Shown: piece after piece, positions 1 to 64,000 of the stretch | How the letters are laid out: the number at the start of each line of letters is the position of its first letter | How positions within the stretch are numbered: position 1 is the first letter of the stretch | NCBI RefSeq assembly: GCF_041821025.1 | Contig: NZ_JBGUAY010000003.1 | Coordinates: forward strand, 124,001 to 188,000 | Reading direction: 5' to 3' | DNA length: 64,000 bases | Source of the DNA: Egicoccus sp. AB-alg6-2 | GTDB taxonomy: Bacteria; Actinomycetota; Nitriliruptoria; Nitriliruptorales; Nitriliruptoraceae | Notes under the pieces: generated by a model | Seen by the model: only the letters and a program-made list of their open reading frames with translations | What the model was told of the DNA's origin: nothing | Databases searched by the model: none | Position numbers and translations under genes: made by a program

Positions 1-549
1 CAGGAGGTGTGGTTCGACGAGCCGGCGCCGAGCGTGCTCGAGGTGTGCGAGGGCAACTTCACCGACGTGCTCGCCTTCGTGTCGCTGTCCAAGCGCTCGG
101 GCATGACCGGCTATCGCGCCGGGGCGATCGTCGGCGACCCGGAGCTGATCCGTCGCCTGCGCCTGCTGCGACCCAACGTCGGCACCGCCTCGCCCGACTT
201 CGTCCAGGTGGCGGCGACGGCCGCGTGGCGCGACCAGACCCACGTCGATGCCAGGCGGGCGGTGTTCGCCGCCAAGCGCGACGTGGTGCTCGGCTTCCTG
301 CGTGACGCGGGCATCGAGGTGAGCGGCTCGGACGCGACCTTCTACGTCTGGTTCCGCGCCCCGGGCGGCGACGACACCGGCTACGCCGAGGCGCTGCTGA
401 AGGAGCGCATCATCGCCTCCCCCGGGACCGCGTTCGGACCGGCCGGAGCGGGGTGGATGCGCCTGGCGCTGGTCCCGACCGTCCAAGGCTGCCGCGAGGC
501 GGTCGAACGCTGGGCCGAAGCCATCGACGCCGGACGCCTGCCGAGCTGA
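1..549 (+). CDS. dapC: Class I/II PLP aminotransferase, C-terminal part (probable N-succinyldiaminopimelate transaminase)
   Basis: The frame is open from the first base, so only the last 182 codons are present and the start lies outside the window. The product is a fold-type I PLP aminotransferase: the Schiff-base lysine is seen in SLSKRSGMTGYRAG (about residue 31 of the visible part), preceded by the YxEV/FDEPAPS-type strand typical of this family. The family contains aspartate, alanine and succinyl-DAP transaminases. The DapC assignment rests on dapD and dapE lying 2 kb downstream on the same strand, so it is an inference. It acts in the cytoplasm. The stop TGA lies inside a hairpin that probably ends the transcript. 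Confidence 0.72.
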   Translation, partial: QEVWFDEPAPSVLEVCEGNFTDVLAFVSLSKRSGMTGYRAGAIVGDPELIRRLRLLRPNVGTASPDFVQVAATAAWRDQTHVDARRAVFAAKRDVVLGFLRDAGIEVSGSDATFYVWFRAPGGDDTGYAEALLKERIIASPGTAFGPAGAGWMRLALVPTVQGCREAVERWAEAIDAGRLPS

Positions 550-568
550 CACCGCCGTGTCACGGCTC
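543..568 (+). terminator. Hairpin at end of the dapC-like gene
   Basis: TGACAC and GTGTCA pair around a CGCC loop, and GAGC/GCTC extend the stem past a two-base bulge. The stop codon of the aminotransferase is in the 5' arm. There is no T-run, which is usual for terminators in such GC-rich genomes. The next gene is convergent. Confidence 0.45.
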
Positions 569-665
569 CGCATCGATGTCGCGCCAACTCGCCACCGGTG
601 CGTGATTGCCGCGACACCGACGACACCACGCGACATGGCGTCCGGGTGGGCGCGCGTCGTCGTCC

Positions 666-1646
666 TCAGGTCCGTTCGGCGACGCGCTTGCCGAGCATGC
701 CGACGACCAGCACGATGACGAGCGCCGTCAGCCCGAGCGCGAGTGCCGTCGGCACCTCGGTGGCGACCGGGGCGCCCAGCCGCGTGTCGCCGACCCCGTC
801 GACGCCGCTCGGCCACGGCCACAACACGCGCACCGACCCGACCATCAACCCGACGAGGGCGGCCAGGACGAGGTCGTGCCAGCGCTGCAGGAGCCAGTTG
901 AGCAGGGTGGCGAACGACGCCAGTCCGGCGACGCAGCCAGTCCCGACCACGGCGATCACGCCGAGGTCGCGCTCGCTGACCGCGTCGATGACGTTGGTGT
1001 ACATGCCGAGCATCAGCAGCAGGAACGAGCCGGAGATGCCCGGCAGGATCATGGCGCAGACGCCGATCATGCCGGCGACGAGGAAGTGGGCCAGCGTGGG
1101 GTCGGCGACCGGCCCCGACCGTAGGCCGAGCACGACGAAGGTCAGCGCGCCGACGCCCAACACCACCAGCAGGTGGGTCCCGGAAGGTCGACGCAGTTCC
1201 TGCCAGGCCAGGACGGTCGCACCGGCGATGAGGCCCAGGAACAGCGCCGACATCGGCACGGGGTGGTGGTGCAGCAGTCCGCGGAGCAGCGTGGCAAGGG
1301 AAAAGATGGCGGCGAGGATGCCGAGCAGCAGGCTGACGACGAAGCCCCACTCGATCGCCGCGAACGCCGTCCCGGCGGCACGCAACTGCCCGCGCAGCAA
1401 CAGCGACAACGTCCGCGCCCCCTGACGCACGTTGGCGATCAGGCGGGGGTAGATGCCGGTGATCAGGGCCACGGTGCCACCGGAGAACCCGGGTACGAGG
1501 TCGGCCGTGCCCATGCCGAAGCCGACGGCCGCGGTCCCCAGCAGGTCCAACGGACGCTGCGGGGCCGTGTCCGGCGCAGCCTCTGGTGGCCGTGGCGCGA
1601 TCGGCTCGGCGTCGCCGCCCTGCGGGGCGGGGGGATGGCTGTCCAC
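666..1646 (-). CDS. DUF368 family membrane protein (undecaprenyl-phosphate translocase family)
   Basis: This 326-residue polytopic membrane protein has the DUF368 signature near its N-terminus: GFGMGTADLVPGFSGGT followed by ALITGIYPRLI. Repeated hydrophobic segments run to the C-terminus, with a second similar half containing ILPGISGSFLLLMLGMY around residue 200. Members of this family (PopT) were recently assigned to flipping undecaprenyl phosphate back across the membrane for cell-wall recycling; that role is family knowledge, not visible here. About 35 residues before the first membrane segment are Pro/Ala-rich and disordered. The GTG start lacks a clear ribosome site, so the true N-terminus could be a little shorter. 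The GDPD gene lies 39 bases upstream on the same strand. Confidence 0.85.
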   Translation of the reverse strand: MDSHPPAPQGGDAEPIAPRPPEAAPDTAPQRPLDLLGTAAVGFGMGTADLVPGFSGGTVALITGIYPRLIANVRQGARTLSLLLRGQLRAAGTAFAAIEWGFVVSLLLGILAAIFSLATLLRGLLHHHPVPMSALFLGLIAGATVLAWQELRRPSGTHLLVVLGVGALTFVVLGLRSGPVADPTLAHFLVAGMIGVCAMILPGISGSFLLLMLGMYTNVIDAVSERDLGVIAVVGTGCVAGLASFATLLNWLLQRWHDLVLAALVGLMVGSVRVLWPWPSGVDGVGDTRLGAPVATEVPTALALGLTALVIVLVVGMLGKRVAERT

Positions 1647-1685
1647 GTGGGGTCCGGTCGGGGATCGTCTGGCGGTCGCGGCACG

Positions 1686-2471
1686 CTACTCGTCGTCCCC
1701 GGGCGTGGCCTCCCAGCAGCCCCGCTCGGCCAGGACGTCGCGCAACAATCGGGTGCGGTCGCTGACCAGCCCGTCCACGCCGAGGTCGAGCAGTCGGTGC
1801 ATCTCGCCCGGCTCGTTCACCGTCCAGACCTGGACCGGCATGGCGGCCCAATGGGCGGCGGCGAGGAAGCGGCGGTCGACGATCGGGATCGCCCCGAAGC
1901 GCAACGGAACCTGCAGCACGTCGGCGCGCAGGCGCACCCTGCTGCCGCCGCGCCGGGTCAACGACCCGATGCGCAGGCGACGCACCTCGGCGGGGCCGGC
2001 CGAGGTACACACCCGCTCGCCGAGGGCGTTGCGGATCCGGTCCAGCCGCGAGTCCGAGAACGAGCCGACGCAGATCCTGGCCAGCAGCTCGTCGTCACCA
2101 CGCAGGCGGGCGATCATCGGCTCGACCGCCAGGTCGTCCTTGACGTCCACGATCCACCGCACGTCCGGAAAGCTCGCGACGGCCTCGTCGAAACGCGGGA
2201 CCGGCTCGCGGCTCGAGATCCGCGCGCCCGAGACGACGTCCCAGGACAACCCGGCGATGGCACCGACGGTGTCGGTGACCCGGTCGAGCGTGGGGTCGTG
2301 GTGGAGCACCAGCACCCCGTCGCTGGAGACGTGCACGTCCGTTTCGAGGTAGCGGTAGCCGAGCGCGACCGCGTCGGCGAAGGCCGCCATCGAGTTCTCC
2401 GCACCGACGTGGTCGCCACCCCGGTGCGCAATGGCGACCGGCCCGTCGGCGTCGAGGAACGGATGGGGCAC
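1686..2471 (-). CDS. Glycerophosphodiester phosphodiesterase family protein
   Basis: A 261-residue GDPD TIM-barrel enzyme that would hydrolyse glycerophosphodiesters to an alcohol and glycerol 3-phosphate. AIAHRGG near residue 15, followed by AENSMAAF and [17 protein letters not shown], supplies the family's catalytic histidines and metal-binding Glu/Asp. No signal peptide is seen, so it is probably cytoplasmic. I chose the GTG at 2471 because AAGAGGAG stands 6-8 bases upstream; the same frame opens further upstream to 2546 without a ribosome site. It is divergent from dapD. Confidence 0.85.
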
Positions 2472-2552
2472 GGTCGGCTCCTCTTCGTAGGGACGCGGTT
2501 GGCGGTGGGGCGAACAGTCGGGTGGGCCGCGGAGGCAGTCTGGCACAGCCGT

Positions 2553-2558
2553 TAGGCT
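2553..2558 (+). promoter_or_regulatory. Possible -10 hexamer for dapD
   Basis: TAGGCT lies 51 bases before the dapD ATG. It fits the actinobacterial -10 pattern TANNNT seen in the same place before many genes in this window. No convincing -35 is seen. Confidence 0.35.
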
Positions 2559-2608
2559 CGGCCGTCGGACGTCGCTGTCCGCCCGACCGCGCCCACGAAG
2601 GAACCGCC

Positions 2609-3667
2609 ATGACCGCCACCGCCGCGCTCGGCATCGGCCTGGCCACCATCTCCGACGCCGGCGAGGGCACCAAGGTGCTCGACACCTGGTACCCGCTCGT
2701 CAAGCTCGACGACGCACCGACCGCGGCCGCCGCGCTCGCCGCCGCGGTCGGTCACCGTGGCGGAGCCGGCACGTTCGAGCTGACCGACGCGCACGTCGAC
2801 GCCGTCACCGGACAGCAGAGCGTTTCCGACGCCGTCCGCGACGCGGTCGCCGCCGGGCAGGTGCCGCCCACCGTCGACACCGGCACACGTCGGCGGGCCG
2901 TGGTGACCTTCATCGAGGCACTGGACGCGGCTCCGGTCGACGCCCACGACGTCTACCTGCGGCTGCACCTGCTCTCGCATCGACTCGTCCAGCCGCACGG
3001 CGCTTCGCTGGAGGGCGCGTTCGGGCTGCTGAACAACGTGGTGTGGACCGACCTCGGGCCGTGCGACCCGGACGGGTTCACCGCCCTGCGCCTGCGGCTC
3101 GAGGCGGACGGGCACCGACTCCGCGTCAGCAGCGTCGACAAGTTCCCGCGCATGACCGACTACGTCGTGCCCGGCGGTGTGCGCATCGGCGACGCCGACC
3201 GGGTCCGCCTCGGCGCCCACCTCGCCCCGGGGACGACCGTGATGCACGAGGGGTTCGTCAACTTCAACGCGGGCACGCTCGGCGCCTCGATGGTCGAGGG
3301 CCGGATCTCCGCCGGCGTGGTGCTGGGCGACGGCTCCGACCTCGGTGGCAGCGCCTCGGTGATGGGCACGCTCTCGGGTGGTGGCAAGGAGGTGATCGCC
3401 GTCGGCGAACAGTGCCTGATCGGCGCCAATGCCGGCATCGGGATCTCGCTCGGTGACCGCTGCGTGGTCGAGGCCGGCCTCTACGTCACCGCGGGCACCA
3501 AGGTCACGCTGCCCGACGGCGCGATCGTCAAGGCCAGCGAACTGTCGGGCCAGGACGGCCTGCTGTTCCTGCGCGACTCGGTGACCGGAACGGTGCGCGT
3601 GCGCATGCGTCAGGGTGAGACGGCCGACTGGGGCGGCCTCAACGCCGACCTGCACGCCAATGACTGA
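2609..3667 (+). CDS. dapD: 2,3,4,5-tetrahydropyridine-2,6-dicarboxylate N-succinyltransferase
   Basis: DapD transfers succinate from succinyl-CoA to tetrahydrodipicolinate in the lysine/meso-diaminopimelate pathway. The protein is 352 residues, the long type-2 form found in actinobacteria. The C-terminal half is a left-handed beta-helix of hexapeptide repeats including [40 protein letters not shown] and [18 protein letters not shown]. The ATG at 2609 is chosen because GAAGGA stands 7 bases upstream. It overlaps dapE by an ATGACTGA junction, so the two are translationally coupled. Confidence 0.95.
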
Positions 3668-4781
3668 CCGCGACGACCTGGTCACCCGCCTGGTCGAGCA
3701 CTGCGGCCACCTCTGCACCACCGGCGACGAGGGCCCGATCGCCGACGCGATGCAGGCGCGCTACACCGACCTCGGCGAGGAGGTCACCCGCGTCGGGCAC
3801 AGCATCGTGGTGGACGGACGCCGTGGGATGCCGGCCCGTCCCCTGGTGCTGCTGGTCGGCCACCTCGACGTCGTCCCGCCCACGGACGCCGACGTGCAAA
3901 CGCGTCGTGAGGACCGCGACGGTGTCGACGTGGTCGTGGGACGCGGCACCTCGGACATGAAGGCGGGCAACGTGGTCGCCATGGCGGCCTTCGAGGACCG
4001 GGCCCTGCGCGAGGCATCGCCCTACGACCTCGCGCTCGTCCTCTATGCGGGTGAGGAGGGACCGGCCGACGGCAACGAGCTTCGGACCGTGCTCGACGAG
4101 GTGCCGTGGCTGCGGGAGGCGGCACTGGCCATCGTGCTGGAACCGACCGACGGCGAGGTGCAACTGGGCTGCCTCGGTGGACTGCACGCCGTCGTGACGT
4201 TCGCGGGTCGACAGGCGCATTCGGCACGGCCATGGCACGGCCGCAACGCGCTGACGATGGCCGGGGCGTTCCTGGCCGAACTCGACGCCGACCACGTCCG
4301 CGAGGTCGACCTGGACGGGATCGTCTACAAGGACGTGTGGTCGGCGACGCAGGCGTGGACCGACGGCCTCGGGCCGGGGCCCCGTGCGGAGACCACGCCG
4401 GTCCGCAACGTCATCCCGGGTGCGTTCATGGTCAACCTCAACTTCCGGTTCGCGCCGTCGCGCGACCTGGCCGAGGCCGAGGCCGAGCTTCGCGAGCGGA
4501 TCGGGGACCGGGCGCGGGTCGAGATCGTGGACCGCTCCCCCGGCGCGCCGCCGCGGTTGTCCGACCCGGTCGTGCGGGCGTTCGTCGACCGCATCGGCGC
4601 GCCCGTCGCGGCGAAGCAGGCCTGGACCGACGTCGCCCGCTTCGCCGAGGTCGGCGTACCCGCGCTCAACTACGGCCCGGGGCTGACGGCACAGGCGCAC
4701 CAACGCGGCGAGTACGTCCGCGTCGACGACCTCGAGATCGCGGCCACGCGACTGCGGTCGTTCCTGGCGACGCCGGTGTGA
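3660..4781 (+). CDS. dapE: Succinyl-diaminopimelate desuccinylase
   Basis: An M20-family zinc peptidase of 373 residues that removes succinate from N-succinyl-LL-DAP. [10 protein letters not shown] carries the first zinc histidine and the catalytic Asp. [12 protein letters not shown] supplies the bridging Asp, and [13 protein letters not shown] supplies the catalytic base Glu and a zinc Glu. The dimerisation domain follows (about residues 175-290). The start overlaps the last bases of dapD. The next gene, comB, starts at a GTGA that overlaps the dapE stop. Confidence 0.93.
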
Positions 4782-5467
4782 GCGGCGCCGTCTTCGTCGA
4801 CCTCGACGGCGCGGCGGCCGACGACGCCGTGGTCGTGATCGATGTCCTGCGCGCCTTCACGACCGTTCCCTGGGCACTGCACCGGGGAGCGGGACGCGTG
4901 CTGGCCGTCGACACGCCCGAGCGCGCGTTCGCGCTGCGCGAGCAACACGTTCCCGACGCCGTGCTCGCGGGCGAGCAGGGCGGCAAGCCCCTTGACGGGT
5001 TCGACCTCGGCAACTCCCCCAGCGACGTGGCGACCTGGGACTTCGCCGGTCGCCCGTTCGTGCACCGCACCACCGCCGGCACCCAGGGGCTGGTCCGCTG
5101 TCAGGACAGCCCGGTGCTGCTCGCCGCCTCGTTCGTGACGGCGGCGGCGACGGCACGGGCCCTGCGGTCGGCAAGGGTCTCGCGGGTGACCTACGTGGTC
5201 ACGGGCGCCTCGCTCGGTCGCGACGGCGACGAGGACCTCGCCTGTGCCGAGTTGATCGCGGCGCGGGTCGCGGGGAACGACCCCGATCCGCGGCCGTTCC
5301 TCGAGCGGGTCGCGTGCAGCGACGCCGGCCGCACGTTCGGCGGCGACGGGCCGGCCTGGCTGCCGCAGATCGACGTCGATCTCGCCCGCGAGGTCGACCG
5401 CTTCGACGTGGCCCTGTTCGCCCGACCGGTCATCGAACTGGAGGCGGTCGAGCTCGTCGGCGGCTAG
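4778..5467 (+). CDS. comB: ComB family protein (putative 2-phosphosulfolactate phosphatase)
   Basis: A 229-residue member of the ComB family. The hallmark is VVVIDVLRAFTTVPWALHRGA near the N-terminus, followed by GEQGGKPLDGFDLGNSPS and HRTTAGTQGL. ComB hydrolyses 2-phosphosulfolactate in archaeal coenzyme M synthesis. Bacterial homologues without coenzyme M are common, and their substrate is often unknown, so the reaction here is uncertain. It starts at a GTGA overlapping the dapE stop and therefore probably belongs to the dapDE transcript. Confidence 0.82.
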   Translation: MSGAVFVDLDGAAADDAVVVIDVLRAFTTVPWALHRGAGRVLAVDTPERAFALREQHVPDAVLAGEQGGKPLDGFDLGNSPSDVATWDFAGRPFVHRTTAGTQGLVRCQDSPVLLAASFVTAAATARALRSARVSRVTYVVTGASLGRDGDEDLACAELIAARVAGNDPDPRPFLERVACSDAGRTFGGDGPAWLPQIDVDLAREVDRFDVALFARPVIELEAVELVGG

Positions 5468-5497
5468 ACCTCGGAGGTCGCCGAGCGGAGGGTGCGT

Positions 5498-7048
5498 GTG
5501 CTGCTGTCGGAGCTGGTGGCGGTGTCCGCCGAGGTCGCCGCCACACGGAGCCGGAAGGCGAAGAACGCCGCACTGGTGACCGCGTTGCGGGCGCTGGATC
5601 GGGACGAGCTGGAGGCGGGGGTGGCCTTTCTGTCCGGCGAACCGCGCCAGGAACGCCTCGACCTCGGCCCCTCCGGCGTGTTCGGCATCGACGCGGAACC
5701 CGCCGACGACGCGACCCTGACCGTTGGCGAGGTCGACGCGACCCTGCAGGCCATCGCCGACGTCGAGGCAGGAACCGGGTCCCGCAGCCGCCGCCTGCAG
5801 CTGTTGGCCGATCTGTTGGCGCGAGCGACCCCGCAGGAGCAGGAATTTTTGCGTCGGCTCGTCGTGCGCGAACTGCGTCAGGGCGCCCTGTCCGGGCTGC
5901 TGACCCAGGCGGTCGCCACGGCGGCGGAGCTGCCGGAAGCCGCCGTGCGACGCGCCGCGATGCTCACCGGAGATCTCCGGCGCACGGCCGTGGCCGCGCT
6001 GACCGAAGGCGCCGCCGGCCTCGAGACGTTCCGGCTCGAGCTCGGCACGCCGTTGCAGCCCATGCTCGCCCAGACCGCCGCCACGGTCGCGGACGCGATG
6101 GCCGACCTCGGCGAGGTGGTCGTCGACGCCAAGCTCGACGGCGCACGGGTCCAGGTCCACCGCAACGGCGACGCGGTGCACGCGTTCACGCGCAACCTCC
6201 TGGAGGTCACCCACCGCGTCCCCGAGGTCGTCGAGGCCGCGCGAGCACTGGCGGCGACAAGGGTGGTGTTGGACGGCGAGGTGCTCGCCCTGGACGACGA
6301 GGGTCGACCGCACGCGTTCCAGGACACCATGCAGCGCTTCGGGACCGAGGTCGCCCCCGAGCGTCCCGCCGACGAGATGCGCCTGCAGGTGCGCTTCTTC
6401 GACCTGCTCCACGTCGACGGTCGCGACCTGATCGACCTCCCCCTGCGCGAGCGGCTGGCGGAGCTGGCGGACGTGGTTCCCGCGTCGCTGCGGATCGACC
6501 AACTGCGTACCGCGGACCCGGCGGAGGCCCACGAGTTCCTCCGGGGCACGCTGGCCGCCGGCCACGAAGGTGTCATGGTCAAGGACCTCGACGCGGCGTA
6601 CGAGGCCGGACGTCGCGGGGCGGCGTGGCGCAAGGTGAAGCCGGTCCACACGCTGGATCTCGTCGTGCTCGCGGCCGAGTGGGGATCGGGACGCCGACGC
6701 GGTTGGCTGTCCAACCTGCACCTGGGCGCGTACGACCCCGACCGCGACGTGTTCGTGATGCTCGGCAAGACGTTCAAGGGGCTCACGGACTCGGTCCTGG
6801 CCTGGCAGACCGAGCAGCTGCTCGCCAGGGAGACGCATCGCGAGGGGCACGTCGTCCACGTGCGGCCGGAACTGGTGGTCGAGATCGCCCTCGACGGGCT
6901 CGTCCGATCGCCGCGCTACCCCGCGGGGCTCGCGATGCGCTTCGCCCGTGTCCGCGGCTACCGCCCCGACAAGGACCCTCGCGACGCCGACACCGTCGCG
7001 ACCGCACGGGCATTGCACGCCGGTGAGGTGCCGCCGCCGATCGACTGA
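5498..7048 (+). CDS. ATP-dependent DNA ligase (LigB-like)
   Basis: A 516-residue ligase resembling Mycobacterium LigB along its whole length. The N-terminal DNA-binding domain (about 1-170) begins MLLSELVAVSAEVAATRSR. The adenylation domain follows, with the nucleotide-accepting lysine in DAKLDGARVQVHRNG (about residue 212), then an OB domain with TLDLVVLAAEWGSGRRRG. The start is set at the GTG at 5498 because GGAGG ends six bases before it; another GTG six bases upstream overlaps that ribosome site. It stands alone after comB. Such ligases accompany the essential NAD-dependent LigA and are usually dispensable repair enzymes. Confidence 0.93.
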   Translation: MLLSELVAVSAEVAATRSRKAKNAALVTALRALDRDELEAGVAFLSGEPRQERLDLGPSGVFGIDAEPADDATLTVGEVDATLQAIADVEAGTGSRSRRLQLLADLLARATPQEQEFLRRLVVRELRQGALSGLLTQAVATAAELPEAAVRRAAMLTGDLRRTAVAALTEGAAGLETFRLELGTPLQPMLAQTAATVADAMADLGEVVVDAKLDGARVQVHRNGDAVHAFTRNLLEVTHRVPEVVEAARALAATRVVLDGEVLALDDEGRPHAFQDTMQRFGTEVAPERPADEMRLQVRFFDLLHVDGRDLIDLPLRERLAELADVVPASLRIDQLRTADPAEAHEFLRGTLAAGHEGVMVKDLDAAYEAGRRGAAWRKVKPVHTLDLVVLAAEWGSGRRRGWLSNLHLGAYDPDRDVFVMLGKTFKGLTDSVLAWQTEQLLARETHREGHVVHVRPELVVEIALDGLVRSPRYPAGLAMRFARVRGYRPDKDPRDADTVATARALHAGEVPPPID

Positions 7049-7120
7049 GGCTGCCCGGGCGCCGATGCACGGTTCGGCACGTTCTTCCGTTTCAGGCGCT
7101 GCGGTTCGCCCCGCCCCAGC

Positions 7121-7126
7121 TACCGT
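7121..7126 (+). promoter_or_regulatory. Possible -10 hexamer for the amino-acid ABC transporter operon
   Basis: TACCGT lies 71 bases before the GTG of the substrate-binding lipoprotein gene and fits TANNNT. The -35 is not clear. Confidence 0.3.
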
Positions 7127-7196
7127 CTGCCATCTCGGACGCCGGGCGGATCCTCCCGTGACCGCCGTGTGCGACCGGACGACGAGGAGGACGCAA

Positions 7197-8132
7197 GTGA
7201 ACGTGCGCAGGACGGCTGCCGGCCTGGCAGCGCTCGCACTCGTCGCCAGCGCGTGCGGCGGCGACACCACCGACAGCACCACCGTCGACGAGCCGACGAC
7301 CGGTGCGACCGACGACGCGACGGGCGGCACGACCGACGACGCGACGGACGACGCGACGGACGACGCCGATGGGCAGGCGACCGCCTGCGGGCCGGACAGC
7401 CCTGACCTGTTCCAGCAGGGGCAGCTCACCGTGGCGACCGGCGAGCCGGTGTTCCCGCCATGGATGATGGACGACGACCCCGCCAGCGGCGAAGGTTTCG
7501 AGAGCGCGGTGGTCTATGCGCTGGCCGAGGAACTCGGCTTCGCCGAGGACCAGGTGAGCTGGGTGCGCACCGGGTTCGACGAGGCGATCGGTCCGGGCGA
7601 GAAGGACTACGACTTCAACATCCAGCAGTACTCCATCACCGAGGAACGCGAACAGGTCGTCGACTTCTCGGTGCCCTACTACGAGGTGGACAAGTCGCTC
7701 GTCGCGCTCAGCGACAGCCCCGCCGCGTCCGCCACCTCGCTCGACGAACTGCAGGACGTCCGGTTCGGCGCCGTGGTCGGCACCACGGACCTCGCCTACA
7801 TCGAGGACGTCATCGGCGTCGACGACGTCGCGGTCTACGACGACCAGGCCGGCCTGTTCCAGGCACTGCAAGGCGGGCAGATCGACGCCACGGTCTTCGG
7901 GTTGCCGGGCGCGCTGTTCGTCACGGCGGTGCAGGTCGAGGACTCGGTCATCGCCGGCATCCTGCCGGGTGAACCGATGGACGACGGACTCGGACTGCTG
8001 TTCGAGGAGGGAAGCCCGCTGGTCCCCTGCGTGGACGAGGCGCTCGAATCGTTGCGCGCCGACGGAACGCTCGACGCGCTGGCCGAGGAGTGGCTGGCCG
8101 GGGGCGGCGACATCCCCACCATCTCGGAGTGA
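7197..8132 (+). CDS. Polar amino-acid ABC transporter substrate-binding lipoprotein
   Basis: This 311-residue lipoprotein has a signal peptide ending in a lipobox (ALVASACGG, Cys about residue 18). A strongly acidic Thr/Asp/Ala linker of about 40 residues follows, encoded by imperfect 12-base tandem repeats near 7305-7370. The solute-binding domain then runs LTVATGEPVFPPWMM, YDFNIQQYSITEER and VVDFSVPYYEVDKSLVAL, typical of family 3 amino-acid binding proteins. The linker probably spans the cell wall from the membrane. The GTG start has GAGGAGGA upstream. It is the first gene of a permease-ATPase operon; the exact amino acid cannot be read from sequence. Confidence 0.92.
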   Translation: MNVRRTAAGLAALALVASACGGDTTDSTTVDEPTTGATDDATGGTTDDATDDATDDADGQATACGPDSPDLFQQGQLTVATGEPVFPPWMMDDDPASGEGFESAVVYALAEELGFAEDQVSWVRTGFDEAIGPGEKDYDFNIQQYSITEEREQVVDFSVPYYEVDKSLVALSDSPAASATSLDELQDVRFGAVVGTTDLAYIEDVIGVDDVAVYDDQAGLFQALQGGQIDATVFGLPGALFVTAVQVEDSVIAGILPGEPMDDGLGLLFEEGSPLVPCVDEALESLRADGTLDALAEEWLAGGGDIPTISE

Positions 8133-8983
8133 TCCCGCAACGCCCTGCCGCGCCGGCACCCCCGCCGGCGCGGCACCGTGTGCCGACCGGCCAGCAGGTT
8201 CGCCCCCTGCTGATCGCCGCGGTCAGCACGGCGCTCGTGTTCGGGTTGCTCGCGGTGTTCGTGGCGTCGTCGCCGCAGTGGCCGCGCATCCAGGCCACCT
8301 TCTTCGGCCCCGAACAGATGCGTGCGTCGTTCCCCCAGGTACTGCGGGGGTTCTGGCTCAACATGCGCATCTTCGCGATCGGGCAGGTCGCGATCCTGGT
8401 CCTGGCGCTCCTCGTCGCCGTGGCCCGGTCGCTGACCGGACCCGTCGCGGCACCGCTCCGGATCGGCGCCGTGGTCTTCATCGACCTGCTGCGCGGCGTG
8501 CCGTCCCTGCTGCTGATCCTGCTGTTCGGCTTCGGGATCCCCGCCCTGCAACTCCCCGGGCTCGGTCGCAGCAGCCTGTTGTGGGGCACGGTCGCGCTCA
8601 TCCTGAGCTACTCGGCCTACACCGCCGAGGTGTACCGGTCGGGGATGATCGCCGTCCACGACAGCCAACGCGCGGCCGCGAAGGCGCTCGGGCTGTCGCA
8701 ATGGCAGTCCCTGCGCTACGCCGTCGTTCCGCAGGCGGTCCGCAACGTCACGCCGGCGCTGCTCAACGGGGCGGTGTCCCTGCAGAAGGACGTCGTCCTG
8801 CTCAGCGTCATCGGTGCGCGCGAGGCCGTCCGCGAGGCACAGATCTACACCGCCGGAACGTTCAATTACTCGAGCTACGTCGTCGCGGCGTTGCTGTTCC
8901 TGCTGGCGAGCGTCCCGCTCGCGCGGTTCACCGACTGGTACACCCGCCGGGACCAGCTGCGCCGGCTGCAGAGGGCGTTCTGA
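8129..8983 (+). CDS. Amino-acid ABC transporter permease
   Basis: A 284-residue inner-membrane permease of the His/Glu/Gln/Arg/opine family. The EAA loop that contacts the ATPase is seen as AAAKALGLSQWQSLRYAVVP. The periplasmic and membrane parts include DLLRGVPSLLLILLFGFGIP and YSAYTAEVYRSGM. The GTGA start overlaps the stop of the binding-protein gene by four bases, and the stop TGA shares an A with the ATG of the ATPase gene. All three are therefore translationally coupled. Confidence 0.93.
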   Translation: MIPQRPAAPAPPPARHRVPTGQQVRPLLIAAVSTALVFGLLAVFVASSPQWPRIQATFFGPEQMRASFPQVLRGFWLNMRIFAIGQVAILVLALLVAVARSLTGPVAAPLRIGAVVFIDLLRGVPSLLLILLFGFGIPALQLPGLGRSSLLWGTVALILSYSAYTAEVYRSGMIAVHDSQRAAAKALGLSQWQSLRYAVVPQAVRNVTPALLNGAVSLQKDVVLLSVIGAREAVREAQIYTAGTFNYSSYVVAALLFLLASVPLARFTDWYTRRDQLRRLQRAF

Positions 8984-9729
8984 TGCGACCACGCGTCGAG
9001 GTCGAACGCCTCACCAAGTACTACGGCGACACGCTGGTGCTCGACCAGGTCGACCTCGCCGTCGCCGATCACGAGGTGGTGTGTCTGATCGGCGCCTCCG
9101 GATCCGGCAAGTCGACGCTGCTTCGGTGCGTGGCCCGGCTGGTCGAGTACGACCACGGCACGATCCGCCTGGACGGGGTGGCGCTGGAGAGCGGCGACCT
9201 GGCCGAGCGGGAACTGCGCAAACGGGTCGGGATCGTGTTCCAGTCCTACAACCTGTTCCCGCACCTGAGCGTGCTGGACAACGTCACCCTGGCTCCCCGC
9301 AAGGTGCACCATCAGCGACGCCGTCAGGCCGAGGACCGCGCCCGCGGACTGCTGCAGCTGTTCGGCATGGCCGAGTTCGCCGACAGCTACCCCGACCGGC
9401 TCTCGGGAGGTCAGCAGCAACGTGTCGCGATCGTGCGGGCCATGGCGACCGAGCCGGACGTGCTGCTGCTCGACGAGGTGACGGCGGCGCTCGATCCTGA
9501 ACTGATCGGTGGGGTGCTGGCCGTCATCCGCGACTTGAAGGAGCGCGGCATGACGATGTTGATCGTCACCCACGAGATGGGATTCGCCCGCGACGTCGCC
9601 GACCGGGTCGCCTTCCTCGACGAGGGCAGGATCTGCGAGATCTCGCCGCCCGACCAGCTGTTCGCCGACCCCGAACATCCCCGCACGCGCCAGTTCCTGC
9701 AGCGCATCATCGAGTCCGGCCGGTTGTGA
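8983..9729 (+). CDS. Amino-acid ABC transporter ATP-binding protein
   Basis: A 248-residue ABC ATPase. Walker A is GASGSGKST (about residue 39), the signature is LSGGQQQRVAIVRAM, and Walker B is DVLLLDEVTAALDPE, followed by the switch histidine in VTHEMGFARDVADRV. The sequence is typical of GlnQ/HisP-type polar amino-acid importers. The ATG overlaps the permease stop as TGATG. The next gene, an iminopeptidase, begins at a GTGA overlapping this stop, which suggests that peptide or amino-acid use is coordinated. Confidence 0.95.
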   Translation: MRPRVEVERLTKYYGDTLVLDQVDLAVADHEVVCLIGASGSGKSTLLRCVARLVEYDHGTIRLDGVALESGDLAERELRKRVGIVFQSYNLFPHLSVLDNVTLAPRKVHHQRRRQAEDRARGLLQLFGMAEFADSYPDRLSGGQQQRVAIVRAMATEPDVLLLDEVTAALDPELIGGVLAVIRDLKERGMTMLIVTHEMGFARDVADRVAFLDEGRICEISPPDQLFADPEHPRTRQFLQRIIESGRL

Positions 9730-10682
9730 CCCGTTATCCCGCCATCGAGCCGTACGACGCGGGCCTGCTCGACGTGGGCGACGGTCACCGCGTCCACTAC
9801 GAGGTCTGCGGCAATCCCCGGGGGCGACCGGCGCTGGTGGTCCACGGTGGACCGGGATCGGGCTGCACGCCGGGACTGCGCCGCTTCTTCGACCCCGCGC
9901 GCTACCGCGTGGTGCTGGTCGACCAGCGCGGGTGTGGTCGCAGCCGCCCCCACGCCAGCGAGCCGCTGGTCGACCTCGACACGAACACGACCGCTCACCT
10001 CGTGGCGGACTTCGAGCGCGTCCGGGAGCACCTTGACATCGACCGGTGGCTGCTGTTCGGCGGCTCGTGGGGATCGACGCTGAGCCTCACCTACGCCGTC
10101 GAACACCCCGAGCGGGTCAGTGCGGCGGTGCTGCTGGCCATCACGACCGGGCGACACGACGAGGTCGCCTGGGTCGCCGGTGGCGTCGCCAGGTTCTTCC
10201 CGGAGGCCTGGGAGCGGTTGCGGGCCGGACTTCCTCCCGGTTCGCGCGACGACGACGTCGTCGCGGGCTATCACCGGTTGTTGACCGACCCCGATCCGGC
10301 GGTGCACACGCCGGCGGCGCGACGGTGGTGCGACTGGGAGGACGCGATCGTCGCGATGGCTCACGATCAGCCGGCCGATCCCCGCTACCTCGACCCGCGC
10401 TTCCGGTTGGCCTTCGCCCGCCTGGTCGTCCACTACTTCCGCCACCGGCTGTTCCTCGACGACGGCGAGGTGCTCGCGCGGGTGCCGAGCCTGGCGGGGA
10501 CACCCGCGGTGCTGATCCAGGGACGGCTCGACCTGACCGCGCCGATGGACAACGCGTGGCGGCTGCATCGGGCGTGGCCCGGCAGCGAGCTGGTGGTGCT
10601 CGGCGGCGCGGGGCACGGGACCGGCGAGGGCATGGACGACGCGATCCTCACCGCCCTCGACCGCTTCGCCAGCTCTTGCTGA
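9726..10682 (+). CDS. pip: Prolyl aminopeptidase (proline iminopeptidase)
   Basis: A 318-residue alpha/beta hydrolase of peptidase family S33 that removes N-terminal proline from peptides in the cytoplasm. HGGPGSGCTPG forms the oxyanion region and DQRGCGRSRPH is the family marker. The nucleophile elbow is GGSWGSTLSL, the acid is in LIQGRLDLTAP, and the catalytic His is in GGAGHGTGEG. The length fits the short bacterial PIP class. The GTG start overlaps the ABC ATPase stop, so it is the last gene of that operon. A hairpin follows. Confidence 0.92.
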   Translation: MTRYPAIEPYDAGLLDVGDGHRVHYEVCGNPRGRPALVVHGGPGSGCTPGLRRFFDPARYRVVLVDQRGCGRSRPHASEPLVDLDTNTTAHLVADFERVREHLDIDRWLLFGGSWGSTLSLTYAVEHPERVSAAVLLAITTGRHDEVAWVAGGVARFFPEAWERLRAGLPPGSRDDDVVAGYHRLLTDPDPAVHTPAARRWCDWEDAIVAMAHDQPADPRYLDPRFRLAFARLVVHYFRHRLFLDDGEVLARVPSLAGTPAVLIQGRLDLTAPMDNAWRLHRAWPGSELVVLGGAGHGTGEGMDDAILTALDRFASSC

Positions 10683-10684
10683 CT

Positions 10685-10719
10685 CCCCCCGCCACGTCTG
10701 AACGTGTCTGGCGGCGGGG
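10685..10719 (+). terminator. Terminator of the ABC transporter-pip operon
   Basis: CCCCCCGCCA and TGGCGGCGGGG pair (one bulged C) around a 14-base loop, starting three bases after the pip stop. Confidence 0.55.
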
Positions 10720-10803
10720 ACCCAGGCGCAACGTGTCACAGGCTTCTGGCAGCCTCGGTGCGACTTCGAACGAGGGCTCGCGGGGGCGGGTCAGGACCAG
10801 AAG

Positions 10804-11463
10804 GTGATCTGCAAGGAAGACGACTGCAGCAAGCAGGTGTACGCCCGCGGCTGGTGCGGGATGCACTACAAGCGGTGGTTGCGCAGCGGTAGCCCGATCC
10901 GCGGCGAACGACCTGAGGCGTGCGCCGTCGACGGCTGCGACCGGCAGGCCAAGTCGCGTGGCTGGTGCCATGCGCACTATCAGCGGTGGCGCAACAGCGG
11001 AGACGTTCGGGCGCAGGTGCCGGTCCGTCGAGCCGGTCCGTGCGAGGTGGACGGCTGCGACCGCCAGCGATACGCACGCAGGCTCTGCAACACCCACTAC
11101 CGGCGGCTGCTCGACACCGGCGACGCCCGGCCCGACCGCCCGATCCGCATCGTGACCGGCGAAGGCTCACTCAGCCATGGCTACTGGAAGGTGCAGATCG
11201 GGTCCGAGGAGCAGTGGTTGGCGCCCGGCCTCGCATCCGTCCTCGAGCATCGCCTGGTGATGGCTCGTCATCTCGGAAGGCCGCTGCGGGACGACGAGGT
11301 GGTGCACCACATCAACGGTGTCCGGACCGACAACCGGATCGAGAACCTCGAGTTGTGGAGTACCGGGCATCCCCGCGGTCAACGCATCGAGACAAGGTCA
11401 CGTTCGCCGTGGCGATCCTCCGCCGCTACGCCCCAGACCTGCTTCGACCCGGTGAGGAAATGA
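10804..11463 (+). CDS. HNH endonuclease-like protein with three C-x4-C-x9-C-x2-H zinc fingers; C-terminus apparently frameshifted
   Basis: The 219-residue product begins with three near-identical zinc-finger units: CKEDDC...WCGMH, CAVDGC...WCHAH and CEVDGC...LCNTH, each C-x4-C-x9-C-x2-H followed by a Tyr/Arg-rich YxRW-type motif. An HNH_3 domain follows, with [14 protein letters not shown] and [20 protein letters not shown] (about residues 140-195). After GQRIE the frame gives a Ser/Arg-rich tail. In the -1 frame the same bases encode [18 protein letters not shown], which is the kind of ending these proteins normally have. One base seems lost near 11391, or a -1 slip occurs there. The DNA-binding role is inferred from the domains. 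The gene ends beside tRNA-Glu. Confidence 0.8.
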
Positions 11464-11498
11464 AATGAGGGCCGACCGGATGGCCGACCCTCATTTCA
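11461..11498. terminator. Bidirectional terminator between the HNH gene and tRNA-Glu
   Basis: A perfect 11-base inverted repeat, TGAAATGAGGG / CCCTCATTTCA, encloses a GC-rich 16-base loop. It can stop the HNH transcript from the left and the gltX-tRNA transcript from the right. It is unusually AT-rich for this window. Confidence 0.65.
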
Positions 11499-11514
11499 TG
11501 CGTTGCAAATCGCG

Positions 11515-11587
11515 TACCCCCGAGCGGATTTGAACCGCCGTTACCGCCTTGAGAGGGCGGCGTCCTAGGCCGCTAGACGACGGGGGC
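11515..11587 (-). tRNA. tRNA-Glu (anticodon CUC)
   Basis: A 73-base cloverleaf read on the minus strand. The acceptor stem GCCCCCG pairs with CGGGGGT, ending in a G-U pair. The D-arm starts TCTAGCGGCCTAGGA. The anticodon stem CCGCC/GGCGG carries loop CTCTCAA (anticodon CTC), and the T-loop is TTCAAAT. The discriminator is A and CCA is not encoded. Confidence 0.95.
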
Positions 11588-11624
11588 GTAGGACTTGCTG
11601 CTGCCTCGACGGTGCGAGGCGGGC

Positions 11625-11648
11625 GGAGACTAACCGAAGTCGGTCTCC
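11625..11648 (-). other. Spacer hairpin between the two tRNAs
   Basis: GGAGAC and GTCTCC pair around a 12-base loop in the spacer between tRNA-Gln and tRNA-Glu. It may be a processing structure of the shared precursor; the function is not known. Confidence 0.3.
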
Positions 11649-11684
11649 GGGGTCGAACCCGCGCTCGCGCGCGCACTCGACCAG

Positions 11685-11756
11685 CTCGGGGGGAAGGACT
11701 CGAACCCTCAATAACTGGACCAGAACCAGCCGTGTTACCGATTACACCACCCCCGA
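11685..11756 (-). tRNA. tRNA-Gln (anticodon CUG)
   Basis: A 72-base cloverleaf on the minus strand. TCGGGGG pairs with CCCCCGA, the D-arm is GTGTAATCGGTAACAC, the anticodon stem GCTGG/CCAGT carries loop TTCTGGT (anticodon CTG), and the T-arm is GAGGG-TTCGAGT-CCTTC. CCA is not encoded. Confidence 0.95.
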
Positions 11757-11858
11757 AAGGGTTCGGCACCGGCGTTGGCGGTCACGTCCTCGCGTCGTCG
11801 TGGCCCGGTCCTGGTTCCGGTGTCGACGCTCGGCCGCCGTGGTCGGTGCGCGGCGCGA

Positions 11859-11887
11859 AGGGTACGCGGCGCGTCACGATGTCGCAA
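11859..11887 (-). promoter_or_regulatory. Possible promoter for the tRNA-Gln/tRNA-Glu pair
   Basis: On the minus strand TTGCGA (-35) and TACCCT (-10) are separated by 17 bases, between the gltX stop and tRNA-Gln. It would allow the tRNAs to be made independently of gltX. Confidence 0.4.
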
Positions 11888-11904
11888 AGCGTGCGCGCCG
11901 GGGG

Positions 11905-13506
11905 TCAGCGCTCCTCGCGGGCCTGCCGGGCGACGGGAAGCGCGGCCGACAGGCGGTCGAGCGTCCGCTCGCGACCGAGCAGTTCGATCGACTCGAACAG
12001 CGGTGGGCTGACCGACGACCCCGTGACCGCCACGCGGATCGGCTGCGCCACCTTCCCGAACCCGATGCCGAGCTCCTCGGGCAGCCCCCGCAGGGCCGCC
12101 TCGATGGCGCCGAGATCCCAGTCGGCGTCGGCCAGGACGCGCTGGGCCGCCTCGATCGCCTCGACCGAACCGGCCTTGCCGAAGACCTTGGCGACGCTGT
12201 CGGCGTCGAAGTCGACCGCGTCGCGCAGGAACGCGGGCGCATACCGCTGCACCTCGTCGAGGCGCTGCATCCGCTCCTGCACCAGGGGCACCAGGCCGGT
12301 CAGAACGGCCAGCTGCTCGTCGGTGGGCGGGGTGGCCACCAGCACGTCCTCGCCGTAGGTCCCGTCGAGGAACGGCACCAGCCGCCGTGCGAGTTCCCCG
12401 ACCGGCAGCTCGCGGATGCGCTCGCCGTTGAACGCGGTGAGCTTGTCCACGTCGAAGGCCGCAGCGGAACGTCCGACCCCGCTGAGGTCGAACTCGGCGA
12501 TCATCTCGGCGTCGGTCAGCCGCTCGCGGCCGTCGCCGGTCGACCAGCCGAGCAGCGCGAGGTAGTTGCGCAACGTCTCGGGCAGGAACCCCTGGCGCGC
12601 GAACTCCTGGATCGACACCGACCCGTGGCGCTTGGACAGCTTCTTGCGGTCCATGCCGACCACCATGGGCAGGTGCGCGAACGCCTCCGGCGGGCCCCAG
12701 GACGGCTCGCGGGCGGGCAGGCCGACCTCCGCCAGCGCGGCGTCGAGGATGGTCGAGCCCGCCCCGTCGTCGGTGGTCAACAGCTCGTGCAGCAGGACCT
12801 GACGGGGCGTGACCGACAGCAGGTCCTCGCCGCGACAGATCAACGAGATGCCCTGCGCGAGGTCGTCGACCGAGTTGGCCAGGGGGTACGTCGCGCTGCC
12901 GTCGGAGCGGGCGATGACCGGGTCGGAGATCTGCGTCCAGTCCCACCCCACCTCACCGCGCACGAGGTCGTGCACGGCCACGCGACCGGACTCTGGGGTG
13001 CGCAGCCGGAGCGAGGCGGGACGGCCTTCGGCGGCGAAGCGTTCCAGCTCCTGCTCGGTGTGCTCGAACGTCGACGCCTTCACCACCGGCGGGCCGTCGC
13101 CCTGACCCGCGCGTTGCGCCTCGCGCCAGGCTTCGAGGTCCTCGGCCGTACGGTGGTCGCGGTAGGTCGCGCCGTACGCCTCGAGCCGTCGTGCCACCGC
13201 GGCGTACAACGCGGTCCGCTCGGACTGGCGGTACGGACCGTAGGCGCCACGGGATGCGAACCCGTCGCCCTGGGGCTCGGGGCCCTCGTCCCAGTCGAGC
13301 CCGATCCAGGCCATCGCCTCCATCATGGAGCGCATCGACTCCTCGGTCGCCCGCGATGCATCCGTGTCCTCGATCCGGAACACGAACGTGCCACCGTGAT
13401 GGCGGGCGTGGAGGTAGTTGTAGAGCGCGGCGCGGACGCTGCCGACGTGCAGCCACCCGGACGGGGCCGGACAGAAGCGCACGCGGGGGGCGGAGGTGGA
13501 CGACAC
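11905..13506 (-). CDS. gltX: Glutamate-tRNA ligase
   Basis: Class I aminoacyl-tRNA synthetase of about 533 residues. The HIGH-like motif is PAPSGWLHVGS near the N-terminus and the KMSKS-like loop is DRKKLSKRHGSV (about residue 260). The C-terminal helical anticodon-binding domain follows. I chose the GTG at 13506 because a -10-like TACCAT at 13554-13559 would leave only about 11 bases of leader for the alternative GTG at 13536. It lies upstream of tRNA-Gln and tRNA-Glu on the same strand. In most actinobacteria this enzyme is non-discriminating and charges both tRNAs with Glu; whether it does so here is inferred. Confidence 0.95.
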   Translation of the reverse strand: MSSTSAPRVRFCPAPSGWLHVGSVRAALYNYLHARHHGGTFVFRIEDTDASRATEESMRSMMEAMAWIGLDWDEGPEPQGDGFASRGAYGPYRQSERTALYAAVARRLEAYGATYRDHRTAEDLEAWREAQRAGQGDGPPVVKASTFEHTEQELERFAAEGRPASLRLRTPESGRVAVHDLVRGEVGWDWTQISDPVIARSDGSATYPLANSVDDLAQGISLICRGEDLLSVTPRQVLLHELLTTDDGAGSTILDAALAEVGLPAREPSWGPPEAFAHLPMVVGMDRKKLSKRHGSVSIQEFARQGFLPETLRNYLALLGWSTGDGRERLTDAEMIAEFDLSGVGRSAAAFDVDKLTAFNGERIRELPVGELARRLVPFLDGTYGEDVLVATPPTDEQLAVLTGLVPLVQERMQRLDEVQRYAPAFLRDAVDFDADSVAKVFGKAGSVEAIEAAQRVLADADWDLGAIEAALRGLPEELGIGFGKVAQPIRVAVTGSSVSPPLFESIELLGRERTLDRLSAALPVARQAREER

Positions 13507-13553
13507 GGCGGATGGCCTCGAGGCGGAAGACGACACGGGACGTTGCGGGCGCG

Positions 13554-13559
13554 ATGGTA
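13554..13559 (-). promoter_or_regulatory. Possible -10 hexamer for gltX
   Basis: TACCAT on the minus strand fits TANNNT and lies about 48 bases before the preferred GTG. Confidence 0.3.
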
Positions 13560-13609
13560 GGGCGGTCAGTCCGGGACCTTGTCCTCTGCTGCGGCCGGCC
13601 GCGGCTGCC

Positions 13610-13615
13610 TACGGT
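13610..13615 (+). promoter_or_regulatory. Possible -10 hexamer for the SRPBCC-like gene
   Basis: TACGGT, 38 bases before the ATG at 13653, fits TANNNT. Confidence 0.3.
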
Positions 13616-13652
13616 CGGCAACACCTCGCCGACCCACGGGGAAGGAGACGCG

Positions 13653-14111
13653 ATGACGACCGTGACCGTCGGCAGCGACCTTGCCGTCGAGCCCTCCGCC
13701 GTATGGCGCCGCCTCGTGGACGTGGACCGTCTCGTGGTCGAGGACCACGACCTCGACCTCGTCGACGTCGAGGGCCGCGGCGACCTGCACCCGGGCGCCC
13801 GCGTGGTGGTCAGCCGGCGTCACGACCGGCGGTTGTCGACCTACGACATCCGCGTGCTCGACGCCGTGCCCGAGCGGTTGCTCGCGCTCGCCGTGACCGC
13901 GGGCCGCGAGTCGTGGCTCGTGGAGGCGCGGTTGCGCACGCACGAGCACGGCACCGAACTGCTGGTGACGGCGCAACTGGACCCCGACGCGACGCCCGGC
14001 TCGGTCATCCGCGGCCTGGCGCGCCCGCTGGACATCGGGCTGTACCACGAGGTGACCGAACTGCTCGAGCGGTGGGTGCGGCACACCACGGCGCGGACGG
14101 CGATGTGCTGA
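13653..14111 (+). CDS. SRPBCC-like (START/Bet v1 fold) hypothetical protein
   Basis: A 152-residue protein with the pattern of an SRPBCC ligand-binding domain: an N-terminal strand and helix (SDLAVEPSAVWRRLVDVDRL), alternating beta strands through the middle and a C-terminal amphipathic helix ending LLERWVRHTTAR. The family includes polyketide cyclases and lipid-binding proteins; no catalytic residue can be pointed out, so no function is given. AAGGAGA stands upstream of the ATG. It is divergent from gltX and convergent with purB, seven bases from the purB stop. Confidence 0.7.
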   Translation: MTTVTVGSDLAVEPSAVWRRLVDVDRLVVEDHDLDLVDVEGRGDLHPGARVVVSRRHDRRLSTYDIRVLDAVPERLLALAVTAGRESWLVEARLRTHEHGTELLVTAQLDPDATPGSVIRGLARPLDIGLYHEVTELLERWVRHTTARTAMC

Positions 14112-14118
14112 CGCCGCC

Positions 14119-15537
14119 TCAGATGATGGCACCGGGCCGGTAGGTCGCGGCGTCGGGGTGGCGCGCCGTCACCTCGGCGACGGCGTCGACGAACCGTGCG
14201 ACCTGTTGCCCGGCAGCGCCGACGAACCCGAGCCGGTCGGCGAGCAGCGCGTCGAGCTCCGACCGATCGAGCGGAAGCCGCGGGTCGTCGGCGAGGCGCT
14301 CGACGAGGTCGTTGTCGGCGCGCCCGTCCTCGCGCATCGCCAATGCGGCGGCGACCGCGTGCTCCTTGATCGCCTCGTGCGCCGCCTCGCGTCCGACCCC
14401 GGCCCGGATCGCCGCCACCAGCACCTTCGTGGTGGCCAGGAACGGCAGGTACCGGGTGAGTTCACGTTCCACGACGGCCGGGTAGGCACCGAACTCCACC
14501 AGGACGGTCAGGAAGGTCTCGAACAGGCCGTCGACGGCGAAGAAGGCGTCGGGCAGCGCCACGCGACGGACCACGGAGTCGGACACGTCGCCCTCGTTCC
14601 ACTGGGCGCCGGCGAGGCCGGCGACCATGACGAGGTGGCCGTCGAGGATCACCTTCAGGCCGTTGACCCGCTCGCACGAGCGTGCGTTCATCTTGTGCGG
14701 CATCGCCGACGAGCCGACCTGGCCGGGCTGGAACCCCTCGGTCGCCAACTCCTGGCCGGCCATGAGCCGGATCGTGGTCGCCAGACTCGACGGCCCGGAC
14801 GCCACCTGCACCAGCGCGGCGACCACGTCGAGATCGAGCGAGCGCGGATACACCTGTCCGACGTTGTCGAGGCCGGCCGTGAACCCGAGGTGGCTCCGGA
14901 CACGAGCCTCGAGGTCGTCGAGCCGGTAGGTGTCACCGAGCAGGTCGAGCATGTCCTGCTGGGTCCCGACCGGGCCCTTGATGCCGCGCAAGGGGTAGCG
15001 CGCGAGCAGTTCCTCGATGCGCCTGGTCGCTTGCAGCAACTCCTCGCCGGCGTTGGCGAAACGCTTGCCGAGCGTCGTCGCCTGCGCGGCGACGTTGTGG
15101 CTGCGACCGGCCATCACCAGTGCCGTGTGCTCGGCCGCCCGGTCCGCCAGCAAGCCGAGCGTGGCGACACAACGGTCCCGAACGAGCTCCAGGGAGCGAC
15201 GGACCTGCAGCTGTTCGACGTTCTCGGTCAGATCCCTCGACGTCATCCCCTTGTGGACGTGCTCGTGGCCAGCAAGGGCGCAGAATTCCTCGATGCGTGC
15301 CTTGACGTCGTGACGCGTGACGCGCTCGCGGGCGGCGATCGCCTCCAGGTCGACGTCGTGCACGACGGCCTCGTAGGCCTCGATCACCCCGTCCGGCACG
15401 TCGACACCGAGCTCGCGCTGCGCCCGCAGGACGGCGATCCACAACTGGCGCTCCAGCACGACCTTGCCCGCCGGCGACCACAGCTCCCGCATGGCCGGCG
15501 CGGCGTAGCGGGCCGCCAGGACGTTCGGGATGGTCAC
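14119..15537 (-). CDS. purB: Adenylosuccinate lyase
   Basis: PurB cleaves SAICAR to AICAR and adenylosuccinate to AMP in purine synthesis. The 472-residue protein carries the fumarase/aspartase superfamily signature GSSAMPHKMN (about residue 285). Two further active-site regions are HKGMTSRDLTENVEQLQ and MAGRSHNVAAQATTLGKR. The GTG at 15537 is chosen for AAGGAG seven bases upstream; the frame continues upstream without a ribosome site. It is a single gene, divergent from the EAL-domain gene. Confidence 0.93.
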   Translation of the reverse strand: MTIPNVLAARYAAPAMRELWSPAGKVVLERQLWIAVLRAQRELGVDVPDGVIEAYEAVVHDVDLEAIAARERVTRHDVKARIEEFCALAGHEHVHKGMTSRDLTENVEQLQVRRSLELVRDRCVATLGLLADRAAEHTALVMAGRSHNVAAQATTLGKRFANAGEELLQATRRIEELLARYPLRGIKGPVGTQQDMLDLLGDTYRLDDLEARVRSHLGFTAGLDNVGQVYPRSLDLDVVAALVQVASGPSSLATTIRLMAGQELATEGFQPGQVGSSAMPHKMNARSCERVNGLKVILDGHLVMVAGLAGAQWNEGDVSDSVVRRVALPDAFFAVDGLFETFLTVLVEFGAYPAVVERELTRYLPFLATTKVLVAAIRAGVGREAAHEAIKEHAVAAALAMREDGRADNDLVERLADDPRLPLDRSELDALLADRLGFVGAAGQQVARFVDAVAEVTARHPDAATYRPGAII

Positions 15538-15686
15538 GGGCGCTCCTTGTCGACGCTGGGTGTCGCCATCCTTCCACGTGCGGCGGTGCGGCCGCGAACC
15601 ACGGCGAGCCCTCAAGCCGCGGCCGACGTCGCCGACAGGACCGGCGCCACCCGCCTGCCGCACCGAGCACCCGAACCGGAGCCTGC

Positions 15687-16805
15687 GTGAGCGTCACCGA
15701 CCACGACTGGCGCCTCGCGCTTGCGGCCACGGTGTCGGACCGCCGGCCGCCGGGCATGGCCCTGCAGCCGATCGTGGACCTGCGTCGAGGCACGGTGGTG
15801 GGCCACGAGGTGCTGGCGCGTTTCCTTGGCCCGCCCGCCGCGACCCCCGACGTCTGGTTCGCCGCAGCCGAGCGCCTCGGTATGGGTTCCGCCCTGACCC
15901 GGGCCGTGCTGGAGCAGGCGCTGCGCCTGCTGCCCGAACTCCCAGCGGACACCTTCCTCGCGCTCAACCTCGAGCCGCTGCACGTCACCGATCCCGACGT
16001 CCGGGCGGTACTGCTCGACGCCGGCCGACTCGACCGGGTCGTTCTGGAGTTGACCGAGCATGCGGCGATCGACGACCCCACGGAGGTCCTGCGCGGACTC
16101 GAGCCGTTGCGCTCGGCCGGGGCACGGACCGCCATCGACGACGTGGGCTCGGGCTACGCCGGCCTCCAGGCGCTCCTGCGCCTGCGCCCCGACCTGGTCA
16201 AACTCGACCGCAGCCTAGTCCAGGACCTCGACCTCGACCCGGCCCGCCGGGTGTTGCTCCGGGCGCTCGGCGAGATCACCGACGGGATCGACGCCTGGCT
16301 GCTCGGCGAGGGCGTCGAAACCCTCGGTGAACTCGACGAGCTGGTGTCGATCGGTGTGCCGCTCGGCCAGGGCTACCTCCTGGGCCGGCCCGCGCAGGAG
16401 TTCACCGGCGAGATCCCGATGTCGATCGTGCGCGCGATCCTGGACCGGATCGCGCTGCAGGTCGAGACCGCCGACATGGCCACGCTCCTGGAGCGCCCGA
16501 CGCAGCGGGTCGGGGATGTGCTGGTGTTCGATCGTGACATCGCGCTGGAGATCGACGGGTTCCGTCGACCCGCGGCACTGCTGCTGACCGGCCGCGGACG
16601 GGAGCCGGGCCTGCTGCTGGCCAAGATCACCGAGAGCGTCCGGGGCGTGGCGCAGCGGGCCGTGACCCGCGTCGCCGGCGCCTGGAGCGACCCGGTGGTC
16701 ATGACCGACGGGCGAGGCACCGCGATCGGGATCGTGCGCGTGTCGCGGATGCTGGAACACCTTGCCGGCGACACACGTCAGCCGGCCGTCGAGAAGACCG
16801 GCTGA
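15687..16805 (+). CDS. EAL-domain protein (probable c-di-GMP phosphodiesterase) with a C-terminal CBS-like region
   Basis: Residues about 20-245 form an EAL domain. The key residues look intact: Glu41 in GHEVLAR, LNLEP, ELTEH, DDVGSGYAG, VKLDRSL, GEGVETLGEL and GQGYLLGRP. It is therefore likely to hydrolyse c-di-GMP to pGpG. The last about 115 residues have alternating strands and helices with VVMTDGRGTAIGIVRVSRML near the end, as in CBS-type sensory domains; this part is a guess. No transmembrane segment or GGDEF domain is present. The GTG start follows GGAGCCTGC. Confidence 0.87.
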   Translation: MSVTDHDWRLALAATVSDRRPPGMALQPIVDLRRGTVVGHEVLARFLGPPAATPDVWFAAAERLGMGSALTRAVLEQALRLLPELPADTFLALNLEPLHVTDPDVRAVLLDAGRLDRVVLELTEHAAIDDPTEVLRGLEPLRSAGARTAIDDVGSGYAGLQALLRLRPDLVKLDRSLVQDLDLDPARRVLLRALGEITDGIDAWLLGEGVETLGELDELVSIGVPLGQGYLLGRPAQEFTGEIPMSIVRAILDRIALQVETADMATLLERPTQRVGDVLVFDRDIALEIDGFRRPAALLLTGRGREPGLLLAKITESVRGVAQRAVTRVAGAWSDPVVMTDGRGTAIGIVRVSRMLEHLAGDTRQPAVEKTG

Positions 16806-16815
16806 CGGAGCGCCG

Positions 16816-16989
16816 TCAGACCGCCAGGATCCGGTCGAGGACCTGCTGCACCAGCGTTTCGGGAATCTCGGCGAGCCCGTGGTCGGCGCGGGCGTGCGCG
16901 GCGACCTGGGCGAGAACGGCGTTCTCGTCGGCACCGACGAACGCGGACTGACATCCGGGGACGGCGTCCCCGCAGGCGAACTGCTTCAC
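16816..16989 (-). CDS. DUF1059 small protein
   Basis: A 57-residue protein that starts at the GTG at 16989 behind GGAGGGG. It begins with the DUF1059 pattern KQFACGDAVPGCQSAF and continues AQVAAHARADHGLAEIPETL, keeping both cysteines and the HA-x-DHG motif of the family. Its function is unknown. It is convergent with the EAL gene, only ten bases away. It is short enough to be missed by length-filtered gene calling. Confidence 0.82.
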   Translation of the reverse strand: MKQFACGDAVPGCQSAFVGADENAVLAQVAAHARADHGLAEIPETLVQQVLDRILAV

Positions 16990-17158
16990 GTTTGGCCCCT
17001 CCGGGGCTCAGGTGGGATGCCGGTCGGCCGGTCCGCCGCCCACTGAAGCCGCGACCGGCCGGGGACGGGGACGAACGGCCCGCAGCCGGCAGCATGGTCG
17101 CGCGGCTCCCTCCACCCTGGCGGTGGATACCGCCGAGAATCTTCGAAGGGCGACGACC

Positions 17159-17671
17159 GTGACCAGTGACGCCCGAACCGCGACACGCACCGACGGTGCT
17201 GGCCGGCAGACGCTCGCGCTGCTGGTCTTCGTCGCCGGAAGTGCCCTGGCCGGCGGCATCGGCAGCCTCCTGCAGGGCAGCGACGTCGGCTCGCGCTACC
17301 TCGCCCTCGACCGGCCGACGTGGGCACCGCCGTCCGAGGCGTTCGGCATCGTGTGGCCGATCCTGTACCTGCTGATCGGTGTGGCGGCGTGGCTGGTGTG
17401 GCGCCAGGCAGGGCGCGCCGGCGACGCGGGCCGGGAACTGTCGCTGTGGGGCGCCCAGCTGGTGGTGAACGCCGTCTGGCCGGGCGTCTTCTTCGGCCTG
17501 GCCTGGTTCTGGCCCGCCGTTGCGGTGATCGTCGTCCTCGACGCCCTCGTGGTCGCGACCCTGGTCGCGTTCTGGCGCCGAAGCCGCCTCGCGGCCCTGC
17601 TGCTGCTGCCCTACCTCGGCTGGCTGCTGTACGCCACCGCACTCAACGTCGCGATCGCGGCCGCGAACTAA
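17159..17671 (+). CDS. TspO/MBR family membrane protein
   Basis: A 170-residue five-helix membrane protein of the tryptophan-rich sensory protein family. Recognisable parts are YLALDRPTWAPPSEAFGIVWPILYL (read in two pieces), the WxxQLVVNAVWPGVFF helix and the C-terminal LPYLGWLLYATALN. These proteins bind porphyrins and related ligands. The GTG at 17159 has GAAGGG about eight bases upstream; the longer frame to 17012 has no ribosome site and would add a Pro/Arg-rich tail. Its stop overlaps the convergent FAH gene by three to four bases. Confidence 0.9.
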   Translation: MTSDARTATRTDGAGRQTLALLVFVAGSALAGGIGSLLQGSDVGSRYLALDRPTWAPPSEAFGIVWPILYLLIGVAAWLVWRQAGRAGDAGRELSLWGAQLVVNAVWPGVFFGLAWFWPAVAVIVVLDALVVATLVAFWRRSRLAALLLLPYLGWLLYATALNVAIAAAN

Positions 17672-18477
17672 GCCGGCTCGTGCCCGTTCGCCGGCGCGGC
17701 CTGCCGGTCGACCAGCGGGTTGTCCAGCACGCCGATGCCGTCGATCTCCACGCGGACCCGCTGGCCGGCCCGCATCGGGCCGACACCGGCCGGCGTCCCG
17801 GTCAGGATCACGTCGCTCGGCAGCAGCGTCGTCACCTGCGAGGCGACGCTGATCAGCTCGGCGATGCCGAACACGAGGTCGGCGGTCGTGCCGTCCTGTC
17901 GCAGCTCGTCATCGACGTAACAGCGGATGCGCACGTCCGTGGGGTCGAGGTCCGTCGCGATGGCCGGTCCCAGCGGGCAGAAGCTGTCGAACGCCTTGCC
18001 GCGGAACCACTGGCTCTCGCGCTGCTGGAGATCGCGGGCCGTGACGTCGTTGGCGATCGTGTAGCCGAGCACGCCCTGCAGGGCCTGTTCCGGCGTGACG
18101 CGCTGCATCAACGCCCCGATGACGACGGCGAGCTCGCCCTCGTGGTGGACCTCGTCGGTCATGTCGGTCGGGACGCGGATCGGCTCGCCGGGCCCGATGA
18201 CCGACGACGACGGCTTGAGGAACAGCAACGGCTCGTCAGGCACGTCTCCGCCCATCTCGGCGGCGTGGTCGCGGTAGTTCTTCCCGGCGCAGATGACCTT
18301 GGACGGGATGACCGGCGCCAGCAGTTGCAGGCCCTCGAGCGGCGCCCGCTCGCCCGTCGGCTTGAACCTCGTGAACGGGTGGGGCTCGATCACCGACACG
18401 TGCCCGTCGTCCTCGAGCACGCCGTAGCGCGGGTTGGGGCCGGTCTGGGCGTGGACGAAGCGGACGATGCGGGGCAC
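17668..18477 (-). CDS. Fumarylacetoacetate hydrolase family protein
   Basis: A 269-residue FAH-fold hydrolase or decarboxylase acting on 2-oxo acids of aromatic catabolism or oxaloacetate; the substrate is not determined. The family features are VICAGKNYRDHAAEMG, the metal-binding HHEGELAVVIG, and ANDVTARDLQQRESQW with the FDSFCPLGPAI stretch, ending GDxILTGTPAGVGP-like SDVILTGTPAGVGPM. The GTG at 18477 has AGGAG upstream. It follows cimA on the same strand with a 34-base gap and may be cotranscribed with it. Confidence 0.87.
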   Translation of the reverse strand: MPRIVRFVHAQTGPNPRYGVLEDDGHVSVIEPHPFTRFKPTGERAPLEGLQLLAPVIPSKVICAGKNYRDHAAEMGGDVPDEPLLFLKPSSSVIGPGEPIRVPTDMTDEVHHEGELAVVIGALMQRVTPEQALQGVLGYTIANDVTARDLQQRESQWFRGKAFDSFCPLGPAIATDLDPTDVRIRCYVDDELRQDGTTADLVFGIAELISVASQVTTLLPSDVILTGTPAGVGPMRAGQRVRVEIDGIGVLDNPLVDRQAAPANGHEPA

Positions 18478-18511
18478 GGAGGAGGCTCCTGGTCGGGCGT
18501 GGATGGCGACG

Positions 18512-20155
18512 CTAGCGGGCCGGTTGGGGGTGCCAGTCGACCCGCAGGATCGCGTGGGTGTACGCATCGGCGAGCGCGAGCCACGACGCCTCGACCACGT
18601 TGGGGTGGACCCCGACGGTGTCCCACACGTCGACCCCGTCGGTCGACGTCACGAGCACCCGCGTCACGGCATCGGTGCCGGCCGAGGCCTCGAGGACCCG
18701 CACCTTGTAGTCGGACAGGTGCACCCGGTCGAGTTGCGGCCAGGTGCCGTTGACGGCGTTGCGGAAGGCGTGGTCGAGCGCGTCGACCGGTCCGTTGCCC
18801 TCGCCGGCTCCCAGGCGACGTTGCCCGCCGACGTCGACGGCCAGGATCGCCTCGGCCGGCCCCTGCGCACCGGCGAGGTCGGCGGAACCGCCCGCAACAC
18901 TCACCCGGTAGTGCTGCGACCGGAACGGCTCCGACGTGGGCGGCAGCGAACCGGTGGTGCGGCGCAGCAACAACTCGAACGAGGCATCGGCTGCCTCGTA
19001 GGTCCAGCCCTCCGCCTCACGCCGCTTCACCTCGGCGAGCACCGCACGCGCCTGGTCGTCGTCGATGTCGACTCCGAGCTCCTTTGCCTTGAGCAGGATG
19101 TTGGAGCGCCCGGCGAGCTCGCTGACCACGAGCCGCTGCCGGTTGCCGACGTCCTCGGGCTCGATGTGCTGGTACATGTCGGGGGCCTTGGCGAGTGCCG
19201 AGGCGTGCAGCCCCGCCTTGTGGCTGAAGGCGGTGTGACCGACGTAGGGCGCGATCGACGGGGTGTTCTGGTTGCACAGCTCCGCGACCGTGTGGCTGAT
19301 CTCGGTCAGGCGCTCGAGCCGGTCGGGTGCGACGAGTTCGAGGCCGCGCTTGAGCTGCAGGTCGGCGAGGATCGTGAACAGGTTCGCGTTCCCGCACCGC
19401 TCCCCCAGCCCGTTCGCCGTCCCCTGCACGTGGGTGGCGCCCGCCTCGACACCCAGCAGGGTGTTGGCGACCGCACATCCGCCGTCGTCGTGGAAGTGCA
19501 GGCCGACCTGGCTCGGCAGGTCGCGCACCAGCCCGCCCACGATCTCGGCCACGTCCCAGGGCATCGCGCCACCGTTGGTGTCGCACAACACCACGCACTC
19601 GGCCCCGGCTTCGGCGGCCGCGGCGGCGACCTCGCGGGCGTAGGCGTTGTCGCGCCCGAATCCGTCGAAGAAGTGCTCGGCGTCGAAGAAGACCCGCTTG
19701 CCGAGCCCGGTCAGGTGGCGGATGGAGTCGGTCACCATGTCGAGGTTCTCGTGACGCGGCACGCCCAGCGCCTCGTCGACGTGGTAGCCCCACGACTTGC
19801 CGACCAGGCACACCACCTCGGTGCGGGCGTCCACCAGCGCCTGCAGCAGGGGGTCGGCTTCGGCCGCGCGTCCAGGGCCACGCGTCATGCCGAAGGCGAC
19901 CAGCGTCGCGGACCCGAGCGCGAGCTCACCGTCCGCCGCGCGGGCGAAGAACTCGGTGTCCTTGGGGTTGGCGCCCGGCCAGCCACCCTCGATGTAGGCG
20001 ACGCCGAGCTCGTCCATGCGGCGGGCGACGCGCAGCTTGTCGTCCACGGACAGGCTCACGCCCTCGCGCTGGGTCCCGTCGCGCAGCGTGGTGTCGTACA
20101 GGTCCAGGCCCGGCCCTGGTTCGGGCAGGGGGCTGTGGTGGGTGGCGCTGGTCAC
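18512..20155 (-). CDS. cimA: (R)-citramalate synthase
   Basis: A 547-residue member of the isopropylmalate/citramalate/homocitrate synthase family that condenses acetyl-CoA with pyruvate, giving a threonine-independent route to isoleucine. YDTTLRDGTQREGVSLS is the N-terminal active-site motif and HFHDDGGCAVANTL holds the metal-binding histidines. The C-terminal about 150 residues form the allosteric LeuA dimer domain. The GWPGANPKD and GTQREG details fit the CimA branch better than LeuA, and a separate leuA is present at 36 kb. The GTG at 20155 has GGAGG about ten bases upstream. An Ile-codon leader peptide and a sequestering RNA structure precede it. Confidence 0.88.
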   Translation of the reverse strand: MTSATHHSPLPEPGPGLDLYDTTLRDGTQREGVSLSVDDKLRVARRMDELGVAYIEGGWPGANPKDTEFFARAADGELALGSATLVAFGMTRGPGRAAEADPLLQALVDARTEVVCLVGKSWGYHVDEALGVPRHENLDMVTDSIRHLTGLGKRVFFDAEHFFDGFGRDNAYAREVAAAAAEAGAECVVLCDTNGGAMPWDVAEIVGGLVRDLPSQVGLHFHDDGGCAVANTLLGVEAGATHVQGTANGLGERCGNANLFTILADLQLKRGLELVAPDRLERLTEISHTVAELCNQNTPSIAPYVGHTAFSHKAGLHASALAKAPDMYQHIEPEDVGNRQRLVVSELAGRSNILLKAKELGVDIDDDQARAVLAEVKRREAEGWTYEAADASFELLLRRTTGSLPPTSEPFRSQHYRVSVAGGSADLAGAQGPAEAILAVDVGGQRRLGAGEGNGPVDALDHAFRNAVNGTWPQLDRVHLSDYKVRVLEASAGTDAVTRVLVTSTDGVDVWDTVGVHPNVVEASWLALADAYTHAILRVDWHPQPAR

Positions 20156-20163
20156 GATCGGTC

Positions 20164-20214
20164 GTCCTCCTACGCGGCGCTGGTCGGCACGTGGCGACCG
20201 GACGACGGGAGGAC
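20164..20214 (-). promoter_or_regulatory. cimA ribosome site and complementary anti-SD segment
   Basis: On the minus strand GTCCTCC (20208-20214) is perfectly complementary to GGAGGAC (20164-20170), which contains the cimA Shine-Dalgarno. The overlapping GTCGTCC could pair with GGACGAC as an alternative. The pairing would hide the ribosome site; the upstream leader hairpins could decide whether it forms. Confidence 0.5.
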
Positions 20215-20227
20215 CAGGCGAGCCGGG

Positions 20228-20266
20228 CCGCTCCCGCAGCCCGGTGCACACCGGCTACGGGAGCGG
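20228..20266 (-). promoter_or_regulatory. Leader hairpin upstream of cimA
   Basis: CCGCTCCCG pairs with CGGGAGCGG (9 bp), with an inner CCGGT/ACCGG stem and a GTGC loop. The 5' arm is made of the last three sense codons of the leader peptide. An exclusive alternative, CCGGGC/GCCCGG, overlaps the inner part, so two conformations are possible. Confidence 0.6.
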
Positions 20267-20344
20267 TGCAATCTCGATGACGAAGCGACGACCGGCGGGC
20301 ACGACGGAGGGGACATGCCCCTGCGGTGCAGCGGTCGGACGCAT
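20255..20344 (-). CDS. Candidate isoleucine leader peptide of cimA
   Basis: A 29-codon ORF begins at ATG 20344 with GGGAG six bases upstream. Its C-terminal end reads RRFVIEIAPLP, with the isoleucine codons ATC and ATT two codons apart just before the hairpin. ATT is a rare codon in this GC-rich genome. The TAG stop lies within the hairpin. Position, Ile codons and the downstream gene (isoleucine pathway) fit ribosome-mediated attenuation. There is no homology evidence, so translation is inferred. Confidence 0.55.
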   Translation of the reverse strand: MRPTAAPQGHVPSVVPAGRRFVIEIAPLP

Positions 20345-20377
20345 CGTCGACTCCCTCATGGTGACGTGCGAGTGGCG

Positions 20378-20407
20378 ACCGTACCGCCCGCTTCGCACCG
20401 CTGTCGA
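20378..20407 (-). promoter_or_regulatory. Promoter of the cimA leader
   Basis: On the minus strand TCGACA (-35, five of six to TTGACA) and TACGGT (-10, TANNNT) are separated by 18 bases. They lie between the dodecin stop and the leader ORF, placing the start site about 25-30 bases before the leader ATG. Confidence 0.5.
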
Positions 20408-20420
20408 CTCCCGTCGCGGT

Positions 20421-20639
20421 TCAGCCGGCGGGGGCGTCCTCGATGCGGAAGCCGACCTGCAGCGTCACCTGGGTGTGCTGGACGTCGCCGTCCTGGATCC
20501 AGCCCCGGATCTCCTTGACCTCGAACCAGTCGAGGTGGTGGATCGTCTCGGCCGCCTTGGAGATGGCGCGCCGGATGGCGTCGTCGACACCCTCGCGGCT
20601 GGAACCGACCAGTTCGATCTTCTTGTACACGTTCGACAT
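20421..20639 (-). CDS. Dodecin family flavin-binding protein
   Basis: A 72-residue protein matching dodecin along its length: MSNVYKKIELVGSS, then REGVDDAIRRAISKAAETI (helix), HLDWFEVKEIRG with the flavin-stacking Trp, and a final strand pair. Dodecins form hollow dodecamers that store flavin or its breakdown products. The ATG at 20639 has GAGGAG seven bases upstream. It lies upstream of the cimA leader on the same strand but has its own -10-like element. Confidence 0.93.
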   Translation of the reverse strand: MSNVYKKIELVGSSREGVDDAIRRAISKAAETIHHLDWFEVKEIRGWIQDGDVQHTQVTLQVGFRIEDAPAG

Positions 20640-20667
20640 GTGCGTGCTCCTCGGAAGCTGTCGTCGC

Positions 20668-20673
20668 ACCGTA
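20668..20673 (-). promoter_or_regulatory. Possible -10 hexamer for the dodecin gene
   Basis: TACGGT on the minus strand lies 29 bases before the dodecin ATG, giving a short leader. Confidence 0.35.
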
Positions 20674-20757
20674 ACGCGCATCCCCGACGGTGACGGTTCG
20701 GTTCCGGCCAGCCGAACGTCGCCCGGCCCCGTCGCCGAGGAACCGTCGGCAGGAGAA

Positions 20758-21981
20758 TTAGAACTCGAAGGGGTTCCAGGGGGCGAGGTCGGTCGCGACG
20801 AGGCGGTCGAGTTCGGCGGCGGCGCCGGCCCGCCGTTCGACCAGGCGGCGGGCACCGGCGAGCTGCACGGCCCTGACACCGCCGAGCCAGACCGAGGCGA
20901 GCGCGTCGATCGGCAACGACAGGTCGGCGTCGCGGTCGGTGCGGGTCATCGACACGCCATCGGGCGATGCGTCGAGCAGCCAGGTGCCCGACTGGTCGCG
21001 CGTCGGGTCGCCGACGTCGAGCACGATCGCCGCCGTGGCCGCGTAGGTGCGGCCCTCGAAGGCCTTCTGGACGTCGAGGAGGCGCGCATACAGCGGGTAC
21101 CACGCCTTGGTGCGCAGGCGCAGCCGGTCGGTGACCAGCTCGGGGAGAGGACAGTCCGGCGGGCGCAGCGACGCGGCGACCGCACTGGTGAGGTCGATGT
21201 CGCACACGAACTGCCAGAGGGCGGCCTCGGCCTCGGCATCGGCCGCGACGAGTTCGCCGAGGCGGACCGTCCCGTCCGGAAGGTTGTCCTTCCAGGCGCC
21301 GTCCTTGACGCGGAAGCTGGCGTAGCCACGTCCGGGGACGTGCACGAGGCGACGGGCACTGGCGCCGTCGCGCCACGACTCCGGATCCTTGACGAGGGTG
21401 CGTCGCCACCATTCGGGACTGCGGGTCGCACAGCCCGGCCGCCGGTCGCGGACCGACTCGAGGATGGAAGGCCATTCGGCGAGGGCCTGTTCCGGCGCCG
21501 CCGGGACGACGATCGAGGTGTCGACGGGGTCGCGGAACGTCACGCTGCGATCGATGTGGTAGCCGACCGTCGGCGCGACGACCCCGAAGCCGTACCGGCC
21601 GTAGATGATCGACTCGGACGCGTAGAGCATCGCGACCGGCTCGCCCCGTTCGGCGGCGTCGTCCAGGCCCGCGACCATCATGCGGTTCAACAGGCCGCGG
21701 CGCCGGTGGGTCTGCGCGACGCCGACCGCGGTCACGCCGGCCATCGGCATGCGGCCGCCACCGGGCGTGGAGACGTCCATGGAGTAGATGCCGTAGTTGG
21801 CGACGAGTTGCTCACCGTCGCGCACGACCCAGCCGCGGAAGTCGAGCTCGGGTTCCTGGATCAGCCTGACCCAGTGGTCGAGTTCCTCGTCGGACTCGTC
21901 CTCGTAGAAGTTGCGCGAGACCGATCTCGCGAAGGGAAGCGCGTCATCGAGCGCGATCTGCTGCAGTTCGAGGGAGGACAT
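20758..21981 (-). CDS. Eis-like GNAT N-acetyltransferase (first of tandem pair)
   Basis: A 407-residue protein with the Eis architecture: an N-terminal GNAT domain with the acetyl-CoA loop VAQTHRRRGLLNRMM, a second GNAT-like domain and a C-terminal sterol-carrier-like domain. YGRYGFG carries the tyrosine that serves as general acid in Mycobacterium Eis. The chain ends in Phe (WNPFEF), the residue whose carboxylate acts as base in Eis. Such enzymes acetylate amines, including aminoglycosides and lysines; the natural substrate here is unknown. It lies 59 bases downstream of a paralogue of almost the same length. Confidence 0.85.
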   Translation of the reverse strand: MSSLELQQIALDDALPFARSVSRNFYEDESDEELDHWVRLIQEPELDFRGWVVRDGEQLVANYGIYSMDVSTPGGGRMPMAGVTAVGVAQTHRRRGLLNRMMVAGLDDAAERGEPVAMLYASESIIYGRYGFGVVAPTVGYHIDRSVTFRDPVDTSIVVPAAPEQALAEWPSILESVRDRRPGCATRSPEWWRRTLVKDPESWRDGASARRLVHVPGRGYASFRVKDGAWKDNLPDGTVRLGELVAADAEAEAALWQFVCDIDLTSAVAASLRPPDCPLPELVTDRLRLRTKAWYPLYARLLDVQKAFEGRTYAATAAIVLDVGDPTRDQSGTWLLDASPDGVSMTRTDRDADLSLPIDALASVWLGGVRAVQLAGARRLVERRAGAAAELDRLVATDLAPWNPFEF

Positions 21982-22040
21982 GGGCGGTTCCGGGACGACG
22001 GGGGCCGTGAAACGGCCGGGACGATCGGGGGCGGATCGGA

Positions 22041-23258
22041 CTAGAACATGACGCCGGTCCACGGCGCCACGTCGGTCGCGAAGAGACGGTCGAGGCGCGC
22101 GGCGCCGTCGGGTCGTGCGGCGGTGAGCCGGCCCGCGGCCGCATAGCGGGTCGCGCGTTGGCCGCCGAGGACGAGTGCCGCGAGCACCTCGCTGTCGAGT
22201 TCGATCTCGGCCTCGCCGGTGAAGGGTTCGCAGGTGGCCTTGCCCTCGGCGACCTGGAGGCGCCAGGTCCCGTCGTTGGAGCCGCGGAAGCGGTCGTGGA
22301 CGCGCAGCGTGACCGCGCCGTCCACCGCGTAACCGCGTGCCGACAGTGCGGCGGGGACGTCGACGAGCGCGACGTACAGGGGCCAGTCGGCGCGGACCTT
22401 GGCGCGGCCGGCGTCCTGCAGCAGCAGGGGCAGCGGGTCGTCGACGGGGCGGCGGCCGGCACGGGTGGTCGCGCTGAGATCGGTGTCGAGCACGAACTGC
22501 CACATCGTGGCGGTCGCGTCAGGGTCGTTGGCGATCAGTTCCTGCACGTGCACGGTCCCGTTCGGCAGGCCGCCGTCCCAGGAACCCTCCTTGAGCCGGT
22601 AGATGGCGAAGCCACGGTCGTCGAGCAGCGCGTAGCGCTTCTCACCGGCACCGTCACGGTGGCTCGGATCGTCGTCGAGCAACCGTTCCCACCACGTGTC
22701 GGCGAAGCCGAGCATGCCGGGTCGTTGCCGGCGAGCGGCCTCGTAGATCGGGGGAAACGCCGCTGCGGCGGTGGCACGGTCGACCAGGCGGACCGCGCCG
22801 ACGTCGACGGGCGTGCGAAGTCCGGCGGTCGCCCGTTCGATCTCGAGGCTGATCCCCGGCGCTGCCGGCCCGAACCCGAAGCGGCCGTAGATCGGTGCCT
22901 CGGAGGCCCACAGGGCAGCGAACGGCTCGTCGCGCTCGTCGGCGTCGTCGAACAACTGGGCCATCATCCTGGTCAGGACCCCGCGGCGCCGCTGGTCGGC
23001 ACGGACGCTGACGACCGTCACCCCGGCGCACCGGGCCGGGTCCGCACCGGGCATCGACAGGTCGAAGCTGTAGGCCCCCGACGTCCCGACGATCCGGCCG
23101 TCCACCCGGGCCGCCACGGCCCGATCGAGCTCCTGCCACGGGCGGATCCGTGCCAGGTCCTCCTCGGACATGCTGAAACCGAAGGTCTGCGTGAACACGC
23201 GTCGGAAGTCGGCGAACTCGTCGGCGTCGATGCGCCCGATGGTCACGTCGCTGGCCAC
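22041..23258 (-). CDS. Eis-like GNAT N-acetyltransferase (second of tandem pair)
   Basis: A 405-residue paralogue of its downstream neighbour with the same layout: a GNAT domain with VRADQRRRGVLTRMMAQLFD, then YGRFGFG with the acid Tyr, a middle GNAT-like domain, an SCP2-like domain and a terminal Phe (WTGVMF). The GTG at 23258 follows AGGAGG. The two proteins differ over much of their length, so the duplication is old. It is the first gene of the pair and probably sets its transcription. Confidence 0.85.
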   Translation of the reverse strand: MASDVTIGRIDADEFADFRRVFTQTFGFSMSEEDLARIRPWQELDRAVAARVDGRIVGTSGAYSFDLSMPGADPARCAGVTVVSVRADQRRRGVLTRMMAQLFDDADERDEPFAALWASEAPIYGRFGFGPAAPGISLEIERATAGLRTPVDVGAVRLVDRATAAAAFPPIYEAARRQRPGMLGFADTWWERLLDDDPSHRDGAGEKRYALLDDRGFAIYRLKEGSWDGGLPNGTVHVQELIANDPDATATMWQFVLDTDLSATTRAGRRPVDDPLPLLLQDAGRAKVRADWPLYVALVDVPAALSARGYAVDGAVTLRVHDRFRGSNDGTWRLQVAEGKATCEPFTGEAEIELDSEVLAALVLGGQRATRYAAAGRLTAARPDGAARLDRLFATDVAPWTGVMF

Positions 23259-23349
23259 GTCGGCCTCCTGGGAGCAGGCGAGCCGACCCACGCTAGCCGT
23301 CGTCGCGGTCCATGGCGAGCCTCATTTCGCTGCGGGAGGCGGGTGGCGA

Positions 23350-24294
23350 TCAGCCGTCACCGGTGGTGTGGCGTCGCATGAAGGCCCCGACCTCGCGCAG
23401 TGCCTGACGGGACTCGGGAAAGCCGGGGAAGGCGTGGAAGACGTGCCACAGCCCGTCGAACTCGCCGAGCGACGCGTCGACGCCCGCGGCACGCGCACGC
23501 TCGACCAGGCGCCGTGCGTCGTCACGGAGGATCTCGTCACTGCCGACGTGCACCAGCATCGGCGGCAGTCCGGAGAGGTCGGCGTACAACGGCGAGACGC
23601 GCGGGTCGTCGAGTTCGAGCTCACCCACGTACGCCCGCGCCGCCGGCTCGACCAGCCGCGTGGTCAGCCAGGGGTCGACCCCGTCGAGCTCCTGCATCGA
23701 CGCGCCGGTCCCGGCGAGGTCGGTCCAAGGCGACATGCCCACGTAGCACCCCGGCAGGGGCTGCCCGCGGTCGCGCAGGTGCACCAGCAGGCCGAGCGCG
23801 AGGCCACCGCCGGCGGAGTCCCCGCTGATGGCGACGCGGTGCGCGGGCGCGCCGTGTTCCTCGGTGAGCCAGCGCCAGGCCGTGAGCACGTCGTCGAACG
23901 CCGCCGGGTACACGTGCTCGGGCGCGAGCCGGTATTCGGGCAGCAGGACCGGAGCCCGGGCCGTGCGTGACAGCGACGCGCCGAGCCCCCGGTGGCTGCG
24001 TGGGGACCCCATCGCGTAGGCGCCGCCGTGCACGTGGAAGACGACCCGGTCGGTGTCGCCTGCCCGCTCGTCACGTACCCACTCCCCGAGGACGCCGGGC
24101 ATCTCACAGGCCTCCCAGGAGGCCGTCCGCGGCAGGCGGATGCGGTTTCCCAGCTGCTCCATCTGCTCCCGCAGACGCAGCGCGTAGGCCTCGAGTTCCT
24201 CGACCGGGCCGGCGGGGTCGGGCACGCCCCCGCTTCGCGAGCGCAGCAGCCGGACCGAGGTCACCAGGCCGCGTTTGACGAGCTGCGCGCGCAT
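23350..24294 (-). CDS. Alpha/beta hydrolase, hormone-sensitive-lipase family esterase
   Basis: An esterase of about 314 residues. HVHGGAYAMGS forms the HSL-type oxyanion motif, the nucleophile is in ISGDSAGGGLALGL, the acid Asp is in LVHVGSDEILRDD, and the His is in GLWHVFHAFPGFPES. There is no signal peptide. The ATG at 24294 is used; an in-frame GTG at 24324 is possible, and neither has a good ribosome site. It lies 55 bases downstream of ilvE on the same strand. The natural substrate is not known. Confidence 0.85.
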   Translation of the reverse strand: MRAQLVKRGLVTSVRLLRSRSGGVPDPAGPVEELEAYALRLREQMEQLGNRIRLPRTASWEACEMPGVLGEWVRDERAGDTDRVVFHVHGGAYAMGSPRSHRGLGASLSRTARAPVLLPEYRLAPEHVYPAAFDDVLTAWRWLTEEHGAPAHRVAISGDSAGGGLALGLLVHLRDRGQPLPGCYVGMSPWTDLAGTGASMQELDGVDPWLTTRLVEPAARAYVGELELDDPRVSPLYADLSGLPPMLVHVGSDEILRDDARRLVERARAAGVDASLGEFDGLWHVFHAFPGFPESRQALREVGAFMRRHTTGDG

Positions 24295-24349
24295 CGACGG
24301 CAACGTGGGGTCCTTCCCTCGCACCAGCGGCAGGTCGCGACCGAGCGCT

Positions 24350-25276
24350 TCAGTCGACGACGGTGAGCCAGTCCTTGTAGGCGTCGATGCGCCCGTGGAT
24401 GGCGTCGACGAAGGTGGACTGGATGCGTTCGGTGACCGGCCCCCGGGGACCGATCACGCGACCGTCGACCTCGCGGACGGGCGTGAGCTCGGCCGCCGTC
24501 CCCGTGAGGAAGATCTCGTCCGCCAGGTAGAGGTCGGTCCGCACGAGGCTGGTCTCGTGCACCTCGATGTCGAGGTCGCGGGCGATCGTCATCACGCTGG
24601 AACGGGTGATACCACCCAGTGGGCCGTCGGACAGGGGCGGGGTCAGCACCATCCCGTCGCGCACGACGAAAAGGTTCTCGCCCGTGCCCTCCGCGACGTA
24701 GCCGTCCTCGGACAGCATGATGGCCTCGTCGTAGCCCGCACGTAGCGCCTCGACCTTGGCCAGCGAGGAATTGAGGTACTGGCCGTTGGCCTTGCCGGCG
24801 GGCGGGATGGTGTTCTTGCCGATGCGACGGTAGGAGCTGATGCCCACCCGGACGCCGTTGACGGCGCTGTCCTCACCCAGGTACGCGCCCCACTCCCAGG
24901 TCGCGACGATGGTCTGAGGCTTGGACGGCAACGGGTTGAGGCCGATCTCGCCGTAGCCGAGGATGATCGTCGGACGGATGTAGCAGCCGCCCTCGTGGCC
25001 GTTGACGCGGATCAGTTCACACACGACCTCGCACAGGTCGTCGACCGAGTACGGGATGGTGTCGAGCGGCGGGTAGATCTTCGCCGACTTCAGCAGGCGG
25101 GCGAGGTGGGGACGCAGTTGGAAGACGGCCGGCCCGGCGTCGGTGGGATAGGCGCGGATGCCCTCGAAGACGCCGTAGCCGTAGTGGATCGTCGGCGTGA
25201 GGACGTGGACCGTGGCTTCGTCCCAGTCGACGAAGGCGCCATCCATCCAGATCTTGTCGGACTTCGGAAACGGCAT
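24350..25276 (-). CDS. ilvE: Branched-chain amino-acid aminotransferase
   Basis: A fold-type IV PLP enzyme of 308 residues that makes the last, reversible step of Leu, Ile and Val synthesis. It shows HYGYGVFEGIRAY, then RLLKSAKIY, the PLP lysine in NSSLAKVEALRAGYDEAI, and the phosphate-binding EGTGENLFVV. GGITRSSVMTIARDL and FLTGTAAELTPVREV complete the family pattern. The ATG has GGAGGAG upstream. It follows leuB by 62 bases on the same strand, forming a small branched-chain unit apart from leuACD. Confidence 0.95.
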   Translation of the reverse strand: MPFPKSDKIWMDGAFVDWDEATVHVLTPTIHYGYGVFEGIRAYPTDAGPAVFQLRPHLARLLKSAKIYPPLDTIPYSVDDLCEVVCELIRVNGHEGGCYIRPTIILGYGEIGLNPLPSKPQTIVATWEWGAYLGEDSAVNGVRVGISSYRRIGKNTIPPAGKANGQYLNSSLAKVEALRAGYDEAIMLSEDGYVAEGTGENLFVVRDGMVLTPPLSDGPLGGITRSSVMTIARDLDIEVHETSLVRTDLYLADEIFLTGTAAELTPVREVDGRVIGPRGPVTERIQSTFVDAIHGRIDAYKDWLTVVD

Positions 25277-25338
25277 CGGCCTGCTCTCCTCCCGGGGTGG
25301 GTGACGTCCTGGTGCTCCTCGAGGGTGTCACGCGACCG

Positions 25339-26400
25339 TCACGACGCGACCAGCTCCACCAGCCGGTCCCCCACGTCGCCGGTCGAGTATGCCGAACCGT
25401 CCGGGCGCTCGTCCCCGCGTTCGGACAGCAGCGCACCGACGGCGGCGTCCACCCGCGCCGCCGCGGCGTCCTCGCCCAGGAAGGCGAGCATCTGTCCGAG
25501 GCTCATGACCGCCGCGACGGGGTCCGCCCGGCCCGTGCCCGCGATGTCGGGCGCCGAGCCGTGCACCGGCTCGAACATCGACGGTGCCCGCCGTGTGGGG
25601 TCGAGGTTTCCCGACGCGGCCAATCCCATCCCGCCCTGCACGGCGGCGCCGAGGTCGGTGATGATGTCGCCGAAGAGGTTCTCGGTCACCACCACGTCGA
25701 ACCGTTCGGGCTGGGTCACGAAGTACAGGCACGCCGCGTCGACGTGGACGTAGTCGCGGGTCACGTCGGCGAACTCGTCGTCGCCGAGCCGTTCGAACGT
25801 CTCCATCCACAGCGCCCCCGCATGCACGAGCACATTGGTCTTGTGCACCAGCGTGAGGTGGCCGCGACGGCGCCTGGCCTCCTCGAAGCTGTAGCGCAGC
25901 ACCCGCTCGACACCGTGGTAGGTGTTGACCGACTCCTGCGTGGCGACCTCGTGGTCGGTACCTGCGTACAACCTGCCGCCGGCGCCCGCGTAGACCGATT
26001 CGGTGTTCTCGCGGATGACGACGAAATCACAACGTTCGGGCGTCAGGCCGGCGATGGGGGTGGTGACACCGGGGTAGAGCTTGACCGGCCGGTGGTTGAC
26101 GTACTGGTCGAAGGCGAAGCGCAGCTTGAGCAGCAGCCCGCGTTCGATGACGCCGGGCGGGACGTCGGGGGTGCCGACCGCGCCGAGGTAGATGGCGTCG
26201 AAGCGCCGCAGCTCGTCCAGGGTCTCGTCGTCGAGCACCTCGCCGGTCTCGAGGTAGCGACGCCCACCGAGGTCGTAGTCGACCCGCTCGGTACGGAAGT
26301 CCTCGAGCGCCTCGAGCCGGTCGAGAACCTTCAGGCCCTCGGCGACGACCTCGGGGCCGATGCCGTCGCCCCCGAGGATCGCGATGCGGTGGTCTGCCAT
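25339..26400 (-). CDS. leuB: 3-isopropylmalate dehydrogenase
   Basis: A 353-residue beta-decarboxylating dehydrogenase that oxidises 3-isopropylmalate with NAD to the leucine precursor. [17 protein letters not shown] is the N-terminal substrate loop, [14 protein letters not shown] follows, and the metal-binding motif is [38 protein letters not shown] is the NAD-binding end. The isocitrate and tartrate dehydrogenase relatives are excluded mainly by context (ilvE beside it). The ATG at 26400 is preferred to the unsupported longer frame. Confidence 0.9.
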
Positions 26401-26476
26401 GCTGTCCGGCCCTGTCGTCGGTCGACTCGTCGGCGAAGATCCTACGCAGCTGGCCACATCGGTCGGTATCCACGCC

Positions 26477-26482
26477 TATCGT
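26477..26482 (+). promoter_or_regulatory. Possible -10 hexamer for the RDD gene
   Basis: TATCGT lies 29 bases before the ATG at 26511 and fits TANNNT. Confidence 0.3.
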
Positions 26483-26510
26483 GCTCGCGTCCGCTCTCAC
26501 TGGAGCCAGC

Positions 26511-26990
26511 ATGACCGACCACTCCGTCCCGCCTCCAGGCACCCCGCACGGGTCGGTGTTCACCGGCACGGCTGGGCTCGGCGCACGAATCGGCGCACGC
26601 CTCCTGGACGTCCTGATCGTGGCCGTGCCCGCCAACATCCTGCTCTGGATCATCGGCTTCGGCGGGCTCGGCATGGACCGCCAGACGTGGGTCGGCAGTG
26701 CCGTCATCTCGCTGTTGTGGTTCGGCTACTTCGTCTTCTTCGAGTCCAACCGGGGCGCCACCCTCGGCAAGCAACTGCTCAACCTGAAGGTGATCGACGC
26801 CAACGGCGCGGCACCGGCGACCGACGTCGCGGCGAAGCGCAACGTGTGGATGCTGTTCGGGTTGATCCCCTGGTTCGGCGGCCTGCTCAGCTTCGTCGCC
26901 TTCGTCGTGATCATGGTCACGATCTCCTCGAACGCGCACAACCGTGGTGTCCACGACACCTTCGCCGGCACGGCGGTCATGCGCACCTGA
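26511..26990 (+). CDS. RDD family membrane protein
   Basis: A 159-residue membrane protein with the RDD signature GARIGARLLDVLIVAVP (R, then D-D-like spacing in the first helix). A second helix is VGSAVISLLWFGYFVFFES, a third lies before the C-terminus, and RGATLGKQLLNLKVID is the conserved amphipathic stretch. The end NRGVHDTFAGTAVM is also typical. The function is unknown; some members are ion or proton exchangers. The ATG is preceded by GGAG. It is divergent from leuB. Confidence 0.87.
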   Translation: MTDHSVPPPGTPHGSVFTGTAGLGARIGARLLDVLIVAVPANILLWIIGFGGLGMDRQTWVGSAVISLLWFGYFVFFESNRGATLGKQLLNLKVIDANGAAPATDVAAKRNVWMLFGLIPWFGGLLSFVAFVVIMVTISSNAHNRGVHDTFAGTAVMRT

Positions 26991-27055
26991 CCCGCGTCGA
27001 CGCCGCCGACGACGCCGGCCGACCGTCCCGGGGACGCGAACGCCGGGAGCTGCAC

Positions 27056-27451
27056 GTGATCTTCTCCGAGGACGTCGACCGACCCGCGCTGCGCCGCGCC
27101 CTGCTGGCGTTCGCACCGTGGCTGACGGAGACCGAGGTCGGTCCGGCGGCGGTCGAGGCCGGCGACTGCGACCGCTGCGGGAACGCGCCGAGGCTGTTGC
27201 CCCTGTGCGGGCCGGTCCCCTGGCAGGCCGTGTGTCGTGGCTGCGGCCTGGAACTGGAGGATGACGGCTGGTGCGCCGGGCACGCAGACGACGGTGCCCG
27301 AGCACGCGACTGGGCGGCGGCGCTGCCCAGCGACTGGGAACGAGCCGTGCTGCTGTGGTGGCTGGCCACCGGCGAGCTGCGCGGCATCGAGCTGCTCCCC
27401 GATGCCCCTGCGGCCCTGCCGGCCGCGATCGTGCACGCCATCGGACGCTGA
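27056..27451 (+). CDS. Hypothetical protein with a cysteine-rich centre
   Basis: A 131-residue soluble protein that I do not recognise. Its middle holds CDRCGNAPRLLPLC and CRGCGLELEDDGWC, five to six cysteines in CxxC-type spacing with a following His, as in a zinc ribbon. The C-terminal third is helical and acidic, with WERAVLLWWLATGELRG. GTG at 27056 has GGGAG upstream. It follows the RDD gene by 65 bases on the same strand and may share its transcript. Confidence 0.6.
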   Translation: MIFSEDVDRPALRRALLAFAPWLTETEVGPAAVEAGDCDRCGNAPRLLPLCGPVPWQAVCRGCGLELEDDGWCAGHADDGARARDWAAALPSDWERAVLLWWLATGELRGIELLPDAPAALPAAIVHAIGR

Positions 27452-27500
27452 ACACGAGTCGTGCCCGTTCCGACACCGGCTCCGTGCCGCACAACGAGCG

Positions 27501-28109
27501 CTATCCCTTCGCGCCCCGGCCGGAGTCGCGGACCGACACACCGTGCTCGGCCAGGAAGGCGCGTACGCCCGCGGCGTCTCGGAAGCGGTGGCCGGCGATG
27601 CCGAGCTCGCGCGCGCCCGTGACGTTCTCCTCGCGGTCGTCGACGAAGAGCACCTCGTGGGGCGCGCACGCGAGTTCGTCCAACAGGGCGCGATAGAACC
27701 TCGCGTCCGGTTTCCGGGCACCGAGATGACATGAGGCGATGACGCGGTCGAACCGTCCGGCCAGCAGCGTCCGCGCCAGCTCGTCGACCCAACGCGGGTA
27801 GTTGCTCGCCGTGGCGCGCACCACGACGCCCGCCAGCCCGTCGAGCAGCTCGGCCATCCCGTCGAGCCAGCTGGTCCCGGCGAGCCGCGCCCGGTGGAAC
27901 GCATCCGGGTCGACGTCGATGCCATGGTCGGCGAAGGCGGCCCAGTAGTCGTCCTCGGCCAGTTCATCGCGCTCGAGCGCCGGATAGACGTGCGGGGGTC
28001 GGCGGGCGAAGAGTTCGTCCAGCGACAGTCCCGTCGCGGCGCGCAGGGCATCGCGGTACGGGTCACGCACCACGGTGTCCATCAGGTCGAAGGCGACCAC
28101 ACGGATCAC
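27501..28109 (-). CDS. HAD-superfamily hydrolase
   Basis: A 202-residue HAD hydrolase. Motif I is VVAFDLMDTVV, where the position two after the nucleophile Asp is Met rather than the usual acidic general acid; this variant occurs in some HAD subfamilies. Motif II is in VVRATASNYPRW, motif III in HLGARKPDARFY and motif IV in VLFVDDREENV. It probably acts on a small phosphorylated metabolite, unknown. The GTG start overlaps the stop of the selenoprotein gene upstream, so the two are translationally coupled. Confidence 0.85.
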   Translation of the reverse strand: MIRVVAFDLMDTVVRDPYRDALRAATGLSLDELFARRPPHVYPALERDELAEDDYWAAFADHGIDVDPDAFHRARLAGTSWLDGMAELLDGLAGVVVRATASNYPRWVDELARTLLAGRFDRVIASCHLGARKPDARFYRALLDELACAPHEVLFVDDREENVTGARELGIAGHRFRDAAGVRAFLAEHGVSVRDSGRGAKG

Positions 28110-28720
28110 CCGCTGCCCCCGGCCCGGTCGCTCACGAGCCGGTCGAGACGGTCGAACAGCTGGTCGCGCGAAAGCTCACCCAGCACGCGCTCCACCTCGC
28201 CGTCGGCGCCCACGAACAGCCAGGCCGGCTGGACCCGGACCCCGAAGTGCGACCACAGCGAGCCGTCGTCGTCGACCAGGGTCGGCATCTGCTCGAGCCC
28301 GTGCCGGACGAGGAAGTCCTGCATCGCCTCGTCGTCGTCGTGCGCGGCGACGCCGACGAGCTGGATCTGCTCGCCGTAGGTCTGCAGTGCCTCCGCGACC
28401 GCGGGGGCTTCCCGGTTGCACGGCGTTCACCAGGGGGCCCACATCCACAGGGCCACCTGGTCGCCGTGGGCGGCGGCGAGGTCGATCCGGCCACCGTCCA
28501 GGGAACGCCCCGACACGTCCAACAGCCCGGTCGTCGCGGCGTCGGGCGGATCGCCCTCCGACGGCGCAGCCCCCGGCTCGTCGCCGGTCGACGGCGGGGA
28601 GTCGGTCTCGGGGCCAACCGGCGCCGACGTCTGCCGTTCCGACGGTCCACCGTCGGCACAGCCGAGCAACGCCGTCGCGCAGGCCAGCGCGACCAGGGCG
28701 GTGCGACCACGAGGACGCAT
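28106..28720 (-). CDS. TlpA-like thioredoxin-fold lipoprotein with an in-frame UGA (predicted selenocysteine) in the redox motif
   Basis: Read through one internal TGA, the frame encodes 204 residues. A signal peptide ends in lipobox ALLGC (Cys21), then comes a Pro/Ser/Glu linker (22-65) and a thioredoxin/TlpA domain (66-200). The domain has LWMWAPW before the TGA and TPCNREAPAV after it, then a beta strand and the cis-Pro-type segment EQMPTLVDDDGS, and ends PAWLFVGADGEVERV. The TGA at 28427-28429 is codon 98, exactly where thioredoxins have the first Cys of WCxxC, giving W-U-T-P-C. The frame is the same on both sides. A SECIS-like hairpin follows. The protein would sit outside the membrane as a thiol oxidoreductase. 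The alternatives are a nonsense mutation or a sequence error. Confidence 0.8.
28389..28408 (-). promoter_or_regulatory. Putative bacterial SECIS element
   Basis: Starting 19 bases after the UGA, GCCCCCGC and GCGGAGGC form a stem with a single C-A mismatch and the apical loop GGTC. The loop begins 27 bases after the UGA and has G in its first two positions, as known bacterial SECIS elements do. It would recruit SelB with Sec-tRNA. The hairpin is visible; its function is inferred. Confidence 0.6.
28427..28429 (-). other. Predicted selenocysteine UGA codon
   Basis: TGA between TGG (Trp97) and ACG (Thr99) of the TlpA-like protein. It replaces the N-terminal Cys of the CxxC redox motif; the second Cys is present at residue 101. 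Confidence 0.75.
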
Positions 28721-28750
28721 CGGGGGGCGCGAACCTCCGGGAGGGTGGCC

Positions 28751-28756
28751 TAGGTT
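28751..28756 (+). promoter_or_regulatory. Possible -10 hexamer for the M20 hydrolase gene
   Basis: TAGGTT lies 70 bases before the GTG at 28826 and fits TANNNT. Confidence 0.3.
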
Positions 28757-28825
28757 CGACGACCCTACCCCCGCCGGCTCGGCCGTCGCGCGGGTCGATC
28801 CGTCATCCCGCCGGAGGAGCAGCAC

Positions 28826-30001
28826 GTGGACCTGCGCCAACGCCTCGCCACCGCGACCGACGCACGCCGTGACCAGCTGGTCGGCCTCTCCCACGCCGTG
28901 CACGGCGACGCCGAGATCGGCTTCGAGGAGCACCGTTCCTCGCGACGGGTGGCCGAAGCCCTCGCGAACGGCGGTTTCGACGTCCAGCACGGGGTCGCGG
29001 GCCTCGACACCGCCGTCGTCGCCCGGGCCGGGTCCGGTCCGCTCAGGATCGGCATCTGTGCCGAGTACGACGCGCTGCCCGGCATCGGTCACGCCTGCGG
29101 ACACAACGTCATCGCCAGCGCCGCCGTCGGGGCCGGGCTGGCCCTGGCCGAGGTCGCCGACGACCTCGGGATCGAGGTCGTGGTGCTGGGAACACCTGCC
29201 GAAGAAGGTGGGGGCGGAAAGATCCTGATGATGGAGGGCGGCGCGTTCGACGGACTCAACGCCGCGATGATGGTGCACCCCGCCCCGTTCGAGGCGGCCC
29301 AGATGACCTGCCTCGCGGTGCAGCACTTCGAGGTCCGCTACCGCGGCCGGTCCGCGCACGCCTCGGCCTACCCGCAGCTGGGCATCAACGCCGCCGACGC
29401 CCTCACCGTCGCGCAGGTCGGTATCGGTCTGCTGCGCCAGCACATCCGGCCCACGGACCGTATCCACGGCATCGTCACCGACGGCGGTGACGCGCCGAAC
29501 ATCGTTCCCGAGCGCACCGCCGGCACCTGGTACGTCCGGTCGCGCTCGCTCACCGAGCTCGCGGACCTGTATCCGCGGGTGCAACGCTGTTTCGAGGCCG
29601 GAGCGGTGGCGACCGGCGCCACGGTCAGTTTCGACGAGCCCGGACCGGCGTACTCCGAGTTCCTCGCCGACGAGGAACTGTGCCGGCTCTACACCACCGA
29701 AGCCGAGGCCATCGGCCGCACCTTCCCCGCACCCGGCGCGGACGACACCGCGCTGGCCGGCTCCACCGACATGGCCAACGTGTCGCTGGCGATGCCCTCC
29801 ATCCACCCGATGCTGGGCATCGACGCGCGAGGTGCGGTCAACCACCAGCCCGAGTTCACCGCGGCCTGCGTGGCACCGTCGGCCGACCGGGCCGTGCGCG
29901 ATGGCGCGTTGGCCATGGCGCGGACCGTGGTCGCCATCACCGAGGAGCCGGCGCGCGACCGCCTGCTCGCACGGGCCTACGAGGCGCCGACCGCTCGCTG
30001 A
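28826..30001 (+). CDS. M20-family amidohydrolase (AbgB/aminoacylase-like)
   Basis: A 391-residue zinc or manganese amidohydrolase. HAVHGDAEIGFEE is the M20D-type N-terminal motif, AEYDALPGIGHACGHN carries the metal His and Asp, and GTPAEEGGGGK has the catalytic Glu pair. VHPAPFEAAQ and GRSAHASAYPQLGINA mark the dimerisation domain. The family splits aminobenzoyl-glutamate or N-acyl amino acids; the substrate is not fixed. GTG follows GGAGGAG. Its last 25 bases overlap the convergent murI gene. Confidence 0.88.
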   Translation: MDLRQRLATATDARRDQLVGLSHAVHGDAEIGFEEHRSSRRVAEALANGGFDVQHGVAGLDTAVVARAGSGPLRIGICAEYDALPGIGHACGHNVIASAAVGAGLALAEVADDLGIEVVVLGTPAEEGGGGKILMMEGGAFDGLNAAMMVHPAPFEAAQMTCLAVQHFEVRYRGRSAHASAYPQLGINAADALTVAQVGIGLLRQHIRPTDRIHGIVTDGGDAPNIVPERTAGTWYVRSRSLTELADLYPRVQRCFEAGAVATGATVSFDEPGPAYSEFLADEELCRLYTTEAEAIGRTFPAPGADDTALAGSTDMANVSLAMPSIHPMLGIDARGAVNHQPEFTAACVAPSADRAVRDGALAMARTVVAITEEPARDRLLARAYEAPTAR

Positions 30002-30828
30002 CCGGCGCCCCGCTTCGCTTCCTCCGACGTCTCCCAGGCGTGCGCACGGACCTCGTGGAGGCGGTGGCCGAGGAAGCGGCGCCCGAGTTCCGCGAACCGG
30101 TCAGCGCGCCCCGAGGTGATGAACACGCGGCGGCCCGGCCGGTCGGCCGCCCGCAACCACCCCATGCGCTCGAGCAGGTCGCGGACCTCGAAGGCGGTCT
30201 CGTCGGCGCTCGAGACGAGCGTCACGTGGCGGCCGACGACCTCGCCGATCGCGCGCGACAACAGCGGGTAGTGCGTGCAACCGAGCACGAGCGTGTCCGT
30301 GCGTGCCGTCAGCAGCGGCGCCAGGCGGTCGTGGACCACCTCGACCGCCTCGGGGGTGTCGGTCCTCCCTTCCTCGACGAGCTCGACGAACCCGGGGCAG
30401 GCAAGTACCTCGAGCTGCAGGTCGAGTTTGAGCCGCTCGGCCGTGTCCTCGTAGATGCGGCTCCTCGCCGTCATCCGGGTGCCGATGACCACCGTCCGTC
30501 GGCTGCGGGACGCCTTGGCGGCGGCCCGCAGTCCCGGCTCGACGACGCCGATCACCGGGATGGCCAGACGCTCGCGCAGATGCGTCAGCGCGGCCGCGGT
30601 CGCCGAGTTGCACGCCACCACCAGCATCTTGGCCCCCTCGTCGACGAGCAGGTCCGCGATCTGGTCGCTGAATCGGCGGAGTTCGTCGGCGCGGCGGTCG
30701 CCGTAGGGATAACGCGCCGTGTCGCCGAAGTAGACCAGGTCCTCGGCGGGCAGCAGGTCGGCCAGCGCCTGCAGCACCGTCAGCCCGCCCAGCCCGCTGT
30801 CGAAGACGCCGATCGGTCCGTCGTTCAC
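29977..30828 (-). CDS. murI: Glutamate racemase
   Basis: A 283-residue cofactor-independent racemase supplying D-glutamate for peptidoglycan. The paired catalytic cysteines lie in VVACNSATAAAL and VLGCTHYPLL. The start GVFDSGLGGLTVLQAL and YFGDTARYPYG are diagnostic. The GTG start has no strong ribosome site. The 3' end overlaps the convergent M20 hydrolase gene. Confidence 0.95.
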   Translation of the reverse strand: MNDGPIGVFDSGLGGLTVLQALADLLPAEDLVYFGDTARYPYGDRRADELRRFSDQIADLLVDEGAKMLVVACNSATAAALTHLRERLAIPVIGVVEPGLRAAAKASRSRRTVVIGTRMTARSRIYEDTAERLKLDLQLEVLACPGFVELVEEGRTDTPEAVEVVHDRLAPLLTARTDTLVLGCTHYPLLSRAIGEVVGRHVTLVSSADETAFEVRDLLERMGWLRAADRPGRRVFITSGRADRFAELGRRFLGHRLHEVRAHAWETSEEAKRGAGQRAVGAS

Positions 30829-30932
30829 GAGGACACACCGTCATTCGGGAGGGGAAGCGATGGCGCTCACCGTAGCGTCGACGGCCCCACGGACGGCCCC
30901 GCCCGTCGGCCACCCGGTGACGCGACACCGAG

Positions 30933-30938
30933 TAGCTT
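30933..30938 (+). promoter_or_regulatory. Possible -10 hexamer for the hydroxyacid dehydrogenase operon
   Basis: TAGCTT lies 35 bases before the GTG at 30973 and fits TANNNT. Confidence 0.3.
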
Positions 30939-30972
30939 GCCGGACCGATTCCGACCCGGCGAGGAGTCCGAC

Positions 30973-31887
30973 GTGGCCCGTCCAGACATCGCGGTCCTGC
31001 CCGACTCGACCCCGCAGGCGCTTCGTGACGCCGTCGAGGAGGGCGGCGGCAACGTGGTCGCCGTCGCCGACGCCGAGGCGCTGGTCTGGGTCGATCCGGC
31101 CGCACCGCAGGACCTGCGGGCCGTGCTCGACGACCACCCGCGGATCGGTTGGGTCCAGCTCCCCTACGCGGGGATCGAGCCGTTCCTCGACGTCCTCGAC
31201 GCCGACCGGACCTGGACCTGCGGCAAGGGCGTCTACGCCGAACCGGTGGCCGAGCACGTCCTGGCCCTCGCGCTGGGCGGGATGCGGGGCGTCGGTCGCT
31301 ACGCCCGGGCACGGTCCTGGTCCGGGCCCTACGGCACCAACCTGCTGGACGGGCGGGTGACCATCCTCGGCGGCGGGGCCATCACGACCTCCCTCGTGCG
31401 GCTGCTGCAGCCGTTCGGTGCGCACATCACCGTGGTGCGGCGCCACCCCGAACCGATGGAGGGGGTCGCCGAGGTCGTCGGCAGCGATCGACTGCACGAC
31501 GCGCTGCGGGGCCGGGACCTCGTCGTGCTCGCGCTGGCGCTCACCCCCGAGACCCGCGGGGTCATCGACGCCGCCGCCCTGGACGCGATGGCGGACCACG
31601 CGTGGCTGGTCAACGTCGCCCGCGGCGGGCACGTGGTGACCGACGACCTGGTCGCAGCACTGCGCGAAGGCCGGATCGGCGGGGCCGCCCTGGACGTCAC
31701 CGATCCCGAGCCCCTGCCCGACGGGCACCCGCTGTGGACCCTGCCGAACGCGATCGTCACCCCCCACGTTGGCAACACCCCCGAGATGGGGCGCACCCTC
31801 CTCGCGGCGCGCATCCGCGAGAACGTGCGTCGCTACGCCGAGGGCCGCGACCTGCTGGGACCCGTCGACGTCACGCTGGGGTACTGA
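30973..31887 (+). CDS. D-isomer-specific 2-hydroxyacid dehydrogenase
   Basis: A 304-residue NAD(P)-dependent dehydrogenase. The Rossmann motif is VTILGGGAITTSLVRLLQPFG (read as GGGAITT), the substrate Arg lies in LVNVARGGHVVTDDL, the Glu follows in DVTDPEPLPDGHPLW, and the catalytic His is in AIVTPHVGNTP. GKGVYAEPVAEHVLALAL is the hinge. The substrate 2-keto acid is unknown; the short N-terminal domain separates it from SerA at 61.6 kb. GAGGAG precedes the GTG. It is the first of four tightly packed genes. Confidence 0.9.
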   Translation: MARPDIAVLPDSTPQALRDAVEEGGGNVVAVADAEALVWVDPAAPQDLRAVLDDHPRIGWVQLPYAGIEPFLDVLDADRTWTCGKGVYAEPVAEHVLALALGGMRGVGRYARARSWSGPYGTNLLDGRVTILGGGAITTSLVRLLQPFGAHITVVRRHPEPMEGVAEVVGSDRLHDALRGRDLVVLALALTPETRGVIDAAALDAMADHAWLVNVARGGHVVTDDLVAALREGRIGGAALDVTDPEPLPDGHPLWTLPNAIVTPHVGNTPEMGRTLLAARIRENVRRYAEGRDLLGPVDVTLGY

Positions 31888-31888
31888 G

Positions 31889-32371
31889 ATGGACGTCGAG
31901 GCCCAGGTCCTGCGGGCGGTCGCTGCCACGGGCGCCGACTACGAGGTGGTCGAGATCGACCCGGCGCTGGCGGACACCGCCGCCTTCTGCGCCCACTACG
32001 GCTACGACCTCGCGGCATCGGGCAACTGCATCCTCGTGGCGTCCCGCGACGAGCCGCCCGTGCTGGCCGCCTGCGTGGCGCTGGCGACCACCAGACTCGA
32101 CGTGAACAAGCGGGTACGCAAGCTGCTTGGCGTGCGCAAGCTCTCCTTCGCACCGGCGGAACTGACCCGTGAGGTCACGGGCATGGAGATCGGCGGCGTG
32201 ACCCCGTTCGCCCTGCCGCCCGACACGCCGCTGTACCTCGACGCGCGGATCCGCGATCTCGACCGGGTGATCGTCGGCGGGGGCAGCCGACGGCTCAAAC
32301 TGCTCGTGGCGCCCGAGGCCCTGGCGGCGGTCGGCGGCGAGTTCGTGACCGACCTGGCCGTCGACCTGTAG
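31889..32371 (+). CDS. YbaK/EbsC-type aminoacyl-tRNA deacylase domain protein
   Basis: A 160-residue single-domain member of the YbaK/ProX editing family, which hydrolyses mischarged Ala-, Cys- or Ser-tRNA. It shows the cysteinyl-deacylase-like core VNKRVRKLLGVRKLSFAP, followed by GMEIGGVTPFALP, in which GGVxPF is the family hallmark. LYLDARIRDLDRVIVGGGS completes the fold. The exact tRNA specificity is unknown. The ATG lies one base after the stop of the dehydrogenase gene. Confidence 0.87.
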   Translation: MDVEAQVLRAVAATGADYEVVEIDPALADTAAFCAHYGYDLAASGNCILVASRDEPPVLAACVALATTRLDVNKRVRKLLGVRKLSFAPAELTREVTGMEIGGVTPFALPPDTPLYLDARIRDLDRVIVGGGSRRLKLLVAPEALAAVGGEFVTDLAVDL

Positions 32372-32379
32372 GGGTGCGC

Positions 32380-32850
32380 ATGGAGCGCTTCGAGGAGCGG
32401 CGGCGGGCCGACGCCCCGATCGAGGACTGCTGGGCGGTCCTCGTCGCGGCCGAACGCGCACCCGAGTGGGTGCCGTTCGTCTCGACCGCCACCGACGACG
32501 GCAGGAACGGCGTCGGCCGGGTGCAGACCGTCACCGGGTCCCTGCTCGGCATCTCGATGGACGTCGAGCAGGTGGTCGACGTGTGGGAGCCGCCACACCG
32601 CTTCGGCTGGGTCGCGGACCGGCCGTTCACGACCCGCCTGCGTGTGGAGCTCGAGCCCGTCGACGCGGCCACGACCCAGATCACCGCCGCGATCGAGGCG
32701 GACCTCGGCACCTTCCCGGTCGGTCGACGCATCGCGGCGATGACGGTGCGTCGCCAGTTCGCCAGGTCCGCCGACGCACTCGTCGAGCTGGTCGAGCAGC
32801 GCGCGTCCGAGGCGGGATCCGGCCCGGCCACGCCGGGCGACCCGGCATGA
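32380..32850 (+). CDS. SRPBCC family protein
   Basis: A 156-residue START/Bet v1-like protein: FEERRRADAPIEDCWAVL (strand and helix), WEPPHRFGWVADRPFTTRL (strands) and a long C-terminal helix FARSADALVELVEQ. These domains bind hydrophobic ligands; no specific role is seen. ATG at 32380 is preferred because AGGGG lies five bases upstream; a GTG two codons earlier is possible. The ATGA at its end starts the kinase gene. Confidence 0.78.
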   Translation: MERFEERRRADAPIEDCWAVLVAAERAPEWVPFVSTATDDGRNGVGRVQTVTGSLLGISMDVEQVVDVWEPPHRFGWVADRPFTTRLRVELEPVDAATTQITAAIEADLGTFPVGRRIAAMTVRRQFARSADALVELVEQRASEAGSGPATPGDPA

Positions 32851-33803
32851 TCCATGCCGACCGACCACTGGCGGCACCCGTGCACACGACGGCTTCACCC
32901 CCACCGGAACTGCGTGCCTGGGTGGAAGCCTCGCTGGGTGACCGCGCGGCGATCCTGCACACCGGGTTGCTCGCACAGGGCAGAGAAGGGGGCCCCTGGC
33001 GTGTGGTGGTGGCGGTGGGCGACGAACAGCGCGACCTGGTGCTCAAGGCCGCCCGGCCCGAGCCCGACGAGCTTGCCCGCTTCGTCACGGCCGCCGCCGC
33101 GCTCGAGCTCGCAGAAGCGCACGCGGTGCCGGCGCCCCGGCCGCTGGCGCACGACCTCGAGGCCGCGACCGGCTGGCTCACCACCCTGGTGACGCGACTG
33201 CCCGGTTCGAGTCGGATCGGCCGCCGCATCGGCGTGGCGCGCCTCCGGGCACTGGGCGCCGCCGCGGCGGGAATCCACCGGGTGACCGGCTCCCCGACCG
33301 ACGAACTCCCGGAGCGGGCACGGACCCTGGACGGCTACGACCTGGATGCCGGTGCCACCGGCACCACCTCGACTCCGCTCCTCGAGCGCGCACGAGCGGT
33401 CCTCGCCGAGCACGCGCCGCCGGACGACCCGCCGGGCTTCGTCCACGGCGACCTGTGGCAGGGGAACACGCTGTGGGACGACGATGACTACGTGGGCGCC
33501 ATCGACTGGGACTTCGCCGGGTTCGGGCCCGCCGGCATCGACCTCGGTTCCCTGCGGGCCGACGTCGCCCTGCTGCACGGAGCCGACGCCGCGGCCGAGG
33601 TACTGGCCGGCTGGTGCGAGGCGGCCGGCGAGGCGCCCCCGAGCCTGGCGTGGTGGGACCTGGTCGCCGGTGTGGCCACGCCTGACGATCTCAACGGCTG
33701 GCTGCCCAACTTCCATGCGCAGGGGCGGGCCGACCTCGACCTGCCGACCGTCACCGGGCGGCGCGACGCCTTCGTCCTCGACGCGCTCGAACGGCTCGCG
33801 TGA
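32847..33803 (+). CDS. Aminoglycoside phosphotransferase (APH) family kinase
   Basis: A 318-residue small-molecule kinase of the APH/choline kinase fold. The Brenner motif is GFVHGDLWQGNTLWDD (catalytic Asp and metal Asn) and the DFG-equivalent is GAIDWDFAGFGPAGIDLG. The N-lobe holds DLVLKAARPEPDEL with the ATP-binding Lys. It might phosphorylate a sugar or amino sugar; resistance is not implied. ATG overlaps the SRPBCC stop by four bases. Confidence 0.85.
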   Translation: MIHADRPLAAPVHTTASPPPELRAWVEASLGDRAAILHTGLLAQGREGGPWRVVVAVGDEQRDLVLKAARPEPDELARFVTAAAALELAEAHAVPAPRPLAHDLEAATGWLTTLVTRLPGSSRIGRRIGVARLRALGAAAAGIHRVTGSPTDELPERARTLDGYDLDAGATGTTSTPLLERARAVLAEHAPPDDPPGFVHGDLWQGNTLWDDDDYVGAIDWDFAGFGPAGIDLGSLRADVALLHGADAAAEVLAGWCEAAGEAPPSLAWWDLVAGVATPDDLNGWLPNFHAQGRADLDLPTVTGRRDAFVLDALERLA

Positions 33804-33805
33804 CC

Positions 33806-33819
33806 CGCCCCCCGGGGCG
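33806..33819. terminator. Small hairpin between convergent kinase and leuD genes
   Basis: CGCCC and GGGCG pair around a CCCG loop in the 22-base gap between two convergent stops. It is a weak candidate. Confidence 0.25.
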
Positions 33820-33825
33820 CACGTG

Positions 33826-34455
33826 TCAGGAGGCGGGCACGCGCGGCCTCCAGGCCGGGCGTGCCGACTCGTAACCGGCGATCGCGGCGTCCTCCTGCAG
33901 GGTGAGGCCGATGTCGTCGAGCCCGTTGAGCAGGCAGTGCCTGGTGTGCTGGTCGATGTCGAAGTGTGCGTCCACGCCGGCGAGTTCGCCAACGCCCGGC
34001 GCGCGGACCCGTTGCTGCTCGAGATCGACGGTGATCTCGACGCTCGGATCCGCAGCCACCAGGTCGAACAGCTGCCGAACGATCGGCTCGCCGAGTTGCA
34101 CGGCCACGACGCCGATCTGCCCACAGTTGTTGCGGAAGATGTCGGCGAAGCTCGTGGCGATGATGGCGCGGAATCCGGCGTCCTCGAGCGCCCAGGGGGC
34201 GTGCTCGCGCGAGGAGCCGCAGCCGAAGTTGCGGCCGGCGAGCAGGATGTTGGCACCCTGGTGCTGCGGTTGGTTCATGGGGAAGTCGGGGTTGGGGCTG
34301 CCGTCGTCGAGATAGCGCCACTCCGAGAACGCGAACGGCCCGAAACCGGTCCGCTCGACCCGCTTGAGGTACTGCTTGGGAATGATCGCGTCGGTGTCGA
34401 CGTCGTTGGCCTCGATCGGGCAGGCGGTGCCCCGGATCACGGTGACGGGTTCCAT
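33826..34455 (-). CDS. leuD: 3-isopropylmalate dehydratase small subunit
   Basis: A 209-residue small subunit of isopropylmalate isomerase. Diagnostic regions are NDVDTDAIIPKQYLKRVERT and ILLAGRNFGCGSSREHAPWA, which form the swivelling substrate-recognition domain. Its ATG overlaps the leuC stop as TGATG, so the two subunits are made together. It is the last gene of the leuA operon. Confidence 0.96.
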   Translation of the reverse strand: MEPVTVIRGTACPIEANDVDTDAIIPKQYLKRVERTGFGPFAFSEWRYLDDGSPNPDFPMNQPQHQGANILLAGRNFGCGSSREHAPWALEDAGFRAIIATSFADIFRNNCGQIGVVAVQLGEPIVRQLFDLVAADPSVEITVDLEQQRVRAPGVGELAGVDAHFDIDQHTRHCLLNGLDDIGLTLQEDAAIAGYESARPAWRPRVPAS

Positions 34456-35888
34456 CAGGCGTTCGTCTCCTGTGCGGCCGCGAACGCTCGCACGTCGGTG
34501 AGCCGGCCGGTGAGGGCGGCGGCCGCCGCCATGGCGGGCGAGACGAGGTGCGTGCGCCCCTTGAAGCCCTGCCGCCCCTCGAAGTTGCGGTTGGACGTCG
34601 ACGCGCACCGCTCCCCCGGCGCGAGCTGGTCGGGGTTCATGCCCAGGCACATCGAGCAGCCGGGCGCACGCCAGTCGAACCCGGCCTCGATCAGCAGCTG
34701 GTCGAGACCCTCCGCCTCGGCAGCGGCGGCCACCAGGCCCGAGCCCGGCACCACCATCGCGCGAATGCCGTCCTTGACCCTTCGGCCCTCGACGATCTCG
34801 GCGACGGCCCGCAGGTCCTCGAGCCGACCGTTGGTGCACGATCCGATGAAGACGGTGTCGACCTCGATGTCGGTCATGGTCTCGCCGCCACGCAAGCCCA
34901 TGTAGTCGAGGGCACGTTGCCACTGCTTCGCGGTGGCCTCGTCGGGCGCCTGGTCGGGGGTCGGCACGGCGCCGGTCACCGGGACCGACTGCGCCGGCGT
35001 GGTGCCCCAGGTGACGGTGGGGACGACGTCGGCCGCGTCGATGTGCACCACCCGGTCGAAGGTCGCGCCCTCGTCGGTGCGCAGCCCGCGCCACGCCTCG
35101 ACGGCGGCGTCCCAGTCGGCGCCCTTCGGCGCGTACGGCTTGTCCGCGAGATAGGCGAACGTGGTCTCGTCCGGCGCGACGAGACCGGCGCGCGCACCCC
35201 CCTCGATCGACATGTTGCAGACGGTCATCCGACCTTCCATCGACATCTCGTCGAAGGCCTGTCCGCGGTACTCGATGACGTGGCCGGTGCCGCCGTCGAC
35301 GCCGATGACCCCGAGGATGTGCAGGATCAGGTCCTTCGGTGTCGTGCCTGCCGGCAACGAGCCCTCGACCTCGATGGCCAGCGTCCTCGGCATGCGCTGT
35401 GGCAACGTCTGCGTGGCGAGTACATGCTCGACCTCGCTGGTGCCGATGCCGAAGGCCAACGCGCCGAACGCGCCGTGGGTCGCCGTGTGCGAGTCGCCGC
35501 ACACGATCACGGCCCCCGGTTGGGTGAGCCCGAGTTCGGGACCGATGATGTGGACGATGCCCTGGTTACGACTGCCCATCGGGAACAGGCGGATCCCGAA
35601 CTCGTCGCAGTTGCGGCGCAGCGCCTCGAGCTGGGCGATCGACAACTCGTCGGTCATGGGCAGCTCGCCGCGCACCTGTCGCGGGTCGGTCGGCACGTTG
35701 TGGTCGGCCGTCGCGAGCGTCAGGTCGGGGCGCCGCACGGTCCGTCCCGCGACGCGCAGGCCGTCGAACGCCTGCGGCGAGGTCACCTCGTGCACGAGGT
35801 GCAGGTCGACGTAGAGCAGGTCTGGCTGCCCCTCACGGGACCGCACGACATGCTGGTCCCAGATCTTCTCGACGATCGTCTTCGGCAT
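34455..35888 (-). CDS. leuC: 3-isopropylmalate dehydratase large subunit
   Basis: A 477-residue aconitase-family subunit that isomerises 2- to 3-isopropylmalate. The [4Fe-4S] cysteines are in IGSCTNGR and GCSMCLGMN. Other conserved parts are [27 protein letters not shown] and NRNFEGRQG. It lies two bases after the small ORF and overlaps leuD. Confidence 0.96.
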
Positions 35889-35890
35889 CC

Positions 35891-36079
35891 TCAGCCCCAG
35901 CGCGACGACTGGGACGCGGCGATCGAGCGGTAGTCGACCTCCTCGGAGCGGTTGACCTCGACGGTGACGTCCTCGGAGCCGGTCGACTCGGTGTAGGACG
36001 CCGCGACCGCCGCGACGAGGGCGGCCTCGTCCTCGGGGGTCTGGTCCGGCGGGACGTTGAGGCGGATGACGTTCTTCAT
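35891..36079 (-). CDS. Small hypothetical protein between leuA and leuC
   Basis: A 62-residue protein that I do not recognise. The ATG at 36079 has GAGAGGA upstream. The sequence [20 protein letters not shown], followed by an Ala-rich helix and an acidic strand ([15 protein letters not shown]), suggests a small alpha-beta protein without cysteines or membrane segments. It is followed two bases later by leuC and lies 79 bases after leuA. Its place within the operon suggests a link with leucine synthesis, but this is only context. Confidence 0.7.
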
Positions 36080-36158
36080 GCGGTAGTCCTCTCGGGTGCC
36101 GTGGGCCACGTGGCCCGGGTTGCTGACGGGTCGTTCGCGGGCAGCGCCAACGGCCGGG

Positions 36159-37838
36159 TCACGGCCGGAACTCGGAGCTGCGGTGGACGAGTCGACGCGA
36201 GCGGTTCAGCGCATCCACGTACGCGCGGGCGCTCGCCTCGACGATGTCGGTGGAGACGCCGCGCCCGGTGAAGCGCTGCCCGTCCTCCACTTCCACCGTG
36301 ACGGTGACCTCACCGAGGGCGTCGATGCCCCCGGTGACGGCCGCCACCTGGAACGAGACCAGTGCGACCCCGTCCCGGCCGACCGCGCGGCGGATCGCGC
36401 CGCAGGCTGCGTCGACCATGCCGTCCCCGCTCGCTTCGGCGGTGACCGTCGCGCCCGGGTCGTTGCCGGTCTCGGCAGCGACGTCGGAGCCCACGAGCCG
36501 GACCGCCACGGAGGCGGTCGGCTGGGTGTCGGTCCCGCCGGTGACGGCGAGGGAGACGAGTTCGTAGTCGTCGTCCGCCTTGACGTGGGTCTCGGCGATG
36601 ACGATGGCGGCGACGTCCTCGGAGCTGACGATCCCCTTGCGATCGGCCAGGTCCTTGAACCGCCGGAAGGCGTTCTGGGCCTCGGCGTCGTCGAGCTCGA
36701 AGCCGAGGTCGTCGACGGCCTTGAAGAAGGCGTGCCGGCCGGAGTGCTTGCCGAGCACGATCTGCGAGCCGTCGGCCCCGACGTCCTCGCTCTTCATGAT
36801 CTCGTAGGTGAGACGGTCCGCCAGCACGCCGTGCTGGTGGATGCCCGACTCGTGCGCGAAGGCGTTGGCACCGACGACCGCCTTGTTCTTCTGCACCGAG
36901 TACCCCGTCAGACTCGACACCAGCTTCGAGGTGCGCAGCAGTTCGGGGGTGTGGAGGCCGTGGTCGACGCCGAGCAGGTCCGCGCGGGTGCGGATCGCCA
37001 TGACGACCTCCTCGAGCGAGCAGTTGCCCGCACGCTCGCCGAGGCCGTTGACGGCGACCTCGATCTGGCGGGCGCCGTTGCGCACCGCCTCGAGCGAGTT
37101 CGCGACGGCGAGCCCGAGGTCGTTGTGGCAGTGCACGCTGACGACGACGCCCTTGTCGGCGATGTCGGGGATGCGCCGGTGCAGCTCGGCGATCCAGCCA
37201 CCGAAGTCGTGCGGCAGGGCGTAGCCGACGGTGTCGGGGATGTTGACGGTGGTCGCGCCGGCCTCGACGGCGGCGGCGACGATGTCGACGAGGAACGAGA
37301 AGTCGGTGCGGGTCGCGTCCTGGGGACTGAACTCGACGTCGTCGGTGAACGAACGCGCGAGCTCCACCGCCCGCACCGTCTGCGCCAGGATCTCGTCCTC
37401 GGACGCCTGCAGCATGTACTTGCGGTGGATGTCGGAGGTCGACAGGAAGGTGTGGATGCGGTGACGCTTGGCCGGCGCCAGCGACTTGGCCGCGGCCTCG
37501 ATGTCGCCGGGCATGGCGCGCGCCAGTGCCGCGATGACCGGGGGCTCCCGACGGTCGGTCACGCCCTCGGAGCCGCCGGGACCCTGGGCTGCGCGGGGGG
37601 CGTTGCCGACGATCTCGGCGACGGCCTTGACCGCGTCGAAGTCGCCGGGCGAGGCGGCCGAGAAGCCGGCCTCGATCACGTCGACCTGCAGGCGGGCGAG
37701 CTGCTCGGCGATCTCGACCTTCTCGCGGGCGTCGAGGGAGATGCCAGGCGACTGCTCGCCGTCGCGCAGGGTGGTGTCGAAGATGGTGACGTCGTCGGGG
37801 ACGACGGCTGCTGCGTCGATGTCGGTGGGCCGACCCAT
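36159..37838 (-). CDS. leuA: 2-isopropylmalate synthase
   Basis: A 559-residue enzyme that condenses acetyl-CoA with 2-oxoisovalerate, the committed and leucine-inhibited step. FDTTLRDGEQSPGISL is the N-terminal motif, SVHCHNDLGLAVANSLEAV binds metal, and NGLGERAGNCSLEEVVMA follows. The last about 130 residues form the LeuA regulatory domain. ATG 37838 has AAGGA nine bases upstream; that AAGGAC can pair with leucine codons of an upstream leader. It is the first structural gene of leuA-orf62-leuC-leuD. Confidence 0.95.
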   Translation of the reverse strand: MGRPTDIDAAAVVPDDVTIFDTTLRDGEQSPGISLDAREKVEIAEQLARLQVDVIEAGFSAASPGDFDAVKAVAEIVGNAPRAAQGPGGSEGVTDRREPPVIAALARAMPGDIEAAAKSLAPAKRHRIHTFLSTSDIHRKYMLQASEDEILAQTVRAVELARSFTDDVEFSPQDATRTDFSFLVDIVAAAVEAGATTVNIPDTVGYALPHDFGGWIAELHRRIPDIADKGVVVSVHCHNDLGLAVANSLEAVRNGARQIEVAVNGLGERAGNCSLEEVVMAIRTRADLLGVDHGLHTPELLRTSKLVSSLTGYSVQKNKAVVGANAFAHESGIHQHGVLADRLTYEIMKSEDVGADGSQIVLGKHSGRHAFFKAVDDLGFELDDAEAQNAFRRFKDLADRKGIVSSEDVAAIVIAETHVKADDDYELVSLAVTGGTDTQPTASVAVRLVGSDVAAETGNDPGATVTAEASGDGMVDAACGAIRRAVGRDGVALVSFQVAAVTGGIDALGEVTVTVEVEDGQRFTGRGVSTDIVEASARAYVDALNRSRRLVHRSSEFRP

Positions 37839-37844
37839 CGAGTT

Positions 37845-37859
37845 GTCCTTGTCTGCTCG
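37845..37859 (-). promoter_or_regulatory. leuA ribosome-site segment complementary to the Leu leader codons
   Basis: On the minus strand this reads CGAGCAG, AC, AAGGAC. It can form 13 base pairs with GTCCTTCTGCTCG (37956-37968) in the leader ORF, with only the AC bulged. AAGGA is the leuA Shine-Dalgarno. Confidence 0.6.
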
Positions 37860-37906
37860 CCACCTCGCGGCGGCTGATCCGTTGTGGGATCCCCTTCGAT
37901 GTGCCT

Positions 37907-37945
37907 CCGCGTCGCCGTCTTTCAGGGGTGGGAACGGCGCCGCGG
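37907..37945 (-). promoter_or_regulatory. Leader hairpin between the Leu leader ORF and leuA
   Basis: CCGCG-CGCCGT pairs with ACGGCG-CGCGG (11 bp, one mismatch) with a 15-base loop, beginning two bases after the leader stop. There is no T-run, so it looks structural rather than an intrinsic terminator. It sits between the two arms of the long-range SD pairing. Confidence 0.6.
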
Positions 37946-37947
37946 CA

Positions 37948-38055
37948 TCAAAGGACGAGCAGAAGGACGAGACCCGCAATCAGGATCTCGAGCGCGTGCA
38001 GCAGGCCACGGCCGGCATCGAGCCGGTCCAGAACGGGGCTGCTGACATCACGCAT
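37948..38055 (-). CDS. leuL: Leucine-rich leader peptide of the leuA operon
   Basis: A 35-codon ORF begins at ATG 38055 with a weak GGAA site. Its second half reads GLLHALEILIAGLVLLLVL, with 11 leucines in the whole peptide and three consecutive Leu codons (CTT CTG CTC) near the end. It ends just before a hairpin. This is the expected form of a leucine attenuation peptide before leuA. A small membrane peptide is the main alternative, since the end is also hydrophobic, but the base-pairing of its Leu codons with the leuA ribosome site favours a leader. Confidence 0.72.
   Translation of the reverse strand: MRDVSSPVLDRLDAGRGLLHALEILIAGLVLLLVL
37956..37968 (-). promoter_or_regulatory. Anti-SD segment inside the Leu leader ORF
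   Basis: The bases GTCCTTCTGCTCG, which encode the Val-Leu-Leu-Leu-Val run, are complementary to the region of the leuA Shine-Dalgarno. A ribosome stalled at these Leu codons would free the SD. Confidence 0.6.
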
Positions 38056-38189
38056 GGTTCCGAGTGAATCGGCACGGCGGGGTCGAACGCAAATGGTCCC
38101 GCGCGCCACGCGTGCGCATCAGCACGGCCAACGCCCTCGCCGGATGGCGCCCGCACCCGGCCCGGCGGCCGGAGGCGCCTGACGGTGGG

Positions 38190-38195
38190 TAGGTT
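38190..38195 (+). promoter_or_regulatory. Possible -10 hexamer for the GNAT-menC operon
   Basis: TAGGTT lies 48 bases before the GTG at 38243 and fits TANNNT. The rest of 38056-38242 holds no ORF of note. Confidence 0.35.
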
Positions 38196-38242
38196 GCGGA
38201 CGCCCGCCCGGCTGCCGCGAGCGGGTCGCTTCAGGAGCCGAC

Positions 38243-39139
38243 GTGACCGACGCCAGTACCCGCGAGCAGGCCCTGGCGACGGCGGCACGCGCCGCGGACC
38301 TCGCCGGTGTGCAGGTGGTGGAACTGCACGACCATGCCGACATGCCCGCCGTCTCCGGCCTGTTCGACGCGGTCTGGGGCCGGGCGGGCGACGCGGGAGC
38401 GATCATGGCGCCCGAGGCGCTGACCGCGCTCGCCCATGCCGGCGCGCAGGTGTCCGGCGCCTACCGCGACGGTGCACTGGTCGGCGCGACCGCCGCCTTC
38501 CTGGGGCTCGCCGACGACGGTGAGGTGTTTCTGCACTCCCACGTGACCGGCGTGGTCGCCGGCGCGGCCGGTCGCGGGGTCGGCCGCGCGCTCAAGTGGC
38601 ACCAGCGGGCCTGGTGCCTGCAACGGGGCATCGGTCGGGTGCGCTGGACCTTCGATCCGCTCGTCCGGCGCAACGCGGTGTTCAACCTGGTGCTGCTCGG
38701 CGCCCGCGTCGTCGCCTACCGCGAGGACGTCTACGGCCGGATGCAGGACGCCCGCAACGCCGGCGCACCGACGGACCGGCTCGTCACCGACTGGGACCTG
38801 ACGGCGCCACGCGTGCTGGCCGCGGCCGCCGACCGGGCGGCGGCGCCCGACGTCGCAGCCATGCACCGCGCCGGCGCGGCCACGCTGCTGCGGGTCGACG
38901 ACGACGAGACGCCGCACCTCACACCGACGGACGCGCCACGCGTCCTGGTGCAGGTCCCGGCCGACATCGAAGCCATACGCCAGCGGGATCCCGACCTCGG
39001 CAACGCCTGGGCCGCCGCCATCCGGGCCACCCTCGGTCATGCGCTGCAGCAGGGCATGCGCGTCAGCGGCTGCAGTCGCGACGGCTGGTACGTGCTGGCC
39101 GCGGACCGGTCCGTGACCGAACTCGCGGAACGCTCGTGA
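38243..39139 (+). CDS. GNAT-superfamily acetyltransferase (COG3375-like)
   Basis: A 298-residue predicted acetyltransferase. The acetyl-CoA loop region is HVTGVVAGAAGRGVGRALKWHQR and the GNAT core spans about 25-170. WTFDPLVRRNAVFNLVLLGA is a hallmark of the group whose members sit beside menC/N-succinylamino acid racemase genes. AGGAG precedes the GTG. The menC GTG overlaps its stop. A partner role in N-acylamino acid metabolism is therefore possible but unproven. Confidence 0.82.
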   Translation: MTDASTREQALATAARAADLAGVQVVELHDHADMPAVSGLFDAVWGRAGDAGAIMAPEALTALAHAGAQVSGAYRDGALVGATAAFLGLADDGEVFLHSHVTGVVAGAAGRGVGRALKWHQRAWCLQRGIGRVRWTFDPLVRRNAVFNLVLLGARVVAYREDVYGRMQDARNAGAPTDRLVTDWDLTAPRVLAAAADRAAAPDVAAMHRAGAATLLRVDDDETPHLTPTDAPRVLVQVPADIEAIRQRDPDLGNAWAAAIRATLGHALQQGMRVSGCSRDGWYVLAADRSVTELAERS

Positions 39140-40272
39140 ACCGCCTGCCGGCCGTCGACGTCGCCGCGATCGAACTCGTTCGCGTCCGGCTGCCCCTGGT
39201 GACCCCGTTCCGGACCTCCTTCGGGGTGCAGACCGAACGCGACGCGCTGCTCGTCCGGGTGCTCGCCGAGGACGGCCCGGGATGGGGTGAGTGCGTCACC
39301 CCGGCGACCCCCGTCTACACCGAGGAGTACACCGACGGCGCCGCGCACGTCCTCGAGCACGTCCTCGTCCCCGTCCTGCTCCGCGCCGGCCGCAGGCTGC
39401 ACGCCGAGGACGTCGCCCCGCGTCTGCGCGGCCTCAAGGGGCACCGCATGGCGAAGGCGGCGCTGGAGGGCGCCATCCTCGACGTCCAACTACGCGCCGC
39501 CGGTCGCTCGCTGGCGACGCACCTCGGGGCGACCCGCGACCGGGTTCCGGCCGGCGTCTCCGTCGGGATCCCCGACGGCGGCATCCCGGAGTTGCTCGAG
39601 TTGGTCGCCGGCCATCTGGACGACGGCTACGTGCGCATCAAGGCCAAGGTCGCCCGCGGCCACGACGCCCAGCCGATGCAGGCACTGCGGGCACGGTTCG
39701 GCGCCGCGCTCCGACTGCAGGTGGATGCCAATGCGGGCTACGACCCCGACGCCCCCGAGGACGTGGCGACACTCGATGCGCTCGACGAGCTCGAGCTGGT
39801 CCAGATCGAGCAGCCGTTCGCGCCCGACCGTCTGCTCGACCATGCGCGACACGCCGCACGGTGGCGGACCCCCGTCTGCCTCGACGAGTCGATCCTCGAC
39901 GTGGCGCGTGCGGTCGAAGCGCTCGAACTCCAGGCATGCCGGATCGTCAACGTCAAGCCGGGTCGCGTCGGCGGCCCGCTCGAGTCCGTGCGCATCCACG
40001 ACGCATGCCGCGACCGGGGCGTACCCGTGTGGTGCGGTGGCATGCTGGAAACCGGCATCGGACGCGCGCTCAACGTCGCCGTCGCCGCGATGCCGGGCTT
40101 CACGCTCCCTGGGGACACCTCGGCGTCGGGCCGCTACTTCGCCGAGGACCTGACCGAGCCGTTCGTGCTGCGCGACGGCCACCTCGCGGTTCCCGACGGT
40201 CCCGGTATCGGCCGTGAGCCCCGTGCGGAGATGCTGCGCACCGCCTGGCGGCGCCAGGTCCGGTTGCCGTGA
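39136..40272 (+). CDS. menC: o-Succinylbenzoate synthase / N-acylamino acid racemase
   Basis: A 378-residue enolase-superfamily enzyme of the OSBS/NSAR group. The catalytic lysine is in VRIKAKVARGHD (KxK), the metal ligands are in LQVDANAGYDPD, IEQPF and CLDESI, and the second lysine is in VNVKPGRVGG. PLVTPFRTSFGV starts the capping domain. Members may make menaquinone precursor, racemise N-succinyl amino acids, or both. The GNAT partner argues for racemase activity; the choice cannot be made from sequence. GTG overlaps the GNAT stop. Confidence 0.87.
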   Translation: MNRLPAVDVAAIELVRVRLPLVTPFRTSFGVQTERDALLVRVLAEDGPGWGECVTPATPVYTEEYTDGAAHVLEHVLVPVLLRAGRRLHAEDVAPRLRGLKGHRMAKAALEGAILDVQLRAAGRSLATHLGATRDRVPAGVSVGIPDGGIPELLELVAGHLDDGYVRIKAKVARGHDAQPMQALRARFGAALRLQVDANAGYDPDAPEDVATLDALDELELVQIEQPFAPDRLLDHARHAARWRTPVCLDESILDVARAVEALELQACRIVNVKPGRVGGPLESVRIHDACRDRGVPVWCGGMLETGIGRALNVAVAAMPGFTLPGDTSASGRYFAEDLTEPFVLRDGHLAVPDGPGIGREPRAEMLRTAWRRQVRLP

Positions 40273-41141
40273 TCGAACGCTTCGTCGAGGTCGACGGCGT
40301 TCGCCTCCGTACCGTCGTCGACGGTCCTGCCGGGCCGCCCGTCGTGGTCCTGCACGGCGGGCCGGGGCTGCCCGACTACACGGCGCCGCTCGCCCGGTTG
40401 CTGGACGACGTGTGCCGCGTGCATCGGTACGACCAGCGGGGCGCGGGACGCTCGGACCGGACGCCGCCGTGGACGTTGGCGCGCCTCGTCGCCGACCTCG
40501 ACGGGTTGCGCAACGCATGGGGCTTCGAACGGTGGCACGTCGTGGGCCATTCCTGGGGGGCGACGCTCGGGCTGCTGTACGCCCTCGAGCACCCGGCGAG
40601 GACGACGAGCCTGTCGTACCTGTCTGGCACCGGCCTTGCCTGGCACCGCTGGGTCGACGCCTTCCGCGACGAACAACGGCGGCGTCTGACGACCACCGAA
40701 CGCCGACGGCTCGACCTGCTTCGAGCGCGCCAGCGAGGTCCTGACGAGGAGGTCGAACGGTTCACCCTCGAGCTGCGGGCCGACTCGCTCGATCCCGACG
40801 CCGCGCACGAGGCCATCGCCGCGTTGGCCACGACCCTGGCCGCCGGCTTCCGCCCGGACGTGAACCATCGACTCAACCGCCAGCTGGAAGCGTTGGACGA
40901 GCACGAGCTCGAGCGGCGTTGCGCGGCGCTGACGGAGGTGCCGGTCCTGGTGGTGCACGGCCGAGAGGATCCGCGGCCCGCGGCCGCCGTGGAAGGTCTC
41001 GTCGCCGCCCTTCCCCGGGTGCGGTACCACCTGCTCGACGCTGGCCACGAGCTGTGGCACGAGCAACCCGCGCAGCTCGCGCAACTCCTGCGAGGCCTCC
41101 TGCTCGGCCTGAACGGGCCCAGCGTGGCACCGCGGGCCTGA
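40269..41141 (+). CDS. Alpha/beta hydrolase (prolyl aminopeptidase-like)
   Basis: A 290-residue S33-type hydrolase. HGGPGLPDYTAPL is the oxyanion loop, YDQRGAGRSDRTPP follows, the nucleophile is in VVGHSWGATLGLL, the acid in VVHGREDPRP and the His in LLDAGHELWHEQP. It is shorter and different from the pip enzyme at 9.7 kb. Its GTG overlaps the menC stop, so it is the third gene of the GNAT-menC operon. The natural substrate is unknown. Confidence 0.85.
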   Translation: MIERFVEVDGVRLRTVVDGPAGPPVVVLHGGPGLPDYTAPLARLLDDVCRVHRYDQRGAGRSDRTPPWTLARLVADLDGLRNAWGFERWHVVGHSWGATLGLLYALEHPARTTSLSYLSGTGLAWHRWVDAFRDEQRRRLTTTERRRLDLLRARQRGPDEEVERFTLELRADSLDPDAAHEAIAALATTLAAGFRPDVNHRLNRQLEALDEHELERRCAALTEVPVLVVHGREDPRPAAAVEGLVAALPRVRYHLLDAGHELWHEQPAQLAQLLRGLLLGLNGPSVAPRA

Positions 41142-41142
41142 C

Positions 41143-41172
41143 ATTCCCGCCCCGAGGGGAGGTGGAGGGAAT
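41143..41172. terminator. Bidirectional hairpin between convergent hydrolase and DUF2254 genes
   Basis: ATTCCC and GGGAAT pair perfectly, with an inner CCC-CGAG-GGG stem. It fills the gap between the two stops. Confidence 0.45.
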
Positions 41173-42515
41173 CAACGGCCGATGTTCGCCGGCCGGACGC
41201 CGTCGTCGAGGGTGACCGCGACGGCATCGGCGAAGGCGCGGACCGTCCTGACGTCGGCGTCGTCGGGCAGTTCGGCCGCCGCCAGTGTCCGCCGCAGCTG
41301 ATGGCGCACCGAGGCGGCGCGGTCGCCGCTGTCCGCCACACGTTCCGCGACGTCGATCAGCAACTCCAGGACGGCGATGAGCACCGTGGGTTCGCTCGCG
41401 CCGTAGCGCCGCGGCTGGGTGATGGCGAGTTCGAGGTGTTCGGCGAAGGTCGGTCGGGGCTGCACCGCGCGCAGTCGCCCGTCGGCGTCGTACGCCAACG
41501 CCGCACCGAGGGGCTGGTCGGCGAGCGCGACCATGATCGTGCTCAGCTGGCCGAGTGCCTGCACGCACGTGGTCGGGTCGTTCACGCCGGTGGACAGGGC
41601 ACGGGCGGCGATGTCGCTGAGCTGGCGCAACCCGAAGGCCACGTCGTCGGACTCGGTGCGGTCCCGGCCGAGGTGGAAGCACCGGTGCAGAGCCGCGGCG
41701 AGATCGTCGTCGACCTCCACGGCCTCGCCGTCGTCGACGGGCCACACCCACGCCACGGTGGTGCCCGCCGCCACCCACTGTCCGGGCTTCGGCCGCAGGC
41801 AGACCACCAGGTCGTGCTCCTCCGCCGTCGCGGACAACGCGGACGGACTGGCGGTCTGGAGGTAGCCGCTGGTGCGCGCGACCACGGGCCGGGCCTCCGC
41901 GGGAGGGGTCGGAGCGACCTGATCGGGCAGCATCTCCCGGTCGACGGCCAACGAATCGAGCACCGCCAGGGTCTGCTTCCGGATGCTGGCCATCACGTCG
42001 TCGACCCGCAACCGGCTGGTGAGGTGGTGCAGGAAGAACACCAGCATCCCGACGGCCACCAGTGCGAACAGCAGCGCCACCGACACGGCGAGCTCGGGCA
42101 CGAAGGGTTCCTCGCCGCCGTCGGGCGTGCGGACGTAGCGCAGTACGACGACGTGGAAGACGCCGGAACTCACCATGCCGCTGAGGACGACCTGGACACT
42201 GCGATCCTTGAGGAACGTCCGCAAGAGCCTGGGCGTGAACTGGGACGAGGCCATCTGCAGCGCGACGACCGTGAGGGAGAACACGACGCCGACCACCGTG
42301 AAGGTCGCGCCGGCGAGCTCGGCGAGAATCGCCCGCGCCCCGTCGGCACTGCCGGTGTAGGTCAGCGCGGACGGCAACCGCTCCAGTGTCGGCTCGAACG
42401 TGACCAGGATCCAGGCGACGGCGACGGACAGGAACACGCCCAGCGCCGGGAACAACCACAGCGAGTCCTGCAGGTCCTGCCACGAGCCGCGCAACCGCAC
42501 CAGAACCTCGTTCAC
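41172..42515 (-). CDS. DUF2254 membrane protein
   Basis: A 447-residue predicted membrane protein of the DUF2254 family. Hydrophobic segments lie at about residues 20-40, 70-95, 105-130 and 145-170, with GATFTVVGVVFSLTVVALQM and SSQFTPRLLRTFLKD characteristic of the family. A long cytoplasmic C-terminal domain includes ARALSTGVNDPTTCVQALG. The function is unknown. GTG at 42515 follows AGGGAG. It is a single gene, divergent from the ligase. Confidence 0.87.
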   Translation of the reverse strand: MNEVLVRLRGSWQDLQDSLWLFPALGVFLSVAVAWILVTFEPTLERLPSALTYTGSADGARAILAELAGATFTVVGVVFSLTVVALQMASSQFTPRLLRTFLKDRSVQVVLSGMVSSGVFHVVVLRYVRTPDGGEEPFVPELAVSVALLFALVAVGMLVFFLHHLTSRLRVDDVMASIRKQTLAVLDSLAVDREMLPDQVAPTPPAEARPVVARTSGYLQTASPSALSATAEEHDLVVCLRPKPGQWVAAGTTVAWVWPVDDGEAVEVDDDLAAALHRCFHLGRDRTESDDVAFGLRQLSDIAARALSTGVNDPTTCVQALGQLSTIMVALADQPLGAALAYDADGRLRAVQPRPTFAEHLELAITQPRRYGASEPTVLIAVLELLIDVAERVADSGDRAASVRHQLRRTLAAAELPDDADVRTVRAFADAVAVTLDDGVRPANIGR

Positions 42516-42610
42516 CCCACCGACTCCCTGATCGACGCCGCGCCCTGCGGACGGACCGCCGTGGAGCATGGCAGGCTGCGTCGGTCCGCGAGGCCTTCTC
42601 CCCCCGGAGC

Positions 42611-43675
42611 ATGCACGTGAACCTGCCCGTCACCCCGCCCGTGGAACCGATGCTGGCAAAGCTCGCCCGCGAGTTGCCGATCGGGCCGTTGCACTACGAA
42701 CCCAAGTGGGACGGGTTCCGGTGCATCGTGTTCCGGGACGGCGGCGAGCTGTTGCTGCAGAGCCGCAACCTCAAGCCACTCGATCGTTACTTCCCGGAGC
42801 TGCGCGAGCCGCTGCTCCGTCTCCTTCCGAAGCGCTGCGTCGTCGACGGCGAACTGGTCGTCCCGAGAGACGGCGTCCTCGACTTCGACGCGCTCTCCGA
42901 ACGGATCCATCCCGCGGACTCGCGGGTGCAGATGCTCGCCGAGCGGACGCCGGCCCGCTTCGTCGCGTTCGACGTGCTCGCACTCGGCGAGGACGATTTG
43001 ATGGGTGCCGCATTCGCACGACGCCGGGAGCGGCTGGCGGCGGCACTGCGCGGCATCGAGCCGCCGGTGCACCTCACGCCGGTGACCGACGATCCCGCGA
43101 CGGCCAGCGACTGGTTCGCACGGTTCGAGGGCGCTGGACTGGACGGGGTGATCGCCAAGCCGGCCGACGGCCCCTACGCCCCGGGGAAGCGCACGCTGGT
43201 CAAGGTCAAGCACCAGCGGACGGCGGATGTCGTCGTCGGCGGGTTCCGCTGGCACAAGGACGGCGAGGGCGTCGGGTCTCTGCTGCTGGGGCTCTACGAC
43301 GACGGTGGACAGCTCCGCCACATCGGGGTGGCGGCCGCGTTCTCGGCGAAGCGGCGCCGGGAACTCGTCGACGAGCTCGCGCCCTACCGGCCCGCCGACG
43401 GCGAGGCGCTGCCCGGACATCCCTGGGCCGACGGCGACGGCATGACCGGGACGCCGCGCGGTCCCTCGCGCTGGAACCAGGCCAAGGACACCAGCTGGCA
43501 GCCGTTGCGTCCCGAACTGGTGGCCGAGGTCGCCTACGAGCAGCTGCAGGGTGACCGGCTCCGCCACGGCGCCCGCCTGGTGCGTTGGCGTCCCGACCGT
43601 GACCCGGAATCGTGCCGCTACGACCAGCTGGAGAGCCCGCCGCCGGCTGAACTGGTCCACCTGTTCGCCGTCTGA
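42611..43675 (+). CDS. ATP-dependent DNA ligase (LigC-like)
   Basis: A 354-residue ligase with only the adenylation and OB domains. The nucleophile Lys32 lies in YEPKWDGFRCIVF, motif III in FVAFDVLAL, motif IV in GLDGVIAKPADGPY and motif V in TLVKVKHQRTADVVV. Length and motifs match mycobacterial LigC, which can take part in end-joining or repair. No Ku or polymerase gene is beside it. It is the second ATP-dependent ligase in this window. Confidence 0.92.
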   Translation: MHVNLPVTPPVEPMLAKLARELPIGPLHYEPKWDGFRCIVFRDGGELLLQSRNLKPLDRYFPELREPLLRLLPKRCVVDGELVVPRDGVLDFDALSERIHPADSRVQMLAERTPARFVAFDVLALGEDDLMGAAFARRRERLAAALRGIEPPVHLTPVTDDPATASDWFARFEGAGLDGVIAKPADGPYAPGKRTLVKVKHQRTADVVVGGFRWHKDGEGVGSLLLGLYDDGGQLRHIGVAAAFSAKRRRELVDELAPYRPADGEALPGHPWADGDGMTGTPRGPSRWNQAKDTSWQPLRPELVAEVAYEQLQGDRLRHGARLVRWRPDRDPESCRYDQLESPPPAELVHLFAV

Positions 43676-43738
43676 TCCGCGAACTCGTGCCGCTCCGGCG
43701 GACGCGACGCCAACGGGGTTCCCCGCCACCCGGAGCGG

Positions 43739-43744
43739 TACGTT
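43739..43744 (+). promoter_or_regulatory. Possible -10 hexamer for lgt
   Basis: TACGTT lies 34 bases before the lgt GTG and fits TANNNT. Confidence 0.3.
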
Positions 43745-43777
43745 CCCCGGCACGTCGAGACCTTCGAGGCAGCTGTC

Positions 43778-44695
43778 GTGCACGCCGTCCTGGGCACCAT
43801 CCCCCCGCCGCCCTTCAACGGCTTCGAACTCGGGCCGCTGGACGTCCGTCTCTACGGCATCCTCATCGCCTTCGGCGCCTACCTGGCGCTTCGGCTGATG
43901 GTCCGGCGGTACGAGCAGTTCGGGGGCGACCCCTCGCGTGCCGAGACCGCCGCCCTGGTCATGCTCGGCGCCGGGTTCCTCGGGGCACGGCTGGCCTACG
44001 TCCTGCCCCGCCTCGACCACTTCCTGCGCCAGCCGCAGGACATCCTGGCCATCTGGCAGGGCGGACTCGCGCTCTTCGGCGGGCTCACCATCGGCTCGAT
44101 CGTGGCGTTCCTGTACGCCAGGAACAAGCGGATGGACGTGCCGGCGCTGGCCGACGCCGCCGCACCGGCGGTGCCGCTCGCCCAGGCGATCGGGCGCTGG
44201 GGCAACTACTTCAACCAGGAACTCTACGGGCGTCCGACGGACGTGCCGTGGGCACTGGAGGTCGAGGCCGCCCATCGGCGGCCCGGGTACGAGAGCTTCT
44301 CGACCTTCCATCCCACGTTCCTGTACGAGTCGCTGTGGAACCTGGTGCTGTTCGCCGTGCTGTTGCGCATCGATCGGACCGGTCGCCTGCGGCGCGGATC
44401 GCTGGCGTTTCTGTACTTCATCGGGTACGGGATCGGCCGCGCCTGGATCGAGGCACTGCGGGTGGACACCGCCGAGCGCTATCTCGGACTCTCGCGCAAC
44501 AACTGGGTCGCGCTGGCCGTCGTCGTGCTCGCGGTCGCCGGACTGGTGTGGTGGCAGCGGCGGACACCGCCCGCCACCACCGACCCCGCCGACGACGGCG
44601 ACGTCGACCGGGATGCAGCCGACCACGCTCCCGCCGACGAGGCAGCGGACGCCGGCACCGACGCCACCCCGAGCGAGGGCGAGCGCCCCCACTGA
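43778..44695 (+). CDS. lgt: Prolipoprotein diacylglyceryl transferase
   Basis: A 305-residue integral membrane enzyme that moves diacylglycerol to the lipobox cysteine of prolipoproteins. The signature GRWGNYFNQELYG is intact, with FHPTFLYESLWNL and RGSLAFLYFIGYGIGRAWIE further on; about seven membrane segments. The last about 50 residues are an acidic Ala/Asp/Glu tail after WWQRRTPP, common in actinobacterial Lgt. It would modify the two lipoproteins in this window (7.2 and 28.1 kb). The GTG start has GAGG nine bases upstream. Confidence 0.95.
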   Translation: MHAVLGTIPPPPFNGFELGPLDVRLYGILIAFGAYLALRLMVRRYEQFGGDPSRAETAALVMLGAGFLGARLAYVLPRLDHFLRQPQDILAIWQGGLALFGGLTIGSIVAFLYARNKRMDVPALADAAAPAVPLAQAIGRWGNYFNQELYGRPTDVPWALEVEAAHRRPGYESFSTFHPTFLYESLWNLVLFAVLLRIDRTGRLRRGSLAFLYFIGYGIGRAWIEALRVDTAERYLGLSRNNWVALAVVVLAVAGLVWWQRRTPPATTDPADDGDVDRDAADHAPADEAADAGTDATPSEGERPH

Positions 44696-44730
44696 CCAGC
44701 ACCGACCACGGCGACCCGAGGAGGTCCGTT

Positions 44731-45357
44731 GTGACCACGATCCGCCAGAACCGCCGCGAGGAGCAGCGGGCCAGGACGCGCGAAGAACTGCTCGACGCCG
44801 CGGCGCGGGTGTTCGCCGAGCGTGGCTACCACGCGGCCTCGGTGGACCTGGTCGCCGACGCCGCCGGCTACACCAAGGGGGCGGTGTACTCGAACTTCGA
44901 CTCGAAGGAGGACCTGTTCCTCGCGCTGCTCGATCGACGCATCGAGGCCTCGATCGCCGCGATGGAGGAACTGCTCTTCGCCCGCGCCCCCGAGGACCGT
45001 GCGCAGATGTTCGCCGGCGCCGAACCCGAGGTCGAGGTCGTGGACCAGGACTGGTTCCTGCTCGAGACCGAGTTCATGCTCTACGCCGCACGCAATGGCG
45101 ACGTCCGCGAGCGCATCGCGGCGCGACAGCGCCTCATCCAGGACCGGGTCACCGAACTGGTCGGCCGGCACCTCGACGACCTCGGCGTCGCGCCCGAGCG
45201 GCTGGCGCCGGAGCGGTTCGCCCGGATCCTGATCGCCGTCGTCTCCGGCCTCGCGCGCGCGTCGCTGGCCGACCCCCGCGCCAGCGACCACGCCGGAGAA
45301 CTGCTCAACGACGTGGCGAACGGGTTGATCCACCAGGCCACGTCGCCGCCGTCCTGA
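44731..45357 (+). CDS. TetR family transcriptional regulator
   Basis: A 208-residue repressor-type protein. The N-terminal HTH is EELLDAAARVFAERGYHAAS, then VDLVADAAGYTKGAVYSNFDSKEDLF, a clear TetR signature. The ligand-binding C-terminal half has no identified effector. GAGGAGG precedes the GTG. It lies 35 bases after lgt on the same strand; its targets are unknown, and the convergent dehydrogenase cluster is not necessarily one. Confidence 0.92.
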   Translation: MTTIRQNRREEQRARTREELLDAAARVFAERGYHAASVDLVADAAGYTKGAVYSNFDSKEDLFLALLDRRIEASIAAMEELLFARAPEDRAQMFAGAEPEVEVVDQDWFLLETEFMLYAARNGDVRERIAARQRLIQDRVTELVGRHLDDLGVAPERLAPERFARILIAVVSGLARASLADPRASDHAGELLNDVANGLIHQATSPPS

Positions 45358-45358
45358 C

Positions 45359-45380
45359 GCGGGGGCCGGCGCCCCCACGC
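45359..45380. terminator. Bidirectional terminator between tetR and lpdA
   Basis: GGGGGC and GCCCCC pair perfectly around a CGGC loop (45361-45376), with GC-rich flanks, in the 29-base gap between convergent stops. Confidence 0.5.
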
Positions 45381-45386
45381 CGGCGG

Positions 45387-46817
45387 TCAGGCCCCGTGGA
45401 ACGGCAGACCCGCCGCGGACTGGAACGCCTCGCCCATCGCCTCGTACAACGAGGGGTGCGCGTGGGTGATTGCCGCCAACTCCTCGGGGAGGGCCTCCCA
45501 GGTCGTGGCGAGGGTCGCCTCGGCGATCAGGTCGGTCGCGTGCGGTCCGACGATGTGGACGCCGACGACCGGGCCACCGCCGCCCGGGGCCCCGACGGGC
45601 GTCTGGTCGGTGCGGTGCACGACCTTCACGAACCCCTCGGTACCCGCCAGGATGCCCTTGGCATTGTGGCGGAGGGACGAGGTCTCGACGGCCACGGCGT
45701 TGTCGCCGTAGGCGTCGCGTGCCTGGGCCTCGGTCAGCCCGACGGACGCGACCTCGGGGTGGCAGTAGGTCACGCGCGGCGTCTGCGTGTGGTCCACGGG
45801 CCGCGCGCCGTCCTGACCGGCGATCCGGTCGGCGACCGCGAAACCCTCGGCGAAGGCGGCATGCGCGAGCGCCAGGGTCGGGCGGACGTCCCCGACGGCC
45901 CAGACGCCCTCGATCTCGGTCGCGCCCCACGCATCGGTGACCACGAACCCGCGCTCGTCGAGGATGCCGAGCTCGGCGGCCCCCGTGTCGGCGGTGTTGG
46001 GTCCCCGACCGGTCGCGACCAGCACCCGGTCCGCCTCGAGCACACGCTCTTGACCGTCGACCTCGACCACGACCCGGCCGAGGTCACCATCGCGTTCGAC
46101 CGACTGCACCCGGGCCGAGGTCAGGACCTCGATGCCGCGCTGCGCATAGGCCTTCGCCACCGCCGTGGAGCAGTCGGCGTCCTCGAGCGGGAGGACGCGG
46201 TCGAGCGCCTCGACCACCGTGACCTCGCTGCCCATCGGCCGCCACATCGACGCGAACTCCATGCCGATGGCGCCGGCGCCGATGATCACCGCCCGCTGCG
46301 GCGGCGCGGTGAACCACAACGCGTGGTCGGAGGTCTGCACGACCTCACCGTCGATGTCGACGCCCGGCAGGCTGCGTGCGTACGAGCCCGTGGCCAGCAC
46401 GACGTGTCGACCCTGGACGCGCGTCGTCGCGCCCTCGCCATCGGTGACCTCGACCTCGACGCGGCCGTCCTGGCCACGCACGAGGCGACCACGACCTTCG
46501 TGGCGGGTGGTGCGCTTGGCGACCAGGAAGTCGAGACCCTTGAACATCCGCGTGATGACGCCCTCGCGGAACGCCGTGAGCGCGTTCCCGTCGAGGCCGT
46601 CGTAGCGGACCCTCAGGCCGAGGACGTCGGCACGGTGCACCTCCTCGAGCACCTCGGCGACGTGCAGCACCGCCTTCGACGGGATGCAGCCGCGGTGCAG
46701 GCAGGTACCACCGACCTTGTCCGCCTCGACGAGCGCGACGTCGAGTCCGCGGGCCGCGGCCCGGAACGCCGTGGCGTACCCACCGGGGCCGCCCCCGACG
46801 ACGACGATGTCATGCAT
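45387..46817 (-). CDS. lpdA: Dihydrolipoyl dehydrogenase (E3)
   Basis: A 476-residue flavoprotein that reoxidises the lipoyl groups of E2 with NAD. FAD binding is VVVGGGPGGYATAF, the redox disulfide is GGTCLHRGCIPSK, NAD binding is VIIGAGAIGMEFASMW, and the C-terminal His-Glu pair is HAHPSLYEAMGEA. AAGGAA precedes the ATG. It is the last gene of the E1alpha-E1beta-E2-E3 operon. Confidence 0.94.
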   Translation of the reverse strand: MHDIVVVGGGPGGYATAFRAAARGLDVALVEADKVGGTCLHRGCIPSKAVLHVAEVLEEVHRADVLGLRVRYDGLDGNALTAFREGVITRMFKGLDFLVAKRTTRHEGRGRLVRGQDGRVEVEVTDGEGATTRVQGRHVVLATGSYARSLPGVDIDGEVVQTSDHALWFTAPPQRAVIIGAGAIGMEFASMWRPMGSEVTVVEALDRVLPLEDADCSTAVAKAYAQRGIEVLTSARVQSVERDGDLGRVVVEVDGQERVLEADRVLVATGRGPNTADTGAAELGILDERGFVVTDAWGATEIEGVWAVGDVRPTLALAHAAFAEGFAVADRIAGQDGARPVDHTQTPRVTYCHPEVASVGLTEAQARDAYGDNAVAVETSSLRHNAKGILAGTEGFVKVVHRTDQTPVGAPGGGGPVVGVHIVGPHATDLIAEATLATTWEALPEELAAITHAHPSLYEAMGEAFQSAAGLPFHGA

Positions 46818-46837
46818 GTGCGCTTTCCTTGGTCGCG

Positions 46838-48379
46838 TCAGCTGTGCAGCAGGATGCGGGCGGGGTTCTCGCACAGGTTCGCGACGTAGGTCACGAACCG
46901 TCCCGCCTCGCCGCCGTCGCTGATCCGGTGGTCGAACACGAGCGAGAACTTGCAGGTGCGCCGCACCACCACCTCGCCGTCGACGACCCAGGGGCGTTCC
47001 TCGATCGCGCCGACCCCGAGGATCCCGGCTTCGGGGTGGTTGATGATCGGGTTGCCGTCGTCGTTGCCGAACGCGCCGTAGTTGGAGACGGTGAAGGTGC
47101 CGCCGGTCATGTCGCCGGCGCCGATGCTGCCGTCGCGTGCCGCGGTCGCGAGCCGGTTGAGCTCGGCCGCGATCTGCAGCGTCGACTTGGCGTGCGCGTC
47201 CTTGATGTTGGGGACGACCAGGCCGCGGTCGGTGTCGGCGGCGAAGCCGAGGTTGACGTGCTCGTGCAGACGGATCTCGCCGGCCTCGCGGTCGATCACG
47301 CCGTTGAGGGTCGGGAAGCGCCGCAGACCGAGCACGACGGCGCGCAGGATGAGGGCGAACGGCGTCACCTTGACGTCGAACCCGTCGGCCTGCGCCTGGG
47401 CGGTCAGGTCCTTGCGCAGCTCCCACAGCGTGGTGAGGTCGGCCCACTTGGTGCAGGTCGCTTCCGGGATCTCCGTGCGCGAGACCTCCATCTTCTCGAC
47501 GATCCGTTTCCGGATCCCGCGGATCGGTTCCACCTCGCCGGGGGTACGCCCACGGAAGCCGGGCACCACCTTCTCGCCGCCACCGCTGAAGCCCGCGAAG
47601 GGGTCGGTGGCGGGCGCCGCCCGCTGGCCGGTGCCGGACGCGGTCGCGACCTCGGAGCGCGCCGGGGCCGTGGCGGGTGCGTGGTCGCGTGCGGCGTCGT
47701 CACCGGACCGCGAGGCCGCCGCGTGGACGTCGTCGCGTGTGATGACGCCGTCGGGACCGGATCCGGGAGCGATCGAGGCGAGGTCGACGCCGAGGTCCTT
47801 CGCCAGCTTCCGTACGGGTGGCTTGGCCAGGGGCGCGACGACGACCGGAGCCTGCCCGTCGCCCGCGGTGTCGCCCGCGCCGCCCCCTCGGCGACGCCGC
47901 CGCGCCCCCGACTTGCCCGCGCCGTAGCCGACCAGCGGCTGGGGTTCCTCGTCCGCGTCGAGGCCGGTCGACTTGCGTCCCGCCTCGCCGTCGTGGACCT
48001 CGCCGTACAGGCCGGCGGTCTCCTCCACCGACTTCGCGGCGGCGCTCGCGCCGGCCTCGAACCCGCCCTGCGCGGGCGACGCCTCGGTGGCGGCGAGCGT
48101 GGCCGCGGCCTCCTCGGCGACCGCGCCCCCCTCGACCGCGACGTCGATGCGGAGGAACACGGTGCCCACCTGCAGCGCCTCGCCGACCTCGCCGACGCGT
48201 TCGACGACCTTGCCGGCGAACGGCGAGGGGACGTCGACCACGGCCTTGGCGGTCTCGATGGACGCCACGGTCTGGTTGAGCTCGATCACGTCGCCGACGG
48301 CGACGTGCCACTCGACGACCTCGCCCTCCTCGAGACCCTCCCCGAGGTCGGGCAGCTTGAAGTCCTTCACGTCACTCAC
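46838..48379 (-). CDS. 2-oxoacid dehydrogenase E2, dihydrolipoyl acyltransferase
   Basis: A 513-residue E2. The lipoyl domain (1-80) has Lys45 in IETAKAVVDVP. A long variable linker (about 85-170) holds the Arg-rich GARRRRRGGG stretch. The peripheral-subunit-binding domain is VRKLAKDLGVDLASI (about 190-225). After a second linker the catalytic domain (about 290-513) ends with the active-site motif FDHRISDGG. It forms the core of a pyruvate or branched-chain 2-oxoacid complex; sequence alone does not decide which. It lies 58 bases after E1beta. Confidence 0.9.
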   Translation of the reverse strand: MSDVKDFKLPDLGEGLEEGEVVEWHVAVGDVIELNQTVASIETAKAVVDVPSPFAGKVVERVGEVGEALQVGTVFLRIDVAVEGGAVAEEAAATLAATEASPAQGGFEAGASAAAKSVEETAGLYGEVHDGEAGRKSTGLDADEEPQPLVGYGAGKSGARRRRRGGGAGDTAGDGQAPVVVAPLAKPPVRKLAKDLGVDLASIAPGSGPDGVITRDDVHAAASRSGDDAARDHAPATAPARSEVATASGTGQRAAPATDPFAGFSGGGEKVVPGFRGRTPGEVEPIRGIRKRIVEKMEVSRTEIPEATCTKWADLTTLWELRKDLTAQAQADGFDVKVTPFALILRAVVLGLRRFPTLNGVIDREAGEIRLHEHVNLGFAADTDRGLVVPNIKDAHAKSTLQIAAELNRLATAARDGSIGAGDMTGGTFTVSNYGAFGNDDGNPIINHPEAGILGVGAIEERPWVVDGEVVVRRTCKFSLVFDHRISDGGEAGRFVTYVANLCENPARILLHS

Positions 48380-48437
48380 GGATCACCCTTCATCGACGTC
48401 GCGGGCGGCAGCCGGGTACTGACCGGCCACCCGTGTG

Positions 48438-49409
48438 TCAGTAGTTCAGCGACCGCTCGACGAGGTCGAGGATCCGGTCGACGTCGGGCAGCCAGAACTC
48501 CTCGAGCTTGGCCGGCGGATAGGGCGTGTCGTAGCCCGTCGCCCGCAGCACCGGGGCCTCGAGCGAGTAGAACGCCTGCTCCTGGATGCGTGCGGCGATC
48601 TCGGCGCCCATGCCCAGGGTCTGGGCGGCCTCGTGCACGACGATCGCACGACCGGTGCGTTCGACGGAGGCGACCATCGTGGGCGTGTCCAGCGGACTGA
48701 GCGAACGGAGGTCGACGACCTCGAGCGACCAGCCCTCGTCGGCTGCGGCCTCGGCGGCCTCCATGGCCGTGCGCACCATCGGGCCGTAGCAGAACACCGA
48801 CACGTCGGTGCCTTCACGCCGGACGACGGCCCGGTGCGGCGGCTCGGTCTGCACCGGCAGCGTGGTGTCGGACTTCATCCAGTAGCGACGCTTGGGCTCC
48901 AGGAAGATGACGGGGTCGTCCATCGCGATCGCGGCCCGCATCATCGAGTAGGCGTCCTCGGGCGTGCCGGGCGTGAACACCTTCAGGCCGGCCGTGTGGG
49001 CCCAGTAGGCCTCGGGCGACTCCGAGTGGTGCTCGACCGCGCCGATCCCGCCGCCGTAGGGGATGCGGATCGTGACCGGGAGCTTGACCGTGCCGCGTGA
49101 TCGGTTCGGCATCTTCGCGAGGTGGCTGACGATCTGCTCGAACGCCGGGTAGGTGAACCCGTCGAACTGCATCTCGGGAACGGGCCGGAACCCGTACATC
49201 GCCAGCCCGATCGCGGTGCCGATGATCCCCGACTCGGCCAGCGGGGTGTCGAAGCAGCGGTCCTCGGTGAACTTCTCCTGCAACTTGTCGGTGACGCGGA
49301 ACACGCCACCGAGCTTGCCGACGTCCTCACCGAAGACGAGCACACGCTCGTCCTCGGACATCGCGTCGTGCAGCGCCTGGTTGATCGCCTGTGCCAGTGT
49401 GACCGCCAT
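48438..49409 (-). CDS. 2-oxoacid dehydrogenase E1 beta subunit
   Basis: A 323-residue transketolase-like E1 beta. VFGEDVGKLGGVFRVT and the TPP-activating Glu in DTPLAESGIIGTAIGLAM are intact. PEMQFDGFTYPAFEQI and VEHHSESPEAYWAH are characteristic of both the branched-chain and actinobacterial pyruvate groups. It is separated by two bases from E1 alpha. Confidence 0.92.
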   Translation of the reverse strand: MAVTLAQAINQALHDAMSEDERVLVFGEDVGKLGGVFRVTDKLQEKFTEDRCFDTPLAESGIIGTAIGLAMYGFRPVPEMQFDGFTYPAFEQIVSHLAKMPNRSRGTVKLPVTIRIPYGGGIGAVEHHSESPEAYWAHTAGLKVFTPGTPEDAYSMMRAAIAMDDPVIFLEPKRRYWMKSDTTLPVQTEPPHRAVVRREGTDVSVFCYGPMVRTAMEAAEAAADEGWSLEVVDLRSLSPLDTPTMVASVERTGRAIVVHEAAQTLGMGAEIAARIQEQAFYSLEAPVLRATGYDTPYPPAKLEEFWLPDVDRILDLVERSLNY

Positions 49410-49411
49410 CG

Positions 49412-50518
49412 TCAGCCCTCCCCCTGACCCGCGTCGAGCTCTGACCGCAGCTGTTCGCGCTGCAGGTCGAAGTGGCCCGTCGGGTCGACGTAGACGTGCT
49501 CGAACAGCTCCATCGGGTCGCCGTGCGGCGCGTCGTAGATGCCGGCGCGCACGTACGAGGCGACCTCCTTGGCCTGGTCCTCGACGGCTTCTTCGAGCTC
49601 GGTGTCGTACAGGTCGCGCTGCTGCAGGAAGTTGCGCATCCGCGCGATGGGGTCGGTCAGGGCGGCCTCGTCCAGTTCGGCCTGGGTGCGGTAGCGCGAC
49701 GGGTCGTCGGAGGTCGTGTGGGCCTCCATCCGGTAGGTCAGCGCCTCGATGAAGGTGGGGCCCTCGCCGGCCCTGGCCCGGTCGACGGCCTTCTTGGTCA
49801 CCGCGTAGGTGGCCAGCACGTCGTTGCCGTCGCAGCGGCGGCCGGGCAACCCGTAACCGATGGCCTTGTGCGCCAGGGTCGGGGCCGCGGTCTGCTTCTC
49901 GAGCGGCACCGAGATCGCGTACTGGTTGTTCTGCACGAAGAAGATGACGGGCGCACGGGTCACGCCGGCGAAGGTCATGGCCTCGTGCGGGTCGCCCTCG
50001 GAGGTTCCGCCGTCACCGAAGTAGGTCATCGTGACGATCGGGTTGTTGTCGAGACGCGCACCCATGGCGAAGCCCGTGGCGTGAAGCGCCTGCGTGCCGA
50101 TCGGGATCGACATCAGGCCGAAGTGGTGCTTGTAGGGGTCGTGGTCGCTGAGCCAGGTGCCGCGGTACAGGTGCAACAGCCCGGCGGCATCGACCTGGCG
50201 CACGAGCGCGGCGCCGAGCTCCCGGTACGACGGGAAGATCCAGTCCTCCTCGGCCAGTGCATAGGCCGAACCGACCTGGGCGGCTTCCTGCCCCATGCAC
50301 GAGGCATAGACGCCGAGCTGCCCCTGCCGCTGCAGGTTGATCGCCTCGCGGTCGACCTTGCGGGTGACGAGCATGAGGCGGTACAGCTCGCGCAGGCCGG
50401 CGTCGTCGAGATCGATCGGATGCTCGGGATCCTCGTGGTAGGTCCCGTCCGGGTCCAGCAGGTGCACCGGTTCGTCGGGAGGAAGCAGCTCCCGGGGATC
50501 GATGGCAGCGTCGGCCAC
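49412..50518 (-). CDS. 2-oxoacid dehydrogenase E1 alpha subunit
   Basis: A 368-residue thiamine-diphosphate-dependent subunit that decarboxylates a 2-oxoacid. The TPP motif is YFGDGGTSEGDPHEAM through FFVQNNQYAIS, and the phosphorylation-loop region is YRMEAHTTSDDPSRYR. YASCMGQEAAQVGSAYAL lies near the N-terminus. The C-terminal half resembles pyruvate-type subunits, but the branched-chain type cannot be excluded. The GTG at 50518 has GAGGAG upstream. It is the first gene of the operon. Confidence 0.9.
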   Translation of the reverse strand: MADAAIDPRELLPPDEPVHLLDPDGTYHEDPEHPIDLDDAGLRELYRLMLVTRKVDREAINLQRQGQLGVYASCMGQEAAQVGSAYALAEEDWIFPSYRELGAALVRQVDAAGLLHLYRGTWLSDHDPYKHHFGLMSIPIGTQALHATGFAMGARLDNNPIVTMTYFGDGGTSEGDPHEAMTFAGVTRAPVIFFVQNNQYAISVPLEKQTAAPTLAHKAIGYGLPGRRCDGNDVLATYAVTKKAVDRARAGEGPTFIEALTYRMEAHTTSDDPSRYRTQAELDEAALTDPIARMRNFLQQRDLYDTELEEAVEDQAKEVASYVRAGIYDAPHGDPMELFEHVYVDPTGHFDLQREQLRSELDAGQGEG

Positions 50519-50867
50519 GTGCCCACTCCTCGCTTGTCGGGGCGGTCGCACGGGGTGTCCGGCGACGCCCAGCCGTCACGGGTGCCAATTCCTCCCCGAC
50601 ACACCGTGTCACCGCATGCTGCCCGATTGGGGGCAGACGGTGTACTGGTCTCTCCACCGGAGCGTGCGCGGGATCACCGTGCGTCGCGCCGGTCACACGA
50701 CTCGGGCGGAGGCGTGTGGCCCCGAACCCTAGTCACCCGCGCTGGCCGGAGCATGTTCGTGTGGCACGAGCCGCGCACGGCGCCGTTCACCGGGCCGGCC
50801 TGGCGGTGCCCACACGATTAGCATGGCCGTGGCTCGACCGTCGGGCCATGGGGAGGTCGAACAACGC
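50519..50867. other. Divergent promoter region without a gene
   Basis: This 349-base gap lies between E1 alpha and the universal stress gene. I see no credible ORF. It holds a small palindrome, GACAC-ACC-GTGTC (50598-50610), and a short TGCCC/GGGCA hairpin that could be regulatory, plus the -10 candidate of the stress gene. Confidence 0.5.
50819..50824 (+). promoter_or_regulatory. Possible -10 hexamer for the universal stress gene
   Basis: TAGCAT lies 44 bases before the ATG at 50868 and fits TANNNT. If right, the in-frame ATG at 50823 cannot be the start. Confidence 0.3.
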
Positions 50868-51275
50868 ATGCGCATCGTCGTCGGATTCCTGCGGTCGCCC
50901 GAGGGACGCGCCGCTCTGCAACGGGCTGTCGAGGAGGCGCGGCTGCGCGATGCCGAACTGCTCGTCGTGCACTCCTTCCGCGGCGGGCCCCGGGAGGACG
51001 AGGCCGAGGTCATCGCCTACCGGGAGGAGTTCGAGCGCCTCGAGCGCCAGCTCAGCACGGAGGGCGTCCGCTACACCCTCCGCGAGTTCGTCCGGGGCAA
51101 TGCGCCGGACGAGGACCTGCTGCAGGTGGCCAAGGACGAGGATGCCGACCTGATCGTCATCGGCATCCGCCGTCGTTCGCCGGTCGGCAAGCTCGTGCTC
51201 GGCAGCAACGCACAGGACATCCTGCTCCAGGCGGACTGTCCGGTCCTGGCCGTCAAGGCCGCGACGGAGTCCTGA
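50868..51275 (+). CDS. Universal stress protein (UspA family)
   Basis: A 135-residue single Usp domain. MRIVVGFLRSPEGRAALQ begins the fold, the helix EEARLRDAELLVVHSF follows, and the ATP-binding signature is IGIRRRSPVGKLVLGSNAQ, then ADCPVLAVK. The G-2x-G-9x-G-type motif suggests that it binds nucleotide. ATG 50868 starts directly at the first strand and has GGGAGG about 11 bases upstream. A very stable hairpin follows. Confidence 0.9.
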   Translation: MRIVVGFLRSPEGRAALQRAVEEARLRDAELLVVHSFRGGPREDEAEVIAYREEFERLERQLSTEGVRYTLREFVRGNAPDEDLLQVAKDEDADLIVIGIRRRSPVGKLVLGSNAQDILLQADCPVLAVKAATES

Positions 51276-51280
51276 ACACG

Positions 51281-51317
51281 CCGACGGCGTCGCGGCAGGT
51301 GGCCGCGACGCCGTCGG
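51281..51317. terminator. Perfect 16-bp bidirectional terminator
   Basis: CCGACGGCGTCGCGGC and its exact complement flank the loop AGGTG. It lies between the convergent stress gene and the small membrane gene and can serve both. Confidence 0.75.
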
Positions 51318-51331
51318 TCGGAGTCAAGAGG

Positions 51332-51487
51332 TCAGACGCCGCTGCGGCCCTTCCCGCGACCGGCGATCGCGCCGACCACGGCCAGCACGACGGCGATGAT
51401 CAGCAGCCACATCAGCCCCTCGACGAGGAGTCCGACGCCGCCGATGACGAGGGCCAGGATGAGCAACAGAATGGCGAGACCGCCCAT
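51332..51487 (-). CDS. Small two-helix membrane protein
   Basis: A 51-residue hydrophobic protein: GGLAILLLILALVIGGVGLL, then GLMWLLIIAVVLAVVGAIAG and a basic tail GRGKGRSGV. Two closely spaced membrane helices are likely, with the tail in the cytoplasm. ATG 51487 has GGAGAAG upstream. The function is unknown; similar tiny hydrophobic proteins are common in actinobacteria. Confidence 0.75.
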   Translation of the reverse strand: MGGLAILLLILALVIGGVGLLVEGLMWLLIIAVVLAVVGAIAGRGKGRSGV

Positions 51488-51615
51488 GTTCTTCTCCGAT
51501 GTGTAGGTCGTGAGCACATTCTCGTCGGCGTGGGCCGGCACGTCTGCCCCCCTGGCCCGGCCACACGTCGGACCGAATGCCGCCACACTGCCCGAACGAC
51601 CCTGATCCCGGCCTC

Positions 51616-52431
51616 TCAGCCATCGGTCGGCGGGACGGGTGCCTCCGCCGCGGCAGGCATCCCCGCACCCATCGCGTGCACCCCGCCGTCGACGTGGACG
51701 ATCTCGCCCGTCACCCCGGGGGTCCAGTCCGACAGCAGGGCGCAGACCGTGCGGGCCACCGGCTCGGGGTCACCGAGGTCCCAGCCGAGCGGCGCCCGCT
51801 CCTTCCACACCGTCTCGAAGTCGGCGAACCCGTCGATCGAGCGCGCCGCCATGGTGTTGAGCGGTCCCGCGGCCACGAGGTTGACCCGCACGCCGCGCGG
51901 GCCGAGTTCGCGCGCCAGGTAGCGGTTGGCCGACTCCAGGCCGGCCTTGGCCACGCCCATCCAGTCGTAGCCGGGCCAGGCCACCTGCGCGTCGAAGTCG
52001 AGGCCGACCACCGACGCCCCGTCCGCGGCCCCGAGCAGATCGGCGAAGCCGTTGGCGAGTGCCGCGTAGGAGTACGTCGACACCTGGAACGCCGTGGCGA
52101 CGTCGTCCCACGGCGCGTCGAGGAAACCCCCGCCCAGACAGCTGGCGGGCGCGAACCCGATGGCGTGCAGCAGGCCGTCGAGCCGGCCCCAGCGCGACCC
52201 CAGCGCGGTGGCGACGGCGGCGATGTCCTCGGGCCTGGTGACGTCGAGTTCGAGCACCTCGACCTCCCCCGGCAGGCGCGCGGCGGATCGTTCCGTCAGC
52301 CGACGCGACCGCCCGAACCCGGTGAGCACCACCTCGGCGCCCTGCACGATCGCGGTGTTCGCCACGGCGAACGCGATCGAGCGCGGGTCGAGCACGCCGG
52401 TGATGAGCAGCTTCTTGCCGTCGAGCAGCAT
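51616..52431 (-). CDS. fabI: Enoyl-[acyl-carrier-protein] reductase
   Basis: A 271-residue NADH-dependent reductase of the FabI/InhA group, completing each FAS-II elongation cycle. ITGVLDPRSIAFAVANTAI is the FabI-type nucleotide motif, LHAIGFAP lies near the substrate, and the catalytic pair is Y-x6-K in YDWMGVAKAG. It lies 28 bases after acpS and is the last gene of the fatty-acid operon. Confidence 0.93.
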   Translation of the reverse strand: MLLDGKKLLITGVLDPRSIAFAVANTAIVQGAEVVLTGFGRSRRLTERSAARLPGEVEVLELDVTRPEDIAAVATALGSRWGRLDGLLHAIGFAPASCLGGGFLDAPWDDVATAFQVSTYSYAALANGFADLLGAADGASVVGLDFDAQVAWPGYDWMGVAKAGLESANRYLARELGPRGVRVNLVAAGPLNTMAARSIDGFADFETVWKERAPLGWDLGDPEPVARTVCALLSDWTPGVTGEIVHVDGGVHAMGAGMPAAAEAPVPPTDG

Positions 52432-52459
52432 CTGGTCTCGTCCTCGGTTCGGGGAGCGG

Positions 52460-52846
52460 TCAGGTGGTGGGGCGGGGGCCGACGACCAGGGCCATGGCGA
52501 CGCCGCCGTCGTGGGACAACGAACACGTCAGGCCGCTGGGCCGGCCGTTGACGAACAGGTTCGGGGCGCCCGACGGGTCGCTTCGGACCTCGACGGCGTG
52601 AAAGGGCAACCGCAAATCACCCAGGGCCTTGCGGGTCGCCTCCTTGGCCGCGAAACGGGCCGCGAGGCGCGCCCGTTCGAGCTCGGAGCCGGCCGCCACG
52701 TCGCCGCGGCGGGCGTCGGCGATCTCGCGATCGGTGAAGACGCGCACGAGGAACCCCTCGCGGCGGTCGATGGCGGCGGACAGACGGGCGACGTCGACGA
52801 CGTCGCAACCGGCGGCGAGCGCGAGGGCCGGGGTGGTCTCGCTCAC
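52460..52846 (-). CDS. acpS: Holo-[acyl-carrier-protein] synthase
   Basis: A 128-residue phosphopantetheinyl transferase that activates AcpP. The metal and CoA motif is GCDVVDVARL near the N-terminus, and ARFAAKEATRKALG carries the conserved Glu and Lys. SLSHDGGVAMALVV closes the fold. GTG 52846 overlaps the plsC stop by four bases and has GGAGG upstream. Confidence 0.92.
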   Translation of the reverse strand: MSETTPALALAAGCDVVDVARLSAAIDRREGFLVRVFTDREIADARRGDVAAGSELERARLAARFAAKEATRKALGDLRLPFHAVEVRSDPSGAPNLFVNGRPSGLTCSLSHDGGVAMALVVGPRPTT

Positions 52847-53580
52847 GCGCCGCCTCCGAAGGGCGAGAAGTCGTCGGCACACTCGGTGCCACCGAGTTCG
52901 GCGAGGATCACCTGGAGCCGGTCGTTGAACTCGCGCCGGGCCCGCGGCGTGGGCTCGGGCGGTGCGAGCGGTGGGCCGAAACGGACCGTGACCCGCCCGC
53001 CACGCAACCGGGGACGGGCGCCGATCGGCCAGACGTCGTAGATGCCGGCGACGGCAGCCGGAACGACCTGCGCGCCGCTGCTCACCGCGAGGCGTACCAG
53101 GCCGCTCCGCAGACGGTGCACCCGACCGTCCCGGCTGCGCGATCCCTCGGGATAGACCGCCACCGCCCGTCCGTCGGCGAGGAGGTCACCGAGGACGTGC
53201 ATCGCGTCGGCGTCGGCCTCGCCGCGCCGCAGCGGGACCATGCCGAGCTTCGGCAGCAGGGGCCCGATGACGGGCCACTGCGTCAACCGGACGTCGCCCA
53301 GGAAGTGGATCGGGCGCCGAATCGCGACCCCCAGAGCCACGGAGTCGGCGTGGGACTGGTGCGTCGAGGCGACCAGCACGGGCCCTTCCGCCGGGACGTG
53401 ATGAGCCCCCTCGACGTGCAGACGCAGCCACAACTGCAACACCGGACGCAGGGTCAACCGCACGACCGAACGGGCACCCGGCACCATCGGCGCGACGGTC
53501 GGCTGACGCTCGACGGTGCGACCCTGCGAGCCCGCCTGCGGCTCGTGTGGCGGGGGCGAGGCGGGCAGGGGCACGGTCAC
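52843..53580 (-). CDS. plsC: 1-acyl-sn-glycerol-3-phosphate acyltransferase
   Basis: A 245-residue membrane-associated acyltransferase that makes phosphatidic acid. The H-x4-D motif is STHQSHADSV, the glycerophosphate-binding motif is VYPEGSRSRDG, and VVPAAVAGIYDV follows. The first about 35 residues are Pro-rich. The GTGA start overlaps the accD stop; an internal ATG 35 codons later is possible. Its place in the fab operon links fatty-acid output to phospholipid synthesis. Confidence 0.88.
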   Translation of the reverse strand: MTVPLPASPPPHEPQAGSQGRTVERQPTVAPMVPGARSVVRLTLRPVLQLWLRLHVEGAHHVPAEGPVLVASTHQSHADSVALGVAIRRPIHFLGDVRLTQWPVIGPLLPKLGMVPLRRGEADADAMHVLGDLLADGRAVAVYPEGSRSRDGRVHRLRSGLVRLAVSSGAQVVPAAVAGIYDVWPIGARPRLRGGRVTVRFGPPLAPPEPTPRARREFNDRLQVILAELGGTECADDFSPFGGGA

Positions 53581-55058
53581 TGCGGGAGGTTGTCGTGCAC
53601 GAATGCGGGTTGGCGTGCGCCCTTCAGCGATCGCAGGATGCCGACCAGGGCGTCGCGGGTCTCCTCGGGGGCGATGATCTCGTCGACGCTGCCGCGTCGC
53701 GCCGCCAGATCGACGTGCATGGCGTCGGCGCGGTACTGCTCGACCATCTCGTCGCGCCGCTCCGGTTCGGCGTCGAGCTGCCGGCGGAAGATGATGTCCG
53801 CGGCCCCTTCCGCGCCCATGACGGCGAGTTCGGCATCGGGCCACGCGAGGACCGCGTCGGCGCCGAGGCTGCGCGAGTTCATGACGATGTAGGCGCCGCC
53901 GAACGCCTTGCGCAGGACGACCGACACGCGGGGCACCGTCGCCGAGGCGAAGGCGTGCAGCAGCTTCGCGCCCTTGCGGATGACGCCGCCGTTCTCCTGG
54001 GCGGTCCCGGGCAGGAAGCCGGGCACGTCGACCGCCACGACCAGCGGGATGCCGAAGGCGTCGCAGAACCGCACGAACCGCGCCCCCTTCTCGCTCGCCG
54101 TCAGGTCCAGCACGCCCGCGAGCCACTTCGCCTGGTTCGCGACGACACCGACGGTGCGACCGTCGATGCGGGCGAAACCGACGACGAGGTTGCGGGCCCA
54201 ACGCTCCTGGACTTCCAGGAACCGCCCGCCGTCGACGACGCCGCGGATCACGTCCCGGACGTCGTAGGGCTCACGACCGTCGACCGGAACCAGCGCACGC
54301 AGGTCGACCGGTGGCGGCGGTTCGGGGGCCACCTCGGGCAGCGGCGACGACGAGGACGAGGGCAGGTAGCTCAGCAGCTCCCGCGTCAGTTCGAACGCCG
54401 CGTCGTCGTCGTCGACGACGAACGAGGCGCAGCCGGAACGCTCACCGTGGACTTCGGGCCCCCCGAGCGAGCGGGCATCCACGTCCTCGCCGGTGACCGC
54501 CTTCACCACCCGCGGCCCGGTGAGGAACATGTAGGCCTCGTCGGTCATGACGGTGAAGTCCATCAGCGCCGGCGAGTAGACCGCGCCGCCCGCGCAGGGA
54601 CCGAGGATCAGCGCGATCTGCGGCACCCGGCCGGAGGCGGCCACGTTGGCCCGGAACACCTGGCCGTAGCCGTCGAGGGCGGCGACGCCCTCCTGGATAC
54701 GGGCGCCGCCCGAGTCGTTGATCCCCACGACCGGGACCCCACCGCGGGCCGCCTGCTCGATGCTGCGGGCGATCTTGTCGGCATGGGCCTCGCCGAGCGA
54801 GCCGCCGAGCACCCGACGGTCCTGGGCGTACACGTTGACCTGGCGGCCACCGATCGCGGCGGTGCCGGCGACGACACCGTCGGTGTCAGGGCGCCGCTTG
54901 TCCAGGCCGAACTGGTTCGCGCGGTGCTGTCGCTGCGAACCGAGCTCGACGAGGGTGCCGGGATCGAGCAGTCGGGACAGGCGCACACGCGCACCGTCGC
55001 CAGGCTGCAGCGAGATCGGGTCGAGCGCTGGTGTCTCGACGTGCATGGTCTCGGTCAC
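53577..55058 (-). CDS. accD: Acyl-CoA carboxylase carboxyltransferase subunit
   Basis: A 493-residue carboxyltransferase carrying both halves of the crotonase-like fold, as in actinobacterial AccD/PccB. INDSGGARIQEGVAAL and LILGPCAGGAVYSPAL form the N-terminal oxyanion site, while VDVPGFLPGTAQENGG and RKAFGGAYIVMNSRSLGAD form the C-terminal one. It would pair with a biotinylated alpha subunit encoded elsewhere to give malonyl-CoA. The linker between the halves has an SSSSSP run. Its location in the FAS-II operon favours acetyl-CoA, but propionyl-CoA is possible. It overlaps plsC. Confidence 0.9.
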   Translation of the reverse strand: MTETMHVETPALDPISLQPGDGARVRLSRLLDPGTLVELGSQRQHRANQFGLDKRRPDTDGVVAGTAAIGGRQVNVYAQDRRVLGGSLGEAHADKIARSIEQAARGGVPVVGINDSGGARIQEGVAALDGYGQVFRANVAASGRVPQIALILGPCAGGAVYSPALMDFTVMTDEAYMFLTGPRVVKAVTGEDVDARSLGGPEVHGERSGCASFVVDDDDAAFELTRELLSYLPSSSSSPLPEVAPEPPPPVDLRALVPVDGREPYDVRDVIRGVVDGGRFLEVQERWARNLVVGFARIDGRTVGVVANQAKWLAGVLDLTASEKGARFVRFCDAFGIPLVVAVDVPGFLPGTAQENGGVIRKGAKLLHAFASATVPRVSVVLRKAFGGAYIVMNSRSLGADAVLAWPDAELAVMGAEGAADIIFRRQLDAEPERRDEMVEQYRADAMHVDLAARRGSVDEIIAPEETRDALVGILRSLKGARQPAFVHDNLPQ

Positions 55059-55084
55059 GAAGTACCTCGTTGTCGCGGGGAGGC

Positions 55085-55106
55085 GGCGCCGGCCGAAGCC
55101 GGCGCC
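55085..55106 (-). terminator. UUCG-capped hairpin between fabF and accD
   Basis: GGCGCCGGC and GCCGGCGCC pair over 9 bp; on the transcribed strand the loop is TTCG, the very stable cUUCGg tetraloop. It may attenuate or process the operon transcript between fabF and accD. Confidence 0.45.
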
Positions 55107-55121
55107 GGGAGGCGCCGGTGG

Positions 55122-56387
55122 TCAGGCGCGGGTGATGACGAGCGCGGAGTTCTGCCCGCCGAAGCCCATCGAGGTGGACAGGACGGCCTCGAGTTCGACG
55201 CGGCGCGGTTCTCCCGCGACGACGTCCAGGGCGATCTCGGGGTCCTGGGTGGTGAGGTTGGCGGTCGGGGGGATCAGGCCCTCGCGCAGGGCCTGGATCG
55301 CGAACGCCGCCTCGACGGCACCGGCCGCGCCGAGCAGGTGGCCGGTGACGCCCTTGGTGGAGGTGACCGCGATGGCGTCGGTGTGGTCGCCGAACACCGC
55401 GCGCATGGCGCGGGCCTCGGCGGCGTCGTTGAGCGGCGTCGAGGTGCCGTGGGCGTTGAGGTGGCCGATGCTGGTCGGGTCGATCCCGGCGTCGTCGAGC
55501 GCCCGCTGGATCGCGAGCACAGCGCCGCCGCCGTCATCGGGGGGCGCGGTGGCGTGGAACGCGTCGGCCGACGCGCCGGCACCGGCGATGGTGGCCAGCA
55601 GGCGCGCCCCGCGCCGCCTGGCGTGTTCCTCGGACTCGAGCACCAGCACGCCGGCGCCCTCGCCCATCACGAAGCCGTCGCGGTCGACGTCGAACGGGCG
55701 CGAGGCCGCCGCGGGGTCGGGATTGCGTGACAGGGCGCCCATCTGCGCGAAGGCGCTGATCGAGAGCGCGGTGATGCCGGCTTCGACGCCGCCCGCAAGC
55801 ACCACGTCCGCCGAACCGGACCGGATCAGGTCGCGGGCGAGGTGGATCGCCGAGGCCCCGGCCGCGCAGGCGGTGTTGACGGTCATGTTCGGACCGCGGG
55901 CGCCGGTGCGGATCGCCACCGTCCCGGCCGCGGTGTTGGACAGCATCTTGGGCACGAACATCGGCGACGCGCGGCCCGGGCCCTTGTCGATGAAGCGGGG
56001 ATACTCGTCGGCCCAGGTCTCGGCGCCGCCGATGCCCGAACCGAGCAGGATCCCGACCAGGTCGGGATCGGTCGCGACGATCCGCTCGGGTTCGTCGGCG
56101 TCGGGGTCCCCGAGGCCGGCGTCGGCCACCGCATCGGCGGCGGCCATCACGCCGAGGTGCGTGAAGCGGTCGAGGCGCCGCTTCGCGCCGCGACCGATCT
56201 CGGCGTCGGGATCGAAGGCCGGCACGCGGCAGGCGATCGTCACCGGCGTGCCGGCGGCCGCCAGTTCCTCGTCGACCGTCGCGGCGGCTTTACCGGCCAG
56301 GACGCCGTTCCAGGCGTCGACCACCCCGCGGCCTGCGGGAGTCACCAGACCCATGCCGGTGACCACGACGTTGCGTGGTGCGTTCAT
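55122..56387 (-). CDS. fabF: 3-oxoacyl-[acyl-carrier-protein] synthase II
   Basis: A 421-residue elongating condensing enzyme. The Cys-His-His triad is visible in VNTACAAGASAIHLA, LNAHGTSTPLND and TKGVTGHLLGAAGAVE. GFVMGEGAGVLVLE and the C-terminal STSMGFGGQN are also typical. It acts after FabH in chain elongation. It lies 61 bases after acpP. Confidence 0.95.
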   Translation of the reverse strand: MNAPRNVVVTGMGLVTPAGRGVVDAWNGVLAGKAAATVDEELAAAGTPVTIACRVPAFDPDAEIGRGAKRRLDRFTHLGVMAAADAVADAGLGDPDADEPERIVATDPDLVGILLGSGIGGAETWADEYPRFIDKGPGRASPMFVPKMLSNTAAGTVAIRTGARGPNMTVNTACAAGASAIHLARDLIRSGSADVVLAGGVEAGITALSISAFAQMGALSRNPDPAAASRPFDVDRDGFVMGEGAGVLVLESEEHARRRGARLLATIAGAGASADAFHATAPPDDGGGAVLAIQRALDDAGIDPTSIGHLNAHGTSTPLNDAAEARAMRAVFGDHTDAIAVTSTKGVTGHLLGAAGAVEAAFAIQALREGLIPPTANLTTQDPEIALDVVAGEPRRVELEAVLSTSMGFGGQNSALVITRA

Positions 56388-56448
56388 CGCGGACCTCCTA
56401 GGTCGTTCGCGGTGCGGGACGCGGGAGCGTCCTGGCGGGTGGGCTGCC

Positions 56449-56694
56449 TCAGGCGGCGGCCTGCTGCTTCTCGGTGATCTTGTCGATGGCGTCCTGCACG
56501 GTGCGGACGTCCTCGAGCTCCTCGTCCTCGAGCTTGACGCCGGTCTCCTCCTCGAGCACCAGGGTCAGCTCGACGACGTCGAGCGAGTCGAGACCGAGCG
56601 CCTCGAAGGTGGCCTCGGGGGCGATGTCGTCGGCCGGCACGCCGAAGGTGTCGACGAGGATGGTCTTGAAGGTGGCGAACAGGTCCTGGCTCAT
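56449..56694 (-). CDS. acpP: Acyl carrier protein
   Basis: An 81-residue acidic carrier. The phosphopantetheine serine is Ser37 in GLDSLDVVEL. Four-helix length and acidity fit FAS-II ACP. ATG 56694 has GAGGAG upstream; the longer open frame before it is Pro/Arg-rich and not part of the protein. It lies 118 bases after fabG, with room for its own promoter. Confidence 0.96.
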   Translation of the reverse strand: MSQDLFATFKTILVDTFGVPADDIAPEATFEALGLDSLDVVELTLVLEEETGVKLEDEELEDVRTVQDAIDKITEKQQAAA

Positions 56695-56812
56695 GGGGTG
56701 CTCCTCAGCAGTCGTTTCGGGCGTGTGCCCCGGCGGATCCGGTGACACGGGTCGTGCGTGGACCATCTCGGCGAGACGGTCGCCCGGCCCACGGGGCCGG
56801 AAGTCGGGTCGG

Positions 56813-57535
56813 TCAGATGCCGGCGCCGCCGTCGACGGGGATGACGGCGCCGGTGGTCGAACCGGCACGTTCGGAGGCGAGGAAGGCGATCGTCGCGGCG
56901 ACCTCGTCGGCCTCGACCGCACGACCGGTGGGCGCCTGGGCGAGCAGGGCCTCGCGGGCCTCGTCGCCGAGCGCGTCGGTCATGGCGGTGGCGACGAAGC
57001 CGGGTGCGACCACGTTGACGGTGACGCCCTTGCGGCCGAGCTCGCGGGCCAGCGACTTGCTGAAACCGATCAGGCCGGCCTTGGACGCCGCATAGGCGGT
57101 CTGCCCGACGTTGCCGCGGAGGGCGACGACGGACGCGACGTTGACGATGCGCCCGAAGCGCGCCCGAAGCATCGGCCGCATCGCGGCGCGGGAGACGAGG
57201 TAGGCACCGCGCAGGTTGACCTCGATGGTGCGGTCGAAGCGCGCGGGGTCCAGGCGCAGGAGGAGGTCGTCGTCGGCGACGCCGGCGTTGTTGACCACCA
57301 CGGCCAGGGTGCCGACCTCGCCGGCACGGGCGACCGCGGCCGCGACCGAGTCCTCGTCGGTGACGTCGACATGGACCGCCTCGGCATCGCCGGGACAGTC
57401 GGCGGCCGTCTTGGTCGCCGCGTCCTCGTTGCCGCCGTAGCCGACCAGCACGTGGTAGCCGTCGGCGGACAGGGCGCGACAGGTCGCGGCGCCGATGCCG
57501 CCGCTGCCGCCGGTCACGAGTGCCACGCGGTTCAT
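56813..57535 (-). CDS. fabG: 3-oxoacyl-[acyl-carrier-protein] reductase
   Basis: A 240-residue SDR enzyme. NADPH binding is VTGGSGGIGAATC, then VVNNAGVADDDLL, with the catalytic Ser in NVASVVALRG and Y-x3-K in YAASKAG. ENLRGAYLVSR-like EVNLRGAYLVSR and APGFVATAMTD complete the FabG pattern. The ATG overlaps the fabH stop (ATGA). Confidence 0.94.
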   Translation of the reverse strand: MNRVALVTGGSGGIGAATCRALSADGYHVLVGYGGNEDAATKTAADCPGDAEAVHVDVTDEDSVAAAVARAGEVGTLAVVVNNAGVADDDLLLRLDPARFDRTIEVNLRGAYLVSRAAMRPMLRARFGRIVNVASVVALRGNVGQTAYAASKAGLIGFSKSLARELGRKGVTVNVVAPGFVATAMTDALGDEAREALLAQAPTGRAVEADEVAATIAFLASERAGSTTGAVIPVDGGAGI

Positions 57536-58560
57536 GCGTTCCCTCCGCCGGTGGTGGGGTTCCAGGTCAGCAGGCAGGCGCCCCAGGTCAGCCCTGCACC
57601 GAACGCGGTCAGCAACACGGTGTCGCCGGGCCGCAGCCGGCCGCCGTCGCGCGCGTCGGCCAGCGCCAGGGGCACCGAGGCCGCCGAGGTGTTGCCGTGC
57701 TGGCCCACGGTGACGTGGCAGCGGGCCGGTTCGATGCCGACGCGCTGGGCGACGGCGTCGAGGATCCGAACATTGGCCTGGTGGCCGATGAACAGGTCGA
57801 CGTCGTCGATGGTGAGACCGGCCTGCTCGAGCACGTCCCTGGACGCGGCCGCCATGCGTGACACGGCGTTGCGGTAGACGTCGCCGCCGCGCATCGTCAG
57901 GAAGTGGCTGCGGTCGTCGACGACCTGGTGGCTGACGGGGGCGCGGGTTCCGCCCGTCGCGGTCCACAGCATCGACGGGTCGCGGCCGTCGGCACCGAGG
58001 GAGAAGGGTCCGATGCGTCCGGTCTCGTCGGGGACCACGACGACGGCGCCGGCACCGTCACCGAACAGGATCGACACGCCCCGGTCCCGGGGGTCGACGA
58101 TGCGACTGAGCGTCTCGGCGCCGATGACGAGCACGGGCGCGTCCTCGGCCAGCGCCAGGGCTGTGCCGACACGCAGCGCGTACACGAATCCCGAGCACGC
58201 GGCCTGGACGTCGAAGGCGCCGACCTCGGTGCCGAGTGCGGCGGCGACCAGGGGCGCGGTCCCGGGGACCATGTGGTCCGGGGTCGTGGTGGCCACGATC
58301 ACCGCGGCGACGTCATCGGTACCGAGGCCGGCGTCGGCGAGGGCCGCCTTGCCCGCTTCCAACGCGAGGTCGGAGGTCGCCTGCTCGGGCGCGGCGTAGT
58401 GGCGCTGGACGATGCCGGTCCGCGAACGGATCCACTCGTCGGAGGTGTCGAGCCCCGTCGCGGCGAGGTCGTCGTTGGTGACGACCCGTTCGGGCAGGTA
58501 GGCACCGAGGCCCGCGATGGTCACGGGGGCCCCGGCAGCACCGGTGCGGCGGCGCACCAT
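57532..58560 (-). CDS. fabH: 3-oxoacyl-[acyl-carrier-protein] synthase III
   Basis: A 342-residue initiating condensing enzyme that joins an acyl-CoA primer to malonyl-ACP. The triad is Cys in DVQAACSGFVYAL, His in FIGHQANVRI and Asn in HGNTSAASVPLAL. SDEWIRSRTGIVQRHYAAP is the N-terminal signature. ATG 58560 shares bases with the stop of the upstream gene (TGATG), supporting this start over GTG 58524. Confidence 0.94.
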   Translation of the reverse strand: MVRRRTGAAGAPVTIAGLGAYLPERVVTNDDLAATGLDTSDEWIRSRTGIVQRHYAAPEQATSDLALEAGKAALADAGLGTDDVAAVIVATTTPDHMVPGTAPLVAAALGTEVGAFDVQAACSGFVYALRVGTALALAEDAPVLVIGAETLSRIVDPRDRGVSILFGDGAGAVVVVPDETGRIGPFSLGADGRDPSMLWTATGGTRAPVSHQVVDDRSHFLTMRGGDVYRNAVSRMAAASRDVLEQAGLTIDDVDLFIGHQANVRILDAVAQRVGIEPARCHVTVGQHGNTSAASVPLALADARDGGRLRPGDTVLLTAFGAGLTWGACLLTWNPTTGGGNA

Positions 58561-58790
58561 CAGCGGCGCACCCAGAGCACGCCCTCGCCGGCGGAGACGG
58601 CCTGGCGGGCACCCGCGAGCGCACCACCGACCCGTCCGCTGCAGTTGGCGCGGATCTCGGCCGGACCGTAGGCACCCTCGACGGTGGCCACGATGTCGCC
58701 CCGGGAGACGACGGTGTCGGCAGCGACCAGGCTGCGGACCCGGCCGTCGACGGGCGAGGTGACGAGGGTCATGGCGGGGATCGGGATCAT
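58560..58790 (-). CDS. Small biotinyl/lipoyl-like domain protein lacking the attachment lysine
   Basis: A 76-residue protein with the pattern of a biotinyl/lipoyl (hammerhead) domain: [19 protein letters not shown], then [12 protein letters not shown] at the place of the carrier hairpin, and a second half [20 protein letters not shown]. The whole protein contains no lysine, so it cannot be biotinylated or lipoylated; EGAYGPAE stands where AMKM or DKA would be. It lies between fabD and fabH and overlaps the fabH start. It could be an adaptor or an inactive carrier; no function is known to me. Confidence 0.72.
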
Positions 58791-58834
58791 GACGAGGTAC
58801 TCCGGTGCGTCGAAGGTGCGGGGAGGAACAGGTG

Positions 58835-59752
58835 TCAGGCGCGGGCGCCGGCGAACCGATCGGCGACGGCCACCACGTCCTCGGGGGCCGACACGGTGTG
58901 GACGCGCAGGTCGGGCACGCTGCGCTTGGCGAGACCGGCCAGGACGCCGCCCGGTCCGACCTCGACCAGGTCCTCGACGCCGAGTTCGGCGAGTCGGGCC
59001 TGCAGTTCGCGCCACCGGACCGGGGCGAGGACGCCGGCGACCAGGGCGCGGCCGATGGCATCGCCGTCGCGGAGCACGTCGGTGGTCGTGCCGGTGACCA
59101 GGGGCACCCGCGGGTCGCGGAGTTCGACGTCGGCCAGCGCGGCGGCGAGGTCGTCGACGGCCGGCGCCATCGCCGGCGAGTGGAAGGCGCCCTCGACGTC
59201 GAGCGGCAGGGCCCGCCCGCCGGCCTCGCGGGCACGCTCGCGGATGCGTTCGATGGCGTCGGGCGTGCCGGCGAGCACGACCTGGCCCGGTGCGTTGTCG
59301 TTGGCGACGACCAGGTCGGGGTCCTCGTCGACGAGCACCTGGACGGCGTCGGGCTGCAGCTTGACCAGCGCCGCCATGCCGCCGGGGTTCGCGGCGCAGG
59401 CACGACCCATGGCGGCGCCGCGTGCGGCGACGACCCGGGCCCCGTCGGCGACCGGAAGTGACCCGGCGGCGATGGCGGCGGTGGCCTCTCCCAGGCTGTG
59501 TCCGGCGACCACGTCGGGGCTGACACCAGCCCCGAGCAGCGCCCGCCAGGCGACCAACGAGGCGGTCATGATCGTCGGCTGCGCGTCGGCCGTCCGTGCC
59601 CCCGTCGCCGCATCCGCGGCCAGGCTGCGCAGGTCGCGACCGATGGCGTCGCCGACCTCGTCGACGACCGAGGCGGCCTCGTGGTCGTCCCAGGCGTCGA
59701 GGCATCCGGCACGGAACGAACCCTGGCCGGGGAACACGAACGCGAGACGCAC
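58835..59752 (-). CDS. fabD: Malonyl-CoA:acyl-carrier-protein transacylase
   Basis: A 305-residue transacylase. [12 protein letters not shown] is the N-terminal motif, the nucleophile is Ser in [13 protein letters not shown], the arginine is in AARGAAMG, and the His is in [12 protein letters not shown]. The GTG at 59752 has AAGGAG upstream. It is the first gene of the FAS-II operon, with operator-like boxes 90-135 bases upstream. Confidence 0.94.
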
Positions 59753-59840
59753 GGAGACTCCTTCGCGGGGGACGGGACGGCGGCGGAACCGGGATGTCGG
59801 CAGCAACCGCTCGCACGGAGGGGCCGACGCGCCGGCCAAC

Positions 59841-59856
59841 TTGACGCCGACGTCAA
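59841..59856 (-). promoter_or_regulatory. Operator-like box 1 upstream of fabD
   Basis: TTGACG-CCGA-CGTCAA is a 6-bp perfect inverted repeat with a 4-base spacer. A close copy starts 31 bases away, three helical turns, on the same face. It is a candidate site for a FAS-II regulator. Confidence 0.55.
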
Positions 59857-59871
59857 TTTCACTTCGGCGAG

Positions 59872-59887
59872 TTGACACCGACGTCAG
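59872..59887 (-). promoter_or_regulatory. Operator-like box 2 upstream of fabD
   Basis: TTGACA-CCGA-CGTCAG matches box 1 at 14 of 16 positions. A weaker third copy may lie at 59892-59907 (TTGTCAAGGACGTCTG). The region also contains a minus-strand TTGACA that could be a fabD -35. Confidence 0.5.
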
Positions 59888-59974
59888 CCTGTTGTCAAGG
59901 ACGTCTGCACGCCGCCCTGGGCGGCCGGCGCGCCATGCGTCGGCGGAACCCCCGGCTCACCTGCGGGTTCGCAC

Positions 59975-59980
59975 TACGGT
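59975..59980 (+). promoter_or_regulatory. Possible -10 hexamer for kynU
   Basis: TACGGT lies 33 bases before the kynU ATG and fits TANNNT. Confidence 0.35.
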
Positions 59981-60012
59981 TCCGGCCCTGCGTGCACCGA
60001 GACAGGAGATGC

Positions 60013-61239
60013 ATGGACCGCGCGGCCTGCGCCGAACGCGACGCCGACGACCCCCTCGCGAGCCACCGCGCGCGGTTCACGCTGCCCGACGGGGTCATCT
60101 ACCTCGACGGCAACTCGCTCGGCGCGCTGCCCGCCGGGGTCGCGGATCGCCTCGAGACGGTCGTCGCGCAGGAATGGGGGACCGGACTGATCCGGTCCTG
60201 GAACGACGCCGGGTGGGTCGACCTGCCCGCGCGGGTCGCCGACCGGCTGGCACCCCTGCTCGGCGCCGACGCCGACGAGGTGGCCGTCGGCGACTCGACG
60301 TCCGTGGCGTTGTTCAAGGTGCTCGCCGCGGCTCGTCGGTTGCGGCCCGATCGGCGGGTGCTGCTGACCGACACCGCGAACTTCCCGACGGACCGCTACG
60401 TCGCCGACGGGCTGGCCGAGCTGATCGGCGACCTCGACGTCCGCGTCGTCCCGCCCGCCGAGCTCGCGACGAGTATCGACGCCCACGTCGCCGTGCTCGC
60501 ACTCACGGAGGTGGACTACCGCACCGGTGCCCGCCACGACGTGGCGGCGTTGACGGCCGCCGCGCACGCCGCCGGCGCGCTGACGGTGTGGGACCTCGCG
60601 CACTCGACGGGGGCCCTCGCGGTCGACCTGCACGGGTGGGGCGTGGACTTCGCCGTTGGCTGTTCGTACAAGTACCTCAACGGTGGACCCGGCGCCCCCG
60701 GCTACCTCTACGTCGCCAGACGATGGCACGACCGGGCACGCACCCCCTTGCAGGGCTGGTTCGGGCACGCGAAGCCGTTCGCGTTCGGCGACACCTACGT
60801 GCCGGCCCCCGATGCGCGCCGCTTCCAGGCCGGCACGCCCCACGTGTTGTCGACCGCGGCCCTCGATGCGGCCCTCGAGGCCTTCGACGGTGTCCGGCCC
60901 GCCGACCTCGAGGCAAAAGCCCGCCGCCTGACGAACACGTTCATCACGCTGGTCGACCAGCGTTGTGGCGGCGCGGTCGAGATCGCCTCGCCACGGGACG
61001 CCGCCGCGCGTGGCGCACAGGTGTCCCTACGGCACCCCCATGCCCACGCCGTGACCCAGTGCCTGATCGCCCGCGGCGTGATCGGTGACCACCGCCCGCC
61101 CGACCTCGTGCGGTTCGGTTTCGCGCCGTTGTACGTGGGCCACGTCGACGTCCACGACGCCGTCGATGTCCTCGCCGACGTGCTCGGGACCGGCGCCTGG
61201 GACCGGCCCGAGTACCACCGGGCACGCACGGTCACTTGA
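60013..61239 (+). CDS. kynU: Kynureninase
   Basis: A 408-residue PLP enzyme that cleaves kynurenine to anthranilate and alanine in tryptophan breakdown. YLDGNSLGALP lies near the N-terminus, VGDSTSVALFKVLAAA binds the PLP phosphate, VWDLAHSTGALAVDL holds the Asp, and the PLP lysine is in GCSYKYLNGGPGAPG. AGGAG precedes the ATG. No other kyn gene is nearby, so it stands alone. It is divergent from the fatty-acid operon. Confidence 0.94.
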   Translation: MDRAACAERDADDPLASHRARFTLPDGVIYLDGNSLGALPAGVADRLETVVAQEWGTGLIRSWNDAGWVDLPARVADRLAPLLGADADEVAVGDSTSVALFKVLAAARRLRPDRRVLLTDTANFPTDRYVADGLAELIGDLDVRVVPPAELATSIDAHVAVLALTEVDYRTGARHDVAALTAAAHAAGALTVWDLAHSTGALAVDLHGWGVDFAVGCSYKYLNGGPGAPGYLYVARRWHDRARTPLQGWFGHAKPFAFGDTYVPAPDARRFQAGTPHVLSTAALDAALEAFDGVRPADLEAKARRLTNTFITLVDQRCGGAVEIASPRDAAARGAQVSLRHPHAHAVTQCLIARGVIGDHRPPDLVRFGFAPLYVGHVDVHDAVDVLADVLGTGAWDRPEYHRARTVT

Positions 61240-61241
61240 CG

Positions 61242-61316
61242 AGCGGGGAGGCCGGGGCGGCGTCGGACGGGCAGCCGCCGCCGCCCGGCCGGGTGCCGCC
61301 GGCGCGGCCTCCCGCT
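61242..61316 (+). terminator. Large inverted repeat after kynU
   Basis: AGCGGGGAGGCC (61242-61253) and GGCCTCCCGCT (61306-61316) pair with one bulge, enclosing a GC-rich loop that can fold further. It is a possible terminator. Confidence 0.35.
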
Positions 61317-61356
61317 GCCCGGTGCACCATGGTCCTCCCCCGACGACGGAGCAGCG

Positions 61357-61539
61357 ATGAGCCACGTGGACCCCGACGTCCCGCGCACGCCCGACGAACT
61401 CGAGCAGCGGCAGACCAGGGACGGCTCCTACGAGGACGGTGGCGTCTACCGCGACGTCCCCGACCGGCCGTTGACCCCGGACGAGATCGAGCAGCACCTC
61501 GACGCCTACGATCCCGACGACGACGACGAGCCGGCGTAG
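61357..61539 (+). CDS. Small acidic hypothetical protein
   Basis: A 60-residue protein rich in Asp, Glu and Pro, without cysteine or hydrophobic segments. RTPDELEQRQTRDGSYEDGG and PLTPDEIEQHLDAYDPDDDD contain two similar TPDE[IL]EQ motifs, so it may have a repeated helix-turn element. GGAG precedes the ATG. The function is unknown; much of it is probably disordered. It is convergent with serA. Confidence 0.65.
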   Translation: MSHVDPDVPRTPDELEQRQTRDGSYEDGGVYRDVPDRPLTPDEIEQHLDAYDPDDDDEPA

Positions 61540-61579
61540 CGGCGTCCCGGCATCGCTCGCCGGCACACCCCGGACCGTT

Positions 61580-63163
61580 TCAGCCGAGCGAGATCGTGCG
61601 TCCCTCGCTGGCCCCGATCTGGGCCGTGATGCGCTCCAGCACGTCGCGCGGCACGGCGTCGTCCAGGGAGAGCGCCATGATGGCCTCGCCACCCGCCTCG
61701 GCGCGTCCGACCTGGGCCGCCGCGATGTTGACGCCCGCCTCGCCGAACCCGGTCCCGACCGCGCCGACGACACCGGGACGGTCGGAGTAGCGGAAGAACG
61801 CCATGTGGGCGGCGGGCTCGACGTCGACGGGGGTGTTCCACACCTCGACGAGGCGTTCGCGCCCGCCCGGATGCAGCAGGGTCCCCGCGACCTGGATGGT
61901 GCTGCCGTCGCGGGCGGCGCCGGACACGCGCAGCAACGAGACGTAGTCCTCGCTGTGGCTGTCGGACACCTCACGGACGCGCAGCCCCCGCTCGTCGGCG
62001 AGCAGTGGGGCGTTGACGAACGTCACCGGTTCACCGGACACCCCGGCGAGCATGCCCTTCAGCACGCTCAGGCCGACGACCCGTGCGTCGTGATCGGCGA
62101 GCGCCCCGCAGTACTCCACGGTCACGTCGCCGGCGAGGCCGTCCTCGGCCAGGGCCGTCAGCAACCGGCCGAGCTTCTCACCGAGGGGGAGGAACGGCTT
62201 GACGTCCTCGTCGACCGGGCCGCCCTGGACGTTGACGGCCGAGGGGACGAACTCGCCGGCCAGCGCGAGGTTGACGTAGTCCGCCACCTGCGTGCCCGCC
62301 TTGTCCTGCGCCTCCTCGGTCGACGCGCCCAGGTGCGGGGTCACCACCGCGTTGGGCAGTCCGAACAGCGGCGACTCGGTCGTCGGCTCGGACGCGAACA
62401 CGTCGATGGCGGCGCCCGCGATGACGCCCGCGCGCAGGGCGTCGGCCAACGCGTGCTCGTCGACGATCCCGCCGCGCGCCACGTTGAGCAGCCGTGCGGT
62501 CGGCTTCATCAGCTTCAGCCGGTCCGCGTCGAGGAGTCCGACCGTCTCGGGCGTCTTGGGCAGGTGCACGGTCACGAAGTCGGCCCGGGCCAGCACCTCG
62601 TCGACGGTGTCGAGCAGCTCGACCCCCAGGCGGGCGGCGCGGTCCGGCGCCACGAAGGGGTCGTAGGCCACCAGCCGCATCCCGAACGCGTGGCAGCGCT
62701 GCGCCACCAGCGTGCCGATGCGTCCCAGCCCGAGCACCCCGAGTGTCTTGTCGTGCAGCTCGGTCCCCGACCACCGTGAGCGTTCCCACTTGCCCTCCAC
62801 CAGCGCGGCGTGGGCCTGGGGGATGTTGCGAGCCAGCGACAACAGCAGGGCAACGGTGTGCTCGGCCGCGGACACGATGTTGGACTGGGGGGCGTTGCAG
62901 ACGATGACGCCGTGCCGCGTCCCGGCCTCGACGTCGACGTTGTCGAGTCCGACACCGGCGCGCGCGACCACCTTCAGGTTCGTCGCCGCGGCGAACACGT
63001 CCGCGTCGATGGTCGTCTGCGACCGCACCACGATCGCGTCGTAGACGTCCACGATCTGCAGCAGTTCTTCCTTCGACAGGCCGGTCTTGACGTCGACGTC
63101 GTGCTGCGCCGCCAGCGCGGCGACGCCGGCTTCGGCGAGCGGGTCGGCAACCAAAATCCTCAC
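61580..63163 (-). CDS. serA: D-3-phosphoglycerate dehydrogenase
   Basis: A 527-residue long-form SerA, the first enzyme of serine synthesis. The N-terminal catalytic domain has RAGVGLDNVDVEAG, the Rossmann motif GVLGLGRIGTLVAQR, LLNVARGGIVDE and VVTPHLGASTEEAQDK. The middle about 310-450 is the ASB domain of actinobacterial SerA. The final ACT domain (DRPGVVGAVGTGFGEAGVN) probably gives feedback control by serine. GTG 63163 has GGAG upstream; the longer frame is unsupported. Confidence 0.95.
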   Translation of the reverse strand: MRILVADPLAEAGVAALAAQHDVDVKTGLSKEELLQIVDVYDAIVVRSQTTIDADVFAAATNLKVVARAGVGLDNVDVEAGTRHGVIVCNAPQSNIVSAAEHTVALLLSLARNIPQAHAALVEGKWERSRWSGTELHDKTLGVLGLGRIGTLVAQRCHAFGMRLVAYDPFVAPDRAARLGVELLDTVDEVLARADFVTVHLPKTPETVGLLDADRLKLMKPTARLLNVARGGIVDEHALADALRAGVIAGAAIDVFASEPTTESPLFGLPNAVVTPHLGASTEEAQDKAGTQVADYVNLALAGEFVPSAVNVQGGPVDEDVKPFLPLGEKLGRLLTALAEDGLAGDVTVEYCGALADHDARVVGLSVLKGMLAGVSGEPVTFVNAPLLADERGLRVREVSDSHSEDYVSLLRVSGAARDGSTIQVAGTLLHPGGRERLVEVWNTPVDVEPAAHMAFFRYSDRPGVVGAVGTGFGEAGVNIAAAQVGRAEAGGEAIMALSLDDAVPRDVLERITAQIGASEGRTISLG

Positions 63164-63210
63164 GGCGGGTACTCCACGAGCGCGGGACAGGGGAACGCGC
63201 GTCGATGCGC

Positions 63211-63216
63211 CAGCGT
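63211..63216 (-). promoter_or_regulatory. Possible -10 hexamer for serA
   Basis: TACGCT on the minus strand lies about 48 bases before the serA GTG and fits TANNNT. Confidence 0.3.
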
Positions 63217-63287
63217 ACGGGTGCTCGCCCGTGCCCTCGAACGGGCCGGTGAAAACCGGCGCAGGGGTTGCCATGACGCCACGATGC

Positions 63288-63312
63288 TGTCATAGTGACG
63301 TCACTCATGACA
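63288..63312 (+). promoter_or_regulatory. Nested palindromic operator before the RHH gene
   Basis: A perfect 12-base palindrome AGTGACGTCACT (63294-63305) is flanked by TGTCAT and ATGACA, themselves an inverted repeat. It lies 42-66 bases before the ribbon-helix-helix gene, overlapping a CATAGT -10-like hexamer. Autoregulation by the RHH protein is possible. Confidence 0.5.
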
Positions 63313-63353
63313 CCAGTGGTCGCCACCGGCAGCTCTGGAGTTCGGAGGTCGTC

Positions 63354-63806
63354 GTGCTCACCACCACCATCGCCACCGTGCGCGAGCGGCTGCGCAGCCT
63401 GGCGGGACTGTCGCCCGGGGCCGGGCAGGCCGCCGAGGCGATGGCCGACGCCCTCGACGACGCACTGCGCGTGGCGCTGCTCGACCTGCTCGGCAGCCTC
63501 GCGGCGGAGCTCACCGGACAACTCGACGCCGCCCGGGTCGAGGTCCGCCTCGACGGTCGGGACGCGACGCTCGCGGTCGTCGCCGACCAGGAGACGCCGA
63601 CGCCGCCTTCTCCGCCCGCGGGTGGCGGCGAGGCGCGCATGACGCTGCGTCTGCCCGAGGACCTCAAGGACGCGGTCACCCGCGCCGCCGACCGCGACGG
63701 CATCTCCGTGAATGCCTGGATCGTCCGGGCCCTCGCCGCCGCGACGCGGCGGGCGCCCTCCACCCCCATCGTGGGCGCCCGCCTCAGCGGCTGGGCCCGC
63801 AGCTGA
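63354..63806 (+). CDS. Ribbon-helix-helix (Arc/HicB-like) DNA-binding protein
   Basis: A 150-residue protein. The N-terminal half is helical (ATVRERLRSLAGL, ALDDALRVALLDLLG) and may dimerise. The C-terminal part, ARMTLRLPEDLKDAVTRAAD and RDGISVNAWIVRALAAA, is a ribbon-helix-helix motif of the type found in antitoxins and HicB proteins. CGGAGG lies five bases before the GTG at 63354. No toxin partner is seen; the downstream gene is DUF4097-like, a frequent neighbour. Confidence 0.8.
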   Translation: MLTTTIATVRERLRSLAGLSPGAGQAAEAMADALDDALRVALLDLLGSLAAELTGQLDAARVEVRLDGRDATLAVVADQETPTPPSPPAGGGEARMTLRLPEDLKDAVTRAADRDGISVNAWIVRALAAATRRAPSTPIVGARLSGWARS

Positions 63807-63860
63807 ACGACACCGAATCACCACCGACGGCCACGGCCGGCGGCGCGACAGGAGCCAAGC

Positions 63861-64000
63861 ATGGAACACCTCTTCGAGGTCGGACCCGACCTGCGGGTCG
63901 ACTGCCGGCTGAGCGTCGGCGCCGTGCGGGTGGTGGCGGCCCCACCCGGTCACGCCCGGGTCGAACTGACCGCGCACGGCGAGGTGGGCGAGGAACTCCT
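63861..64000 (+). CDS. DUF4097-like protein, N-terminal fragment
   Basis: The frame opens at the ATG at 63861, preceded by AGGAG, and runs off the window after about 46 codons. MEHLFEVGPDLRVDCRLSVG, then AVRVVAAPPGHARVELTAHG, resembles the first beta strands of DUF4097/adhesin-like domains, whose repeats form a beta-helix. It follows the RHH gene by 54 bases on the same strand. The fragment is too short for certainty. Confidence 0.55.
   Translation, partial: MEHLFEVGPDLRVDCRLSVGAVRVVAAPPGHARVELTAHGEVGEEL

Follow-up and report, generated by a model that had tools for sequence, protein, structure and literature searches.

The window is a 64,000-nt stretch of the Egicoccus sp. AB-alg6-2 genome, read on the forward strand. 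On its minus strand lies a gene of 204 codons plus a stop, all in one frame, with an internal UGA as codon 98 (Table 1). Translated with TGA as U, it reads MRPRGRTALVALACATALLGC...WMWAPWUTPCNREAP...RVQPAWLFV...GSG, in which a signal sequence with a lipobox is followed by a Pro/Gly/Ser-rich linker and then by a thioredoxin-fold domain. Codon 98 is where a thioredoxin domain of the TlpA/ResA/DsbE type should have its first redox Cys (WAPW-U-TP-C). The first-pass annotation, made from the letters of the window, had placed an in-frame TGA at exactly this site, and its coordinates and codon number proved right. It had also foreseen that annotation would split the gene: ordinary ORF calling, with no read-through, returns a long spurious frame that runs up to the TGA and, downstream of it, a fragment of 72 aa. 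As it had noted too, TGA otherwise serves as a normal stop here, and the gene itself ends in one. A GGAGG sequence is found 13 nt 5′ of the ATG, a rather long spacing. The lipobox LLGC points to export and membrane anchoring through predicted processing, and its Cys column is nearly invariant in a 26-sequence alignment of homologues.

Table 1. Features of the selenoprotein locus, in positions of the window
Feature	Coordinates	Strand	Basis
HAD-family hydrolase gene; GTG start and selenoprotein stop overlap in GTGA	27501..28109	-	ORF, Pfam, synteny
Predicted Sec-containing TlpA/DsbE-like lipoprotein gene; ATG at 28720, stop TGA at 28108-28106	28106..28720	-	translation, Pfam AhpC-TSA, modelled fold
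Lipobox LLG-C (ALLGC), residues 18-21; predicted signal peptidase II site, lipid-anchored Cys21	28658..28669	-	sequence; alignment
In-frame TGA at codon 98; predicted Sec, opening the U-x-x-C motif	28427..28429	-	TGA at same codon in homologues
Codon 101, resolving Cys of U-T-P-C	28418..28420	-	invariant in 26-sequence alignment
Predicted bacterial SECIS hairpin, GCC-C-CCGC-GGUC-GCGG-A-GGC	28389..28408	-	covariation, RNAalifold, present in Sec/absent in Cys homologues
Codon 165, conserved Pro of V-Q-P	28226..28228	-	Q164 and P165 invariant in 26-sequence alignment

The thioredoxin fold continues across the TGA, as the first reading had proposed: the Pfam AhpC-TSA model matches residues 68-177 without a break (51.1 bits; cut-off 26), and the Redoxin and Thioredoxin models also match across the UGA. 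The structure model has a pLDDT of 84.4 overall and of about 95-98 over the domain (residues 71-200). Its best matches in the PDB are Mycobacterium tuberculosis DsbF (3ios, TMt 0.93) and DsbE/MPT53 (1lu4, TMt 0.92), with rmsd values of 1.0-1.1, followed by ResA; the sequence search agrees in placing DsbF and DsbE nearest. These two proteins share the fold over 130 columns at 33-38% identity, as well as a QP motif, and DsbF also has the WAPW-C-x-x-C site, but both carry Cys in place of Sec. Unlike the selenoprotein, Cys homologues of the DsbE/DsbF type (locus L107) are without the lipobox Cys. Bacillus subtilis ResA (1st9) is likewise alike in fold and differs in having Cys. With a thioredoxin fold, a W-C-x-x-C site (here with U) and a conserved Pro opposite it, the protein belongs among the TlpA/ResA/DsbE-like proteins. 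Judging from the fold family, Pro165 is expected to be the cis-Pro opposite the active site.

Among the closest homologues, TGA stands at codon 98 in 8 of 8 genomes from five genera of the same family, and across Actinomycetota we found UGA there in at least 42 distinct homologues. All other homologues examined, the more distant ones included, have Cys at this codon. The Sec homologues, from the phylum and from named genomes including Nitriliruptorales, Acidimicrobiales and Microthrixaceae MAGs, mostly carry the motif WFWAPW-U-xxC. Past the UGA the frame stays open and conserved, and the third codon position is the most variable in all three comparisons between close relatives, modestly so for locus L019. 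In the tree, one well-supported group unites 42 Sec with 7 Cys rows, and 21 further Cys rows fall outside it. The Sec/Cys label changes about 5 times on this tree, which has few columns and many open forks, and at least 2 of the changes are forced by well-supported branches; this suggests that Sec and Cys were exchanged more than once. In one genome (G185) the gene occurs twice in tandem, once with Cys and once with Sec, at L095:1477-2046 and L095:2158-2799. A search for plasmid homologues returned matches of less than 60% identity throughout, the best among the matches listed having 41%.

The source genome (3.74 Mb, 98.4% complete) encodes the whole selenocysteine machinery, with selA, selB, selC and selD all above their family cut-offs. 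The tRNA-Sec (selC) scores 63.3 bits (cut-off 47) and is called tRNA-SeC(tca) by ARAGORN. The selB gene (262.7 bits), whose product carries the SelB winged-helix and beta-barrel domains, adjoins selA (500.8 bits), and selD scores 329.9 bits. The first-pass annotation had named conditions that would refute its selenoprotein interpretation; we checked two of them, on the sel genes in the genome and on UGA or Cys at codon 98 of homologues, and neither refuted it. tRNA-Sec is present in all 8 genomes of the family that have the UGA gene; selA went undetected in 2 of the 8, both incomplete assemblies. Elsewhere in the phylum, a tRNA-Sec search at E 1e-9 gave no match in 5 genomes with the UGA gene, and two of these, G158 and G295 (loci L089 and L094), are >90% complete. 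Within the order alone, the association of the UGA gene with tRNA-Sec is not significant (Fisher p 0.076).

Published rules for bacterial SECIS elements call for an apical loop of 3-9 nt lying 16-37 nt from the UGA with G in its first two bases, a stem of 4-16 bp and a minimum free energy of at most -7.5 (PMC13188914). The hairpin predicted in the window agrees with these rules, with a GGUC loop (28400-28397) at a distance of 26 nt from the UGA and an energy of -11.4 kcal/mol. Run with no structure supplied, RNAalifold predicted a hairpin with a GGUC loop 26 nt after the UGA for the subgroup of homologues that includes the gene in the window. In the other subgroup the predicted hairpin has 6 bp, and its loop, of the AG[G/U]UN type, lies 34 nt beyond the UGA. 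The hairpins of both subgroups show compensatory changes (e.g., CG to UA and GC to AU), and in both the covariation score exceeded those of all 500 shuffles and of all slid registers.

The hairpin also separates Sec genes from Cys genes. Taking the full apical stem as 4 bp for the GGUC type and 5 bp for the +34 type, we found it in 37 of 39 distinct Sec genes versus 0 of 29 Cys genes; in synonymous codon resampling of the Sec set, it appeared in 9.6 genes on average and in 16 at most. The pair positions for this comparison were picked after viewing the sequences, and held-out loci were then tested: all 7 of 7 pairs were formed in 3 of 3 Sec genes, the only Sec loci held out, and the stem in 0 of 5 Cys genes. 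Pooling both sets gives 40 of 42 Sec versus 0 of 34 Cys genes (Fisher p 1e-19, for related sequences that are not independent events). The total folding energy of the downstream stretch was no better than under synonymous resampling across the set (mean z -0.14); the stretch in the window had a z of -0.23. Minimum free energy is uninformative as a SECIS test at this GC content, and we used covariation and the comparison of Sec with Cys genes instead.

When the window's own 60 nt are folded in isolation, a competing fold is more stable than the GGUC hairpin. Within the competing fold, in the stretch 28370-28435, an 8-bp stem carries the loop AGGCA at +34, the loop position of the other SECIS subgroup. 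It is possible that the family has switched between two SECIS placements and that SelB in this species could read either hairpin.

We consider it very likely, with a probability of roughly 0.97, that UGA 98 is recoded to selenocysteine, as predicted from the sequence comparisons. In its favour stand the reading frame, a UGA kept across homologues, a full set of sel genes, a hairpin that covaries and the modelled fold. With high confidence we extend this prediction to the protein as a whole: the gene would encode an exported, lipid-anchored thiol-disulfide oxidoreductase of the TlpA/ResA/DsbE type in which the nucleophilic Cys is replaced by Sec. SelB and Sec-tRNA-Sec would decode UGA 98 under the direction of the hairpin, which starts about 18 nt downstream and lies within the coding sequence. 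The product would then be exported and lipidated at Cys21, and it would act on the outer face of the membrane via a Sec98-Cys101 selenenylsulfide.

In which redox direction the protein would work is more finely balanced. The source genome gave no match to VKOR and has one CcdA-type protein, whose gene belongs to a ResA-CcdA-ResB cluster that includes cytochrome c genes; we therefore lean, at about even odds, towards a reductase that CcdA, a membrane thiol carrier, would recharge. B. subtilis ResA is an extracytoplasmic, CcdA-dependent reductant, and the source genome has a separate Cys-containing ResA beside CcdA and ResB. That ResA is a WCGPC lipoprotein, and its System II cytochrome c maturation cluster occupies L140:2767-5870 (G000 contig C6) of the same genome.

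Of the readings that differ from this one, the strongest, which we nevertheless regard as rather unlikely, is that the selenoprotein oxidizes secreted proteins as M. tuberculosis DsbE and DsbF do. The nearest solved structures, 3ios and 1lu4, are those of proteins that both catalyse the oxidative folding of hirudin in vitro and do not reduce insulin (PMC3853704). Set against this is the failure to find a VKOR in the source genome. In addition, Sec lowers the redox potential, which as a matter of general chemistry favours reduction.

Less probable again is a role as an extracytoplasmic reductase of peroxides, or of sulfenates or methionine sulfoxide, with Sec serving for fast reaction with the oxidant. 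Sec does react rapidly with peroxides and the domain is detected by the AhpC-TSA and Redoxin models, but the thioredoxin site carries W-x-x-W-U-x-x-C rather than the PxxxTxxU/C of peroxiredoxins, and the nearest structures are DsbF, DsbE and ResA.

Two further alternatives dispense with selenium altogether. Read-through is required on either account of an intact gene and the residue at position 98 is a prediction, so that a suppressor, or UGA recoded genome-wide, could in principle insert another amino acid; we think this highly improbable in a genome that has the full sel machinery including tRNA-Sec and uses TGA as a normal stop, for a codon at the catalytic Cys position followed by a SECIS-like hairpin specific to UGA forms. 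Least probable of all, and close to negligible, is that the TGA is a true stop and the gene a pseudogene, derived from an ordinary Cys TlpA by nonsense mutation or sequencing error: one substitution turns TGC into TGA and ordinary annotation would indeed split the gene, but the same TGA recurs in many species across Actinomycetota, sequencing error being excluded in practice because independent genomes share it, the downstream sequence evolves as coding, and the covarying hairpin is found only with UGA.

Selenocysteine in a TlpA-like UxxC protein is itself on record, and the present gene extends a known kind. A thiol-disulfide isomerase-like UxxC selenoprotein (cd02966) was predicted from Sargasso Sea DNA in 2005 (PMC1088965), Trx-like 1 (COG0526, UxxC) was among the commonest selenoprotein families of the marine GOS data in 2008 (PMC2398784), and a 2026 catalogue lists UxxC and UGC forms of cd02966 and a UxxC form in the Redoxin family (PMC13188914). 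Published UxxC selenoproteins of the thiol-disulfide isomerase-like and Redoxin kinds include accessions MGB1650493.1 and HEU0032618.1. These environmental predictions share the TlpA-like thioredoxin fold and the UxxC motif with our protein; compared by description, the two sets may overlap, and what we describe here are the lipobox, the actinobacterial spread and the two SECIS placements. The first-pass annotation had spoken of a probable new selenoprotein; in view of this catalogued record (PMC1088965, PMC2398784, PMC13188914), 'new' can stand at most for the subfamily. No NCBIfam model reaches its cut-off on the protein. The nearest in kind is NF041054, a WAxxUGC selenoprotein that resembles ours in its ResA-like domain and in having Sec within the active-site motif; it differs in its UGC rather than UxxC motif and in its longer model (354 positions), and we rejected membership at 32.0 bits against a curated cut-off of 300.

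Our literature search found no paper that connects selenocysteine to Nitriliruptor, or to mycobacteria jointly with DsbE, nor any record tying such selenoproteins across Actinomycetota to the DsbE/DsbF group and to two SECIS placements. We tentatively propose, at somewhat less than even odds, an undescribed phylum-wide family of Sec orthologues of mycobacterial DsbE/DsbF, whose SECIS hairpins (GGUC at +26 and AG[G/U]UN at +34) were swapped in evolution and in which Sec and Cys were repeatedly exchanged. What looks like a broken gene would, as a selenoprotein gene, encode a functional redox enzyme, predicted to be extracytoplasmic, and the same annotation loss recurs in many genomes of Nitriliruptoria, Acidimicrobiia and other Actinomycetota. 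Pairs of Sec and Cys orthologues, including a tandem pair, together with crystal structures of Cys forms, make the contribution of selenium outside the cell directly testable, and the tandem copies in G185 provide a natural pair for what Sec adds.

The neighbourhood offers no evidence of a dedicated partner for the selenoprotein. A coupling to the HAD hydrolase had been suggested at the outset, and the two genes are indeed adjacent and kept together within the order, but only there and inside a larger syntenic block. Within the family, the HAD gene and the other neighbours are retained as part of this block at 7 of the 8 UGA loci; the remaining locus, on a 9-kb contig of G006, showed none of them. 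Outside the order, none was found next to the gene, at loci many of which are short. We rejected a functional partnership with the HAD hydrolase: the block with leuB, ilvE, murI and an M20 peptidase is conserved as a unit within the order and is lost beyond it. In two Acidimicrobiia MAGs (loci L115 and L122, at ~1.3-4.4 kb), the Sec gene sits beside genes that, read by eye, resemble those for dihydrolipoamide acyltransferase and dihydrolipoamide dehydrogenase.
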